A DNA stretch of 53,357 bases, from positions 1 through 53,357 of the forward strand of contig JAMOVA010000033.1 of the NCBI GenBank assembly GCA_027061785.1. Reading direction: 5' to 3'. Source of the stretch: Thermoproteota archaeon (GTDB taxonomy: Archaea > Korarchaeota > Korarchaeia > Korarchaeales > Korarchaeaceae). A program made the translations under genes and the position numbers. Shown here piece by piece: positions 1-53,357 of this stretch (within the stretch, counting starts at the first letter, position 1; every line of letters starts with the position of its first letter). The notes under the pieces are model-generated. The model saw only the letters and a list, made by a program, of their open reading frames with translations, was not told the DNA's origin and made no database searches.

Positions 1-51
1 TCAGAAGAGGAAGAGCGCAAGGTAAGTGGGAGCTTGGAGAGGTTCTTCTAA
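1..51 (+). CDS. C-terminal end of a truncated gene, PIP-box-like tail
   Basis: Frame 1 is open from the window edge to a TAA at 49-51 and encodes only the last 16 residues: an acidic stretch (SEEEERK) followed by SGSLERFF at the extreme C-terminus. This resembles the PCNA-interacting (PIP) box that ends archaeal FEN-1, whose tails look like QxTLxxWF, except that Ser replaces the usual Gln. FEN-1 or another PCNA client (replication or repair protein) is therefore possible, but the enzyme domain lies outside the window and the identity is inference. Frame and stop are seen directly. Confidence 0.45.
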   Translation, partial: SEEEERKVSGSLERFF

Positions 52-457
52 GGACGGTTGAAGGATCGCTTGAGGGAACCCGAGAGGGGCGGGGGGGCCA
101 AGATCGGTGGCTATATAAACCCCCCCTCCCCCCCTCCCCCCCTCCTAGTCAATCGAGCTCCCATAAATTGGATGAGAAGCGTTCTGATATGAAAAGAGCA
201 TTTTTAGTGATCTTTGTAAACTAAAATAGTTATAAGAACCGCTTAAAGCTTGAGAGCACAGGTGAGAACCTGAAATTGAGAGTTTAACAATATCTTTTTC
301 GATTTAGTTATCCTAGCTCACTAGGGAACCCTTCTAGACGCTATAAACCCGGATATAAACGCTCTATCCATTCTCTAAAGCTGCCAGATCACTTTTCATA
401 ATGTTTTTAAAGAGCTAGAGCGGTCTCATCATGAGATAGGGGTGGAGGTGCGGTAAA
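52..457. other. Intergenic spacer with G/C homopolymer tract; no gene seen
   Basis: No convincing coding frame is seen on either strand. It holds G7 (91-97) facing three C7 runs separated by single T (120-126, 128-134, 136-142), a TATA-like CTATATAA at 111-118 between them, and two further TATA-like words (CTATAAAC and GATATAAAC) near 341-356. A TATA-like TTTTTAAAG near 403-412 plus the ribosome binding site GGAGGTG at 444-450 serves the next gene. The rest is AT-rich and featureless. Confidence 0.6.
82..146. repeat. G-run / C7T repeat tract with hairpin potential
   Basis: GGGG (86-89), C, G7 (91-97) are followed after 22 nt by C7-T-C7-T-C7-T. The 5' G runs can pair with the C runs, giving a stem of about 7+4 bp around a loop that contains a TATA-like box. 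The minus strand carries three G7 runs with one-base spacers, a classic G-quadruplex-forming pattern. Such homopolymers are also prone to sequencing or assembly error, so exact run lengths are uncertain. Confidence 0.55.
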
Positions 458-850
458 ATGGTGAAGGCCTTTGAGTTCCATGTGATCGGCGAGCTCCTCG
501 ATGTGGAACCTGAGATGCTCGATGACGTGGAATTCGTCCAGAGCGCGCTAGTTGAGGCGGTTCTGAGATCCGGTCTCACGCTGTTCGACGTGTTAAGCCA
601 GAGGAGGCCGGAGGGAGGCGTCCTGAGCATAGCGATCATAGGGGAATCGCATGCAGCTGTGCACACGTGGCCCGATCGCGGGCTCGTCACTGTGGCGATA
701 TCGTCCTGCAAGGATGCTGAGAGCACCTGGCAGGTATTCATCGAGCTGAAGAGGATCTTCAGGGCTAAGAGACACAAGGCCATAGAGATGAGGAGCGGCA
801 TCCCGCTCATGGAGAGGATAGAGGGACTCCCGGTGGAGGCCCTCGCCTAG
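458..850 (+). CDS. speD: S-adenosylmethionine decarboxylase proenzyme (SpeD family)
   Basis: 130-residue pyruvoyl decarboxylase of the small bacterial/archaeal SpeD type. It normally makes decarboxylated SAM for polyamine synthesis; in some Crenarchaeota a close paralogue is an arginine decarboxylase, so substrate is not certain. The self-cleavage site is intact: Glu63-Ser64 in GESHAAVHTWP, where Ser64 would become the pyruvoyl group, with catalytic His69 and Cys84 (ISSC) at the family spacing. Length is normal. The ATG follows a strong GGAGGTG site (444-450) and a TATA-like element about 50 bp upstream. Compare the defective paralogue at 26182-26550. Confidence 0.93.
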   Translation: MVKAFEFHVIGELLDVEPEMLDDVEFVQSALVEAVLRSGLTLFDVLSQRRPEGGVLSIAIIGESHAAVHTWPDRGLVTVAISSCKDAESTWQVFIELKRIFRAKRHKAIEMRSGIPLMERIEGLPVEALA

Positions 851-867
851 ACCGAGGCAAGGCTAGG

Positions 868-1683
868 CTACCTCCTCTTCACCTCGAACCTTATCTTACC
901 GAATCCCGCATTTCTCATGTATCCGACTCCCACCAATTCTGCGAACCTCAGGTAGGTGTTGAGCCATGTGGCCATCTCCTCGTGGGAGCCGGAGTGCCAC
1001 TCGGGATGATCGACCACCTTATAATTGACCCAGCCCATGAAGCCTACTAGCGTCCTGCCCTCGCTTATCTCGACAGGTTTCGTTGTGCACAACTCATATC
1101 CGGTCTCCACGACACTCAAATCGGCCCACATGGACATTATCCTAGTCTCCGGTCCTTTCTTCGGTGACAGCGCGTTCCAGACCGCGGATGCTGACGAGAC
1201 CACCATCTTGGAGTTCGGGTAGAGGTAGCAGTAGGGAGTCGACGTCCTCCTGAAGCATGTGGGGGTGAGGAACCTTATCCTGAAGTTCTTGCAGGGCTGG
1301 TCCTGTATGAAGTCCTCTATATCTATCTCCTGGTAGGAGTAGCCCACAACCTTGAATGGCACGTCCCTTATCGTTATGGTGGGTTTCTTGTAGACCCATC
1401 CCTTCACGGCTTCCACGAGAGTCTTATCGTCGAATATGATGACCGATCCCCTGTATTCAGATCCCGAATACACCAAGTCATCTTGGAAGCCACACGGTAG
1501 CTGTCTCCTGTCCCTGAGGAAGGCCTCAACGAATATCTTATTGGAAGACATCTCTAGGGCCTTTGCCAGCAGAGGATTCTGCGATGAGAGGGCCTTAAAG
1601 AGGGCACGCCTCAGAGGTGGTCCCGTGAAGGGAACTATACCCTCACCTTGACTTACGGCCTCGATCTCTATCACTGAGATCAT
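868..1683 (-). CDS. cas6: Cas6-family CRISPR RNA endoribonuclease, solitary
   Basis: 271 residues. The C-terminal half has the Cas6 signature: a glycine-rich loop near the end, VGVGYMRNAGFGKIRF, preceded by FAEL, as in the second RAMP/ferredoxin-like fold of Cas6. Cas6 cleaves CRISPR repeat RNA to give mature crRNAs. No repeat array and no other cas gene lies in this window, and the gene is convergent with speD (stop codons 17 bp apart). It could serve an array elsewhere or be a relic. The catalytic His cannot be assigned with confidence. The ATG has no clear ribosome binding site and sits close to an AT-rich stretch. Confidence 0.8.
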   Translation of the reverse strand: MISVIEIEAVSQGEGIVPFTGPPLRRALFKALSSQNPLLAKALEMSSNKIFVEAFLRDRRQLPCGFQDDLVYSGSEYRGSVIIFDDKTLVEAVKGWVYKKPTITIRDVPFKVVGYSYQEIDIEDFIQDQPCKNFRIRFLTPTCFRRTSTPYCYLYPNSKMVVSSASAVWNALSPKKGPETRIMSMWADLSVVETGYELCTTKPVEISEGRTLVGFMGWVNYKVVDHPEWHSGSHEEMATWLNTYLRFAELVGVGYMRNAGFGKIRFEVKRR

Positions 1684-1795
1684 TTTTTAGATCCCCGTTT
1701 CCCGTAAATGGCTCTTCTTTAAAACCACTCTCCCCGGATGAACCCTAGCGTTGTGTGAGCTGATCTTTATATGGATGCCGAGGTCCCGCCCCTAG

Positions 1796-2365
1796 ATGGG
1801 AAAGATCGGTGGGAAAATAGTTCTGATAGTGGGGCTTCCCGGAAGCGGGAAGGATGCAGCAGCCAAGGCCATCGAGGAAGAGTTGGGATTCAGGGTTTTG
1901 AGGATGAGCGATGAGCTGCTGGACGAGCTCAGGAGGAGAGGGCTCCCCGTAACTAGGGAGAACATGAGGAAGGTGGGGATGGAGCTTAGAGGTAAGATGG
2001 GACCTTCGGCTATCGCTAAGTTGGTGATAAAGAGGATGGAGGAGTTAGGCGGGGAGAAGGGATTCGTAGTGAATGGTATAAGGAACTTAGAGGAGATAGA
2101 GGAGTTCGAACGCAGGTTCGGCGACGAGGTGGTGACGATAGCCATACTCGCGTCCAAGAACATGAGATTCCTGAGGCAGCTGAAGAGGAAGAGGGTGGGG
2201 TTCGACAGGGAAAGCTACGAGGAGTTTCTGGCCGAGGATAGGGAGGAGATAAGGACCTTCCATCTGGGGGATGCCATCGCGGCAGCAGACTACTTCATCC
2301 TGAATGAGGGGAGCCTAGAGGACTTGAGGTGGAAGGTCGTCAGGCTCCTGCTCACGATCAGCTGA
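1796..2365 (+). CDS. UPF0200-type nucleotide kinase-like P-loop protein
   Basis: 189 residues with a Walker A loop near the N-terminus (GLPGSGKD, about residues 13-20) and the archaeal UPF0200 pattern MRKVGMELRGKMGP, then a lid-like Arg/Lys-rich region (FLRQLKRKRVG) and a C-terminal FILNEGSLEDL strand. The fold is that of adenylate kinase or dephospho-CoA kinase, and archaeal members are often labelled dephospho-CoA kinase-like, but the substrate is unknown. Walker A ends in Asp where Ser/Thr is usual (GKD), which would alter magnesium coordination. It converges on the next gene with an 8-nt overlap of the coding ends. Confidence 0.8.
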   Translation: MGKIGGKIVLIVGLPGSGKDAAAKAIEEELGFRVLRMSDELLDELRRRGLPVTRENMRKVGMELRGKMGPSAIAKLVIKRMEELGGEKGFVVNGIRNLEEIEEFERRFGDEVVTIAILASKNMRFLRQLKRKRVGFDRESYEEFLAEDREEIRTFHLGDAIAAADYFILNEGSLEDLRWKVVRLLLTIS

Positions 2366-3425
2366 CCGATCTCCATCTCAGGCCAAGCTCATCGGCCAGC
2401 CGGTAGGCTCTCATCATCTCCTCGACGGTCACTCTCCTGTTTATCTCCTCAAACTTGCTGGCCCTGTACTCGGGCCTGTATTGATCCATTATGTTCACCA
2501 GGATGTCGGGGATATTGTCGGAGATCCACCTCAGGATGGGTCCCGTGCAGCAATCCAAGTGCCCGGGAAGGACCAAGTGCCTCAGCACCATCTCCCCGGG
2601 CGGGTATTCGTACGCCATTTTCAAGTTCCTAGTTACGGTCTCCCTGTAGCGAGGGATCCCGCTGTACTTCCTAGCACACTCATCGTTCCAGTACTTGAAG
2701 TCCGGCAGCCAGAGATCCACCAAGCCGAGCAGGAGCTTCATTGCCTCTTCGCTCATGTACATGTTGGAATTCCACACGACGGGGAAGTCCTCCCTGACGA
2801 GGTTTAGGGAGGAGATTATCAGGGGGAGGTTGGGTGTCGGTTCTCCTCCGACCAGATTTATGTTCCTGGCGCCCTGTCTCCTCAGCTCGTCCATAATGGA
2901 CGCAAGCCCCCGTTCATCCACCCGCCTGCCTGATTCAGGGAATTGAGATATATCCCAGTTCTGGCAGAAGACGCACCTGAAGTTGCATCCGGCGAAGAAT
3001 ATCGTTCCAGAGGGAGTTATTGGGGCTTCCTCTCCCATGTGAATGAAGGCGCTCGCCACCCGTGAGTCTCGAACCCTGCAGACGCCTATTTCCCCCTTAA
3101 GCCTGTTCACACCGCACTTCCACTCGCACAGCCTGCACTCCCGGAGCAGATCTTTGGCCAGGAGTGCTTTGAGTTCAAGCAGGGAGATCCTCCCATCCTT
3201 CTTCTCCTTAGGGCATTCTCCCTCTACCACACATTTCGAGAGTATCTGGAGTCCCTCGTCGTGAGCGGTCCAAGGATCGCCATCCACATCTAAGAAGATC
3301 CTCTGAGCCAGTCTGAAGAGGGGAGGTTCCTCCCTCCTCACCACTCTTATGTACCTCGGTATCGTGTCCCTTATCTCCTCGTTCTCGAAGGCCGAGAAAG
3401 CGTCAGGCCTCAGGAACCATGTCAT
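2358..3425 (-). CDS. Radical SAM protein, PflX-like (COG1313 type)
   Basis: 355 residues. A cysteine cluster at C97, C100, C104, C116 (CRLCEWKC...GVC) precedes the radical SAM motif C147-x3-C151-x2-C154 (GCNFRCVFCQN) and the GGEPTPNLP SAM-binding segment. This domain order matches PflX/COG1313 proteins, relatives of pyruvate formate-lyase activating enzymes whose target is undefined. No partner glycyl-radical enzyme is nearby. The ATG is preceded by GGTGAT (3434-3429), complementary to the 16S 3' end. That site can pair with an upstream CACC, and a folded RNA element (3452-3590) lies just 5', so regulation through the leader is plausible. Confidence 0.85.
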   Translation of the reverse strand: MTWFLRPDAFSAFENEEIRDTIPRYIRVVRREEPPLFRLAQRIFLDVDGDPWTAHDEGLQILSKCVVEGECPKEKKDGRISLLELKALLAKDLLRECRLCEWKCGVNRLKGEIGVCRVRDSRVASAFIHMGEEAPITPSGTIFFAGCNFRCVFCQNWDISQFPESGRRVDERGLASIMDELRRQGARNINLVGGEPTPNLPLIISSLNLVREDFPVVWNSNMYMSEEAMKLLLGLVDLWLPDFKYWNDECARKYSGIPRYRETVTRNLKMAYEYPPGEMVLRHLVLPGHLDCCTGPILRWISDNIPDILVNIMDQYRPEYRASKFEEINRRVTVEEMMRAYRLADELGLRWRSVS

Positions 3426-3428
3426 GCT

Positions 3429-3444
3429 ATCACCGAAGGAGGTG
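3429..3444 (-). promoter_or_regulatory. Ribosome binding site with possible occluding stem
   Basis: On the minus strand CACC (3444-3441) can pair with GGTG (3434-3431) across a 6-nt loop. GGTG is the core of the GGTGAT ribosome binding site, ending 3 nt before the ATG at 3425. Together with the folded element upstream, this is the arrangement expected of translational control. The pairing is short (4 bp), so this is suggestive only. Confidence 0.35.
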
Positions 3445-3451
3445 GAGGTGC

Positions 3452-3590
3452 GGGGAGCCGCCCGGCACGGTGTCCGGAGGGAGGCGTCCTGAGGACGCCC
3501 GAGATCGGGGCCAATTTAGGGCCCCTTCCACTTCGGTGGTAGGCCGTAGCCCGCGCATCGGGCTAAGCCCGCCAAGGGCCGGGCGACCCC
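3452..3590 (-). ncRNA. Candidate structured RNA or 5' leader element
   Basis: A long-range closing helix pairs 3459-3466 with 3578-3585 (8 bp, all Watson-Crick) and 3452-3455 with 3587-3590 (GGGG/CCCC). Inside are four perfect hairpins: 3483-3499 (7 bp), 3507-3525 (6 bp), 3528-3539 (4 bp, CCAC/GTGG) and 3547-3565 (7 bp). A TATA-like TTATATAC at 3618-3611 on the minus strand lies about 25 nt upstream of 3590, which favours minus-strand transcription starting at GGGG. On the plus strand the third hairpin would have a C(UUCG)G tetraloop, so the strand is not settled. It matches no 5S, SRP, RNase P or tRNA pattern that I can recognise. Confidence 0.5.
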
Positions 3591-3610
3591 ATTATATAGG
3601 GCCGGAAGGG

Positions 3611-3618
3611 GTATATAA
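3611..3618 (-). promoter_or_regulatory. TATA-like promoter for the 3590-3452 RNA / radical SAM gene
   Basis: TTATATAC on the minus strand, with a purine-rich GGAAGGG just upstream that could act as a BRE. The distance to the first G of the folded element (3590) is about 25 nt, the usual archaeal TATA-to-start spacing. A second, closer TATA-like CTATATAAT lies at 3599-3591. Confidence 0.45.
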
Positions 3619-3711
3619 CCCTTCCACCCCCTATTAATACCTTTTAACGGGAAAAAGAGGTCGAGAAGTGTAGGGATAATGTCTTATCTAATCTAGGAGA
3701 TCGAGGAAGGG

Positions 3712-4554
3712 ATGGACATCGACAGAACCCGGTTCGGGCCGGCTGGTTATCCATTGGATGCCCCTAAGGAAGAAGCATTCACGTATCTGAGGAGCATAGG
3801 GCTGGACGGGATGGAATATCAAGCCGTCAGGTCAGTTCCGAAGAACAAGGAGCTGCTCAGATGGATAAGGGAGCAGGCAGAGGAGAACGATGTAGTGCTC
3901 TCGCTTCACGCACCCTACGCCATAAATTTAGCCTCTGAGGATCCCAAGAAGAGGGAAGCAAGCATTGGTAGGATCTTATCCGCGGCCGTGGCTGCTCACA
4001 GAATGGGCGCGAGGCACGTCACATTTCACCCAGGATACTACGGTAAGTTCGGGAGGGAAGAGGCCCTGAAAATGGCAATAAATGCTCTGGAGCGTCTCCA
4101 CAGCGTGATAGAGGGAAGAGGACTCCAAGTGGAGCTCGGCCCGGAGACCACGGGGAAGCCCTCGCAACTAGGTTCCCTAGACGACGTGCTCATCATGGCC
4201 GAGAGTGTTGACGGTGTCGTGCCGACCGTGGACTTCGCCCACATACACGTGAGGGATGGAGGTGTAATCAGGGGTAGGAAAGACTACGAGAGGATCTTGG
4301 ATGAGATAGAGGGCAGGTTAGGCACGTTAGACGGTCTCGTCGTGCATTTCACCGAGGTGGAGCCCACCAAGTCGGGTTACGGGGAGAGAATGCACCACGA
4401 GCTGGGCTCTGGCTACGGCCCCGAGTTCGAGCCCTTAGCTCAGCTCATGGTGGAGAGGGACGTCAGGTGGCTGGTGATCTCTGAGTCCCCCTTGTTAGAG
4501 AGGGACGCCTTGAAGATGAAGCAGGTCTACGAACGCCTGAGGCGGGAACGGTGA
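3712..4554 (+). CDS. Endonuclease IV-like AP endonuclease (Nfo family TIM barrel)
   Basis: 280 residues with the metal-site segments of the AP endonuclease 2 barrel in order: SLHAPYAINLAS, VTFHPGYYG, ELGPETTGKPSQLGS, PTVDFAHIHVR, VVHFTEVE, MHHELGSGYGP and VISESP. These supply the His/Glu/Asp ligands of the trinuclear zinc site used to cleave DNA 5' to abasic sites. The E-x2-T-G-K-x3-L-G-S segment is specific to the endonuclease IV group rather than to sugar isomerases. Length is normal. It is followed at once by tRNA-Asp, whose promoter lies just after the stop. Confidence 0.85.
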   Translation: MDIDRTRFGPAGYPLDAPKEEAFTYLRSIGLDGMEYQAVRSVPKNKELLRWIREQAEENDVVLSLHAPYAINLASEDPKKREASIGRILSAAVAAHRMGARHVTFHPGYYGKFGREEALKMAINALERLHSVIEGRGLQVELGPETTGKPSQLGSLDDVLIMAESVDGVVPTVDFAHIHVRDGGVIRGRKDYERILDEIEGRLGTLDGLVVHFTEVEPTKSGYGERMHHELGSGYGPEFEPLAQLMVERDVRWLVISESPLLERDALKMKQVYERLRRER

Positions 4555-4558
4555 AATA

Positions 4559-4566
4559 TTTATAAT
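4559..4566 (+). promoter_or_regulatory. TATA box of the tRNA-Asp gene
   Basis: TTTATAAT starts 5 nt after the preceding stop codon. Its centre lies about 28 nt before the first base of the tRNA. Confidence 0.65.
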
Positions 4567-4590
4567 GATGGTTGCCTCCTCTACTCCGGT

Positions 4591-4667
4591 GCCCGGGTGG
4601 TGTAGCCCGGTTAGCATAGGGGCCTGTCGAGCCCCAGACCCGGGTTCAAATCCCGGCCCGGGCGCCA
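4591..4667 (+). tRNA. tRNA-Asp (anticodon GTC), CCA encoded
   Basis: Full cloverleaf. The acceptor is GCCCGGG (4591-4597) with CCCGGGC (4657-4663), the discriminator is G4664 and an encoded CCA follows at 4665-4667. The anticodon stem is GGGGC/GCCCC around the loop CTGTCGA, giving anticodon GTC. The T arm is CCGGG-TTCAAAT-CCCGG. No intron is present. The other tRNA of this window has no encoded CCA, so CCA-adding enzyme is still needed. Confidence 0.97.
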
Positions 4668-4686
4668 TTTCACTATATTCGCAAAG

Positions 4687-5211
4687 GTGAGGGCAATTCC
4701 GGGGAGGAAATACGCGATCACAATAAAGCAGAGTAAGGCCATTATAGACAGGGCGGTCAAGGAGATAAGGGGCATGAGCAACGTCTTTAGGAGGAGGAAG
4801 ATCTCCCTCCAAGTGCTCGAGGTTCCATGGAAGGGGAAGGTGGCCAGAGTCTACTACTACGAGGGGGAACCCGTGCTCGTCGAGCTCCCCACCGAGGATA
4901 ATGACCTCATACCGTTCCTAACGGCCGTCGAGAAGTTCGGTCTCGATCTACCTAGGGTGGTAGTGGACTTGGGGGCGGTTAAACCGATAGCCAGCGGAGC
5001 CCACGTCATGGGACCGGGCATCAAGGAGGTCGTGGGGGACTTCGACGAGGGGGACTTGGTAGTCGTGGTCGACGAGAGGTTGGGGGCAACCATAGCCATA
5101 GGCAGGGCTCTCAGACCGCCGGATCAGATAAAGGAGAGGGGCAGATCCGTGAGAAATCTGCATCACGCCGGAGATGCGATCTGGAGGGCAGTTGCCGCTG
5201 AATCAGGTTGA
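4687..5211 (+). CDS. PUA-domain RNA-binding protein (Tma20/MCT-1-like)
   Basis: 174 residues starting at GTG. The C-terminal half is a PUA domain with the typical KPIASGAHVMGPGI strand-turn and a closing AIGRAL strand; the N-terminal half is the small archaeal pre-PUA domain of COG2016 proteins, homologues of eukaryotic Tma20/MCT-1 that bind the ribosome. A translation-related role is likely by family, not proven. Its TGA overlaps the TTG start of the next gene, so the two are probably co-translated. Confidence 0.85.
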   Translation: MRAIPGRKYAITIKQSKAIIDRAVKEIRGMSNVFRRRKISLQVLEVPWKGKVARVYYYEGEPVLVELPTEDNDLIPFLTAVEKFGLDLPRVVVDLGAVKPIASGAHVMGPGIKEVVGDFDEGDLVVVVDERLGATIAIGRALRPPDQIKERGRSVRNLHHAGDAIWRAVAAESG

Positions 5212-6527
5212 GGGAGGCGATTTCCTTGGAGGAGGAAGATGTACTGAGGACGCTCTTTGAGCCCAAGTCCATTGCGGTCATCGGCGTGTCTAAGACTCCA
5301 GGCAAAATGGGCTACGAGGTCCTCACCAACTTGGTTAAGTACGGTTTCCCCGGGCCCATATTCCCCGTGAATCCGAAGTACGCGGAGATCCACGACATCA
5401 GGTGCTACAAGACGGTTCTGGATGTGACGGAGGACATAGATCTCGCAATTTTGGTGTCGCCCGTTGAGAGGATCCCGAAGATCATGGGGGAGCTGGGCGC
5501 CAAGGGCGTTAAGGTCGCCGTGGTCATTTCCGGGAAGAGAGGCGATCCTTCCTCCTACGACATATACGAGTCAGCCCAGAAACACGGGATAAGGATCCTG
5601 GGCCCGTCCTCTATGGGTATATTCCACGTCAAGAGCCGACTTAACGCCACACTGGGTCCCATGGAAGTGCTTGAGGGAGGGGTTGGCCTCGTCACGGAGT
5701 CCCGTACTCTGGGGATGGCGCTCATGGGCCTGGCCACCGTTCAAGGTGTCGGGCTCTCGGCGGTGATAGGGCTGGGCGACAAGCTGGATGTCGGTGAGAG
5801 GGAAGTTTTGAGTTATCTGGCCGAGGACAGGAGCACCCGGTCCCTAGTGCTGCACGTCGAGAGCGTTAAGGATGGTGGCTCTTTAGAGGCTACAGTTGAA
5901 GAGGTGGCCCGAAAGAAGCCCCTAGTTATCCTCACAGCTTCAGATCAGGTGAGAGAGGAATTGAAGGAGCTTCAAGATAGTCTACCGATAACTGATGATG
6001 TGATCACTGCCCTAGACATGGCCTTGGCGCTTTCCGGTAAGAGGATCAGGGGAAGATCCTTCGTCGCCGTGACCAACAGTGGGGGGGCGGGGAAGCTCCT
6101 GAAGGGGATGGCTTCCGGTTCCATCCTAGACTTACCCGAGCCCGGCAGTGATCTGATTGAGGAGATGAGGCAGTTCGTACCGGAAGGTGGGAATTTCTCC
6201 ACCAACCCGGTGGACATAACAGGAAGAGCTGGAACCGACGTTTACAGGGGTGTGCTGGACGTGCTCATGTCCAGAAGGGATGTGGATGGTGTCATTGCCC
6301 TGCACTGTGAGACCGCCCTCTCTGACCCCATGAGGTTCGCTAGCATGATATCCGACCTCTGGGATCTGTACGATAAGCCGATAATCCCAGTGATAATGGG
6401 CGGTAAGAGGGCCTTGGAGGCGGTCCTCTCCTTGAGGAGGAAGGGCATACCCGCATACCCCACCCCGTGCCGCGCGCTGAGATCTGCCGACTCGCTGGTA
6501 AGATGGTCACTATTTTCAACCTCCTAA
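5208..6527 (+). CDS. ADP-forming acyl-CoA synthetase alpha-like protein without phospho-His loop
   Basis: 439 residues. The N-terminal CoA-binding Rossmann domain (LFEPKSIAVIGVSK...GFPGPIFPVNP) and two succinyl-CoA-ligase-like domains match the alpha subunit of NDP-forming acetyl-CoA synthetases. Two family hallmarks are altered: GPNCLGI is GPSSMGI, and the RSHTGSLAG loop that carries the phosphorylated His is absent (after KKPLVILTASDQ the chain goes straight on). The paralogue at 46487-47869 keeps both. It overlaps the PUA gene by 4 nt and precedes iorAB by 151 bp. A non-catalytic or altered role is inference. Confidence 0.75.
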   Translation: MREAISLEEEDVLRTLFEPKSIAVIGVSKTPGKMGYEVLTNLVKYGFPGPIFPVNPKYAEIHDIRCYKTVLDVTEDIDLAILVSPVERIPKIMGELGAKGVKVAVVISGKRGDPSSYDIYESAQKHGIRILGPSSMGIFHVKSRLNATLGPMEVLEGGVGLVTESRTLGMALMGLATVQGVGLSAVIGLGDKLDVGEREVLSYLAEDRSTRSLVLHVESVKDGGSLEATVEEVARKKPLVILTASDQVREELKELQDSLPITDDVITALDMALALSGKRIRGRSFVAVTNSGGAGKLLKGMASGSILDLPEPGSDLIEEMRQFVPEGGNFSTNPVDITGRAGTDVYRGVLDVLMSRRDVDGVIALHCETALSDPMRFASMISDLWDLYDKPIIPVIMGGKRALEAVLSLRRKGIPAYPTPCRALRSADSLVRWSLFSTS

Positions 6528-6637
6528 CCGGCTAGATCGAGTAAAGCAATTTCTTATATTCCGCAGAGCCGTCACCAGCCTAATTATATTTCGCCGTTAT
6601 ATGCGCTTCGACTCTGATGTGTGACGCAATTCGCACA

Positions 6638-6645
6638 ATTATAAG
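6638..6645 (+). promoter_or_regulatory. TATA-like promoter upstream of iorA
   Basis: ATTATAAG centred near 6642 in the 151-bp gap before iorA predicts a transcript start about 10 nt before the ATG at 6679. The gap also contains other AT-rich words (TTATATT near 6551, ATTATATTT near 6582). Confidence 0.4.
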
Positions 6646-6678
6646 TTACCTCAGCGCCTACTGCATGGGGTTGCTTTT

Positions 6679-8574
6679 ATGGGAGATCTGCTCGCCCCAG
6701 CCAACACCCTAGAGGTGTTACTCGGAAACGAGGCTGTCGCAAGAGGGGCCTTAGAGGCCGGCCTGAACGTCGCCGCGGCCTATCCTGGTACACCAAGCAC
6801 GGAGATAGGTGAGGCCCTAGCCAAAGTAGCCAAGCAGGTGGGTATCTACTTCGAGTGGTCGGCCAACGAGAAGGTCGCCACGGAGGTTGCTATGGGGGCG
6901 GCGTGGTCCGGTCTCAGGGCCCTGACCATGATGAAACACGTGGGCTTCAACGTTGCCTCTGATGCCATCTTCACCCTAGCTTACGCGGGAGTGACCGGCG
7001 CCATGGTCATAGTATCGGCGGACGACCCCCATGCTCACAGCAGTCAAAACGAGCAGGACAACAGGCATTACAGCGAGTCAGTTGGTTTACCTATGCTGGA
7101 GCCATCCAACCCTCAGGAAGCCAAGGACTTCACGAAGGAGGCCTTCGAACTATCCAGCAAGTACAAGATACCCGTAATGGTGAGGACGACGACCAGGATC
7201 AGCCATCAGAGAGGTCCCGTTCGCTTAGGAGAGATAACGGCTGGCTTCTCCAAGGGGAAGTTCGTTCCTCCGGAGCCCGACAGGTACCTCCAAGTGGGCG
7301 CCATAGCTAGGAAGCATCACGCGGAGCTTTTGGGTAAGCTCAAGGAGATATCCTTGGATGTCGCGCCCTCCTACGCCAAAGTGGAGGGGGCTTCCGATGC
7401 GGAGTTCGGGGTCATAACCTCGGGTGTCGCCTACGCCCATGCTAAGGAGGCGCTGAAGCTCGTTAATGTGGATGCCAAGATTCTGAAGCTGGGAATGACT
7501 TTCCCGCTCCCCGAGAAGGCTATAGGGGAGTTCCTCTCCTCCGTGAACACCGTACTGATAGTGGAGGAGCTGGATCCCTACCTAGAAATGAGGGTGAAGG
7601 CCATAGCCAAGGACTACGCGCCGGAGGTCGAGGTCCTAGGTAAGCTGACCGGCCACATGCCCAGGGTGGGAGAGTACACCATGAGAACCGTGTTGAACGG
7701 GCTATCGAAGGCATTGGGAGTCGCTCCTCCCGTTAACTTCGCTGAAATAGACAGGAGAAGTTCTGAAATACTTAAGAAAGTCCCTCCAAGGCCTCCAGTC
7801 CTGTGCCCCGCGTGTCCCCACAGGTCTACGGGGTACGCCCTCAGGAGGGCCGCGGGCAGGGCCGCGTTCATGGGCGATATAGGGTGTTACGCTCTGCTAT
7901 TCCAGAAGCCGTTCAGGGTGGAACACGTCACTCACGCGATGGGCTCGTCCATAGGCTTGGCTAACGGGATAGATGTGGCCACAGATCAGGACGTGGTCGC
8001 GCTGATAGGAGATTCCACGTTCTTCCACGCTGGCATACCAGCGCTGATAAATGCGGTCCACAACAAGAGGAAGATGACCGTGGTGATAATGGACAACAGG
8101 ATAACGGCCATGACGGGGCACCAGCCGCACCCAGGTACGGATGTCAATGCGGTGGGTGATGAGGCCCCTGCCATAGATATAGAGAAGGTCGTCCGATCCA
8201 TAGGCGTCGATTACGTCAAGGTGGTGGATCCCTACGATCATGCCGCCACTGAAAAGGCGATAAGAGAGGCCCTGAAACACGATGGCGTCTCTGTGGTGAT
8301 AACCAAGAGGGAGTGCGCCCTACTCACAGTGGCCAGACTCAGGAGACAGGGGCAGAAGATAGTGCCGTACAGGGTGAACCCCGACAAGTGCACTTACTGC
8401 AGGGTCTGCATAAACACCTTCGCCTGCCCGGCCTTCGTTGACACGGGCTCTCTAGTGGAAATAGATCCAACAGTGTGCTTCGGCTGCGGAGCCTGCGTTC
8501 CCGTCTGTCCGTACGGAGCTTTCGAGCCTCAGGAGGGGTCGCTCAATTGGAGGGAGCAGAAGATAGGGGTGTGA
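6679..8574 (+). CDS. iorA: Indolepyruvate:ferredoxin oxidoreductase, alpha subunit
   Basis: 631 residues. The N-terminal pyruvate-oxidoreductase domain (LGNEAVARGALEAG, AAYPGTPSTEIGE) is followed by the thiamine-diphosphate domain (GDIGCYALL, ALIGDSTFFHAG, IMDN) and a C-terminal ferredoxin domain with two [4Fe-4S] cysteine sets (CTYCRVC...CPAF and CFGCGACVPVCP). It oxidises aryl pyruvates from aromatic amino-acid transamination to aryl-acetyl-CoA with reduction of ferredoxin. Full length. iorB follows after 4 nt, and the upstream CoA-ligase-like gene fits energy recovery from the acyl-CoA product. Confidence 0.95.
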   Translation: MGDLLAPANTLEVLLGNEAVARGALEAGLNVAAAYPGTPSTEIGEALAKVAKQVGIYFEWSANEKVATEVAMGAAWSGLRALTMMKHVGFNVASDAIFTLAYAGVTGAMVIVSADDPHAHSSQNEQDNRHYSESVGLPMLEPSNPQEAKDFTKEAFELSSKYKIPVMVRTTTRISHQRGPVRLGEITAGFSKGKFVPPEPDRYLQVGAIARKHHAELLGKLKEISLDVAPSYAKVEGASDAEFGVITSGVAYAHAKEALKLVNVDAKILKLGMTFPLPEKAIGEFLSSVNTVLIVEELDPYLEMRVKAIAKDYAPEVEVLGKLTGHMPRVGEYTMRTVLNGLSKALGVAPPVNFAEIDRRSSEILKKVPPRPPVLCPACPHRSTGYALRRAAGRAAFMGDIGCYALLFQKPFRVEHVTHAMGSSIGLANGIDVATDQDVVALIGDSTFFHAGIPALINAVHNKRKMTVVIMDNRITAMTGHQPHPGTDVNAVGDEAPAIDIEKVVRSIGVDYVKVVDPYDHAATEKAIREALKHDGVSVVITKRECALLTVARLRRQGQKIVPYRVNPDKCTYCRVCINTFACPAFVDTGSLVEIDPTVCFGCGACVPVCPYGAFEPQEGSLNWREQKIGV

Positions 8575-8578
8575 GAGC

Positions 8579-9187
8579 ATGAGCGTACGCGAGTTCAACG
8601 TGATAGTTGCTGGAGTCGGTGGGCAGGGGATCCTGTTCACCACTAACGTGATAGCCAGGGCCGCGCTCAAGCTCGGCCTTAACTTCGCCCAGAGCGAGGT
8701 CCACGGTCTCTCTCAGAGGTATGGATCTATAAGAACTGAGTTAAGGATTGGAAGCGACGTATCCAGTCCCCTCATACTGGAGGGAACGCTCGATCTGCTG
8801 ATAGCCTTGGAACCGCTCGAGGGGCTCAGACAGGCACCATACATCTCGGAAAGGACCACGGTGGTCATGAACAACCACGTGATACCCCCGGTGGGGGCAT
8901 ACTTGGAGAGGTTCCCCATACCCAGCTTCGATGAGATCTTGGAGCTCATGAAGAGCCTCAATCCCAAGCAGATAATGGTACTGAACGCATACGACATAGC
9001 GAAGAAGGCTGGCGATTACATAGTCGCGAATACCGTGATGCTCGGAGCCGCTCAGGCCACTGGAGTGCTGCCCTTCCCAGAGGGAGTCCTCAGGGAAGCC
9101 TTGGAGGAAGTCTCCCCCTCCAGATATAGGGATTTAAATTTGAGAGCCTTCGACCTCGGGAGGGAATCCGTATCCCCCCCGAGGTGA
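8579..9187 (+). CDS. iorB: Indolepyruvate:ferredoxin oxidoreductase, beta subunit
   Basis: 202 residues with the gamma-type oxidoreductase domain motif NVIVAGVGGQGILFTTNVIA near the N-terminus and SEVHGLSQRYGSI after it, standard for IorB. It pairs with IorA to form the indolepyruvate oxidoreductase. The ATG lies just behind GTGAGAGC at the end of iorA. The next gene starts 4 nt after its stop, so abce1 is probably in the same transcript. Confidence 0.94.
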   Translation: MSVREFNVIVAGVGGQGILFTTNVIARAALKLGLNFAQSEVHGLSQRYGSIRTELRIGSDVSSPLILEGTLDLLIALEPLEGLRQAPYISERTTVVMNNHVIPPVGAYLERFPIPSFDEILELMKSLNPKQIMVLNAYDIAKKAGDYIVANTVMLGAAQATGVLPFPEGVLREALEEVSPSRYRDLNLRAFDLGRESVSPPR

Positions 9188-9191
9188 TTTT

Positions 9192-10970
9192 TTGCCCGCT
9201 AGGAGGATAGCTGTAGTAGATAGGGACAGATGTAACCCGCGCAAGTGCGGCTTGGAGTGCATAAAGTACTGCCCAGAGGTTAGAATGGGAGTTGAGGAGA
9301 CTATCAGGCTGGAGGATGGTCTCCTAGTTATAGACGAGGAGTTGTGCACGGGATGCGGGATATGCGTCAAGAAGTGCCCGTTCTCCGCCATTTCCGTCGT
9401 GAACCTACCGGCTCCCGTGGAGGGTGAGGAGGTACACAGGTACGGGGTGAATGGGTTCACCCTCTTCAGGCTGCCGATAGTGAGACCCGGCAAGATCGTG
9501 GGTCTTGTGGGTCCGAACGGGGTGGGCAAGACCACCTCCATATCCATTCTGTCGGGCAGGATAAAGCCCAACCTAGGCAGGGTTGACGATGAACCGGATT
9601 GGGATGAGGTGATAAGGCATTTCAGGGGTTCTGAACTCCAGGACTATCTGAAGAGACTCGCTGATGGTCAGATAAGGGTCGTGAACAAGCCTGAGAGGAT
9701 AGATAAGATACCCCAAGTCGTGAAGGGGCGGGTCATCGAAGTCCTCGAGAAGGTGGACGAGAGGGGGGTCCTAAATGAAGCGATGGACCTCCTAGGGTTG
9801 GATAAGCTCAAGGACAGGAGAGTAGAGGAACTGAGCGGTGGCGAGCTCCAGAGACTAGCCTTGGCGGCGGCGTACGTGAGGGACGCCGATGTCTACGTGC
9901 TGGACGAGCCGACTAACTATCTAGACGTCTATCAGAGGATGAGGGCCGCTAGATTGATAAGGAGGCTTCAGGAGGATGGTAAATCCGTTATGCTGGTGGA
10001 GCACGATCTGGCGGTGTTGGATTACCTCAGCGACTACGTCCACATACTCTACGGGGAGCCCGGGGTTTACGGAGTGGTCAGCCATCCCCACTCCACTAGA
10101 GAGGGGATAAACATCTTCTTGGACGGGTACCTGCCGGATGACAACGTCAGGTTCAGGGATGAGCCCATCTCCTTCTTGCCTAGGGTGGGCAGCCCCGAGA
10201 TCTCGGAGAATCCGGTTGTGGTGTACACTAGCTTGGAGAAGAGGTTGAACGGTTTCCACCTCCACGTTGAGGAGGGAGAGGTCTACGCCGGAGAGGTGGT
10301 CGTGGCGGTCGGCCCCAACGGAATAGGAAAGACCACCTTTGTGAGGATACTGGCGGGTGAGCTCAGTCCGGATCAGGGTACCGTGATGACCGAGGGCATA
10401 AAGGTCTCGTACAAGCCGCAGCACGTGAAACCCACGTATGAGGGCACCGTGGAGTCCCTCCTGCGCAAGGTGGCCGGATCTAGCTACTCGAGTCCCTACT
10501 TCAGGGCGGAAGTGATTAAGAGGCTGGGAATAGAGAGGCTGCTGGACAGGTACCTAGATGAGCTCAGCGGGGGAGAGCTTCAGAAGGTCGCCATTGCAGC
10601 TTGCCTAGGTAGAGAGGCCGATATCTACCTGATAGACGAGCCCAGCGCGTTCTTAGATGTGGAAGCCAGGTTCGCGGCAGCGAAGGCCATCAGGAGGAGG
10701 ATTCAAGGGGAGAACAAGGCCGTGATCGTCGTGGAACACGATCTTCTTACGATAGAAGCGGTGGCTGATAGGATCATGGTCTTCTCAGGGCAACCTGGGG
10801 TTGAGGGTCACGCCAGCAGGCCCATGGATCCCAGGGAGGGACTTAATGAGTTCTTAAAGGACGTCGATGTCACCTTCAGGCGTGACCCCGACACGGGCAG
10901 ACCTAGAGTCAACAAGCCCGGCTCCAAGATGGATCAGCTGGCGAGGGCAAGGGGGAGGTACTACCCATGA
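9192..10970 (+). CDS. abce1: ABCE1/Rli1 ribosome-recycling ATPase
   Basis: 592 residues from a TTG start behind GAGGTGAT. The N-terminal iron-sulphur domain carries eight cysteines (from C14 to C62, with CTGCGICVKKCPF). Two ABC ATPase domains follow, each with Walker A (GPNGVGKTT about residues 107-115 and GPNGIGKTT) and an ELSGGELQ signature, separated by the hinge. It splits the ribosome after termination together with aRF1 or Pelota. Its last codons overlap the next gene's ATG (ATGA), although the two functions do not obviously relate. Confidence 0.96.
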   Translation: MPARRIAVVDRDRCNPRKCGLECIKYCPEVRMGVEETIRLEDGLLVIDEELCTGCGICVKKCPFSAISVVNLPAPVEGEEVHRYGVNGFTLFRLPIVRPGKIVGLVGPNGVGKTTSISILSGRIKPNLGRVDDEPDWDEVIRHFRGSELQDYLKRLADGQIRVVNKPERIDKIPQVVKGRVIEVLEKVDERGVLNEAMDLLGLDKLKDRRVEELSGGELQRLALAAAYVRDADVYVLDEPTNYLDVYQRMRAARLIRRLQEDGKSVMLVEHDLAVLDYLSDYVHILYGEPGVYGVVSHPHSTREGINIFLDGYLPDDNVRFRDEPISFLPRVGSPEISENPVVVYTSLEKRLNGFHLHVEEGEVYAGEVVVAVGPNGIGKTTFVRILAGELSPDQGTVMTEGIKVSYKPQHVKPTYEGTVESLLRKVAGSSYSSPYFRAEVIKRLGIERLLDRYLDELSGGELQKVAIAACLGREADIYLIDEPSAFLDVEARFAAAKAIRRRIQGENKAVIVVEHDLLTIEAVADRIMVFSGQPGVEGHASRPMDPREGLNEFLKDVDVTFRRDPDTGRPRVNKPGSKMDQLARARGRYYP

Positions 10971-11644
10971 ACCTGCTCGGGTTCCTCTTAGGCAAGAGGG
11001 AAGCCCTACGGGACCTTGGACTGAACGCTAGTTTTCTACCGGCAGCTACCTCCCTCCTTCTCTTCCTTGTAGTGGATGCCCTAGCCCTTTCGACGCTGGG
11101 GGTGAGGATAGCTTGTTCATCCTCTACCATGACGGAGAGGGTGGCGATGTTCATTCACGTGAAACAACTCCTGCTCCTCTACATGTGGGTCATAACGGCG
11201 GTGAGCTGGGGGATATCCTCAGTCGTCTCGGGGATCTCCGTGGCTAGGAGGGCTAAGATGAGGCTCAGGAAATACCACTACCTGATGGCCCTCTGCTCCC
11301 TTCCGCTCACCATCGTGGGACTCCTAAATACGTTGGTGCTGATGATCTCACCCGGCAGGGTCATCTCGTGCGAGGGTTCAACATGGAGAGGCCTTCTATT
11401 GACCGTATTTTCAGAGATACTCTCGTATCTGCTGTCTTTTCCTCCGATAATCTCCCTGATACTGGCCCTAGTTTCCCTCGGCTGGTTCACCTATCTCTCC
11501 TACAGGGTGCATGCCGTAACTATCGGACTGGATAGAGAGGATGCCCTCAAGTACTCGCTCAAGTTCACCTCGACCTTCGTGGGCTCCATAATCCTGATAA
11601 GTGTCCTGATCTCTGTGCTCATCGTATTACTCCAGTTGCCCTAG
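10967..11644 (+). CDS. Yip1-like multi-pass membrane protein, unknown function
   Basis: 225 residues with about five hydrophobic segments (around residues 22-45, 65-88, 105-128, 145-170 and 200-223), consistent with the Yip1/DUF1282-type membrane fold common in archaea. No catalytic motif is seen. It overlaps the stop of abce1 by 4 nt (ATGA) and converges with egsA with a 26-nt overlap of coding ends. Family assignment is tentative. Confidence 0.7.
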   Translation: MNLLGFLLGKREALRDLGLNASFLPAATSLLLFLVVDALALSTLGVRIACSSSTMTERVAMFIHVKQLLLLYMWVITAVSWGISSVVSGISVARRAKMRLRKYHYLMALCSLPLTIVGLLNTLVLMISPGRVISCEGSTWRGLLLTVFSEILSYLLSFPPIISLILALVSLGWFTYLSYRVHAVTIGLDREDALKYSLKFTSTFVGSIILISVLISVLIVLLQLP

Positions 11645-12716
11645 CCAGCTTTTCGGCTGCAGTCGGGGTGAGCCCTGTCACTCCGAGTATGGTGTACCTG
11701 TCCCTTATCCTGTGAGCTACTGTCAGGGCCTTCACCACGAGGTCGGGTCTTAAGCCAGCTTCCTCTGCCGTTGTTGGTACGCCCGCCTCTCTGAGCTTCT
11801 CCCTTATCCACTTCCAGTCCTGACCCTGGAGGTAGGCCATCATTATCGTTCCCAGGGCCACCTGTATCCCATGAGGCGCGGGTTTCACGCCCTCCTTGGC
11901 AGCTATCGCATCCAGCGCGTGGCTGAACATGTGCTCACTACCGCTGGCAGGCCTCGAGCTCCCGGCTATGCTTATAGCCACGCCGCTGCCTATCAACGCT
12001 TTCACCAAAATCCTAGTGGACTCCTCCAATCCCGACTTTATCTCGGAGGCGTGATCCGTCGCTATCTTGGCGCTGAGCAGTGACATCGAGGCAGCATACT
12101 CGCTGTATGGTTCATCCTTCAGCTTATGGGCCAGCTCCCAATCCCTCACAGCCGTGAACTTGGCCACCAAGTCACCGAATCCGGACTTGAACGTCTCGGG
12201 AGGGGCCCTGTTTATCACTCGGGTGTCAGCGACCACCGCCGTGGGTGCTTCCATTCCCCTGATCCCGCCGAATCTGGTTTCAGCCTGCTTCGACAGGGAG
12301 AAGTTCACCGCAGGTGATGCTATCCCGTCGTGACTCGCCGAGGTGGGGACCACTGCATACCTAACTCCGAGCTTGGCTGCGGCCAGCTTGGTGACATCTA
12401 GGGGCTTACCGCCTCCCACCCCTATCAGGAAGTCTGCGTTCCTCTCTTCTGCCTCCTTAATGACCTGTAGGACGTCCTCTATCCCTCCCTGACGGGCTAC
12501 GACGTGGTAAACCTTCATGTCGCCTTCCAGCATGTCGATCAGGTCCTTGGCCACCACGGCCGTTACGCTGGATCCGCTAACCACCACGGCCGTTCCTGTG
12601 AGGCCTAGGCTGTGTAGTATCTCGGCTGTCCTTCCCAAGGCATTCGGCCCGAATATGATGTATCTGGGGCTCTCTATCTTCTCCAGTCCCTTGCCTGAGA
12701 TCAGTTCACCACGCAC
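11619..12716 (-). CDS. egsA: sn-glycerol-1-phosphate dehydrogenase
   Basis: 365 residues. The NAD(P)-binding GVGGGKPLDVTK and the VVPTSASHDGIASPAV segment (Asp/His ligands of the catalytic zinc) are diagnostic. It reduces dihydroxyacetone phosphate to sn-glycerol-1-phosphate, the backbone of archaeal ether lipids. I place the start at GTG 12716: a TATA-like CTTTTATTTT lies about 25 nt upstream and the family is about 350 residues long. The frame is open further, to an ATG at 12791, which would add 25 residues with no family match and run through both promoters of this divergent pair. Confidence 0.9.
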   Translation of the reverse strand: MRGELISGKGLEKIESPRYIIFGPNALGRTAEILHSLGLTGTAVVVSGSSVTAVVAKDLIDMLEGDMKVYHVVARQGGIEDVLQVIKEAEERNADFLIGVGGGKPLDVTKLAAAKLGVRYAVVPTSASHDGIASPAVNFSLSKQAETRFGGIRGMEAPTAVVADTRVINRAPPETFKSGFGDLVAKFTAVRDWELAHKLKDEPYSEYAASMSLLSAKIATDHASEIKSGLEESTRILVKALIGSGVAISIAGSSRPASGSEHMFSHALDAIAAKEGVKPAPHGIQVALGTIMMAYLQGQDWKWIREKLREAGVPTTAEEAGLRPDLVVKALTVAHRIRDRYTILGVTGLTPTAAEKLARATGVIR

Positions 12717-12736
12717 CTGGGTGAAACGGCTGGAGG

Positions 12737-12746
12737 AAAATAAAAG
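12737..12746 (-). promoter_or_regulatory. TATA box for leaderless egsA
   Basis: CTTTTATTTT on the minus strand, about 25 nt before the GTG proposed as the egsA start. The divergent gene has its own TTAATTAA at 12766-12773. Confidence 0.5.
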
Positions 12747-12802
12747 TTCGCGGGAACGATAACCCTTAATTAAGGGAGGTTTCCCTACCATGGGACCGAA
12801 GA

Positions 12803-13507
12803 ATGGAGACCAAGACCAAGATAGTGCTGCTGCTCAATCTCGTCTTCGTTGCTCTACTCTTATCTTGGCCTGTAATAACGGCACCTAAGTTCAAGATTTC
12901 TCTTAATGAGGATACGGTCCCCCTAGGGGGAGAACTCCAGTTCACGGTGTCTTTTCCCAGCCCTCCGTCATCCGTCAGGGTGGATGTCGTGGACCTAGAG
13001 AGGAATATGACCATAGAGTCCAAGAGCCTGCAGCCGGCCAAAGTAGTGAGCGCCGTCATTCCAATCGATGAGGGAAGGTACAGAATAGGCCACTATTCGC
13101 TGAGAGTCGTGGCAAATCTCGGTGGCACCGTCGAGGAAGATGCTTATTTCAACGTGTTCGGGGGCGCTCCCCTGAACATAACCCTAGAGACGGAGGAAAA
13201 CCTGTCCGCCTTCATCAACGTGACGGCTGAGAAGCAGTACGCCACCGTCTCCAGCAAGGTATATGCTACCGTGACGATGAAGGGAAAGCCCGTCAAGGGG
13301 GCCAAGCTCATAGCCCTCACCATGGGCCCCAACGCCACCGTGACCTCCGTGGCTTACACCGATTCCGAGGGCAAGGCCGTTTTGGACTGGAGCGCTAACG
13401 TGACCGAGAACACCACCTACGTCGTGGTGGTGCAGGCGCTGAAGCCGGGACATCCCATAGCCTCTGGAGAGGTCAAGATAAGGGTAAGGGTAGAGAAGGG
13501 GAGCTGA
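12803..13507 (+). CDS. Secreted or membrane-anchored Ig-like protein
   Basis: 234 residues. Basic N-terminus and one hydrophobic segment (about residues 6-26, VLLLNLVFVALLLSWPVITA) act as a signal peptide or anchor. The rest is beta-rich with two Ig/CARDB-like repeats, the second of bacterial-Ig type (GKPVKGAKLIALTM...TDSEGKAVLDW). Many N-glycosylation sequons (NMT, NIT, NLS, NVT twice, NAT, NTT) fit a cell-surface glycoprotein. Function unknown. The ATG lies 33 bp after a TTAATTAA box. Its stop directly abuts the metG stop on the other strand with no gap. Confidence 0.75.
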   Translation: METKTKIVLLLNLVFVALLLSWPVITAPKFKISLNEDTVPLGGELQFTVSFPSPPSSVRVDVVDLERNMTIESKSLQPAKVVSAVIPIDEGRYRIGHYSLRVVANLGGTVEEDAYFNVFGGAPLNITLETEENLSAFINVTAEKQYATVSSKVYATVTMKGKPVKGAKLIALTMGPNATVTSVAYTDSEGKAVLDWSANVTENTTYVVVVQALKPGHPIASGEVKIRVRVEKGS

Positions 13508-15187
13508 TCATTCTCTAGCTGACAGGACCTCTCCCCTCTCCCGGATCTCCTCCAGCTTTTCCTGCAGCTCTTCCTTGCTGACCTTGTGGAACAAGGGTTC
13601 CACTTCCCTCAGCTGTACTCCGGCTACGATGTTGAACGCGTCCGAGAGGGGCGCGGGCTCGCCGTCGAGGCCCATCATCCTCCATAGCTTCTCAGCTGAG
13701 AAGGGCATGAATATGTGCATGTAGCAGGCCATCGCCCTCAGCAGATTGAAGGAGGCGACCACGGTGGAGTCGGCGCGTGCCCTGTTCTCTTTGATATCCC
13801 TCCAAGGCTCCCTGCTGTTGAAGAACCTGTTTCCGAGCCGCGCCATCTCGAGGAATTCCTTGAGGGCGTCCCTCAGCTTGACCCTCTCTAGGTTCTCCTC
13901 GATCCTTTTAGCTATTTCCTTGGCCTCTTTCAGCATCTCCTCCGACTCCTCGTCGAGCTGAGCCTCTGGAACGACTCCGTCATATCGAGACTTGATGAAG
14001 GAGAGCACCCTGTGGATCAGATTACCTAGGGTATCGTTCAGCTCATCGTTGATCTTGGCCACCATGTCGTCCCAAGCGAAGTTGGCGTCCTTCGTCTCCG
14101 GCCTTATGTATATCATGTAGAAACGCCAGTAATCGGCGGGAAGCAAGGCCAGGGCCTCGTCCAGCCATATACCTATCCTCTCCCTCTTGGAGAATTTCTC
14201 TCCCTCGAAGAGGAGGAACTCCGTGGAAGCCACGTTGTAGGGCAGGATGTACCCTTCCTCGCTGGCCATTAGTAGCGCTGGGAATATAAGGGTGTGGAAG
14301 GGTATGTTGTCCTTCCCTATGAAGTAGATCGATTTGGTGTCCTTCCCCTTCCAGAACTCGTTGAACTCCTCCGGCTTGCCGAGCCTCTCGAAATGCTCCT
14401 TCACCGCTGAGACGTAGCCCAACACTGCCTCCATCCACACGTAGATCGTCTTCCCCTCGGCTCCGGGGAAGGGAGCGGGGATGCCCCACTTGTTATCCCT
14501 AGTTATCGATCTGGGTTTCAGCCCGTCCTCTATCATTGAGAGGGACATGGCCCTCGCGTTGTCCGGGAGCTGCTCGTTCGACTCTATGTACTCCTTGAGT
14601 TTATCGGAGAATTTGGGTAGATCGAAGAACCAGTGCTTCGTCCTCCTGAGTTCCGGTTCAGCACCGCATATGGCACACCTCGGGTTGATCAGGTCGGTCG
14701 GGTTCAGGAGCCTTCCGCACCTATCACACTGGTCGCCGTGGGCCTTCTCGTACCCGCAGTAGGGGCACGTCCCGATCACGAACCTGTCGGGCAGGAACAT
14801 CTTGTCGTTGGGGCAGTAAAGCTGCTCCGTCTCCTTCTCGAAGATATGTCCGTTCTCGTAGACCTTCATGTAGAACTCCTGAACGAACTTCACGTGGGTG
14901 GGGCTCTCCGTTCTCGTGTAGTTGTCGTAGCTTATTCCGAACCTCTCGAAGAGGTCCGAGACGTAGGAGTGCATCTTATCTGTGAGCTCCTTCGGACTTA
15001 TCCCCTTCTTTATCGCCTCTATTTCTATGGGAGTTCCATGCTCATCGGAACCCGATACGAAGACCACCGAGTCCCCTTTCTTCCTCCTGTACCTAGCGTA
15101 CACGTCGGAAGAGAGGACTTGGATGAGGGTGCCCAGGTGGGGCACAGCATTTATGTAGGGCCAAGCCGAGGCCACTATCCACCTCAT
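13508..15187 (-). CDS. metG: Methionyl-tRNA synthetase
   Basis: 559 residues, class I. HIGH-type motif PHLGT follows the N-terminal strand MRWIVASAWPYINAVPHLGT. Four zinc-knuckle cysteine pairs occur in the insertion (CPYC, CDRC, CAIC and CPN...C) and the KMSKS loop is KFSKRE. It has no C-terminal tRNA-binding domain; a separate EMAP-like protein at 45000-45329 may supply it. The ATG at 15187 has GGGAG 5 nt upstream and begins the conserved core. The frame stays open 30 codons further, to 15277, but that extension matches nothing in the family. Confidence 0.96.
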   Translation of the reverse strand: MRWIVASAWPYINAVPHLGTLIQVLSSDVYARYRRKKGDSVVFVSGSDEHGTPIEIEAIKKGISPKELTDKMHSYVSDLFERFGISYDNYTRTESPTHVKFVQEFYMKVYENGHIFEKETEQLYCPNDKMFLPDRFVIGTCPYCGYEKAHGDQCDRCGRLLNPTDLINPRCAICGAEPELRRTKHWFFDLPKFSDKLKEYIESNEQLPDNARAMSLSMIEDGLKPRSITRDNKWGIPAPFPGAEGKTIYVWMEAVLGYVSAVKEHFERLGKPEEFNEFWKGKDTKSIYFIGKDNIPFHTLIFPALLMASEEGYILPYNVASTEFLLFEGEKFSKRERIGIWLDEALALLPADYWRFYMIYIRPETKDANFAWDDMVAKINDELNDTLGNLIHRVLSFIKSRYDGVVPEAQLDEESEEMLKEAKEIAKRIEENLERVKLRDALKEFLEMARLGNRFFNSREPWRDIKENRARADSTVVASFNLLRAMACYMHIFMPFSAEKLWRMMGLDGEPAPLSDAFNIVAGVQLREVEPLFHKVSKEELQEKLEEIRERGEVLSARE

Positions 15188-15251
15188 CTTCGCTCCCGCA
15201 AATGGCGCTATCAAGAATTTTAAGCCTGTGCTCAGTTCAGCATGGATCACC

Positions 15252-15716
15252 ATGGTTGAAGATGTGAACTCCTGCATCTACGAGGTGAATGAGGATTTCC
15301 TCTCCTACGTCGAGGATCTCCTGAGGGAGGAGGATCCAAAGGAGAGGGTGAGGAAGCTAAGCAGGGCCGAGGGTTACCTCAGGTACCTATTCTTCGAGCT
15401 CGTAGGTCACCTGAAGGATTGGAAGGGTGGCGATCTCAGGACACTGGTGTGCGGCCTGTCCTACCTGATACCGCTGGGAGTCAGATTGTGTTACGACACG
15501 GAGGATGGGGCTCAGGAGACCGCCTGTGGAATAGTTAGGGATCTCATAGATCTCACCTTTTCCCTCATGAGGAGATGGAGGGGGAGCGAGGAGGTCAAGG
15601 AGATTGGGGCGGAGCTGTGGACCAAGCTGGATGTAGAAAATGGCTTGGTCGACAAGGGAGAAGCAGAGGCTTTAGCTCTTAGGCTCTCCTCCGCTATTTC
15701 CAGGCTCCTTGTTTGA
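15252..15716 (+). CDS. Uncharacterised helical protein
   Basis: 154 residues, predicted all-helical and acidic, with no motif I recognise. The ATG at 15252 is about 30 nt after a TTTTAAG element that also sits upstream of divergent metG, suggesting a leaderless transcript; a GTG at 15228 is the other possible start. The 3' end overlaps ribL by 45 nt on the opposite strand. Codon use is like its neighbours, so it is probably a real gene. Confidence 0.6.
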   Translation: MVEDVNSCIYEVNEDFLSYVEDLLREEDPKERVRKLSRAEGYLRYLFFELVGHLKDWKGGDLRTLVCGLSYLIPLGVRLCYDTEDGAQETACGIVRDLIDLTFSLMRRWRGSEEVKEIGAELWTKLDVENGLVDKGEAEALALRLSSAISRLLV

Positions 15717-16142
15717 ACAGAACAGCCTCACTATCTTATCGATTATAGAGGAACTTGAGCTATCCCCGAACCTCGGAAGCCTCACCACTTCGACCTCCAT
15801 ACCCCTCTTCCTCAATTCTTCCTTGAGCCACCTCTCCTCGGCCCATTGATCGTATCCTAGAGCTATTACATCAGGTCTTATCTTCCCGATAGAGTCTAGG
15901 GGATCTTTCTCACCCAGAACGACGCGATCGACTGGTTTCAGGTTCTTAACGATGTATGCCCTAGATGACTCCCTCAGCACCGGAAATCTCCCCTTGAATC
16001 TCTTCACATTCTCATCTCTCGCGATGACCACCACGAGTTCTCCATCATCGCCAGCGAGCTTTTTGGCTTCCCACAACATCTTGATATGACCCTCATGGAT
16101 CAGGTCAAACGTGCCGGCCACCAAGACCCTGCGTCCCATCAC
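15672..16142 (-). CDS. ribL: FAD synthetase (RibL-type cytidylyltransferase fold)
   Basis: 156 residues. VAGTFDLIHEGHIKML holds the HxGH nucleotidyl-transfer motif (HEGH), followed by VVVIARDENV, and the C-terminal SSSSIIDKI stands in for the family's ISSTxIR-type motif. Archaeal RibL adenylylates FMN to FAD; related cytidylyltransferases act on glycerol phosphate, so the substrate rests on family resemblance. Start is the ATG at 16142 or the next one at 16139; both lie downstream of a TTTTAAAG element shared with the divergent DHH gene. Confidence 0.83.
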   Translation of the reverse strand: MMGRRVLVAGTFDLIHEGHIKMLWEAKKLAGDDGELVVVIARDENVKRFKGRFPVLRESSRAYIVKNLKPVDRVVLGEKDPLDSIGKIRPDVIALGYDQWAEERWLKEELRKRGMEVEVVRLPRFGDSSSSSIIDKIVRLFCSNKEPGNSGGEPKS

Positions 16143-16166
16143 TCTCCACGCACCCTCCCTGTTAAT

Positions 16167-16175
16167 GTTTTAAAG
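16167..16175. promoter_or_regulatory. Shared TATA-like element between ribL and DHH gene
   Basis: The near-palindrome GTTTTAAAG lies 29 nt from the ribL ATG (nearly leaderless) and about 46 nt from the DHH gene's ATG, leaving a leader of about 20 nt that contains GGGGAGAG. Confidence 0.35.
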
Positions 16176-16216
16176 TCGATACGCGCGATGGACTCGAGAA
16201 GGGGAGAGCCGGTGAA

Positions 16217-17104
16217 ATGTTCGAGCTGGTCTCGAAGGGTGGAAGGCTCAAGGTAGCTAGCCATGGGGAGGACCTAGACGGTCTATTCTCAGCCTCCCTC
16301 ATCGCATTGATACATCCGGAGGACCTCGAGATCTACTTCACCGCGCCCTACGAGATAAGGGAGTCATTAGAGAGCTTCGATATCGTCCTGGACCTGCCTC
16401 CCCCCAGGGGCGGCACCAGAATACTCGTGGACCATCACGAGTCCAACCTCGCCCTCTTGAACAGGGTCAAGACGGCCTTCCTCAGGCCGGAGTATCCGTC
16501 CACGGCGAGACTCCTGTATGACATACTGAGGGAGTGGGAACCCCAGGTGGAGGACTTCTCTCGTACCGTGGATCTAGTGGATCAGACGGACACAGGCAAC
16601 CTAGATCTGTTTTCCGCCCTCTTCACGGCCGCCATCAGGAAGATCTTCAAGAGAAAGAGGTCTGATCTCGTCAAAGTCGCGAGGGATCTCCTGTTACACC
16701 CTCCCACGACGAGCGATGAGCTGATTAACCTACCTGCCGTGAAGAGGGAAGTGGATCTCATAGAGAGGGAGTACGGGGACCGATTGAGAGAGTTACTCTC
16801 TTTGGAGGGGGGAGAGGCCCTTTTGGTGAGAATAGAGAGTCTCCCATCCTACCTAGTGCCCGTCATACAGCTGGCGGCTAGGAGATACAGGTTCTTCGGG
16901 ACAATCACCACCGGATCGGATGGAGCTTTGAGGCTCTCCTTGAGGAGTCGAGAAGATTCTCCGCTCTCGGCCCTGGAAGTGGCTGAGAGGTTGGGAGGGG
17001 GCGGCCACAGAAACGCCGCCGGTGCTTTGATAATGCCCTCGAGGATGGAGGACCTGCTCGCCATAGTTGGGTCCAGGATGGAGTTCGAGTTAATAACGGT
17101 TTGA
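16217..17104 (+). CDS. DHH-family phosphoesterase
   Basis: 295 residues. DHH domain motifs are SHGEDLDGLFSA (DxD ligands), a second Asp in VLDLPPP, VDHHES, and VDLVDQTDTG. The DHHA1 domain ends in GGGGHRNAAGA. Family members include oligoribonucleases (NrnA), RecJ-like exonucleases and cyclic di-AMP phosphodiesterases. The compact DHH-DHHA1 architecture fits an NrnA-like or short archaeal RecJ-like enzyme, but the substrate cannot be told from sequence alone. Confidence 0.85.
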   Translation: MFELVSKGGRLKVASHGEDLDGLFSASLIALIHPEDLEIYFTAPYEIRESLESFDIVLDLPPPRGGTRILVDHHESNLALLNRVKTAFLRPEYPSTARLLYDILREWEPQVEDFSRTVDLVDQTDTGNLDLFSALFTAAIRKIFKRKRSDLVKVARDLLLHPPTTSDELINLPAVKREVDLIEREYGDRLRELLSLEGGEALLVRIESLPSYLVPVIQLAARRYRFFGTITTGSDGALRLSLRSREDSPLSALEVAERLGGGGHRNAAGALIMPSRMEDLLAIVGSRMEFELITV

Positions 17105-17208
17105 TGCCCATTAGATGGGGCGATGATGTCGGAGGTGATCTATGAGGGGTGATTATACGCTTTAGGACTGAGCCCCCATCTTTATACATTGCACTGACTC
17201 TGAGACAT

Positions 17209-17565
17209 ATGTCCCGGCCCGTGGTCAAGGATGTCGACTCTATCCCGTTCCAACCGGTTCCCCAAGCTGAGAAGACCTACATCAAGTGGGTGTTCTCCCC
17301 CAAGGACGGGGTACCCAACTTCTCGATGAGAATATTCAGGGTGGAGGCTGGAGGGCACATACCTGAGCACAGCCATCCGTGGGAGCATGAGATACTCGTA
17401 CTGAAGGGGAGGGGGAAGATAAGGATCGGGGATCAGGAATTCGAGGTCAAGGAGGGGAATGCCATATACGTACCTCCCGATCTTCCTCACGAGTATTTCG
17501 CGTATGAGGAGATTCTGTTCCTCTGTATGATACCTAATGAGGGCGTGCCTCCTGAGCTCAAGTGA
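17209..17565 (+). CDS. Small cupin-domain protein
   Basis: 118 residues forming one cupin barrel: motif 1 PEHSHPWEHEILVLKGRG (two His, Glu) and motif 2 YVPPDLPHEYFAY (third His) give the usual metal site. Small archaeal cupins of this form have varied or unknown roles. I choose ATG 17209 because TTTATAC at about 17180-17188 lies 25 nt upstream; the frame is open back to a GTG at 17149. Its last 11 codons precede thpR by 10 nt, suggesting one transcript. Confidence 0.8.
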   Translation: MSRPVVKDVDSIPFQPVPQAEKTYIKWVFSPKDGVPNFSMRIFRVEAGGHIPEHSHPWEHEILVLKGRGKIRIGDQEFEVKEGNAIYVPPDLPHEYFAYEEILFLCMIPNEGVPPELK

Positions 17566-17575
17566 AGGAGGGAAG

Positions 17576-18163
17576 ATGGTGGGGATACGCAGCTTCATCG
17601 CCATAGATGTCGAGGTCCCTGAGATAGTGGCCAAGATAGTCAGGGTTCAGGAGGAGATCCTCTCCTCGAGCGCCAAGCTGAAACCCGTGGAGAGGCAGAA
17701 CCTCCACTTCACCCTGAAGTTCTTGGGTAACGTCGAGGAATCGAGGATAGAGCTTGTGGTCTCCACCATGAGAGAGGTGCTCGAATCCTTTGAGCCCTTC
17801 CCCATGCACCTCAAGGGAGTTGGCGCCTTTCCCAGGGTGAGCAGGCCAAACGTCGTGTGGATAGGCGTGGATGAGGGGAGAGATGTCTTCATCGAGATGG
17901 CCAAGGAGCTCGACAGGTCCCTGGCCAAGTTGGGCTTCAAGAGGGAGACCAAGGGGTTCGAGCCCCATCTAACCGTTGCCAGGGTCAAGGGCTACTCCGG
18001 CGATCTGCCCGAGGTAATTAGGAGGATCTCGGATGTTGATATAGGATTCATAGATGTCGAGGAGGTGAGGCTCAAGAAGAGTACCCTCACTCCGCAGGGA
18101 CCGATATACGAGACGCTGCACGGCATCAAGCTCAGGCAGCGGGAGGAGGTGGGGAGAGAGTAA
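17576..18163 (+). CDS. thpR: RNA 2',3'-cyclic phosphodiesterase (ThpR/LigT family)
   Basis: 195 residues of the 2H phosphoesterase superfamily: the two His-x-Thr motifs are HFTLKFLG and HLTVARVKG. Family enzymes open 2',3'-cyclic phosphates and can join tRNA halves with 2'-5' linkage in vitro. ATG 17576 has AAGGAGG 5 nt upstream; an upstream in-frame ATG at 17537 lies inside the cupin gene and adds an unrelated tail. The 3' end overlaps the small membrane protein gene on the other strand by 32 nt. Confidence 0.92.
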   Translation: MVGIRSFIAIDVEVPEIVAKIVRVQEEILSSSAKLKPVERQNLHFTLKFLGNVEESRIELVVSTMREVLESFEPFPMHLKGVGAFPRVSRPNVVWIGVDEGRDVFIEMAKELDRSLAKLGFKRETKGFEPHLTVARVKGYSGDLPEVIRRISDVDIGFIDVEEVRLKKSTLTPQGPIYETLHGIKLRQREEVGRE

Positions 18164-18332
18164 GCAGCTTCTTAGCGATTATGAGGAGCAGAACTCCGAC
18201 TCCTAACAGGAAAACGAATGATAGACATCTCAATATCAATAGGAGAGTAGACTCATCGGCAACTAGCGTGAACAGGGATAGGAGGAGCACTAGAGATCCA
18301 GCAAGCCAGAACAGCAGACCCTTTAGGCTCAT
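18132..18332 (-). CDS. Small two-helix membrane protein, unknown
   Basis: 66 residues with two hydrophobic helices (about 5-24 and 31-54) and a proline-rich tail (SPPPPAA). No family recognised. The ATG at 18332 lies about 26 nt from the TAATTA box at 18353-18364, which also serves the divergent gene, consistent with leaderless expression; ATG 18350 would be too close to that box. Convergent 32-nt overlap with thpR. Confidence 0.55.
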   Translation of the reverse strand: MSLKGLLFWLAGSLVLLLSLFTLVADESTLLLILRCLSFVFLLGVGVLLLIIAKKLLTLSPPPPAA

Positions 18333-18352
18333 AGCACTCCGTCCATCCATAT

Positions 18353-18364
18353 CATAATTAAAAA
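18353..18364. promoter_or_regulatory. Bidirectional TATA-like element
   Basis: CATAATTAAAAA is centred near 18358. It is 26-27 nt from the leaderless start of the small membrane protein (18332, minus) and from the DUF62 gene start (18386, plus). The near-palindromic TAATTA core could load TBP in either orientation. Confidence 0.5.
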
Positions 18365-18385
18365 GGATGGCACCCCTTCTAATCG

Positions 18386-19156
18386 ATGACCTCGATATAC
18401 CTCATCACTGATTTCGGTACCGAGGACTATTACGTGGGAGCAATGAAAGGAGTGATCCGTACCCTGTGCCCCAAAGTCGATCTAGTCGATATATCTCACG
18501 GGGTCAGGAAGTTCAACATAAAGCATGGGGCATTCGTCCTCTGGCAAGCGCATCGTTGGATAGAGAAGGGATCCATCGTCTTGGGAGTTGTGGATCCCGG
18601 GGTGGGAACTGCTAGGGACCCGATAATAGTGAAGGCCGGTCCCCTCACCTTTGTAGGTCCGGATAACGGTCTCTTCTGGCCAGTAGTCCAAGAGATGGGA
18701 GAGTACGAGGTGTTCAAGATAGACATCAGGGGGACCGGTCTCGCTGAGAGGAGGACGGGCACATTCGATGGGAGAGATGTCTTCGCTCCCGTGTCCGCTA
18801 TGCTAGCATGCGGCAAATCTCCCGACGACTTGGGATTCAGGAAGAGATCCATGGAGGTTTTGGATCTGTGGAGGGTGGAGGAGGGAGACGGATACCTTAA
18901 GGGGGAAGTGCTCAACGTGGACGGCTTCGGGAACGTGATAACTAACGTGAGATGGGGTAAGGTGAGCGCGGAGGAGATCGAAGTGATCACCCCGCATTCG
19001 TGGGCCAGGGCTGTGAGATCCACCCATTACGGGGGTAAGGGCCTCCTGATGATAAGAGGAAGCACGAACCTACTGGAGCTCTCGTTAGCTAGGGGCAGCG
19101 CCGCCGACTTCCTCGGGGTCGATGTGGGTGACGGTATTGAGTTCAGGTGGAGGTGA
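18386..19156 (+). CDS. SAM hydroxide adenosyltransferase (DUF62 family)
   Basis: 256 residues. Family motifs ITDFGTEDYYVGAMKGV, VVDPGVGT, VGPDNGL and TGTFDGRDVFAP bind SAM and activate water. Archaeal homologues hydrolyse S-adenosylmethionine to adenosine and methionine; the family is related to fluorinase and chlorinase but lacks their halide-site insertions. Length is typical. The next gene starts 5 nt after its stop with the ribosome binding site in the last codons, so the two are co-transcribed. Confidence 0.92.
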   Translation: MTSIYLITDFGTEDYYVGAMKGVIRTLCPKVDLVDISHGVRKFNIKHGAFVLWQAHRWIEKGSIVLGVVDPGVGTARDPIIVKAGPLTFVGPDNGLFWPVVQEMGEYEVFKIDIRGTGLAERRTGTFDGRDVFAPVSAMLACGKSPDDLGFRKRSMEVLDLWRVEEGDGYLKGEVLNVDGFGNVITNVRWGKVSAEEIEVITPHSWARAVRSTHYGGKGLLMIRGSTNLLELSLARGSAADFLGVDVGDGIEFRWR

Positions 19157-19160
19157 TGTC

Positions 19161-20825
19161 TTGCTAATCAGTTTGGATGATGTTCCCAAGCACACCGAGA
19201 TGGAGGTGGGATTGAAGGCCTGGAACCTATCCAAGGTGAAGGCCACCGGTGCTAGGGTTCCCTTCACCGTCATCATACCCAGCGATGTGATATCCCAGCT
19301 GATGTCGGAGTCCGGGATAAGGCACGACATTTTCAAGCTCTCTAGGATAGTGATGGACTCGGACAGCCCGGAGAAGGCCTTTGAACTTGAGAAGGAGATC
19401 AGATCCAAGATCAACTCCCTATCGATTCCCGAAGATCTGTTGGACGGGATAATGGACACCATCGCCGGTAATGTCGAGAAGATGATAGTCGCTAGACCGT
19501 CTCCCTACGCATCCGAGCTCGTCGATGGGGACCTCAAGGGCAGGATGGGCGTGTGGTACGACGAGCCAACGAAAAAGGGGATCGTGAGGTCCATCCAGAG
19601 GGTGCTGGGCGGCTCCTTCTCACTTAGGGCCATAGCTAGGATGATGGATCTCGGCGTATATCCGGAGGATCTGGACCTAGCGATAATGATACAGAAGGTT
19701 ATCTTTCCGAGATCGAGCGGGATCGCCATCTGCTGTCCCGCCAGGAGGAGAAATGAGATCCTAGTTGAGTCGACTTGGGGATCGATGAATGGAGTTCCGA
19801 AGGACAGGTTCAGGATCAGCATGGACCTCATGGAGGTCGTGGAGAGCGAGCTGAGCGAGAAGAAGGTTAAGCTTGTACCCAGCCCTCAGGGCATACGTGA
19901 GGTGGAGGTCCCCCATCACCTGTGGATGGAGCCCTCGGTGAAGGGAGGGGAGATAGAGGAGATAGCTAGAACCTCCTCCGATCTCTCACTGATCTTGGGG
20001 ACCCCCACCCTCATGGAGTGGATAATTCAGGAGGGCACGGACGTTCTATTCGTGATACAGGCCCACAAGGAGCCTGAAAGACCACCCGTTAAGCCGTTGG
20101 AGAGGAAGGTCATGAATTGGTTGGAGGAGAGGAGGGAAGTCAGGGAAATTAAGGAGGAGAAATTAAAGGAGGTGGTGAAGGAGGTAGAGCTCTCCGGTCG
20201 CCCAGGAAAGGTAGCTCCAAGGGAGGTTGAGGTCTCTCCGGTCGCGTTGGTGGCCTCCAAGATATACGTCAGGTACCCGGTGGAACTCCCGAGGGGGTTA
20301 GTGGACGGCAGGATCGTGGAAGTGGACGAGCTGAGCAGATTGGGGCCCGGCGATCACATCGTCATCCTGAGGGACTCCTCAAACATAGGGGATCTGGGTG
20401 AGGTTAAGGTGTTAGTGGAGGCAGATAACCCGAAGGAAGCCAAGGAAAAGCTATTTTCTATTGCAGCATCCTCTCCGAGCTCTGAGTTCTTAATCTACCT
20501 AGGAAAGGCAGAATTGGTGCTGATGTCCGATGAGCTGTCTGACATCTACGATGGCGCCGTACTGCCAGTGGATCTCGAGGGGTTCAGTGCAGCCCTCTCC
20601 ATAGCCTCCCGCTTCGATCATCTCATGGTAGATTTGAAGGAGGAGGTTCCTTCGGTTGATCTGGTACGCGAGGCCCTGTCCGCTGGGGTGGAGGGCTTCC
20701 TGCTAGGCGTTGAGTCTGTAGAGGGACAGGTGAGGGTCATTCACCGGGCTGAGATGAGGCATCTCCTCGAGAAACTCAGGTACTTGGAGCTACTCCTGTC
20801 TGAGTGGGGAGAGTTGGGGGCGTGA
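19161..20825 (+). CDS. PEP-synthase-like protein lacking the phosphohistidine domain
   Basis: 554 residues from TTG 19161, with GGAGGTGAT just upstream; an ATG at 19122 lies inside the previous gene. Residues about 1-320 resemble the PEP synthase/PPDK ATP-grasp domain: EVGLKAWNLSKVKATGARVP (GGKxxNL-like), VARPSPYASEL (VRSSATAEDLP-like), MIQKVIFPRSSGIAICCP, ESTWGSMNGV and a final VIQAH. There is no GGxTSH swivelling phosphohistidine segment. Instead comes a charged linker and a C-terminal part starting ASKIYVRYPVEL, reminiscent of the start of the PEP-binding barrel. A catalytic PEP synthase is therefore unlikely. It overlaps the next gene by 4 nt. Confidence 0.65.
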   Translation: MLISLDDVPKHTEMEVGLKAWNLSKVKATGARVPFTVIIPSDVISQLMSESGIRHDIFKLSRIVMDSDSPEKAFELEKEIRSKINSLSIPEDLLDGIMDTIAGNVEKMIVARPSPYASELVDGDLKGRMGVWYDEPTKKGIVRSIQRVLGGSFSLRAIARMMDLGVYPEDLDLAIMIQKVIFPRSSGIAICCPARRRNEILVESTWGSMNGVPKDRFRISMDLMEVVESELSEKKVKLVPSPQGIREVEVPHHLWMEPSVKGGEIEEIARTSSDLSLILGTPTLMEWIIQEGTDVLFVIQAHKEPERPPVKPLERKVMNWLEERREVREIKEEKLKEVVKEVELSGRPGKVAPREVEVSPVALVASKIYVRYPVELPRGLVDGRIVEVDELSRLGPGDHIVILRDSSNIGDLGEVKVLVEADNPKEAKEKLFSIAASSPSSEFLIYLGKAELVLMSDELSDIYDGAVLPVDLEGFSAALSIASRFDHLMVDLKEEVPSVDLVREALSAGVEGFLLGVESVEGQVRVIHRAEMRHLLEKLRYLELLLSEWGELGA

Positions 20826-21922
20826 TCTCCTTACTCTCCCTCCTCAAGAGGATCTTCAGGGGACCGGAAGGTGTGCTATCCCTCTTACTCCTGATACTCG
20901 GATTCTTGTTCCTTTCCGTGGAGGTTGTGAGGATTTGGCCGGTGAGGATGCCTCAGAGATTGATCAACATCTCCATAGCGAGCATCCTCTTCTATTTGGG
21001 TTTCAGGATTAGGGGTAACGTTGATCTGAGGTACTACGTCCCTCTAGCCCTAGGGTCACTCCTATTCCCCCCGTTGTTGCTGCTCACCTTCATCTCCACG
21101 ATGTCGATCTCCAAGGATGAGGTGAGAGAAGAGGACGAGCGTCAGAGTGAGCAGGACCTGTTATCTCTCTCGTTCAAGTCGGTACTAACTGTCTGCAAAT
21201 CCGTAGGTCTGGCAAGTTCCCTAGCGATATCGCTGGCCTCCCTCATCTCCACCAATAGGAGGGTGATCCTGGTCGACTGGAACGGTGACGCCGCTGATAG
21301 GCTGAAAAACGCTGAAATCAGGATTGCTAGGCCGGAAGAGCTCAGATTCAGTCATGCCGGTGGCCTCGGGCCATCCTATTACATGACGGCGTCTCTCCTC
21401 CTCTCCTACCTGAGTGGAGTGAATCCCTCCGTTATAAGCGAGGTCCTGAAGACGGGCGACGTCTCACTGCTGGATGACGTGAGGATCCCGGAGCCGGGGA
21501 GATCCCTGCTGCGACAGCTGTTCGGTGAAGATGGATCCTCGCTCCACGAGGCGCTGCCCGAAGTGGCAGGCGTCCTGATAATAGATGCCTCAAGGCTATC
21601 GACTGCGGGCAAGGATGCGATCTCCTTGATGACATTGCTCCAATCGGTCACCTACGAGAGGAGGGATTTCGTGGTTATCACCCCATTGCTCAGCCCTCTC
21701 ACGGAGGAGAGGGCGCCACCTCAGATAAAGGACGAGATCAGATGGCTCATCTCTTCCTTGAGGAGGGGAGGGGGGATTATCACATCGATTGAGGATTCTC
21801 TGGCATATTCCAGCGAGTTCGACGTAGTTCTGGTATGTGATGAGTGCGAGGATCCTATCTACAGGCTGGATAGTTACCGACTTTGCCCCTTACCCGTCCG
21901 TAGAGCGAGGAAAGGAGTTTGA
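20822..21922 (+). CDS. Membrane protein with degenerate P-loop-NTPase-like domain
   Basis: 366 residues from a GTG that overlaps the previous stop (GTGA). Three hydrophobic segments occupy about residues 15-95. The soluble part has LASSLAISLASLISTNRRVILVDWNG, which looks like the region after Walker A in MinD/ParA or HerA-like ATPases, but no GKT/GKS is present, and a later VAGVLIIDASRL strand. I infer a pseudo-ATPase tied to the membrane; function unknown. It is translationally coupled to the PEP-synthase-like gene and converges with the reductase gene by a 68-nt overlap. Confidence 0.6.
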   Translation: MISLLSLLKRIFRGPEGVLSLLLLILGFLFLSVEVVRIWPVRMPQRLINISIASILFYLGFRIRGNVDLRYYVPLALGSLLFPPLLLLTFISTMSISKDEVREEDERQSEQDLLSLSFKSVLTVCKSVGLASSLAISLASLISTNRRVILVDWNGDAADRLKNAEIRIARPEELRFSHAGGLGPSYYMTASLLLSYLSGVNPSVISEVLKTGDVSLLDDVRIPEPGRSLLRQLFGEDGSSLHEALPEVAGVLIIDASRLSTAGKDAISLMTLLQSVTYERRDFVVITPLLSPLTEERAPPQIKDEIRWLISSLRRGGGIITSIEDSLAYSSEFDVVLVCDECEDPIYRLDSYRLCPLPVRRARKGV

Positions 21923-23012
21923 GCAGGGGGTAATAGGGCCCGCGCTCCACCCTTATCACCTCCTCGACCAAGGAACGGGGCAGGAACCTCAGGGTCCTCC
22001 ACAAGAGGCCCGTCCTCAGCAGGAAGTCAGCGGCCTTCCTGTGGGTGAGGCCCGTGTCTACCATCGGCCTAACTACCCTGTCGACGGAGGGCACGTAGTT
22101 CTCCGGCCTGTCGTCCGCCAGCGATTTGGTTAGGAGGTATGCGGCTATTATGCCCGTGTGCATGCCCCCACCATTGGAGGGAACCGTCATGCCGGCCGCA
22201 TCTCCTGCGAGGAAGATCCCTCCTTCCTGTATCTTCCTCAGCATGCCCCCGGCCGGGACATACCTCCCCCTGAGTTCAGGTTCAGCTGTCACATTCAGTC
22301 TGGCAAGATGTTCCTTGAGAGCCCTCTTGGGGTCAAACCCGTTGATCATGTTGAGCCTGACACCAACCCCAACGTTCGCAGTGCTCTCGGACCTGGGGAT
22401 AACCCAAGCGTAGGTACCTGGTGCTAGGGACTCGCTTATCACCAACCTCATCACGTCAGGCTCATTCACCTCCATCGTGACCTCAGTGGAGAAGGCTAGC
22501 GCAAGATCGTCGCACCCGAGTGTTGTACTCCCGTTTATCAGCTTGGCAACCCTACTATCGAATCCGTCCGCCCCCACCAAGTACCTCGCCCTGTACCTGT
22601 CCTTGGACGTCCTTACCTCGTAAGCATCATCCACGGGCCGAGCCGTGATGAACGCCTCCCCAGTTTTGAGGGCGGCTCCCTCCGCTAGGGACTCCTCTAG
22701 CCTAGAGACGATCATCGCCCTCCTATCGACGGAGTATCCCGCATAATTGGTCTCGAATTCCCTGTTCCCTATCTCCATCACTATCCTTCCCATTCTGTGC
22801 ACGATGAAAGGTTCGAAGAAGTCCAAATAGGCTGAGGCGACGTCTCCCTCTAACTTAAGTGAATTGGGATCCGGCAGGTACTCACCGCAGATGGTTCTAA
22901 TCCCGGGCTGCGGGTCCCTCTCTATGATGAGCACCTTGAACCCGCTGGAGGACAGGAAATATGATAGGGCGGCCCCAGTAGGGCCGGCACCCACCACAGC
23001 TACGTCGTACAA
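21855..23012 (-). CDS. Geranylgeranyl reductase family FAD protein
   Basis: 385 residues. The N-terminal dinucleotide-binding motif VAVVGAGPTGAALSYFLSSSG, then CGEYLP (the family cysteine region), LVGADGFDSRVAK and GIFLAGDAAGMTVPSNGGGMH are those of archaeal geranylgeranyl reductases, which saturate isoprenoid chains of ether lipids. It starts 6 nt downstream of the Tes-type gene in the same direction, which supports a lipid role for both. The last 68 nt overlap the convergent membrane-protein gene. Confidence 0.87.
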   Translation of the reverse strand: MYDVAVVGAGPTGAALSYFLSSSGFKVLIIERDPQPGIRTICGEYLPDPNSLKLEGDVASAYLDFFEPFIVHRMGRIVMEIGNREFETNYAGYSVDRRAMIVSRLEESLAEGAALKTGEAFITARPVDDAYEVRTSKDRYRARYLVGADGFDSRVAKLINGSTTLGCDDLALAFSTEVTMEVNEPDVMRLVISESLAPGTYAWVIPRSESTANVGVGVRLNMINGFDPKRALKEHLARLNVTAEPELRGRYVPAGGMLRKIQEGGIFLAGDAAGMTVPSNGGGMHTGIIAAYLLTKSLADDRPENYVPSVDRVVRPMVDTGLTHRKAADFLLRTGLLWRTLRFLPRSLVEEVIRVERGPYYPLLKLLSSLYGRVRGKVGNYPACR

Positions 23013-23018
23013 TTTGAC

Positions 23019-24761
23019 TCACTGGGATTCCTTCACTATGGCGGGGAGCCTTCTGAACTTGTGGAAGAAAGGCTCGTAGGTCCTCACGTATATCTCGGTG
23101 TTCTCCAGCTTTGGAATGTCCCTCCTGTACTTACTCTCAGCGCCTATCAATCCCTTCCCGTACTTGCGCTCGTATTCCTCGAAGCTCATCGAGTACTCCT
23201 TGATTATCTTGTCCCTGTAGAGGTCGGAGAGCACGTTGTACGTGCAGAAGGGTATGACCCTGCCGTCGGGGGAGAGGTAGTGTATGTCACACCTCATCAC
23301 CCTCTGGACATCGTAGTTGTACAGGTCCATGAAGTGCATCATTCCCAAGAAGAGCGACTTGTAGTGGAACTCTCCTAGCGCCTTATAGCTCCTCTGGAGT
23401 ATTATCTTCCTGAGTATTCCGATGAGGTTTATGCCTGGGGGTTGCTTGTCCTTCTCTATGAAACTTGGGAGTTTAGCGACCACCTTGAGGAGGGTGAGCC
23501 ACCTGTTCTTGCGCTCCTCCTTGATCTCCCTAGCCTTCTCCTTGAGGAAGTGGTAGAAGCCATCCACATCTACGAAGTCCGTTATGGGGATGAACCTAGT
23601 TACTCTCCTCTTACCATCGACCCTCTCGAACACCGGGAAGACGTAGGTGGCCATCCCACAGGCCGGGTGATTGGTCATCATGAGCTTGGGCTCGCCGGTC
23701 ACGGCCTCAATGAACTCGCTCACGGCCACGGTGAACGGAACCGGATACCAAGCCTCCCTGTATATCTGTCCATCTGTCTGCTCCTCTATCTTCCTTATGA
23801 CATCCGGGATAGTTATCCTGTACTTCTCCCTCTCGGCCTTGGGCATCTGTCCGGTGAGGGAGACCGGCTGATAGTTCACTCCCCTGACGACATCTATGTT
23901 GTAGGCAGCGAACCTGACCATGTCGCCCACCTCGTGGTCGTTTATTCCCTTTATCACGGTGGGAACGAGCACTAGACTCGTCATGCCCGCCTTCCTGGCG
24001 GCCTCCAGTATGTACGGGATCTCCCAGTGGTTCTTGGGGTTGGCCTCGGGGGTGACCCCATCGAAGCTCATGTATATCGTATTGACCCCCGCTTCCCTCA
24101 GCTCCCTCATGAGTTCGGGCTTCTCCACGAAGATGATGCCCTGTGTGTTGAGTTGTATGTGGGTGATACCCTTCCTCCTGAGGAGCCTAACTATTTCAAC
24201 CAAGTCATCCCTCAGAGTGGGCTCTCCGCCCGTGATCTGAATGGCATTCCCGTGGGCTGGTTTCTCCTTTATGAGGAGATCCACCATCCTATCTATCTCT
24301 TCCAAGGTGGGCTCGTACACGTAACCGGCCTTCTCGGCGTAGAAGAAGCAGTACCAGCAATCGAGGTTGCACCTGTTAGTTACCACCAAGTTCGCTAAGG
24401 CTGTCGTGTTCTGGTGGGCTGGGCATATACCGCAGGAGAAGGGACAGGGGGCGAGGAGTTCTGTGTGGGGAGGATATATCCCTCTCCCCGGGACCTCGAA
24501 TTCCATGGCCCTCTTGAACATCTCGGCGTCTCCCCAGTAGAGGTCCTCGAACTCCCCGTGCTCGGGGCACTCCTTCCTTATGTAAACGGCCCCATCCCTC
24601 TCGAATATGATCGCAGGAAGCAGCCTGTAGCATACGGGACATACCGATGATGTGTGTCTGAGTAGTTTCTCCCCTTCTCGGAGCTTCGGCCGCGGACCGC
24701 CTATTGCAATCTTCCTACCATCGACCTCGATGAACCGCGGCGCCGGTATTTCCACAACCAC
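23019..24761 (-). CDS. tes: Tetraether synthase-type radical SAM enzyme (Tes, COG1964)
   Basis: 580 residues. An N-terminal rubredoxin-like segment (CPVC 41-44, then C65 in KECPEHGEF and DLYW), a further cluster CPFSCGICPAHQN (C106, C110, C113) and the radical SAM motif C131-x3-C135-x2-C138 (CNLDCWYC) in order match the MJ0619/Tes family, which joins two archaeol biphytanyl chains into membrane-spanning tetraethers. Late cysteines (MRCDIHYLSPDGRVIPFC) complete the pattern. The adjacent geranylgeranyl reductase supports the call. Some COG1964 members may act on other lipids, so the exact product is inferred. Confidence 0.85.
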   Translation of the reverse strand: MVVEIPAPRFIEVDGRKIAIGGPRPKLREGEKLLRHTSSVCPVCYRLLPAIIFERDGAVYIRKECPEHGEFEDLYWGDAEMFKRAMEFEVPGRGIYPPHTELLAPCPFSCGICPAHQNTTALANLVVTNRCNLDCWYCFFYAEKAGYVYEPTLEEIDRMVDLLIKEKPAHGNAIQITGGEPTLRDDLVEIVRLLRRKGITHIQLNTQGIIFVEKPELMRELREAGVNTIYMSFDGVTPEANPKNHWEIPYILEAARKAGMTSLVLVPTVIKGINDHEVGDMVRFAAYNIDVVRGVNYQPVSLTGQMPKAEREKYRITIPDVIRKIEEQTDGQIYREAWYPVPFTVAVSEFIEAVTGEPKLMMTNHPACGMATYVFPVFERVDGKRRVTRFIPITDFVDVDGFYHFLKEKAREIKEERKNRWLTLLKVVAKLPSFIEKDKQPPGINLIGILRKIILQRSYKALGEFHYKSLFLGMMHFMDLYNYDVQRVMRCDIHYLSPDGRVIPFCTYNVLSDLYRDKIIKEYSMSFEEYERKYGKGLIGAESKYRRDIPKLENTEIYVRTYEPFFHKFRRLPAIVKESQ

Positions 24762-24823
24762 CTTTTATCACCGCGAGATAGTGGGAGTCAACTTATAATA
24801 AACGCTTGCGCCAGTTAGGCCAG

Positions 24824-25480
24824 ATGGCTTCAGAAAGGTTTGAGCATTACGTTCAAGTGTTGTATAATTCAATTTCACAATGGTTATCCGGAGATTTAGA
24901 TAATGGGATGGAGGTTATTCTGAAGATTATAAGAGAATGTGAGGAGGAAGGTGTCTGTGACGAGCGCGTGGTCTCCGAGCTGCATAGGTTGGTTGAAGCC
25001 CTCGAAGGATATGTCTCAAAACGGTTAACGAAGGATGCCCTTCTCGATGTGTTGAAGGATGAGATCGTCGAGGGTTCCTTAGGGGGCCTCGCTTTGTTGA
25101 TACTTCGCGAGATATGTGACAGGGAGACCATTGAATCTTTGAGGAGTTGGGCTGAGGATCCCAACCCTGAGGTGAGGATGGCATATCTCAAGTGCGCGAC
25201 CAAGCTCTTCGACGAGGGAGAGGTTCCCCTAGAGCTGCTGAGGACGTTCAGGGAGGACCCCTCACCCAAGGTCAGGGAAACTCTCGTAACTTCTCTCTCG
25301 AAGAACGTTTCTAAGGACGATGTCTTCGCCTTCCTAGCGGGGATGCTGAGGGTTGAGAAGAGGAGCTCCATAAGGACGAAAATACTCACAGCCCTCTCGA
25401 GGGTAGAGAGAGGTACTAAGAGTGGGAGGAAAGGTGGCATATTAGGTAGGCTGAAGCGCGCGATGGGTTGGCGGGAGTAA
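24824..25480 (+). CDS. HEAT-like repeat protein, unknown
   Basis: 218 residues, all-helical. The central part carries HEAT-type repeats (WAEDPNPEVRMAYLKCATKL, then FREDPSPKVRETLVTSLSK), with a basic C-terminus (GRKGGILGRLKRAMGWR). Such repeats act as protein-binding scaffolds; no enzyme motif is seen. ATG 24824 lies about 28 nt after TTATAATAA (24792-24800), suggesting a leaderless mRNA; a TTG at 24806 is the alternative. The promoter region is divergent from tes. Confidence 0.65.
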   Translation: MASERFEHYVQVLYNSISQWLSGDLDNGMEVILKIIRECEEEGVCDERVVSELHRLVEALEGYVSKRLTKDALLDVLKDEIVEGSLGGLALLILREICDRETIESLRSWAEDPNPEVRMAYLKCATKLFDEGEVPLELLRTFREDPSPKVRETLVTSLSKNVSKDDVFAFLAGMLRVEKRSSIRTKILTALSRVERGTKSGRKGGILGRLKRAMGWRE

Positions 25481-25520
25481 GAGTTATCTCTTTTCGCGGG
25501 AATCCCAGCGGGGTGGTGAG

Positions 25521-26192
25521 ATGGTCAAGGTCACATTCTTAGGGCACTCAGCCTTCTTGCTGGAGGGCAGTAAGAGGGTGCTCATAGATCCGTGGATAGA
25601 GGGCAATCCTCAGTCCCCCATATCATTGGACCAGTGCAAGGGAGCTGACATCTACGTGGTGACGCACGCTCATGGGGATCACGGTCTCGACGATGCCGTT
25701 AAGCTGGCGAAATCTCACGGAGGGACGATCGTGAGTATATACGAGATCGCATTGGAGGCCGGGAACAGGGGCGTCGAGAAGACCGTGGGGGCTAACATAG
25801 GTGGCTTCTTCGATGTGGATGGGGTGAAGATCGCCCTGACGACCGCCGTCCACAGCAGCCCCATTGGAGCCCCTACCGGGGTCGTGGTGGAGTTAGACGG
25901 TAAGAGGATCTATCACGCTGGTGATACTGGTGTCTTCTACGACATGAAGCTGATAGGAGAGCTGTACAAGCCGGATCTGGCGCTACTGCCCATAGGTGGT
26001 CACTTCGTGATGGGGCCCCTCGAAGCAGCCAAGGCGATCGAGCTCCTTGGGGTGAAGAAGGTGATCCCCATGCACTACGAGACATTCCCGGTCCTCAAGG
26101 GCAGGCCGGAGGAGCTGAAGGAGCTGCTCAGGAAGAAGGGTTTGGACTGCGAAGTGATAGCTCTGAAACCGGGAGAGAGCTATGAGCTCTGA
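25521..26192 (+). CDS. UPF0173 metal-dependent hydrolase (metallo-beta-lactamase fold)
   Basis: 223 residues. The zinc motif THAHGDHGLDD (HxHxDH) is intact, with downstream His/Asp ligands in VHSSPIGAPTG, YHAGDTG and IPMHYETFP. The family is uncharacterised, and UlaG-like lactonases are its nearest known relatives. The ATG follows GGGGTGGTGAG. Its last 11 nt overlap the start of the SpeD-like gene, so the pair is probably co-expressed. A second, altered member is at 36913-37566. Confidence 0.9.
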   Translation: MVKVTFLGHSAFLLEGSKRVLIDPWIEGNPQSPISLDQCKGADIYVVTHAHGDHGLDDAVKLAKSHGGTIVSIYEIALEAGNRGVEKTVGANIGGFFDVDGVKIALTTAVHSSPIGAPTGVVVELDGKRIYHAGDTGVFYDMKLIGELYKPDLALLPIGGHFVMGPLEAAKAIELLGVKKVIPMHYETFPVLKGRPEELKELLRKKGLDCEVIALKPGESYEL

Positions 26193-26550
26193 AGTGAGGC
26201 CTAAGGAGACGCAGGTGATCGCGGAGCTCTACGATGTGGAGGATAGGGAGATACTGGATTCCCCCTCCCTCATGGAGGAGATGCTGAGGAGGTTAGCTGA
26301 GGAGGTCGGAGAGGAGAGCGTACACGTACACGTACACGAGTTCGAGCCGTACGGCGTGAGCGGCTTCCTCATGATGAGGAAGGGTTACGTGGCCATACAC
26401 ACCTGGCCGGAGCACTCCTACGCTACCGTCAATGTGGTAGGGTTCTCAGATGAGACGTGGGCCTGGAATGTGTACAAGGCCTTGGTCAAGCTGTTCAAGC
26501 CCAAGCAGCAGAATGCAGTGGAGGTGAAGAGCGGGTTAGACAGATCTTGA
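26182..26550 (+). CDS. SpeD-like protein lacking the pyruvoyl serine
   Basis: 122 residues that align with SpeD: HEFEPYGVSGF matches the strand before the active site and AIHTWPEHSYATVNV follows it. At the self-processing site the Glu-Ser-His of true SpeD is Lys-Gly-Tyr (RKGYVAIHTWP), so no pyruvoyl group can form, and the proton-donor Cys is Phe (VVGF). The second motif His is kept. It cannot be a pyruvoyl decarboxylase; a regulatory or binding role, perhaps with the intact SpeD at 458-850, is inference. A GTACAC triplet repeat (about 26320-26337) encodes VHVHVH just before the core. Confidence 0.82.
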   Translation: MSSEVRPKETQVIAELYDVEDREILDSPSLMEEMLRRLAEEVGEESVHVHVHEFEPYGVSGFLMMRKGYVAIHTWPEHSYATVNVVGFSDETWAWNVYKALVKLFKPKQQNAVEVKSGLDRS

Positions 26551-26576
26551 TCCCCCATCTACTTTTTTCGCGGGAC

Positions 26577-27944
26577 TTATCCAGACGGACACTCCTCGAC
26601 TTGGACGTTGAAGTCGAGGCCCGCCCTCCCGAGTCTCCTTATAACCCGTCCCAGCAAGTAGTTGCCCCTGAAGCCCTCAATGGTGACTTCATAGAAGTAT
26701 CCGGGTTCGACCCGCCCCAAGGCCACGGGTTTGTACGAGGGGGTTCTGCCCTGAGTTCCCTTGGAGGTGACCTCTGAGGCGAGTACCACCAGATTTCTCC
26801 CCAAAAACCTCTCGTTTCTCCTCTCTTTTATCTTCTCTATCAGTTTCATCGCCTCCTTGCTTCTCCTCTTGATCACGTTCGCGGGAAGCTGGGGTAATGA
26901 GGCGGCCTTCGTCTTGGGCCTGGGCCCGAACCTGCTCAGGTTCACTACATCAGGCTGTATCTCCTCTAAGAGCTTCAATGTTCGATGGAAATCATCCTCC
27001 GTTTCTCCCGGGAATCCAACTATGACGTCGGTGCTTATGGTGGAGTCCTCGTATCGCTCCCTTATGCGTTTCACCAAGGAGATGAACTCCTCCACCGTGT
27101 AGTCCCTGCCCATCAATCTGAGGATCCTGTTTGAGCCGCTCTGAACCGGTAGATGGAAGAATTTGTACACCTTAGGGCTCTCGAATGAGTCGAGCAACCT
27201 GTCAGCTATCCTAAGGGCGGAGCTGGGGGTCATCATCCCTACTCTGATCCTAAACTCCCCCTCAAGCGAGGTGATACCATCCAATAGATCCGGTAGATCG
27301 GTCCCGATGTCCCAACCGTACACTCCGGTGTCCTCCGCGGTCAACCAGATCTCCACCGCTCCCTTGTTCAGGAAGTCCCGGACCCTATTGATCACGCTCT
27401 CCTTGGGGAAGCTCGTCAGTCCCCCCCTGGCCAGCTTGGTTATGCAGTAGGTGCAGGAACCCAAGCAGCCTTCAGCGATGGGAACTATTCCGATTAGATC
27501 CAAGGGGTCCCTCTCATAAGAGGCCTTATCCAGCCTCCTCCACTCCAAGAACTCCCCCTTCTTCCCCTCAAGGGCCAGGAATGCGGCTTCCACAATGCGG
27601 TCTAGGGATCTGGGCGCCACCAAGACCTTGGAGTAGGGCCTGAGCAGCTCGGGCTGGGACTTAGCCATACATCCCGCCGCTACGAGGGGACCGTACTTGG
27701 ATAGCACCCTAGCCCTGTGAAGCATCCTCTGCTCGGTGGGCGTCTTCACATTGCATGTGTTCAGTATGAGGATGTCCGCTTCCTCGGGGCTATCTACCCT
27801 AACCCAGCCCGCTCTCCTGAGTAGGCTCTCCATTATTTGAGAGTCCGATCTGTTCATTGAGCACCCGTGGGTCTCCAGATAGAACCTGAATTCACTCCGA
27901 CCCTGACTCGGTCTCGACCGTAACCCCATCGAGGCTCGCCACAT
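26577..27944 (-). CDS. tRNA methylthiotransferase, archaeal MtaB/CDKAL1 type
   Basis: 455 residues. The N-terminal UPF0004 domain has three cluster cysteines (C28 in ETHGCSMN, C64 in LNTCNVK, C92 in AAGCMAK), the radical SAM motif is C160-x3-C164-x2-C167 (EGCLGSCTYC), and a C-terminal TRAM domain ends the protein. This type adds a methylthio group to t6A37 of ANN-decoding tRNAs. The frame begins inside the preceding DUF211 gene (53-nt overlap); a start at ATG 27929 is possible and neither has an ideal ribosome binding site. Confidence 0.9.
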   Translation of the reverse strand: MWRASMGLRSRPSQGRSEFRFYLETHGCSMNRSDSQIMESLLRRAGWVRVDSPEEADILILNTCNVKTPTEQRMLHRARVLSKYGPLVAAGCMAKSQPELLRPYSKVLVAPRSLDRIVEAAFLALEGKKGEFLEWRRLDKASYERDPLDLIGIVPIAEGCLGSCTYCITKLARGGLTSFPKESVINRVRDFLNKGAVEIWLTAEDTGVYGWDIGTDLPDLLDGITSLEGEFRIRVGMMTPSSALRIADRLLDSFESPKVYKFFHLPVQSGSNRILRLMGRDYTVEEFISLVKRIRERYEDSTISTDVIVGFPGETEDDFHRTLKLLEEIQPDVVNLSRFGPRPKTKAASLPQLPANVIKRRSKEAMKLIEKIKERRNERFLGRNLVVLASEVTSKGTQGRTPSYKPVALGRVEPGYFYEVTIEGFRGNYLLGRVIRRLGRAGLDFNVQVEECPSG

Positions 27945-28206
27945 TCCCCCCGTAGTACCTGATCACCTTCACTATCTCATCGTAGTCCAGGTCGTCTCCT
28001 TCCAAGATTATCTTCAGCCTCTCGATCGTGGAGTCGTAATCCTTCACCTCTATGTCCACCTTCTTGACTCCCTTTAGCTCAGAGAGCCCTTCGGCCATGT
28101 CGACTATGTTCGGGTTGTGTGGCTTCACTACATCCAGTACGAGTCTCCTTACTACAATACGTTTACTTTCACCTTCCTCATCTTCGGAAGGCCGGAAACT
28201 CAGCAA
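27892..28206 (-). CDS. DUF211 family protein
   Basis: 104 residues. IVVRRLVLDVVKPHNPNIVD, a central LKIILEGDDLDYDEI and the closing GGNVASLDGV match the archaeal DUF211/COG1888 family, small ferredoxin-like-fold proteins of unknown function (some crystallised as oligomers). It starts at TTG with GGGGAGGA 9 nt upstream. It overlaps the methylthiotransferase gene downstream, which suggests co-translation. Confidence 0.82.
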   Translation of the reverse strand: MLSFRPSEDEEGESKRIVVRRLVLDVVKPHNPNIVDMAEGLSELKGVKKVDIEVKDYDSTIERLKIILEGDDLDYDEIVKVIRYYGGNVASLDGVTVETESGSE

Positions 28207-28246
28207 TTCTCTATATCCTCCCCAAGCTCAATGGGTCACCGGTTTA

Positions 28247-28609
28247 TTAATTCTTTTCCCTGGAAGCAAGCTCTGTGAATAATAGAGCCAAAATCTTATT
28301 TATAGTTTTCTTTCTTCCGCCTTTAAGCCTAATTAATTTTATTTTATTTTCATATTCTGGGGGAATGGTAATTCTCCTTGAAAATGTAATGTACAGTTTA
28401 ATCCCCCTAGCCACGCAGTAGTCTAGTATCTCCCTTATATCCCTATTCCTGCCCTTAACCGCGCTTCTTGGCTGCCAGACGGCTCCGTATCCCAGATAGT
28501 TCAGTCTCCTCTGAATGGAGAAGTAGAGGTCTCTAGGGACCGTTCTATCGAAGAAGAAGGGGGTCTTATACCTCTTCCTCCTGACACCCCTGCGCTTTCT
28601 CGACCTCAA
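28247..28609 (-). CDS. Basic protein, degenerate Mut7-C/DUF5615 PIN-like
   Basis: 120 residues with a very basic N-terminus (MRSRKRRGVRRKRYKT). The rest has the order of Mut7-C/DUF5615 PIN-like nucleases: FFFDRTVPRDL (DExLP-like), a long helix, GRNRDIREILDYCVARGI (GxxDxEIL-like), LYITFSRR where active members have TRDxDF, then IKLIRL. Most acidic active-site positions are lost. The match is by eye and tentative. TTG start with GGGAGGGAG directly upstream; it overlaps the end of dtdA by 44 nt. The 3' third is more AT-rich than neighbours. Confidence 0.55.
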   Translation of the reverse strand: MRSRKRRGVRRKRYKTPFFFDRTVPRDLYFSIQRRLNYLGYGAVWQPRSAVKGRNRDIREILDYCVARGIKLYITFSRRITIPPEYENKIKLIRLKGGRKKTINKILALLFTELASREKN

Positions 28610-29420
28610 CTCCCTCCCTCAGGAGCTTCTTTACCCTGACCGTCCTCAGCCCGATCTCCCTTAAAGCCGTCTCTATCCTCTCCCGATCCTCCCCCTTCAA
28701 ACCCTTGTTATCGACTATGGCTATTTCAGGCGGTTCCCCGTTCCTCTCGATCGCCTGCCTCACCATGGTGATGTCGACCCAGCTGGCATCCAGCTTCCTC
28801 GCTGTGTGGCCAATCGCATACCTCGTAATGAGCTCCACCCTAGTGAAGTGGTCGTTCACATGCGGACCACCAAAAGCTATTGCTGGGATGTATTTACCCG
28901 TGGTCCAGCTCTCCAGCGCCTCTATAACAGATTCCGCTGCCATCTTTATTCCATTGGGGTCGTTCCAAGCTTCCTCATCACAACCTATCTCCAAGAAGGC
29001 TATGGGCTTTTCGATGGTGGGGCCGTGGTGGGTCGGCTCGAATCCCACGGAATATCCCGTCCCCTCCACCCTCTTGGAGGCGGCCATCAGATACTCCTTC
29101 ATAAGGGAGGGTATCGCTATGCCCAGCTTGAAGGACTCGCCTCCGTACTTAGCCCGACCGAAGTTCCCGGGAACGTGGGCAGTAAGTATGGGTCTGTGAG
29201 GGGTACCGCTATGCCTAGAGAGGACCACTACGTAGTCGAAGTCGGAGACTCCAAGCTCCTCACAACTTTTTATGTAGAGAATCTCCCTCTCGAAGCTGAC
29301 TAACTCTACGCCCTTGTCTCCTAAATCGAATTGCTCTCCCAACCTCTCACTTATCTCGGAGGCCATGTTCCTGCCTGCTGGATCTCTCAGTGAGTAAAGG
29401 AGGGAAATTTTCGTTTTCAT
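28566..29420 (-). CDS. dtdA: D-aminoacyl-tRNA deacylase, archaeal DTD2 type
   Basis: 284 residues. SRHSGTPHRPILTAHVPGNF, GFEPTHHGP, FLEIGCDEEAWND and AFGGPHVNDHFT are the conserved blocks of archaeal/plant DTD2 (GEK1). It hydrolyses D-amino acids from mischarged tRNAs and in plants removes aldehyde-modified aminoacyl-tRNAs. Full length. The ATG lies downstream of a minus-strand TTTAAAAAA-rich element near 29441-29447. Confidence 0.94.
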   Translation of the reverse strand: MKTKISLLYSLRDPAGRNMASEISERLGEQFDLGDKGVELVSFEREILYIKSCEELGVSDFDYVVVLSRHSGTPHRPILTAHVPGNFGRAKYGGESFKLGIAIPSLMKEYLMAASKRVEGTGYSVGFEPTHHGPTIEKPIAFLEIGCDEEAWNDPNGIKMAAESVIEALESWTTGKYIPAIAFGGPHVNDHFTRVELITRYAIGHTARKLDASWVDITMVRQAIERNGEPPEIAIVDNKGLKGEDRERIETALREIGLRTVRVKKLLREGVEVEKAQGCQEEEV

Positions 29421-29471
29421 AGGTTTTAGGCGGAGAAACTCTTTTTTAAATCAACCCAGGATTGGCCACCG

Positions 29472-30038
29472 ATGGACATTCACAGAGCCATAGCCCTGCT
29501 GCTGTCACCGGTGACCATAGCGGCTATCTCGTCTCTAGGAGTCTACGCCATGTACCCGGACCTATTGGGCCTCATAGTGTCCTTCCTGTTGATCGTCATC
29601 TGCCCCGTGGCCAACGTTGTAAAGAAGTCCCTCTCAGGAGAGATGGACATCCTCGTCCCTGATAGGTACGCTAGAGGTCCCTTCTTCGCTCAGGCCATAG
29701 CCTGCTATTCGGTAGCCACTGTGGTGCTTACGTTACTGGGCTCGTGTCCGATGGCCGTCCTCTCTCTATCCTATCTGGCAGTCACCCTAGCAATAGCCGT
29801 GATCAACCACTACGCCACCAAGGTGAGTGTTCACATGGCGGGCCTGGCTGGTCCGGCTGCCTTCTTGATGATCTTAGGAAATTATCCCCTGGGAGCGCTG
29901 CTGATGGCCTTGGTCCCCGTTTTAGCTTGGTCCAGATGGAGATCGGGCTCCCATACCCTAGGTCAGATCCTGCTGGGCGTAGTGGTCTCCGTACTGATAA
30001 CCTCTGCGACCTGCTTAGTGGCTTGGAGCCTCAAGTAG
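29472..30038 (+). CDS. PAP2-like membrane phosphatase, divergent
   Basis: 188 residues with about six hydrophobic segments. DILVPDRYARGPFF, KVSVHMAGLAGP and SRWRSGSHTLGQ take the places of the three PAP2 phosphatase motifs (KxxxxxxRP, PSGH, SRxxxxxHxxxD), but the second lacks PSG and the third ends in Gln instead of Asp. Archaeal PAP2 relatives act on polyprenyl (pyro)phosphates; activity here is uncertain. Coding ends overlap by 24 nt with the convergent TIM-barrel gene. It sits 0.8 kb from the UppP-DedA fusion, a possible shared theme. Confidence 0.7.
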   Translation: MDIHRAIALLLSPVTIAAISSLGVYAMYPDLLGLIVSFLLIVICPVANVVKKSLSGEMDILVPDRYARGPFFAQAIACYSVATVVLTLLGSCPMAVLSLSYLAVTLAIAVINHYATKVSVHMAGLAGPAAFLMILGNYPLGALLMALVPVLAWSRWRSGSHTLGQILLGVVVSVLITSATCLVAWSLK

Positions 30039-30815
30039 GGATGAGAGCTTATCTCTCGATATCTTCAGATAATCCATGTCCGATACGTGGGGCTCCAACG
30101 TCACCGTGCCTCTGTATCCCCAAGACCTGATCTCCTCAGCCACATCGTTCCACGGTATCCTGCCGGCCCCTATCGGGAGGTGGAGGTCTTTGTTGAGGTC
30201 ATTGTCGTGGGCGTGCAGATGCATGATCTGGCTGCCCAGCTTGTTTATGTAAGATCTGAGCTTATCTACACCCCCATTGAGGAAGGCATGCCCGATATCA
30301 AGGGTGACGAACAGCTCGGGAACGTTATCCACCAGATACCTTATATCAGAGGGCGACCTGAAGGCTCCGTGATCCACATTCTCGACCAGTACCTGGACTC
30401 CCTTCTCCTTGGAATATGCAACCAGTTCCCTGAAGCCCACCACATTGAACTCCCTAGCCTTCTCCCTGATGGCGGCCAGCCATCCGGGGGTGAAGGGGTG
30501 AAAGGTCGCGTAGGGGGATTCCAGCGTGGCGGCCATATCTAATACCTTGAAAGCCTCCTTGAGGGCCCCTCTCCTCACCTCTTCGTAGGGATGACCTATC
30601 TCCAAGTACCAAGGGGAGTGTATTAGGTAAAAGGAGTCGTGTGAGCTGATCAGATCGTTAAGCTCTCTTATGCGGTCTAGAATGGTGTCAACCCATGAGT
30701 AGGGCCATTCGATCGTTATCTCCACGTAATCCAAGCCGAGCTCCAAGATGGATTCTATATCGTCCACCAAGTCCTTGTGAGGGTTATTCATTCCTCCATA
30801 GGTGAAGTCGACCAT
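30015..30815 (-). CDS. Sugar phosphate isomerase/epimerase-like TIM barrel
   Basis: 266 residues. Metal-site segments LIHSPWYLEIG, ATFHPFTPGW, VQVLVENVDHG, FVTLDIGHAFLNGG, MHLHAHDND and TVTLEPH are all present, so the Glu/Asp/His/Glu site of xylose-isomerase-like barrels is intact. Substrate unknown. ATG 30815 begins the conserved core and lies 21-26 nt after AAATATTAATA; the frame stays open far upstream (to 31016), but that stretch is antisense to the fusion gene and unlike the family. Confidence 0.85.
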   Translation of the reverse strand: MVDFTYGGMNNPHKDLVDDIESILELGLDYVEITIEWPYSWVDTILDRIRELNDLISSHDSFYLIHSPWYLEIGHPYEEVRRGALKEAFKVLDMAATLESPYATFHPFTPGWLAAIREKAREFNVVGFRELVAYSKEKGVQVLVENVDHGAFRSPSDIRYLVDNVPELFVTLDIGHAFLNGGVDKLRSYINKLGSQIMHLHAHDNDLNKDLHLPIGAGRIPWNDVAEEIRSWGYRGTVTLEPHVSDMDYLKISRDKLSSLLEAPSH

Positions 30816-30830
30816 CGACCCAACGACCAC

Positions 30831-30841
30831 TATTAATATTT
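30831..30841. promoter_or_regulatory. Shared AT-rich promoter element
   Basis: TATTAATATTT is centred near 30836, in the 46-bp gap between two divergent genes: 26 nt from the ATG at 30862 and 21-26 nt from the ATG at 30815. Both mRNAs would be leaderless or nearly so. Confidence 0.45.
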
Positions 30842-30861
30842 GAAACTTAATCATCCTACAT

Positions 30862-32052
30862 ATGCTGGAGTACGCCGCCGGGCTCCTAGAGTGGATACCA
30901 ATATGGCCCCTTCCCTCCGGACACATTGCCGGAATATCTGGAATGTATCTCGCTAGGGAGGGGTTGGAGCCTAAGGCGGCGGCATCTGCCCTGTTGACCT
31001 CCTCACTACTGACCATCCTACTGAGGGGATGGTTGAACTACGTCGATCCCACTATAGGCGGATTGATCGTTGCTGGCCTCTCATTTATCGGACTTTTAGC
31101 TGTGATTTTCCTCAGATGGGGACTACTGGCGGTGGAGGAGGGTCGTGAGCCCGATGCCATGGATGGTTTCGTGTCGGGATTCGCTCAAGGTGTGAGTTCG
31201 ATAGGCTTCGGGGGGAGCGGCCTTTCCCTAGCCCTGCTGACCTCGTCCGGAGTCTCCATCAGGAGAGCCATAGCGATCTCCTCGATCGCTTCTCTCCCAC
31301 CCGTGATAGCTCAGCTGACCACTGAATCTCCCTCCCCGCTTTGGGCGCTTTACCTGTTAGAGGGATTTTTGATCGTCATACTCCTCGGCAAGCTGAATAT
31401 GAGACCGAGCAGTTTCGGCTTTCTCACCTCACTCGCTCTCCTCGGTAATGTGTATCAAATCAGGTTCATAGGGGAACATCTGAGGCATTACCAGGCTGTA
31501 GCAGAGCAGATCTCTTCCTTCGTCAAGAAGTATGGAGCTATAGGTTTGTTCACCGCGATGGTTCTTCAGGCAGTGATCTCTCCAATACCTGCAGATGCCA
31601 TACTAGTCGCTGCAGGGGCCTTGGGCATGAGTCCCATCGAGGTGGGGATCTACGGGGGGATGGGGATAGCAGTCGGCTCGATCATCAACTACTTCATAGC
31701 TAGGGCTGTAGGGAAGAGGATTTTAGAGTACTATATAAGGGAGGATCTGCTGAGGAAGGTCTATCTGTGGTTCGACAGATGGGGTGGCTGGCTTGTTTTC
31801 ATAACGAGGCTGATCCCATTCCTCCCATTGGATGTCACCTCTTACGTGGCCGGAGCTGTTGGGATGAACTTCTTCGTCTTCGTACTGGCGAACGTACTAG
31901 CAATCGTCCCAAGGGCTACATTCTTCGGCCTAGTCGGAGCCAGGCTGGCCGAGGGTGATTGGACCCTACTCGTGATATCCGTGGTGATGCTACTGGCAGG
32001 AGCTTACTTCTTCAGTAAGCAAGTAATCAAGGGCGGAGAGGCGAGTGAGTGA
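30862..32052 (+). CDS. UppP/BacA-like domain fused to DedA-family domain
   Basis: 396 residues, about 11-12 hydrophobic segments. Residues 1-205 show the two-repeat UppP fold: GLLEWIPIWPLPSGHIAGIS (residues 7-26) parallels the GLTEFLPxSSxGH repeat, keeping the second Glu (E10) but not the first, and GFAQGVSSIGFGGSG (106-120) parallels the PGxSRSG repeat without its Arg. Residues about 215-390 are a DedA domain (SPIPADAILVAAGAL; FITRLIPFLPLDVTSYVAGA). UppP dephosphorylates polyprenyl pyrophosphate, and DedA members return polyprenyl phosphate across the membrane. One chain might couple both in lipid-carrier recycling; this is inference. Confidence 0.75.
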   Translation: MLEYAAGLLEWIPIWPLPSGHIAGISGMYLAREGLEPKAAASALLTSSLLTILLRGWLNYVDPTIGGLIVAGLSFIGLLAVIFLRWGLLAVEEGREPDAMDGFVSGFAQGVSSIGFGGSGLSLALLTSSGVSIRRAIAISSIASLPPVIAQLTTESPSPLWALYLLEGFLIVILLGKLNMRPSSFGFLTSLALLGNVYQIRFIGEHLRHYQAVAEQISSFVKKYGAIGLFTAMVLQAVISPIPADAILVAAGALGMSPIEVGIYGGMGIAVGSIINYFIARAVGKRILEYYIREDLLRKVYLWFDRWGGWLVFITRLIPFLPLDVTSYVAGAVGMNFFVFVLANVLAIVPRATFFGLVGARLAEGDWTLLVISVVMLLAGAYFFSKQVIKGGEASE

Positions 32053-32059
32053 GGATACA

Positions 32060-32067
32060 CTATTAAG
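32060..32067 (+). promoter_or_regulatory. TATA box of the tRNA-Arg gene
   Basis: CTATTAAG, with its centre about 26 nt before the tRNA, begins just after the stop of the preceding gene. Confidence 0.6.
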
Positions 32068-32088
32068 CCCGAGGACCCCCATTATTTG

Positions 32089-32163
32089 GGGCCCGTAGCT
32101 CAGCAAGGATAGAGCGGCGGCCTTCGGAGCCGCAGGTCGGGGGTTCGAGTCCCCCCGGGCCCG
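32089..32163 (+). tRNA. tRNA-Arg (anticodon TCG)
   Basis: Acceptor GGGCCCG (32089-32095) pairs with CGGGCCC (32156-32162), discriminator G32163. The anticodon stem is GCGGC/GCCGC around CTTCGGA, anticodon TCG. The T arm is GGGGG-TTCGAGT-CCCCC. No intron, no encoded CCA. It reads CGN codons, which are rare in this AGG-rich genome segment. Confidence 0.97.
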
Positions 32164-32232
32164 TTTCACAGTAGAACAAATCGGTCTCTTGTGAGATAAG
32201 CAATTTCGTTCAGAATAGAGTTATTAACTGGG

Positions 32233-32246
32233 TTAAAAGAAAAGAG
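32233..32246 (-). terminator. T-rich terminator downstream of the histone gene
   Basis: On the minus strand CTCTTTTCTTTTAA lies about 20 nt after the histone stop. Oligo-T tracts on the coding strand terminate archaeal transcription without needing a hairpin. Confidence 0.45.
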
Positions 32247-32264
32247 GGTTAGGGGGAGGCCGGC

Positions 32265-32495
32265 TTACTTCTTCCAGATGGCCTCCACGGCCAGCTCGAT
32301 GTCCCTGTCGGTGACGGTCTTCCTCTTGGCGTGTCTGGCCAGATCGACAGCGTACTTGCCTACCTCGTAAGCGAACTTCTCGAGGTAGTAAGCTAGCCTG
32401 GCCTTGGCGTCGTCGCTGACCCTCTCAGCGCCGGCCTCCTTTATGATCCGGTATACGGGAGCAAGGGGTAGATGCTTGGCAGGCTTCTGAGGCAT
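32265..32495 (-). CDS. Archaeal histone
   Basis: 76 residues, a single histone fold: LPLAPVYRIIKEAGAERVSDDAKARL, a long central helix, then RKTVTDRDIELAV and a short C-terminus AIWKK. It has the usual short archaeal form with no tails. It dimerises and wraps DNA. The ribosome binding site AGGTGAG ends about 3 nt before the ATG and a CTATAAGG box lies near 32519-32527. Confidence 0.96.
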   Translation of the reverse strand: MPQKPAKHLPLAPVYRIIKEAGAERVSDDAKARLAYYLEKFAYEVGKYAVDLARHAKRKTVTDRDIELAVEAIWKK

Positions 32496-32631
32496 ATAGT
32501 CTCACCTCTTGACAAACCCTTATAGGGCCGTATTCAATCAACGGAAGATTAAATATAAGCTTTACTATTTTCTCGGCGAAGAATCGATCGATCAGGGTGA
32601 TTGCCTATATCTCGATAGCCTTATTAGTGGT

Positions 32632-32772
32632 ATGGTAACCCTCGACAATCCAATAAATGATAGAAGGGTTTCTAACGCTCCGAAAGGAAGTAAATTAACT
32701 AGCCTATTTGGATTCATATTATTGGATATATTCATATTACTGCTGGTATTTCTATCTTTTATCATGAAGTAA
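32632..32772 (+). CDS. Possible small tail-anchored membrane protein
   Basis: 46 residues from ATG 32632: a polar N-terminal half (MVTLDNPINDRRVSNAPKGS) and one hydrophobic C-terminal helix (FGFILLDIFILLLVFLSFI). CTATATCT (about 32605-32612) lies 24 nt upstream, as expected for leaderless expression. The region is far more AT-rich than the flanks and no family is recognised, so a chance frame is quite possible. The same frame opens earlier (TTG at 32509), but that part overlaps the histone promoter and looks non-coding. Confidence 0.3.
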   Translation: MVTLDNPINDRRVSNAPKGSKLTSLFGFILLDIFILLLVFLSFIMK

Positions 32773-33100
32773 GGTATATGCTATTGACAATTGGATTACC
32801 GATTCTAGTGCCCGGTAAGGGGATAGTATACCTGAGGTATCCCAGAACTAATCTACGCTGTAACCTTCCATCTTCTATAGCCGTATAATAACCTTTCCCT
32901 CCTGATGAAAGCCCCTATATCATGACAGATTGGTTGTAAGATCTATGAATAACTGTCTCAGAATAATTTTCAGTAAATCATCGTTTTGAAAAAGATATCC
33001 CGAACCATTGCGGCCAGAGATGGGTAAATCTTGCATATTTGAGATCAAAATTATATACCTAGAAGGATCGAAATCCTACCCGGGAGCGAAGGGGGTAATC
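32773..33100. other. AT-rich spacer; no gene seen
   Basis: About 330 bp of low G+C with many short stops in all frames. Near its end ATTATATACC (about 33049-33058) is a good TATA candidate for the following gene. A TGATGA word near 32907 recalls box C of a C/D guide RNA, but no matching CTGA box follows. Confidence 0.5.
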
Positions 33101-33817
33101 TTGACGAAGGGTTTGAGGCTGCTGTGTTCGACTGACTTTATGTGGGGGGCCGAGCTCCCTGAGGTGGTTAAGCTACTGGTCAGGTCCGGATGTGAGGGTG
33201 TTGTGATCTCCACGGAGCCCCCGCACTACCTGCCATCCCTGCTCCACAGATCAGTCATATCTTACCTGAGGACTGTTGTTAGAGAGCTGGACACGGTAGT
33301 GGCAGTGAGATCCCCGGTGAGCGATGTGAACGTATTCAGCACCAATCCTCACATAGCGGAGGCCTCCATGAAGAGCATCGAAGAAGCTGTAAGGCTCGCT
33401 TACTCCATAAATGCTGATTTCCTAGTCATCAGACCGTCCCAGAGACCTTACGAGGGTAATCCGTTAGTCGCCGCAAGAAAACTTCAGGCCCTAGTGACTA
33501 GGATGGGTAGGGACCAGTACGCTGCTTTCGAGTTGATTGGCAGCAATTCCAAGGAAATAGCCGATAGGCTAGCGGATCCAAGATTGGGCGTCGTGTACGT
33601 TCATGAGCATACTCCAGCCAGCATGCTATCCCATAGGAAGCTCGTTGGTGTGGCTGTACACACTTCTGATAGCAAGCCCCTCCACCGGGTGATCCCCGGG
33701 CTGAGGGAGGATACACCCTACCTGCTGCTGTACCCCGATGAGAGGAGAATGTTCGAAACTGCCATGATCAGGAGGATAGTTCTCAGGGCCAAAAATTGGA
33801 GGAATAGTTTGATTTAG
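33101..33817 (+). CDS. Degenerate endonuclease IV/isomerase-like TIM barrel
   Basis: 238 residues from TTG 33101 behind GGGGGTAATC; the frame is open to a GTG-like start at 33008, in front of the TATA box. The barrel pattern of the AP endonuclease/xylose isomerase superfamily is visible: VISTEPPHYLP, VRSPVSDVNVFSTNPHIAEASMKSIEEAVRLA, DFLVIRPSQRPYEGNP. The His ligands of active members are replaced (HAP becomes RSP, HPG becomes RPS), so a metal enzyme is unlikely. Function unknown. Confidence 0.6.
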   Translation: MTKGLRLLCSTDFMWGAELPEVVKLLVRSGCEGVVISTEPPHYLPSLLHRSVISYLRTVVRELDTVVAVRSPVSDVNVFSTNPHIAEASMKSIEEAVRLAYSINADFLVIRPSQRPYEGNPLVAARKLQALVTRMGRDQYAAFELIGSNSKEIADRLADPRLGVVYVHEHTPASMLSHRKLVGVAVHTSDSKPLHRVIPGLREDTPYLLLYPDERRMFETAMIRRIVLRAKNWRNSLI

Positions 33818-33825
33818 AGTCATGT

Positions 33826-34578
33826 TCATATCAGAATGTCCTGTCTGTCCCATCCGTCTAAGATCTTCTCTATTTCCTCCTTTATTCTCTCAAGTAGCCT
33901 CTTAGCGAACTCTTCCGCTTTGCCGGGAGACGGGATAGCATCGACGAACCCATCGTCGTACGAGAGTATGGATCCGGGCATCGGCGTTGGAGATATGCCC
34001 CTCCTCAACCTGTATATCTCCTCCCTCTCCATGTCCCCCTTCACTAGGTTCGGATCCACGACCATCACCATTGCGGTCTCATCGACACCCGCGTGTCCGC
34101 CACTGCCACCGAACAGTTCCTCCGTGATGTCTGAGGAGAGTTCCCACCACATCACCATCAGACTCTTGAGGTTCAACTCCCTCCAAGCCCTCTTCATGGC
34201 ATTGGTGATCGCCCTAACCTGACCGGAACCGCCGTGACCATTGAGGATTATCACCCTCTCGAATCCGTTATTAGAGAGCTCGGTTAGTACGTCGTACGTG
34301 AGCGCCTCCAAGGTACTTTCACTCACGCTCATGGAGCCCCAGTATCCGGAGAGGCCGGTAACGACCCCGTATCTTATGGGAGGGGCGATCAACGCGTTCA
34401 GCTCCTCAGCCAGCTGCTCCGCGATCCACTCCGGTATGATGAAGTCGGTGCCCAGAGGCAGGTGGTTTCCGTGAGCCTCGCTGACGCCCATGGGTAGTAT
34501 GACTAGATCCGTATCCTCCAGAGCTTCTTTAAACTCCTTCCAAGTGAGGAGCCAGATCCTCCTCTCCCTTCCGTTCAA
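33826..34578 (-). CDS. Creatininase-family amidohydrolase (ArfB-like)
   Basis: 250 residues. Metal motif MGVSEAHGNHLPLGTD (Glu, His, Asp), VIILNGHGGSG and a later GHAGVDETAMV give the two-metal site of creatinine amidohydrolases. In archaea, family members include the FAPy deformylase (ArfB) of riboflavin/F420 synthesis and mycofactocin MftE-like proteins, so the function is open. The ATG overlaps the stop of the upstream cDPG-synthase-like gene (ATGA), a coupled pair. Confidence 0.83.
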   Translation of the reverse strand: MNGRERRIWLLTWKEFKEALEDTDLVILPMGVSEAHGNHLPLGTDFIIPEWIAEQLAEELNALIAPPIRYGVVTGLSGYWGSMSVSESTLEALTYDVLTELSNNGFERVIILNGHGGSGQVRAITNAMKRAWRELNLKSLMVMWWELSSDITEELFGGSGGHAGVDETAMVMVVDPNLVKGDMEREEIYRLRRGISPTPMPGSILSYDDGFVDAIPSPGKAEEFAKRLLERIKEEIEKILDGWDRQDILI

Positions 34579-35897
34579 AGTCCCACCCTCTTCAGGAAGT
34601 CGTCGATTACCTTGTCCAAGGTGAGCGGTCCTATCTCCTGGAGTTCGTACTTCACGTGGGCCGTTGGCTTGTCTATCCTCAGATACCTGCCCAAGTCTGT
34701 CGGAGTTCCCAAGACGACCGCATCTGCGGGTATGGCATTTATCGTCTCCTCCAGTTCACGCATCTGCCTCTCGCTGTAGCCCATTGCCGGTAGCACGGGC
34801 CCCAGATGCGGATACTTCTCGTATGCCTCCCTTATGGATCCGACCGCGTAAGGTCTGGGATCGATTATTTCAGCATGGAGTCTCTTCGCCATCAAGTATC
34901 CGGCACCGTAACCCATCTCGCCGTGAGTGACGGTGGGGCCGTCCTCCACCACCACGACCCTCCGGCCCTCCACCAGCTCAGGCTCCTCTACCGTGTACGG
35001 CATGGCGGCGGTGATCACCCTAGCCCTGGGGTTGACCCTCTCCACGTTCTCGAGGACCTCGTTCACCTGGGTGTAGCTTGCCGTGTCCACCTTGCTTATT
35101 ATCACCACATCAGCCATCCTGATGTTCACGCTGCCAGGCCAGTACGTGAGCTCATGTCCTGCCCTGAGGGGATCGGCTACCGTGATCATCAGGTCCGGCT
35201 TGAAGAACGGGAAGTCGTTGTTTCCGCCGTCCCACAGGATCACGTCTCCCTCCTTCTCTGCCTCCCTCAGCACCTTCTCGTAATCCACTCCAGCCAGAAC
35301 TACGTTACCCAGCTTCAGATGTGGTTCGTAGTCCTCTCTCTCCTCGATCGTGGCGTTATACCTGTCCAAGTCCTCCAAGGAGGTGAACTTCTGGACCACC
35401 TGCTTCCTCAGGTCTCCGTAGGGCATGGGATGCCTGACTACCGCTACCCTGAGCCCCCTCTGCTTCAGTATCTTGGATATCCTCCGGCTAGTCGGGCTCT
35501 TCCCAGCTCCTGTCCTGACGGCTGTGACGGCGATGACGGGCTTCTCCGACTCCAGCATAGTGCTCTTAGGACCTAGCAGCATGAAATCGGCACCGTTGGC
35601 CTGAGCTATCGCGGCCCTCTCCATCAGGTACTGGTGAGAGACATCGCTGTAGGAGAAGACGACCAGATCGACTCCCTGCTCCTTTATTAGCTTCGGGAGG
35701 TCCTCCTCTGGCACTATGGGTATGCCCTCCGGGTAAAGCCTACCTGCCAGCTCGGGCGGGTATATCCTGCCTGCTATGTCGGGTAGCTGGGCCGCCGTGA
35801 AGGCGACCACCCGGTAATCCTCATTGTCCCGGAAGAAGACGTTGAAATTGTGGAAATCGCGGCCAGCGGCCCCCATTATGACGACCTTCCTAACCAT
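34575..35897 (-). CDS. Cyclic 2,3-diphosphoglycerate synthetase-like protein (COG2403)
   Basis: 440 residues. N-terminal Rossmann-like part (VVIMGAAGRDFHNFNVFFR), a P-loop AVRTGAGKSPTSR near residue 125, DVILWDGGNNDFPFF and ADVVIISKVD follow the COG2403 pattern, which includes the synthetase that makes cyclic 2,3-diphosphoglycerate, a thermoprotective solute. Many homologues are only called GTPases, so the product is not certain. ATG 35897 has GGTGG 4 nt upstream; a further ATG at 35918 adds 7 residues. It is the first gene of a two-gene operon with the creatininase. Confidence 0.8.
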   Translation of the reverse strand: MVRKVVIMGAAGRDFHNFNVFFRDNEDYRVVAFTAAQLPDIAGRIYPPELAGRLYPEGIPIVPEEDLPKLIKEQGVDLVVFSYSDVSHQYLMERAAIAQANGADFMLLGPKSTMLESEKPVIAVTAVRTGAGKSPTSRRISKILKQRGLRVAVVRHPMPYGDLRKQVVQKFTSLEDLDRYNATIEEREDYEPHLKLGNVVLAGVDYEKVLREAEKEGDVILWDGGNNDFPFFKPDLMITVADPLRAGHELTYWPGSVNIRMADVVIISKVDTASYTQVNEVLENVERVNPRARVITAAMPYTVEEPELVEGRRVVVVEDGPTVTHGEMGYGAGYLMAKRLHAEIIDPRPYAVGSIREAYEKYPHLGPVLPAMGYSERQMRELEETINAIPADAVVLGTPTDLGRYLRIDKPTAHVKYELQEIGPLTLDKVIDDFLKRVGL

Positions 35898-35957
35898 GCG
35901 ACCACCAAGCCTCCTCATTAGGAAAGAGATTTAACATTTAGCCGGGACCTTCGTATC

Positions 35958-36929
35958 GTGAGGCCGGAAAGGGAACTCATCGATCTGATCAGGGAGATCA
36001 TCAGCAGGGACCCTGAGGAGCTTCTGGAACCCGGTAGAGATGATGCCTCAGCTAGGAGGCTGGTCGATGGGATCTACGTGTTCAATACCGACATGGTGGC
36101 GGAGGCGACCGATCTGTTACCGGGGATGAGCCTCAGGCAGCTGGCCAGGAAGTGTGTGGTCTCCAATTTCTCCGATCTGGCTGCCAAGGGAGCTAAACCC
36201 CTCTTCTTCATGGCCTCCGCTGGACTGAGCAGGGATATGGGCGACGAGGAGTTCATCTCCATGGTGAAGGGATTGGAGGAGGGGTCGAGGGAGTTCGGTG
36301 CCTACTTCGTCGGTGGGGATCTGGGGGAATCGAGGGAACTCGTGATCGCGGGCTTCGCAGTGGGTAAAATCGAGAGGAACTTGGTGAGGAGGTCTGGAGC
36401 AAAGCCGGGGGATGTGCTGTTCACCACGGGTTGGTTTGGGCTCACTTGGCTGGCCTTCCAGCATCTCCTCAGGGGCATGGACCTGCCGGACGATGTGAGG
36501 GTCGAGGCCTTGAAGGCGGTTTACGAACCGGTAGCTCGAATCCGGGAGGGTATCACTGCATCAGCTTATGCTTCCTCATCGGTTGATAGCAGTGACGGGC
36601 TCTATTGGTCGCTTGAGGAACTCTCTAGAGCGAGTGGATATGGATTCTTGGTTGAGAGGATCCCCCTCCACCCAGCGGTTGAGTTGCTCGCTTCTAAGGG
36701 AAGAATCGACCCGGTGGAGGCAGCTTTTCACGGGGGAGAGGAGTATGAGATAGTGTTCTCCGTTCCTCAAGATAGGGTCGATGCCCTGCAGGAGGAGTTC
36801 TCCGAGAAGGGCCTCTCCCTAATAAGGATCGGTAGAGTGGTAGAGGATAGGGGAGTCTTCGTGAGACTGGATGAGGAGATCGAGGAAGTTGAGGAGGGAG
36901 GATGGGAACACTTCAAATCTCGAGAGTGA
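35958..36929 (+). CDS. thiL: Thiamine-monophosphate kinase
   Basis: 323 residues. N-terminal GRDDASARRLVDGIYVFNTDMVAE and SDLAAKGAKPLFF, AYFVGGDLGES, VDSSDGL and a final FHGGEEYEIVFSV are the AIRS-type ThiL motifs that bind magnesium, ATP and thiamine phosphate. It makes thiamine diphosphate, the cofactor needed by IorA. GTG start about 20 nt after an AT-rich TTAACATTTA. It overlaps the convergent MBL gene by 17 nt. Confidence 0.93.
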   Translation: MRPERELIDLIREIISRDPEELLEPGRDDASARRLVDGIYVFNTDMVAEATDLLPGMSLRQLARKCVVSNFSDLAAKGAKPLFFMASAGLSRDMGDEEFISMVKGLEEGSREFGAYFVGGDLGESRELVIAGFAVGKIERNLVRRSGAKPGDVLFTTGWFGLTWLAFQHLLRGMDLPDDVRVEALKAVYEPVARIREGITASAYASSSVDSSDGLYWSLEELSRASGYGFLVERIPLHPAVELLASKGRIDPVEAAFHGGEEYEIVFSVPQDRVDALQEEFSEKGLSLIRIGRVVEDRGVFVRLDEEIEEVEEGGWEHFKSRE

Positions 36930-37566
36930 TCAGCTCGCCGGGCTCGGGCAAGATCACCTTAGTGTTGAGGTTCGCCAACTTCACCCTTCTCTCCACCTCT
37001 TGGAGCTCCGAGGAGTCCCCGTGGAAGGGCACGACCACTCTGGGTACTAGGGCCCTGATTATCCTCACCGCCTCCTTCGGATTGGCATTGGGCGAGGGAC
37101 TCCCCGAGGGTACGAAGGCCAGATCCACGGGGGAGAAGGCCTCAAACATGTGGGAGAATCCCGTGCTATCGCCGTGAAATATCGCTTTACCTCCGATCTC
37201 CAGCAGGAACACCACGGGATGAACACCGGGATGCACGGACCTGAGCGCGTGAACCCTCATCCCTAGAACCTCGGTACTCTCTCCTTCCTTCAGCTTGATC
37301 AGTCGATCCCAATCCACCCATCTCCTTATGGTTCTGAAGACCCCCTTATTCACGATCATGTACGGGGAGAACTCCCTTATCAGGGAGCTGAGGAAATCCG
37401 GATCGAAGTGCCCGGTGTGCTCGTGGGTGTAGAATACGGCATCTATCCGCTCAGTGATGCTGCGTAGCTCTTCTACGGTGAAGTGATCACCCGGATCCAT
37501 CAGCAGGTTGAGGTCCTGCACCCTGAGCAGGATCGCCGAGCATCCCTTCCAGAGGAAGGAGATCAT
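36913..37566 (-). CDS. MBL-fold UPF0173-like protein with altered metal motif
   Basis: 217 residues. It has the UPF0173/UlaG-like layout: LLMDPGDHF, a metal motif YTHEHTGHFDPDF, FHGDSTGFSHMF and VVPFHGDSSE. The canonical HxHxDH is HxHxGH, so the Asp ligand of the second zinc is missing; activity may need only one metal or be lost. The ATG overlaps the stop of the upstream cyclophilin-like gene by 4 nt. Compare the intact relative at 25521-26192. Confidence 0.8.
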   Translation of the reverse strand: MISFLWKGCSAILLRVQDLNLLMDPGDHFTVEELRSITERIDAVFYTHEHTGHFDPDFLSSLIREFSPYMIVNKGVFRTIRRWVDWDRLIKLKEGESTEVLGMRVHALRSVHPGVHPVVFLLEIGGKAIFHGDSTGFSHMFEAFSPVDLAFVPSGSPSPNANPKEAVRIIRALVPRVVVPFHGDSSELQEVERRVKLANLNTKVILPEPGELITLEI

Positions 37567-37982
37567 TCCCTCTCCAACCTCACCATATGGCCGGTTCTCA
37601 GTTTTTCAAGCTCTTCCAGCCCCTCGACTACTCTACCGAGCGAGTTAACGCTTTCATTGAGTCTAACGTCCTCCAATGCTATCATTATCATCTTCTTAGA
37701 GGGGGAATAAGCTACGTGCCCTTTCCTCAATCGGTTCCTCGGTTTCTCCAGCCTCGTCTCTATGGGGGCCGAGATGTATATCAGATTGTTGTCCCTCACC
37801 ACCATGCCCTGCAGTGGGAGGTTCCTGTAGAGCCTCTCTATCGTTATGGGAGAGAGGTGCCTCAGGAACTCTATGGAAACTTCTTTTAATAAACTGCCGG
37901 ATCTGATGTATATAAGATACTTCTCTACCCCTTCCGATCTATTCCTCAAATATAGTTTCACCCCCGAGGAGGGAAAATTCAC
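37563..37982 (-). CDS. Cyclophilin-like fold protein (PF04126/COG2164-like)
   Basis: 139 residues. Beta-rich with FLRHLSPITIERLYRNLPLQG, then LEKPRNRLRKGHVAYSPSKKMIMIAL and a closing VNSLGRVVEGLEELEKLRTG, the layout of the small cyclophilin-like family that includes TM1367. No isomerase activity is known for the family. Starts are ambiguous: GTG at 37982, GTG 37961 or TTG 37949. It is 4-nt coupled to the MBL gene and 17 bp downstream of the S25e gene. Confidence 0.65.
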   Translation of the reverse strand: MNFPSSGVKLYLRNRSEGVEKYLIYIRSGSLLKEVSIEFLRHLSPITIERLYRNLPLQGMVVRDNNLIYISAPIETRLEKPRNRLRKGHVAYSPSKKMIMIALEDVRLNESVNSLGRVVEGLEELEKLRTGHMVRLERE

Positions 37983-37999
37983 AAAGAAGGGTTAGGAGT

Positions 38000-38257
38000 T
38001 CACCCCTCCTTCGGGGCCTTAGCCTTGGTTCCCCTATAAATCCTTATCTTCGAATTGCCATCGACATACATTACGAGCCCTTCCTTTTCGAACTCGCGCA
38101 GTAGCCTCCTGGCGACACTCACCCTGATGTTATACTTCAGGGCGAGGGATTGAGGCGTGACCACCTTGGATCTCTGAACCTCCTTCTTGATCTGCTCTAG
38201 GACGGAGGGTTTAACCTCTATTTCCCTGATTATCTTCTCTGCCTTCTCCGCGCTCAT
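38000..38257 (-). CDS. rps25e: 30S ribosomal protein S25e
   Basis: 85 residues with the winged-helix core SVLEQIKKEVQRSKVVTPQSLALKYNIR, VARRLLREFEKEGLV and a basic C-terminus. S25e binds near the small-subunit head and occurs in eukaryotes and TACK/Asgard archaea but is absent from most Euryarchaeota, which is useful for placing the organism. Confidence 0.93.
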   Translation of the reverse strand: MSAEKAEKIIREIEVKPSVLEQIKKEVQRSKVVTPQSLALKYNIRVSVARRLLREFEKEGLVMYVDGNSKIRIYRGTKAKAPKEG

Positions 38258-38296
38258 AGCAGATACCCCGTGTTAGTCGGATGTCCCATTTTTAAC

Positions 38297-39112
38297 TTAT
38301 CCCTCCTGGGGCTCGGATCCGCGCCCGCCCAGTTGGGATATGGATCTCCTCAACCTCTCCTCTTCCGCCCTCAGTAGGTCTATCCTAGCTTTTCTCGCCT
38401 CGATTTCCCTATCCAGAGTTTCCAAGAGTCTCTGCCTAGACTCGAGATTGGACAGGAAGGATGAGAGGTCTCTCAACTCCTCTGACAGACCGCTCAGCCC
38501 GGATTTGTAGTCCCTGAGCAGGTCGGACATCTTCCTGAGCTCCTCGATCAGCGGTCCACTGCCTGATGTAAGGTTTCGGGCGGCTTCCTTGACATGTTCG
38601 GCCATCTTCCTGATATCCTCGGCTAGGTCGTTCCTTATGTTTCTGAGTTCCTCTATCTCTCCCAGCAGGACCGTCTTCTGACTCTCAAGCTTCCTCGCCT
38701 GGTTTCTGAGTTCCTCTATCCTCTCCTTCAGGGAAGATTCCTCTCTCCTCATAGATTCTATTTTAGCCTCCAGCGAAGAGACTTCCGATTCCAGCACCGA
38801 TTTTCTGGACTCCAAGGAGTTGTACTCGGCCCTGAGCCTCTCCCTCCCCTCCTTGAGGACGTCCAAGTCCCTCTCCAACTCCTCGATCTGGGATTCCAGA
38901 TGGCTCAGCTCGGCCCTTCTCCTAGTTATCTCGTCCTCCAATGATAGTTTCCTTCTCTGGAGGTCCTCTATACCCTTTAGGAGGGTTTCATGTCTCGTAT
39001 TCAGCTTCTCGGTCTCGGCGCTCAATTTAGTGACCAGATCCCTGAGCTCGGTTATCCTCTCCTCTAGCTCCTCCTTCTCAGCTAGCTTCTCATCGTAATC
39101 TTCGTGGTCCAT
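38297..39112 (-). CDS. Long coiled-coil protein
   Basis: 271 residues, almost entirely heptad repeats rich in Glu/Arg/Leu/Ser, with a single break around GSGPLIEELRKM (about residue 184) that could be a hinge. No globular domain or membrane segment is seen. The fold recalls SMC-like or DUF460-type coiled coils, but there is no ATPase head. It lies between the M50 protease and S25e genes. Function unknown. Confidence 0.8.
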   Translation of the reverse strand: MDHEDYDEKLAEKEELEERITELRDLVTKLSAETEKLNTRHETLLKGIEDLQRRKLSLEDEITRRRAELSHLESQIEELERDLDVLKEGRERLRAEYNSLESRKSVLESEVSSLEAKIESMRREESSLKERIEELRNQARKLESQKTVLLGEIEELRNIRNDLAEDIRKMAEHVKEAARNLTSGSGPLIEELRKMSDLLRDYKSGLSGLSEELRDLSSFLSNLESRQRLLETLDREIEARKARIDLLRAEEERLRRSISQLGGRGSEPQEG

Positions 39113-39144
39113 CCAACTCAGCCTGTGGAAAGTTAGTTTTTAAT

Positions 39145-40215
39145 TTATTGGAGGATGGGCACTGAGATCATTAATATTAGCAGGTAAAGGAATAATCCTC
39201 TCCTCCTCTTTCTCTGTGGTACCTCACTGTACTCATCCAACACTGCGGGATAGGCTGGCATCAACTTAGCTATCAGCATCAGGGCACCAAGCAGTGGGTT
39301 GATGAGTATCATCCCCAAGACCGCTACCCACTCGAGCCATCTCACCCTGCCGCTAGTGAGGGAACTGGCCACGTGACCTCCGTCCCACGGGAGGACGGGC
39401 ATCGACAGGAAGAAGGATATCAGCAGGGCGCCCAAACCGGCGAGCGCCAGAGGCGACAGGAGTAGCATGTTCCCGCCGCCAGGGGAGAGGGCGGTCTCCA
39501 TCAATAGGAACATGAGAGGAGTCGGTAGCATCCCGGCTTTTCCCTCCTCTATCCAAGCGGAAGCCACATCCGATGGGACGGGAATCGATTGGAGAAGCCC
39601 CAGAAGGGAGATTATCAAACCGATCGAGAGGCCCGCTAGCAAACCGTAAAGGGCCACATCCAGCTGCTCCTCCCTGTTGATGAAGGGCCTGTCCCTCACG
39701 AGCAGGTCGCCCAAAGTGCCGAATCCGAAGGGAGGGGGAGGTGCCGGGATCATCAGGTCCACCTTGTACTTGCCCTCCCACTTGAGCGAGTGGCCCAGCT
39801 CATGCACCAGCAGGAAGGCCAGTATCCCGAGCGAGTGGAAGACCGTGGAGCTGAGTACATCCACCTGCATCCCTAATTCTCTCAGGAGAGAAGCGGTCCC
39901 ATCCGAGATAACCCAAGCGGAGAACAGGACTGTAGCAACGGTAACCGCGGAGAGGGCATACCTCAGCCTATCACCGACACCCAGCCTTCCGGGAATGGGG
40001 AATACGAGTAACTTGAGATCCTCCCCATCGTGAAATAGCTTGGGGAGAAGGCCCATTCCAGTCAACTTCATATACAGATCCTTGAACAAGGGCCCGGTCT
40101 CGGTGGGGCTCATCTCCTGCAGTGAGAACTCTACCTTATCCTCATAGTAGACCACATCTTTCACGTTGAAACTCTCGGCCACTACATCCTCCACTGAGGG
40201 TGGTATTTTCGACAT
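39145..40215 (-). CDS. Site-2-type membrane metalloprotease (M50)
   Basis: 356 residues, about six to seven membrane segments. The zinc motif HELGH occurs in FLLVHELGHSLKWEG and the third ligand in LPWDGGHVAS (DGGH). FGFGTLGDLL between them resembles the substrate-gating segment of archaeal S2P homologues. The N-terminal 85 residues are soluble. It likely cleaves membrane-anchored regulators or signal-peptide remnants; the target is unknown. Confidence 0.92.
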   Translation of the reverse strand: MSKIPPSVEDVVAESFNVKDVVYYEDKVEFSLQEMSPTETGPLFKDLYMKLTGMGLLPKLFHDGEDLKLLVFPIPGRLGVGDRLRYALSAVTVATVLFSAWVISDGTASLLRELGMQVDVLSSTVFHSLGILAFLLVHELGHSLKWEGKYKVDLMIPAPPPPFGFGTLGDLLVRDRPFINREEQLDVALYGLLAGLSIGLIISLLGLLQSIPVPSDVASAWIEEGKAGMLPTPLMFLLMETALSPGGGNMLLLSPLALAGLGALLISFFLSMPVLPWDGGHVASSLTSGRVRWLEWVAVLGMILINPLLGALMLIAKLMPAYPAVLDEYSEVPQRKRRRGLFLYLLILMISVPILQ

Positions 40216-40269
40216 AGGAGATCCTGCACCATTCGTTTAAAATATATGATCCCGTCGAAATTCCATGTG

Positions 40270-40800
40270 ATGCTCCAAGGCTACAGGATAAGACCCTTCA
40301 GGCCCGAGGACTTGGAGGAGGTTGAGCGCATCAACAGAGTCTTCCTGCCTGAGAACTACCCCAGCTACTTCTTCATAGAGAACTACAGGAGGTTCCCGAA
40401 CAGCTTCCTAGTGGCGGAAAGCGATGACGGTAAGGTCGTCGGGTACGTGATGTGCAGGGTCGAGAGCTATTACGCTAGGGATCAGACGATTCTGCTTGGC
40501 CACGTCCTCTCCATAGCTGTGAGCAAGAAGCACAGGAGGAAGGGTATAGGCAAGGCCCTAATGGAGGGAGCGGAGAGGGGTCTGAAGGGATATGGGGCTG
40601 ACGCGGTTTACCTCGAGGTGAGGGTCTCCAACGAGCCTGCGATAAAGCTGTACGATGATCTGGGCTACAAGAAGCTCGGGATAATTCCCGCCTACTATGC
40701 CGACGGGGAGGACGCCTACCTGATGTACAAGATGCTAGATGAGGAGATGGAGGAGGCCCTCGTCGAGGAGGTGCTGGGGAAGAGAGTGGTGAGAATATGA
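40270..40800 (+). CDS. GNAT-family N-terminal acetyltransferase (RimI/Ard1-like)
   Basis: 176 residues. YRIRPFRPEDLEEVERINR, VGYVMCRVE, acetyl-CoA loop KHRRKGIGKALMEGAER and VYLEVRVSNEPAIKLYDDLGY are standard for the archaeal NatA/RimI group that acetylates protein N-termini. ATG 40270 lies about 27 nt after AAAATATATG, so leaderless; an in-frame ATG at 40246 lies inside that box. The stop overlaps the next gene (ATGA). Confidence 0.92.
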   Translation: MLQGYRIRPFRPEDLEEVERINRVFLPENYPSYFFIENYRRFPNSFLVAESDDGKVVGYVMCRVESYYARDQTILLGHVLSIAVSKKHRRKGIGKALMEGAERGLKGYGADAVYLEVRVSNEPAIKLYDDLGYKKLGIIPAYYADGEDAYLMYKMLDEEMEEALVEEVLGKRVVRI

Positions 40801-41018
40801 GGACCATCGATCTGAGGGGTAAGAGGAGTCCTTATCCGATAATACAGATAGCGAAGACCGTGAAGAAGGCCTCCCCAGGTGAGACGATAAACTTCCTCAT
40901 AAACGATAAGGATTCGATAGACGAGGTCTACGACTGGATAAAGAGGACCGGCCATCTACTGAAGGCCGTCGTGAAGAGAGGGGATCACTGGCTGGTCCAG
41001 ATAGCAAAGAGGGAGTGA
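40797..41018 (+). CDS. TusA/SirA-like protein lacking the catalytic cysteine
   Basis: 73 residues with the TusA fold: IDLRGKRSPYPIIQIAKTVKK aligns with DxRGxxCPxPVxxxxK, then GETINFLINDKDSIDEVYDWIKRTGH. The sulfur-carrying Cys of CPxP is Ser (SPYP), so it cannot act as a persulfide carrier. Translationally coupled to the GNAT gene and 36 bp before ahcY. A structural or binding role is inference. Confidence 0.82.
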   Translation: MRTIDLRGKRSPYPIIQIAKTVKKASPGETINFLINDKDSIDEVYDWIKRTGHLLKAVVKRGDHWLVQIAKRE

Positions 41019-41054
41019 TTTTTATTTCCTCAGCTACTTGCTAAGCGATGCGCC

Positions 41055-42293
41055 ATGCCTAAGGTCAAGGATCCCAGCCTAGCTGAGAAGGGCAGGCTGA
41101 AGATAGAGTGGGCTAAGGCCCACATGCCCGTGTTGGGGATAATATCGGAGAGGTTCTCCAAGGAGAAGCCTTTAGAGGGCATTAGAGTCGCTGCGTGCCT
41201 CCATGTGACTAAGGAAACGGCCGTCCTAGTACTGACACTGAAGGAGGGTGGGGCGGAGGTCTGCCTGTCAGCATCGAACCCCCTCTCCACTCAGGATGAC
41301 GTAGCGGCAGCCCTCGCGGAGGAGGGAATAGATGTGTACGCTTGGAGGGGGATGAGCGAGGATGAGTACTTCTGGGCCATAGAGAAAGCGTTAAGCTGCA
41401 AACCTCACATCACAATGGATGATGGCGGGGACATTACGGTGATGGCCCACGAGAGGGGGTTCGCTGACGACGTGATCGGCGGGACCGAGGAGACCACCAC
41501 GGGCGTCCTCAGGATAGAGTCCCTAGCTAGGGACGGGGTGCTCAAGTACCCGGTTATAGCTGTTAACAACGCGGAGACCAAGTGGAACTTCGATAACGTT
41601 TACGGGACCGGTCAGAGTACGATCGACGGCATCTTGAGGGCGACGAACGTTATGATAGCCGGCAAATACTTCGTGGTAGCCGGATACGGCCATGTCGGTC
41701 GGGGAATAGCCATGAGGGCCCGTGGGATGGGTGCGAAGGTCATAGTCACGGAGGTCGATCCCATAAAGGCCCTGATGGCTGCCATGGATGGCTACCTAGT
41801 CATGCCGATGAGGGAGGCGGCTAAGATAGGGGACATCTTCGTGACAGCAACCGGGAACAAGGACGTGATCAAGGCGGAGCATATGAGCCTCATGAAGGAC
41901 GGGGCCATCCTGGCGAATGCTGGTCACTTCGATGTGGAGGTATCGGTCAAGGACTTGGAGCTCATGGCCCTCTCCAAGAGGGAGATGAGGGATAACGTGA
42001 AGGAGTACCTGCTCCCCAATGGGAGGAGGATCTACCTGCTGGCGGAGGGCAGGCTCGTGAATCTGGTTGCCGCGGAGGGGCATCCAAGCGAGGTCATGGA
42101 CATGAGCTTCTCCAATCAGGCCCTAGCTGTCGAGTACCTGATCAAGGAGGGGAGGGGCCTCAATCCCGAGGTGCACCCGGTTCCTAGGAGCATAGATGAG
42201 GAGGTGGCCAGGCTCAAGCTAGCGTCCATGGGGATAGAGATAGATACCCTGACGGAAGAGCAGGAGAGATACCTGAAGAGCTGGCGTGGATGA
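41055..42293 (+). CDS. ahcY: S-adenosylhomocysteine hydrolase
   Basis: 412 residues. [40 protein letters not shown], the NAD-binding [19 protein letters not shown] and [12 protein letters not shown] blocks are diagnostic. It hydrolyses SAH formed by methyltransferases to homocysteine and adenosine (reversibly). The TGA overlaps the next ATG, tying it to a radical SAM protein. Confidence 0.97.
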
Positions 42294-43378
42294 TCATGGA
42301 GGAACTTCCCTTAGGAGCCCTCAGGGTCAGGGGCTGGAGCAGGGGCTGCGGGCTCTGCTGGGAAGGGGCCAAGATAGTCCTCTTCGTGACCGGCAAGTGC
42401 CCTCTCTACGACTCCTGTCCCTACTGCACGATCTCCGAGTGGCGCCGCGATAAGGACATGGTGCTGGTGGACGAGAACCCCGTATCCAGCGACGAGGATG
42501 TGATCAGGGAAGCGGAGCTCGTTTCCGCCTTAGGTGCGGGGATCACCGGCGGGGAGCCGTCCTTAGTAGTGGACAGGGTGGCCCACTACGTCAGGCTCCT
42601 GAAGGACAGGTTCGGCGATTCCTTCCACATACACATGTACACCAACGCCGTGGGAATAGATGAGAGAAATCTGTCCGTTCTGAGAGATGCTGGATTAGAC
42701 GAGATCAGATTCCACAGCTGGAATAGAAGGGTTTGGGAGAAGATGGAGCTCGCCCTAGATGAAGGGTTCATCGTGGGCGCGGAGATGCCCTCCATACCGG
42801 GCGAGCCCTGGATATCGAAGTTAAAGGAGCTCGCCTCCTATCTAGACAGGATAGGCGCCAGTTTCATCAACCTCAACGAGCTGGAGTTCACGCCATCAAA
42901 CAGGGATAGACTGTTGAAGATGGGCTTCAGACCAAGGATTGATAGCGAGGTGGCCGTTCAGGGAAGCGCGGAAGCTGCAAGGGAGGTGCTGGAGTTCGTC
43001 GAGAGGGAGACGGGCATCATGGGCTACTACTGCCCGGCCCTCCAGAAGGAGTATCAGGTGAGGATGCGGTGGGCCAGGAGGGCCAAGAACGTCGCAAGGG
43101 AATATGAAGAGCCGACTGATGAGGGCACCCTCATCTACGGGGAGATCGAGGGTCCGGAGGAGGCTCTCCTATACCTCTCTACCAAGTACGGGGGCGTGAT
43201 TTCCGGAGGTAAGCTCCTCATAGACCCATACACCTTCCAGGAGATCGCCAAGGAGGTTCAGGAACTTGGTTTGAATGGGAGGCTCGTGGAGGTCATGCCC
43301 ACAGACGACAGGAAGGTGCTGCAGATCTTCCCACTCGATTTCATCCTGAGGGAGATGAGGAGGAGTGAAGGAGATTGA
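42290..43378 (+). CDS. COG2108-like radical SAM protein with CX5CX2C motif
   Basis: 362 residues. [16 protein letters not shown] leads into [10 protein letters not shown], and ITGGEPSLV provides the SAM amine contact. The three cluster cysteines are spaced C-x5-C-x2-C instead of the usual C-x3-C-x2-C; a few radical SAM families such as HmdB share that spacing. Another Cys pair precedes it (CGLC). Reaction unknown. It overlaps ahcY by 4 nt and the MIP18 gene by 14 nt, so ahcY, this gene and the Fe-S-related gene form an operon. Confidence 0.8.
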
Positions 43379-43616
43379 GAGGAAGGTATGGGAGGCTTTG
43401 AGGAAGGTCAAGGATCCGGAGCTCAAGGTGAGCATGGTGGATGCCGGCCTGATAAAGAAGGTAGAGGAGAAGGACGGTGTGGTGACGGTGGAGTTCACTC
43501 TCACGACTCCTTTCTGCCCTTACGCCGATCTACTAGCGTTAGCGATAAAGAAGGCGGCGGAAAGCGTTGAGGGGGTGAAGGAGGCTAAGGTTAGGATAGT
43601 GGGGATAAAGATGTGA
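43365..43616 (+). CDS. MIP18/DUF59 iron-sulphur assembly protein
   Basis: 83 residues, GTG start within the end of the preceding gene. VWEALRKVKDPELKVSMVDAGLI and FTLTTPFCPYADLL, with the conserved Cys, are family marks. MIP18/SufT proteins help insert Fe-S clusters, fitting the radical SAM gene just upstream. Short, single-domain, normal length. The stop lies 3 nt from the convergent beta-CASP gene. Confidence 0.9.
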   Translation: MKEIERKVWEALRKVKDPELKVSMVDAGLIKKVEEKDGVVTVEFTLTTPFCPYADLLALAIKKAAESVEGVKEAKVRIVGIKM

Positions 43617-43619
43617 TGT

Positions 43620-44891
43620 TTAGAATATGACCTCCTCTCCCAGCTCGGGGGAGAAGGCAGCGATCCCCATCTTATCCTCCAGCTCGTTGGCGAACTCCTC
43701 CGACTCCTCCCCGTGGACCACCATTATGCTCTCGGGCTTCAGTTCCTTGATGAGCTTGAGTATGCCGGACCTGCTGGCGTGGGCAGAGAAGTTGAGCTGG
43801 TTCACCTTCATCATTATCCACGTTTCTTCTCCCTCTATCTCCATCTTGCCCTCTTCTATCAGCCTCCTTCCCTCGGTTCCGTCCACCTGGTAGCCTGTCA
43901 GAGTTATGGTGCTGTTCTCGTCCTCCTTCCTCTCCTTCATGTAGTAGTGTACCGGGCCGCCCTCGAGCATGCCCGACGTGGTCAGCACCACATTGGGCCT
44001 CTTGGTTATCTTCTTCCTCATGTGCCAGTTCCTCACGGAGGTTATGGTCCTCACAGCCAGCTTCAGGTCGTCAGCGTCCCTCACCCTGTTCGAGAAGTAC
44101 TCGGTTATCTCCGTGCTCTTCCGGGCCATGCCATCTAAGAAGAGCTTTCCCTTGAATCCCCTAGCCCTCAGAGCCATTGCCACCTCTAGAAGCCTCCCTA
44201 TCGCGAACCCCGCGACTATGGCGGTTCCGCCGGACTTCAGGGTCTCTAGTACTATCTCCTTGAGGAGAAGCTCCTGCTTCGCTCTAGGCGGGTGCTCCTT
44301 CTTCGCGTAGGTGGATTCCGTTATGAGTATGTCCACTGGCGGTATGTCGTCTATGCTGGCCGGTGGCATCAGCCTGGAAGGCACGGTGTTGAAGTCTCCC
44401 GTGTACAGGACGCTCGTCCCGTCGTACTTTATGTGGAACATGGCGCTGCCAGGTATGTGGCCAGCGTTTATGGCAGTGACCTCTAAGTCACCCACCCTGA
44501 AGGGAACGTTGAACTCCACTGGCCTGAAGTTGTTCAGGGTTCTCCTCACTTCTTTCGGCCCGTAGCCTATGTGATGACCCTTCAGCTTCGCCACCTTTAT
44601 GGCATCGTACAGCAGGAGCTCGGAGTACTCCCTAGTGATGTCTATCCCATAGATGGGTACGTCGTGTCCATGGCTAACCAGCCTGGGCAGCGATCCCGAG
44701 TGATCCAAGTGCGCGTGGGTCAGCAGGACAGCATCAACTTTCTCGGGTATGGGAGGGAACTCGGGGTGCTCCTTGGGTATTAGCTTCATGCCGTAATCCA
44801 GCAGCACCCTCGTACCTCCTGCCTCGAGCAAGAGTGCGCTCTTGCCTACTTCACGGGTTCCACCCAGCGCAGTCACGGATATCTTTCCCAT
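43620..44891 (-). CDS. Beta-CASP ribonuclease (archaeal CPSF/RNase J-like)
   Basis: 423 residues. MBL motif LTHAHLDHSGSLP, INAGHIPGSAMF, YTGDFNT and the beta-CASP motifs TESTYAKKEHPPR, AIVAGFAIGRLLEV, TTSGMLEGGP and NFSAHASRSGI (motif C His) are all present. There is no N-terminal KH domain, so it resembles aCPSF2 more than aCPSF1. Acts in RNA 5'-3' decay or 3' processing. ATG 44891 has GAGGTGA 9 nt upstream; a GTG at 44903 adds four residues. Confidence 0.93.
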   Translation of the reverse strand: MGKISVTALGGTREVGKSALLLEAGGTRVLLDYGMKLIPKEHPEFPPIPEKVDAVLLTHAHLDHSGSLPRLVSHGHDVPIYGIDITREYSELLLYDAIKVAKLKGHHIGYGPKEVRRTLNNFRPVEFNVPFRVGDLEVTAINAGHIPGSAMFHIKYDGTSVLYTGDFNTVPSRLMPPASIDDIPPVDILITESTYAKKEHPPRAKQELLLKEIVLETLKSGGTAIVAGFAIGRLLEVAMALRARGFKGKLFLDGMARKSTEITEYFSNRVRDADDLKLAVRTITSVRNWHMRKKITKRPNVVLTTSGMLEGGPVHYYMKERKEDENSTITLTGYQVDGTEGRRLIEEGKMEIEGEETWIMMKVNQLNFSAHASRSGILKLIKELKPESIMVVHGEESEEFANELEDKMGIAAFSPELGEEVIF

Positions 44892-44999
44892 TCTCTTTCT
44901 CACCTCTTATCTCGGACCGTCTCTAGCGGTCCTTTACAGGAGTAACGTCCTTCTTACTGATTTAAAAATAGTACCTTTCACGTAGAGTGGGTGGGTTCC

Positions 45000-45329
45000 A
45001 TGGGTTACGTCTCGTTTTCGGACTTTAAAAAGCTGGATTTGAGGGTAGGAGAGATAGTAGAAGCGGAGAGGGTTGAAGGCAGCAGGAAGCTCGTAAAACT
45101 GATAGTGGATTTAGGCAATGAACGAAGGCAGCTGGTCGCGGGCATAGCTGAGTACTACGAGCCCGAGAGCCTCGTGGGTAAGCAGATAGTCGTCGTGACG
45201 AACCTGCAACCGAGGAAGTTCATGGGCGTGGAGTCGCAGGGTATGCTCCTCGCTGCGGTGGTGGGGGAGGGCAGGCCCGTCCTGTTGACCCCTGAGGAGA
45301 AGGTCCCGCCGGGCACCCCAGTCTCATGA
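45000..45329 (+). CDS. tRNA-binding protein (MetRS-beta / EMAP II-like)
   Basis: 109 residues, a single OB fold: FKKLDLRVGEIVEAERVEGSRKL, VAGIAEYYEPESLVG and NLQPRKFMGVESQGMLLAA are the Arc1/EMAP/CsaA pattern. It corresponds to the C-terminal dimerisation and tRNA-binding domain that the MetRS encoded at 13508-15187 lacks, and may act in trans. ATG 45000 follows GGTGG; GTG 44991 is an alternative. 6-nt convergent overlap with the next gene. Confidence 0.92.
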   Translation: MGYVSFSDFKKLDLRVGEIVEAERVEGSRKLVKLIVDLGNERRQLVAGIAEYYEPESLVGKQIVVVTNLQPRKFMGVESQGMLLAAVVGEGRPVLLTPEEKVPPGTPVS

Positions 45330-45728
45330 CTCCTCGTCGGAACCGGTGCCCAGTATCCTGTACACCTCCACCCCTTCATCTCCTATCCTTTTGAAGTCCA
45401 GAAATGCTAGGCCCTTCCTCTCTAGCCTCTCCAAGACCTGCTTGGCCGTATCTACGGGGAGGTTCAGATCAGCCGCCACATCCGCGACGGTCACATACCC
45501 TCCTTTCCTCCTAGCGAGCCTTATCACCTTCGCCTCGAGGAGTTCCTCAGATACCTGGGCCCTCTTAACCATCATATTAGCGTATATGGCCGCTCCCCCC
45601 AAGAGCAGCATGGCGAATCCGGGCACGACCCTAGAGGGGTTGTAGGAACTTGCTATCAGGAAGATCAGGCCGAAGAAGATCAGAATAGCTCCCGCTCCGT
45701 AAGCTAAAAAATCCCTGAGGGAGGGCAA
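45324..45728 (-). CDS. Membrane-anchored winged-helix protein
   Basis: 134 residues. Two membrane helices (about 8-27 and 34-51), then a cytosolic winged-helix domain (VTVADVAADLNLPVDTAKQVLERLERKGL). The gene starts 6 nt after the PspA-like gene and in the same direction. A membrane-bound DNA- or protein-binding regulator of the PspA system is a reasonable inference; no characterised family was recognised. Confidence 0.75.
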   Translation of the reverse strand: MPSLRDFLAYGAGAILIFFGLIFLIASSYNPSRVVPGFAMLLLGGAAIYANMMVKRAQVSEELLEAKVIRLARRKGGYVTVADVAADLNLPVDTAKQVLERLERKGLAFLDFKRIGDEGVEVYRILGTGSDEES

Positions 45729-45734
45729 CTGGGA

Positions 45735-46445
45735 TCAGCTCCCAACTTCCTCCTTCAGCCTCCTGAGTTCCTCCTCGAGCTCGCTCTGGAGCTCGATCTT
45801 ACCCAGTTCCCTCTCGATCTCGTCCTTCTCCTCCGGTTCCAAGACATCGAGGGCCCCTCCAGTGGCAACCAGTTCGTCCAGAGCTGCGGCCCTGGCCTTC
45901 ATCTCGTTGACCTTGTCTTCAGCCCTCTCTATTATCTCAGCCGCTGACGTGAAGTCCTCGGACAGTCCGGTGACCATCTCCTGGACCTCCACTTGAGCCT
46001 TGGAGGCCTCGTATTCCGCCTTGAGCTGCTCCTTCTTTGCCTTGAATAGGTCTATCTTCGTCTTGAGCTTGTCCCTCACCTCCATCAGCTTCTCCTCGTC
46101 CTCCTTCATGTCAGCTATCCTTTCCTCTAGTATCTTCTTCTGTCTGACCAGCACGAGCTTCCTCTCGAGAGCCTTCCTTGCCAAGTCCTCCCTACCGGCC
46201 TTGAGGGCCCTCTTGGCCTTATCGTCGAGGTCCTCGATCTTCTCATCTATCCTCTCCAGCTCGAACTCCAGCTTCTTCCTGGCGGTGATCGCCCTAGACA
46301 GGGCCATCTCCACATCGTGGAGCTGCTGCACTAGCTTGTCGTACGCGTAATCCAGCTGCTCTCGGGGATCCTCGAAGTTGTCCAACAGCTTATTCAACTT
46401 GGCCTCGATGCTCGTCTTGAGTCTCTCCCAAAAACCGGGCAACAC
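45735..46445 (-). CDS. PspA/Vipp1 (IM30) family protein
   Basis: 236 residues, predicted all-helical and coiled-coil: N-terminal amphipathic helix (MLPGFWERLKTSIEAKLNKL), FEDPREQLDYAYDKLVQQLHDVE, then long helices to an acidic tail. This is the ESCRT-III-like PspA/IM30 fold, which oligomerises on stressed membranes. GTG start with GGTGATG just upstream. First gene of a pair with the membrane winged-helix protein. Confidence 0.88.
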   Translation of the reverse strand: MLPGFWERLKTSIEAKLNKLLDNFEDPREQLDYAYDKLVQQLHDVEMALSRAITARKKLEFELERIDEKIEDLDDKAKRALKAGREDLARKALERKLVLVRQKKILEERIADMKEDEEKLMEVRDKLKTKIDLFKAKKEQLKAEYEASKAQVEVQEMVTGLSEDFTSAAEIIERAEDKVNEMKARAAALDELVATGGALDVLEPEEKDEIERELGKIELQSELEEELRRLKEEVGS

Positions 46446-46486
46446 TCATCACCGTGAATTCTCGAATGATGGGATAAAAAATTTGT

Positions 46487-47869
46487 TCATCGAGATCTAG
46501 CTACCGAGCGACCGTACTGCCTGAGGCCGTAAAGTGCAGCAGCCGCCCTCTCTGGAGTCGGATAGATCGGTAGCCCCCTCCTCTCCATTCTGTGAAGTAC
46601 CTCCTCGACGTCAGAGGTAGTGGGAACCGCAGTGGCCACCACGGGTATGTCTGATCTCTCGACCAGCTCCAGCAATAGCCTCTCGGTCTTGTCCGGAACC
46701 ATCCCGGGAACCCCGAACAGGGGTATGAGGAACAGGGCGTCGTACTCACCGCTCTCAACGAAGGCCAGTCCAGCCTCTAAGAACTGCTCCGGCGTGGAGT
46801 CGCCGGTGAGGTCCGTCGGATTGCCCACGGGGTAGTATGGGGGGAGCATTTCCCTCAATTTCCTCATCAACTGTTCAGAGGGAGGAGTTACCCTGAAGCC
46901 CCTCATCTCCAAGGCATCCACCGCCAGTATCCCGAACCCGCCCCCGTTCGTCAGTACTGCTACTCTGTCCCCGAACATGGGTGGCTGGGTCGCTAAGGCC
47001 ACCGGAACGTCCACGAACTCGTTCAAAGTGCTGACCAAGATCCCGCCGCTCTGGAGGACCGCTGCCTGGAATATATCGCTCCTCCCAGCTAGGGATCCCG
47101 TGTGGCTCCTCACGGCCCTATCTCCGGACGAGGTCCTCCCTCCCTTGAGGACGACCACGGGTTTCCTCTTCGAAGCCTCCCTTATGGAGTCCATGAACTT
47201 CCTCCCGTCGGCCACACCCTCTATGTAGGCCGCGATGACCTTGGTGTCATCGTCCTCCGCCAGGTACAGGATCAGATCCCCCTCATCCACATCCAGCCTG
47301 TTGCCGTAGCTCACGAACTTGCTTATCCCTCTTCCCTCCTTCCTGATCATCGTGAGGAGGGTGCTCCCCAGGCTTCCGCTTTGCGTGATTATCGAGACCT
47401 CCCCGGGGCGTGGCCGGGGTATGACCTCCTCAGGTAAGAACAGGGTATCTATCCTATCCTTGGGGTCGAAGACCCCCAAGCAGTTCGGGCCTATCACCCT
47501 CACTCCATGCTTCTTGGCCACCTCCAGCAGTTCTCTCTCCAAGTGCTCGTTCCCTATCTCGGAGAATCCTCCTGACACCACGATAGCGCCCTTGGCTCCC
47601 TTCTCAGCTGCCTCTTCCAGGGCGGAGGGGGTGAGGTCGGCCCTCAGAGCTATGACCGCCAGGTCGATGTCGTCAGGTATGTCCGAGACCCTAGGATAGC
47701 ATTTTAGCCCCAGTATCTCGTCTGCCTTCGGATTCACGGGATATATCCTCCCCGGGAACCCTATCTCTATCAGCCTCTTCAGAATGACGTGTCCAACTCT
47801 CTCAGGGTTCCTCGATGCGCCTATGACAGCCACTGACCTCGGCTTGAAGAAGACGTCCAGCTCTCCCAA
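46487..47869 (-). CDS. acdA: ADP-forming acyl-CoA synthetase, alpha subunit
   Basis: 460 residues: CoA-binding SVAVIGASRNPERVG, GFPGRIYPVNP, GPNCLGVFDP, and the phosphorylated His256 in VRSHTGSLAG, so the catalytic loop is intact. The enzyme converts acyl-CoA, ADP and phosphate to acid, CoA and ATP. The beta (ATP-grasp) subunit is not in this window. TTG start with GGGGGAT upstream. Compare the degenerate paralogue at 5208-6527. Confidence 0.9.
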   Translation of the reverse strand: MGELDVFFKPRSVAVIGASRNPERVGHVILKRLIEIGFPGRIYPVNPKADEILGLKCYPRVSDIPDDIDLAVIALRADLTPSALEEAAEKGAKGAIVVSGGFSEIGNEHLERELLEVAKKHGVRVIGPNCLGVFDPKDRIDTLFLPEEVIPRPRPGEVSIITQSGSLGSTLLTMIRKEGRGISKFVSYGNRLDVDEGDLILYLAEDDDTKVIAAYIEGVADGRKFMDSIREASKRKPVVVLKGGRTSSGDRAVRSHTGSLAGRSDIFQAAVLQSGGILVSTLNEFVDVPVALATQPPMFGDRVAVLTNGGGFGILAVDALEMRGFRVTPPSEQLMRKLREMLPPYYPVGNPTDLTGDSTPEQFLEAGLAFVESGEYDALFLIPLFGVPGMVPDKTERLLLELVERSDIPVVATAVPTTSDVEEVLHRMERRGLPIYPTPERAAAALYGLRQYGRSVARSR

Positions 47870-47928
47870 ATTATCCCCCGGGTAATCACGGGAACACGTT
47901 AAAATTTAGCAGTCGTAGGTTAGCTGGA

Positions 47929-49056
47929 ATGGTGGTTGAGTCAGGACTGCCCTTTGAGTCAATAGAGGAGGCAGTAATCGAGGCCAGATCACGGGTGTCC
48001 TCCTTCCTCTTCCCAAAAAGCGGAGTGGAAGGCGATGCTCTGCTCTCGGTGATAAGGAGGGAGTGGAGGGGCGGTATAGGGCAGGGGGAGATAGAGAGGA
48101 TAGCTGCCATCGATGGGAGTAACAACAGCGACTACCTCACCCTAGGCCAGATAATCTTCGTGGTCTCGGCTTCCCTCTTCATGAAGGACAGCGAGCCTGT
48201 GATCGCTAGGAAGTACCAAATAGGGGTGATGGACGATTATCACTACAGGGAGAGGGTCTCCTTCTGCCGGGAGACCATGGAGGTCAAGATGGCTCTCAGA
48301 TCCCTGGAGCTCGAGCCGGAAATCCTGCTCATGGACGGCTCCTTCTTGGCTATGGTCGACAAGGGGTTGTGGTCCACTCCTTACGGTCAGAAGGTACCCT
48401 ACTCCATGAGGAGGATCTTGAGGGAGGTCGAATCGGCCTTGGGGGTGGACCTCACCCAAGGACTGGTCTCCCACACGCACCTCATGGACATCTCGACCAG
48501 GATAGAGGAGATCGTGAGCTCGGTGCTGGAGGATGAGAAGGGGAAGCCGCCAGAGAGGGACGAGGTTAGGAGGGCGGTGGCCTTCATAGAGAGGTACGAG
48601 GTGCTCTCCAGCCTGAACGAACTCCTGAGGAGGGGAAGGGGGACTCTGGTGGCTGTGGCGAAGAGATCAGGTAGCAGGCTGTACTTTAACTCGCGCCTAC
48701 CCGATATGGAGGTCGTGAGGAGATATACCAGCCTGGAATCAGGTTATCTGAGTCCGAAGTTGGCTGAACTTCGCTTCCCGGAGTACTCGGGTATCGACGA
48801 TACCTACCGGATCACGCTGACCTACGCCAGGCTCGAGAGGGCCACCAACCCCCTGAGGGTGGAGGTGGTCGGGGACGCTGATGAATCGTTCTTGGAAGAG
48901 TTGCTGGGCTCTCTGGCCAGGTACTCGGTGAGGGGTTACCCGTACCACCTGAGGAGGGTGCACGAGCTCGCCAAGATAGGAAGGGATCTCATGTCCCACC
49001 TAGCGAGGAACCTCCTAGTTCCGGAGGTGAGTGGGAGGGAGAGGCTTGGAGAGTGA
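47929..49056 (+). CDS. nurA: NurA 5'-3' nuclease
   Basis: 375 residues. Conserved metal motifs ERIAAIDGSNNSDYL near residue 60 and EILLMDGSFLAM near residue 140, plus a late YPYHLRRVHELAKI, define NurA. With HerA it resects DNA ends at double-strand breaks downstream of Mre11-Rad50. It begins the nurA-herA-mre11-rad50 operon; herA starts within its last codons. Confidence 0.94.
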   Translation: MVVESGLPFESIEEAVIEARSRVSSFLFPKSGVEGDALLSVIRREWRGGIGQGEIERIAAIDGSNNSDYLTLGQIIFVVSASLFMKDSEPVIARKYQIGVMDDYHYRERVSFCRETMEVKMALRSLELEPEILLMDGSFLAMVDKGLWSTPYGQKVPYSMRRILREVESALGVDLTQGLVSHTHLMDISTRIEEIVSSVLEDEKGKPPERDEVRRAVAFIERYEVLSSLNELLRRGRGTLVAVAKRSGSRLYFNSRLPDMEVVRRYTSLESGYLSPKLAELRFPEYSGIDDTYRITLTYARLERATNPLRVEVVGDADESFLEELLGSLARYSVRGYPYHLRRVHELAKIGRDLMSHLARNLLVPEVSGRERLGE

Positions 49057-50647
49057 CGTTTTGGGAAGAATTGCTCCCAACTCCACGCCCGTGCAGGCCG
49101 AGATGATAGCCTACGCTGGCGTGGTGCCGAAGGTGGGGGACTACGTTGTGATAGACAGCGAGGAGTCCCAGTTGCTGGGTATGGTCAGTAACGTGGTCAG
49201 GGGAGCGCTGGAGCTGGCTAGGAGCGATCTCCTCCAAGCGAACTACTACGACACAATACTGGAAGTGGTGGGCTCACCATCCGACTGGTTGAAGGCGACC
49301 ATAAGGATGATAGGGGTGCTCTCGGGAGGCGAGTTAGCTGGCCTCCCTAGGGCGCCTCCTCCAACGGGGGCTCTCGTGAGGAAGGCCCCGGCAGACCTCT
49401 TGAGGAGGATCTTCGCCCCGCCTGAGGGTAGAGAGGGGATAAAGCTGGGGAAGCTCCTCACGAGGGGCGATGTAGTCGTCCATTTGGATCCGGATGAGCT
49501 GATCTCGAGGCACCTAGCCGTGCTGGCGGTCACCGGCGGCGGTAAGTCCAACTCGGTGGCCGTGATCTTGGAGGAGATAGTCAGGATGGGTGGCGTGGCC
49601 ATACTGTTCGATGTACACTCGGAGTACACGGGCATGTCGTTCGGATGCCCCCACTGCGAGGTCGAGACGGTGGATCCCGTCCTAGACCCCAATACTCTCA
49701 CCGTTGAGGAGCTCGGTAGTCTGCTAGGAGTTACCTACGACAACGCACCCAAGCAGTTCATCTACCTGAAGGCCGCTTACAAGAGGGCCAAGGAGCTCCT
49801 CATCAGGGAGAGGCTGGGAGAGTACCTGAGGAGGGCTGAGATCGAAGCTGAAATGGATGACCTCCTGGCCGGCATGCAGGCCATAATACAGCTGTCCTTG
49901 AGGGAGAAGGATTCCGATGACAAATTCCTAATAGCATTTCCGAGCAATGACAGGGGGAGCATTGAGAGCCTCTTGGCTAAGGTGGACTTCGTGAGGTCGA
50001 AGTACGGGAGGGTCCTCAGACCGGCTGCTGGCGAGCTGGTGGACCACCTGAACTACGGGAAGTTGGTGATAGTGGATCTGGGTCAGTTGGATTCGGATCT
50101 CACCGACGTCGTGGTGGGGAAGACGCTGTACACCATCCTCATGAGGGCGAAGCTGAAGAGGATAGGAAGGGGATACGAGGACTTCCCAACTCCAGTCTTC
50201 GCGGTCTTGGAGGAGGCTCACGCCCTCATACCATCGGTGGAGCATACCTACACGTCGTCAGCTGCTGCATCCATAGCCAAGGAAGGCAGGAAGTTCGGGG
50301 TCGGTCTCTGCCTCGTCAGCCAGAGGCCCAAGAGGCTCAACTCCGATGTCCTCTCCCAGATGGTCAACAAGATCATACTGAGGGTCGTGGAACCCGAGGA
50401 TCAGGCATACGTGAGGAGGGCCACCGAATTCCTGAGTGAGGAGATGGTCTCCTACCTCCCCTCCCTCGATGTCGGCGAGGCCGTGGTGGTGGGACCGATG
50501 GTGAGGATACCGGCGCTGGTCAAGGTGAGGCTGTTCGAGGGGAAGAGGGGAGGGGAGAGCCTGAAGGCCTATGAGATGTGGAGAGAAGGTCTGAGGAAGA
50601 GGTTGAGCGCATCTCCCGACGAGTACTACGACTCCATAGGGGGGTAA
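49046..50647 (+). CDS. herA: HerA bipolar DNA helicase/translocase
   Basis: 533 residues. An N-terminal HAS-barrel (PVQAEMIAYAGVVPKVGDYV) precedes the FtsK/HerA ATPase core: Walker A AVTGGGKSNSV, ILFDVHSEYTG, Walker B-like VFAVLEEAHALIPS and the arginine-finger segment KFGVGLCLVSQRPKRL. It forms a hexamer that drives NurA. TTG 49046 has GGGAGG upstream; TTG 49061 is another candidate. Overlaps nurA by 11 nt and is followed by mre11 after 2 nt. Confidence 0.94.
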   Translation: MESDVLGRIAPNSTPVQAEMIAYAGVVPKVGDYVVIDSEESQLLGMVSNVVRGALELARSDLLQANYYDTILEVVGSPSDWLKATIRMIGVLSGGELAGLPRAPPPTGALVRKAPADLLRRIFAPPEGREGIKLGKLLTRGDVVVHLDPDELISRHLAVLAVTGGGKSNSVAVILEEIVRMGGVAILFDVHSEYTGMSFGCPHCEVETVDPVLDPNTLTVEELGSLLGVTYDNAPKQFIYLKAAYKRAKELLIRERLGEYLRRAEIEAEMDDLLAGMQAIIQLSLREKDSDDKFLIAFPSNDRGSIESLLAKVDFVRSKYGRVLRPAAGELVDHLNYGKLVIVDLGQLDSDLTDVVVGKTLYTILMRAKLKRIGRGYEDFPTPVFAVLEEAHALIPSVEHTYTSSAAASIAKEGRKFGVGLCLVSQRPKRLNSDVLSQMVNKIILRVVEPEDQAYVRRATEFLSEEMVSYLPSLDVGEAVVVGPMVRIPALVKVRLFEGKRGGESLKAYEMWREGLRKRLSASPDEYYDSIGG

Positions 50648-50649
50648 AG

Positions 50650-51837
50650 TTGAGGATAGTCCACATGTCCGACAACCACCTCGGGAAGGCCCAGTTCCAT
50701 CTGGCCGAGAGGGAGGAGGACCTCTACAAGGCGTTCGACATGGCTGTGGATCTGGCGCTCCAGCAGGATCCCGATCTGGTGATACATACCGGGGACCTCT
50801 TCGACAGCTACAGGCCCCATCCTAGGGCCTTCGTGAGGGCTTTCGAGGGCCTGCTGAGGATAGTGGAGAGGGGTATCCCCATCGCGATAATAGAGGGGAA
50901 TCACGAGCTGGGACCGGATACCGTCAGGAGGAGAATGGCCTCCCCTCTGATAAACCTGAGGAAACTCTTCGTGAGGCTGGGGTATGGGAAGCTTTTCGTG
51001 AGGCTGGGGCCCGGCGCGGTCAGGATCGGTGATGTAGTGGTGGCCGGCGCCCCCTACGCCAGCAGGGGAGTCAAGATAGCTGACACGGTGGAGAGCCTGG
51101 ACAGGAAAGCCAAAAATCTCTGTGAGAGCTGTCCCAAGGTTTTGATGCTCCATCAGGGTGTGAGGGGGATGATAAAGGCCATCTACCCGGAGGTCGATTT
51201 CTCCGAGATAGCCAAGAGTTCCTTCGACTACGTGGCCATGGGCCACTACCATAACAAGGTGGTCAGGAGGAGCGGCAACAGGGTGTTCGCCTACTCGGGA
51301 TCCACGGAGGTCATAGAGACTAGGGAGATCCCTCTGGCTGGAGAGGGGAAGTACGTGCTCTCTGTGGAGATCGACAGGGACGGCATCGATGTGGAGGAGC
51401 TGAGGTTGAGGACTAGGCCCTTCATCTACTTCTCCGAGACCCTGAGCAATACCCAAGACCTATACGTCCTGATAGAGAGGTTGAAAAAGCAGTTAACGTC
51501 CCAGGAGTTCGATGGGAGGCCCGTGGTGTATGGAAAGCTCTCATTGAAGGGGGACGTGAGGCCGGGCGTGCCCACCCTCGAGATCAGGAGGGCCCTGGTG
51601 GACCTCTCCCTCTACGTGATCGTCAGGGAGAGCAGGATCACGGAGGAGGATGAGGAGAGGGGCCTCCTCACCGGAGTCGGTCTGGAGGAGCTGGTCCAGA
51701 ACGCCATAGCATCCCTAGATCTGGACCAAGAGGTACGATCTCTGGCCCTGAGGATCTTCGATCTGTGGTACAGGGAGGGCAAGAGGGGAGAGGCGTTCGT
51801 CAAGGGGGTCCTCGGCCTCATGGAGGAGGGATCATGA
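50650..51837 (+). CDS. mre11: Mre11 double-strand break nuclease
   Basis: 395 residues. Phosphoesterase motifs VHMSDNHLGK, VIHTGDLFDSYRP, IEGNHELGP and AMGHYHNK carry the two-manganese site. TTG 50650, two bases after the herA stop with GGGGGGTAAAG ahead, starts the conserved core; the frame extends to 50578 within herA but that part is unlike Mre11. Its stop overlaps the rad50 ATG, as usual for this complex. Confidence 0.95.
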   Translation: MRIVHMSDNHLGKAQFHLAEREEDLYKAFDMAVDLALQQDPDLVIHTGDLFDSYRPHPRAFVRAFEGLLRIVERGIPIAIIEGNHELGPDTVRRRMASPLINLRKLFVRLGYGKLFVRLGPGAVRIGDVVVAGAPYASRGVKIADTVESLDRKAKNLCESCPKVLMLHQGVRGMIKAIYPEVDFSEIAKSSFDYVAMGHYHNKVVRRSGNRVFAYSGSTEVIETREIPLAGEGKYVLSVEIDRDGIDVEELRLRTRPFIYFSETLSNTQDLYVLIERLKKQLTSQEFDGRPVVYGKLSLKGDVRPGVPTLEIRRALVDLSLYVIVRESRITEEDEERGLLTGVGLEELVQNAIASLDLDQEVRSLALRIFDLWYREGKRGEAFVKGVLGLMEEGS

Positions 51838-53357
51838 GGATAAAGCGATTGGTACTGGAGAACTTCGGTTCGCACGAGAAGACGGAGGTGACGTTCTCTG
51901 AGGGGATAAATGCGATAATAGGGGAGAACGGCGCGGGTAAAACGACCATACTGGAGGCGGTAGCTTACGCCCTGTATCCTAGGAGCGTGGGCAAGCAGGA
52001 GAACCTGATCAGATCCGGCGCGCGTAAGATGAGGGTTCAACTCGAGTTCGAGCTGGACGGCCGGAGGTACCTCCTGATCAGGGAGAGGGAAAGGGGCGGA
52101 ATTTCATCGGCCTCCATATACGATGTGACCGATGGGAGAAGGCTCCTCCAGAGGGATCAAAGTAAGGTGAACAGGCAGATCGAGGCCCTGCTGGGCATAA
52201 GCAGGGAGACATTCCTCCAGGCCATCTACGTCAGGCAGGGAGAGATAGCTCAGCTCCTCGAACAGACTCCTTCGAGAAGGAAGGAGTTGGTGGGGAGGCT
52301 TCTCGGCATAGAGATGCTGGAGAGGATATGGGAGGAGCTGAGAGATGTGATAAGTCGCTTGGACGCTGATCTCCAGTCGATAGATAGTGAGATCAAGGGT
52401 ATCGGGGATGTCTTCAAAGAGAGAGCGTCCCTAGAATCCGAGAGGGAGGAACTGCTGGAGGAACTTCAGAAAACCTCAAGGGAGGAGGAACTCCTGAATA
52501 AGGAGATGGAGAGGCTGGAGAAAACTAGAGAGGAATTGGAACACAAGAATCTCAAGTATAGGGAGCTCAAGGCCAAGGAAGAGTCCTTGAGGAGGAGACT
52601 CAGCGAGGTATCGAACCAGCTCGATGTTAAGAAGAAGAGATTGATGGATCTGGAGCGTGAGCTCCTTCGAATGAGAGATCTGGAGATCGAAGCCTCCAAG
52701 TACGAGGAGCTCGAGTACGTGAGGGGTCTCTTGGCTGAGATAGTTCCGCTGGAAGAGGAGGTCAGGCGTTTAGAGAGGATGCGGCGGGAGCTCTCGAAGT
52801 ACGAGGAAAGGGTTTCCTCTTTGAGCATCCTGAGGGAGAAGGTGTCCCAACTCAGCCAAGAAATTGAGAGGCTCCAGCAGGAGGAGGTCCTCCTGGCCAG
52901 CATGGAGGAACGCCTCAGACAGCTAGAGAGTAAGAGATCTCAGCTAGAGCGCAGGATGGCGGAGTACAGGCGTGAGATCAAGGAGGCCCTCTCAAGCCTG
53001 TCCGAGCTGCTTGGCAGGTGGATAGAGGATCCGGAGGAGGGTGTAAGGGTCCTCGCCGAGGAACTTTCCAAGTTAGAGAATGAGCTGGACTACTTGGACA
53101 GAGAATTAAGCAGGATCACTGAGGAGAGATCCAGATTGCTTCAGAGGAGGGAACAGGCATCCCGATACTTATCAGATCTGGAGGGAGATGTGGATAGATG
53201 CCCCCTCTGCGGGTCCAAGCTGGACCCCAGCTCTGTGGAGAGGTTGAAGGACGAGATGAGGCGCGAGATAAAGGAGGTAGATTCCCTGATAATGGATAAG
53301 GAGAGGGAGCTGAGGGCCGTCAGGGAGAGAAAGGAAAACATCTTATCGAAATACAAG
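51834..53357 (+). CDS. rad50: Rad50 DNA repair ATPase (cut by window end)
   Basis: 508 codons visible, open to the last base. Walker A GENGAGKTT (residues 30-38), a Q-loop region FLQAIYVRQGEIAQLLEQ, then a long coiled coil that reaches the zinc hook C456-P-L-C459 (CPLCG). The returning coil and the C-terminal Walker B/signature lobe lie outside the window. ATG overlaps the mre11 stop (ATGA). It tethers DNA ends with Mre11. Confidence 0.96.
   Translation, partial: MRIKRLVLENFGSHEKTEVTFSEGINAIIGENGAGKTTILEAVAYALYPRSVGKQENLIRSGARKMRVQLEFELDGRRYLLIRERERGGISSASIYDVTDGRRLLQRDQSKVNRQIEALLGISRETFLQAIYVRQGEIAQLLEQTPSRRKELVGRLLGIEMLERIWEELRDVISRLDADLQSIDSEIKGIGDVFKERASLESEREELLEELQKTSREEELLNKEMERLEKTREELEHKNLKYRELKAKEESLRRRLSEVSNQLDVKKKRLMDLERELLRMRDLEIEASKYEELEYVRGLLAEIVPLEEEVRRLERMRRELSKYEERVSSLSILREKVSQLSQEIERLQQEEVLLASMEERLRQLESKRSQLERRMAEYRREIKEALSSLSELLGRWIEDPEEGVRVLAEELSKLENELDYLDRELSRITEERSRLLQRREQASRYLSDLEGDVDRCPLCGSKLDPSSVERLKDEMRREIKEVDSLIMDKERELRAVRERKENILSKYK

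Follow-up and report, generated by a model that had tools for sequence, protein, structure and literature searches.

A structured RNA is predicted on the minus strand of the window (the whole stretch of 53,357 nucleotides that was analysed), with its 5′ end near position 3590 and the 3′ end of its closing helix at 3452. Comparative sequence analysis leads us to favour, with moderate confidence, a self-standing structured non-coding RNA (ncRNA) which is co-transcribed with an enzyme gene and which would constitute a new family, found in one family of Korarchaeota. Apart from the universal RNAs and the guide RNAs, archaea are known to have few large structured RNAs, and in the open-access literature we found none described for Korarchaeota. 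A conserved RNA which outlives its downstream gene is a concrete and testable candidate in this deep-branching lineage. Two genomes, designated G002 and G003, serve as natural experiments that bear on whether the function lies in cis or in trans.

Genomic context

The window is contig C33 in the 1.76 Mb genome of a heat-loving archaeon, in which the covariance model of the element finds a single match (3451–3590, minus strand, E = 1.2e-22). The next gene on the same strand encodes a radical SAM protein (2358–3425; PF04055) and starts 26 nt downstream of the RNA, which leaves no room for a separate promoter. Since this gap contains no TATA box, the radical SAM transcript should include the RNA. 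The protein is of the glycyl-radical-activase type; the label ‘PflX-like’ given in an earlier note on this DNA is thus loosely right, although the protein scores under every NCBIfam cut-off. On the other side, a divergent gene for a TIM-barrel protein of the AP_endonuc_2 type (3712–4554, plus strand; PF01261) is regarded as a neighbour only.

An orthologue of the radical SAM gene lies behind the RNA in 21 genomes, and a pseudogene takes its place in one further genome. The order TIM-barrel gene, RNA, radical SAM gene, kinase gene and cas6 is retained across most of the family, so that the linkage between RNA and gene could also reflect inertia. The Cas6 gene itself (TIGR01877; 868–1683, minus strand) is conserved at 94–98% between near species, above most of its neighbours, and its position in the cluster is conserved across genera.

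Promoter and predicted start

A TATA box, TTATATA, occupies positions 3618–3612 of the minus strand with its centre 25 nt before base 3590, as had been noticed in the first reading of the sequence. In all 21 genomes checked, which represent five genera, the TATA centre falls 22.5–27.5 nt upstream of the first base of the closing helix; transcription therefore likely starts at the first paired bases. An A+T-rich start-proximal element, CTATATAAT (3591–3600, minus strand), directly precedes the first G of the RNA, and most relatives have an AT-rich stretch at this position. A promoter of its own and a start at the structured 5′ end are features expected of an independent ncRNA gene, and the promoter geometry suggests that the element possesses both.

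In close relatives the TATA box sits in the middle of an inverted repeat (GGAAGGG..CCCTTCC, window 3603–3625), which might act as a bidirectional promoter or bind a repressor of the divergent gene pair.

Stable RNAs of thermophiles usually stand out by a GC content above that of their flanks. The RNA is richer in GC than its flanks in all 21 genomes checked, and no other 140 nt of the entire window are as GC-rich as positions 3451–3590 (0.736 versus 0.552 overall).

Architecture of the RNA

The predicted fold is delimited by a closing helix, P1, which spans 139 nt. It comprises 13 base pairs between 3590–3578 and 3466–3454 of the minus strand, including one U-G and one G-U pair. The earlier note had described the same helix as an 8-bp and a 4-bp piece; these form a single continuous run. 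Across the family, the length of the RNA ranges from about 127 to 153 nt and that of the closing helix from 12 to 15 bp.

Three perfect hairpins are conserved inside P1. P3 (UAGCCC/GGGCUA, 3547–3565, minus strand) is paired in 94% of the alignment cells, and shows little covariation because its sequence is nearly invariant. P5 (GGGGCC/GGCCCC, 3507–3525, minus strand) carries a 7-nt loop, most often with AUU at its end; it is paired in 100% of the cells and has double changes both within the genus and in other genera. P6 (GGCGUCC/GGACGCC, 3483–3499, minus strand) is paired in 97% of the cells with few changes. Four perfect internal hairpins had been proposed, and the fourth, P2 (CCC uuggc GGG, about 3578–3568), proved weaker than the other three. 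A further stem, CCAC/GUGG near 3537, differs among species. Helix P4 (GUGGA.../UCC...) is less certain; no secure alignment of it was obtained.

The folding energy amounts to roughly -83 to -88 kcal/mol at 74% GC. Compared with shuffled sequences, the minus strand has z = -3.55 (0 of 200 shuffles) and the plus strand z = -2.50.

A perfect 20-nt complement to the P6 region lies at 608–627 (plus strand), in the mRNA of an S-adenosylmethionine decarboxylase gene (PF02675; 458–850). This complement is kept in locus L003 and over 15 nt in L005; as it is broken in L002, L004 and L006, we treat a possible antisense target as chance or a weak lead.

Conservation and covariation

A DNA search identifies the element in 14 relatives within the genus (g1). 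The covariance model finds a single copy in 15 of the 16 genomes of the genus; the remaining genome is 70%-complete. In two genomes the model adds a weak match on the opposite strand at the same place. Weak matches also occur in other genera at the orthologous radical SAM gene, to the full model in G017, G022 and G023 and to part of it in G020. Inspection by eye of the region before the radical SAM gene shows that each of the four other genera has the same closing helix and P5.

Compensatory changes in homologues, the check that the earlier note had called for, are found at both evolutionary distances. Within the genus, in an alignment fitted to the structure of the model, 96% of the cells pair and 15 cells show double changes versus 2.9 +/- 1.3 in shuffles, and pairing is lost when the partners are slid against each other. 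An unfitted MAFFT alignment of the genus gives 11 such cells versus 3.0 in shuffles. P1 has double changes at 5 of 11 pairs in the genus. Among 19 genomes of four genera (g1, g3, g4 and g5), with the registers of the other genera placed by hand, P1 accumulates 23 double-change cells and P5 accumulates 10, values reached in none of 2000 shuffles. Furthermore, cells with G-U outnumber those with A-C by 15 to 3, which identifies the minus strand as the RNA. A secondary structure kept by compensatory changes is another hallmark of an independent ncRNA gene, and the alignments argue that the element has one.

These results bear on a trivial explanation, in which the helices would be chance or DNA-level palindromes devoid of RNA function. 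Other inverted repeats do exist in the region, among them the palindrome that surrounds the TATA box. However, compensatory changes far above those of the shuffles, the G-U asymmetry and the survival of the element in G003 (see below) contradict this idea, which we consider most improbable.

Model R1 matches none of the phylum's other genomes and none of 297 relatives, and beyond the genus its matches are weak (24–28 bits in three genomes of other genera); the RNA was thus not found outside one archaeal family with a model that is insensitive at that distance. Upstream of radical SAM genes in other classes and phyla no such RNA was seen.

Leader or self-standing RNA

In the 21 genomes with an orthologue, the RNA sits where a 5′ untranslated element would, in the one stretch that can plausibly serve as leader of the radical SAM gene. 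This arrangement invites a cis-regulatory explanation, riboswitch-like or protein-bound, in which the fold senses a ligand or a protein and controls translation of the radical SAM gene, for instance through a stem over its Shine-Dalgarno sequence. The short distance to the start codon in the window, the presence of the RNA before each of the 21 orthologues that the family was found to contain, the joint relocation in G002 and the occurrence of such a stem in most of the genus speak for such a leader, which is a real possibility without being our preferred reading. It counts against the leader that, in each genome, the element was found in front of a single gene.

The spacer (3429–3450, minus strand) holds the proposed stem together with a Shine-Dalgarno-like GGUGAU of the next gene: CACC at 3450–3447 pairs with GGUG at 3434–3431. 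The earlier note had suggested that this stem could hide the ribosome binding site. The stem does exist, and it is a property of one genus. It was observed in 13 genus members; in G011 it reads CGCC/GGUG, and it is present in the other intact members checked except G014. It is absent from the g3 and g5 relatives examined. The spacing between RNA and start codon varies widely among genera. A conserved expression platform was thus not found in the family, which weakens the case for a cis-acting leader; the stem may matter locally and is no family feature.

An RNA thermometer, also raised in the first reading, would use a hairpin of this kind to cover the Shine-Dalgarno sequence. Given the very stable, GC-rich body and a 4-bp stem which is not conserved outside the genus, we see hardly any likelihood in it.

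Relocation in G002 and gene loss in G003

In G002, the RNA and the radical SAM gene are found together in a new neighbourhood while the TIM-barrel gene lies on another contig; RNA and radical SAM gene therefore look like a unit. This joint move counts against a self-standing RNA, and so does the fact that, wherever the radical SAM gene is intact, the RNA immediately precedes it. At the new site (L008), a small ORF (2059–2343) upstream of the relocated pair appears PIN-toxin-like by eye, and the site is possibly a mobile or toxin-antitoxin region.

G003, a single draft genome, offers the reverse situation. The two genes that flank the RNA have become pseudogenes, with stops and about 20 indels, and no second radical SAM copy was found. 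Compared with its sister G014, the RNA is 88% identical with zero indels and the TATA-to-start segment 92% identical, versus 58% for the spacer between RNA and gene. None of the 36 tested pairs is broken. All seven substitutions in stems preserve pairing (chance P = 0.004, or 0.024 when conditioned on stem hits), and two of them form one compensatory change from C-G to U-A. The lineage has acquired 11 substitutions in the RNA where neutral decay predicts 20–27 (P 0.0005–0.019). A purely cis-acting leader accounts poorly for such retention beside a dead gene, and we read it, on comparative grounds, as selection on the RNA which is not wholly dependent on the radical SAM gene.

The RNA has nevertheless accelerated in G003 following the loss of the gene, as a cis-acting leader would lead one to expect: it carries 11 unique changes versus 2 in the sister (P = 0.02), whereas intact genes evolve at equal pace. 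The constraint on the RNA may therefore have weakened. In G003 (L095/L115) the TIM-barrel gene and the radical SAM gene decayed jointly, and several Thermofilales-type loci (L012, L014, L016, L020, L034 and L054) have genes of these two types close together in a different arrangement, which suggests a shared pathway.

Because the RNA is intact in G003 beside wrecked neighbour genes, we favour the self-standing ncRNA over a purely cis-acting riboswitch. Of the two roles proposed in the earlier note, a stand-alone ncRNA agrees with the promoter geometry, the conserved helices and the fate of the element in G003; a ligand-sensing leader, as a possible additional role, agrees with its location and with G002. 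A dual role, in which a stable RNA that acts in trans is also set free from a cis-regulating leader, would reconcile the co-movement in G002 with the survival in G003; release and regulation alike would have to be assumed, and we judge this combination improbable.

Proposed mode of action

For the self-standing ncRNA, the following sequence of events can be envisaged. RNA polymerase would start at the closing helix, and the transcript would adopt a compact, multi-branched fold that this helix closes off. Some transcripts would end or be trimmed behind the closing helix, giving a stable RNA that would act together with a protein or RNA partner, while read-through transcripts would serve as radical SAM mRNA. 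No terminator or processing site was identified in the sequence behind the RNA. Members of the genus with the CACC/GGUG stem may in addition show a secondary influence of the RNA on radical SAM translation. More tentatively, the element may be a lineage-specific stable RNA, present in one copy per genome in five genera of one Korarchaeota family, which comes from a radical SAM leader and fulfils a task for which no RNA is known elsewhere in archaea.

Comparison with known RNAs

The earlier impression that the element fits no common archaeal RNA holds against Rfam 15. No family reaches its gathering threshold at the locus, and only two tRNAs are detected in the window; with permissive thresholds, the best weak matches stay far under threshold and none is consistent across 11 homologous loci. 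No tRNA or tmRNA is present at the locus. A plus-strand ORF (3419–3637) was dismissed as coding sequence: it has no family match, and length differences between species are not multiples of three.

RNase P RNA, SRP RNA and 5S rRNA resemble the element in being GC-rich with paired ends. A disguised housekeeping RNA of this kind was rejected, as none of the three models matches at the locus and the genome encodes all three RNAs at other positions. Archaeal H/ACA and C/D guide RNAs are likewise small hairpin RNAs. However, no Rfam guide-RNA match exceeds the threshold, and neither C/D boxes nor an ACA box were seen conserved in the alignment by eye.

Archaeal riboswitches such as fluoride/crcB and TPP (PMC2864571) are, like the element, structured RNAs in front of a metabolic gene, within its 5′ leader. 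In contrast to these, the Korarchaeota RNA matches neither class, is devoid of a conserved expression platform and outlasts its gene in G003.

The Hgc RNAs, for example HgcC, offer another parallel: they are GC-rich orphan RNAs which belong to thermophilic archaea and were first spotted from sequence. The element has no match to the Rfam model of HgcC, an RNA of hyperthermophilic archaea, even at E<=10. The genomic settings differ as well: T. kodakarensis contains seven HgcC sequences, several of them inside transposase genes (PMC4247193), whereas the Korarchaeota RNA is single-copy and precedes a radical SAM gene.
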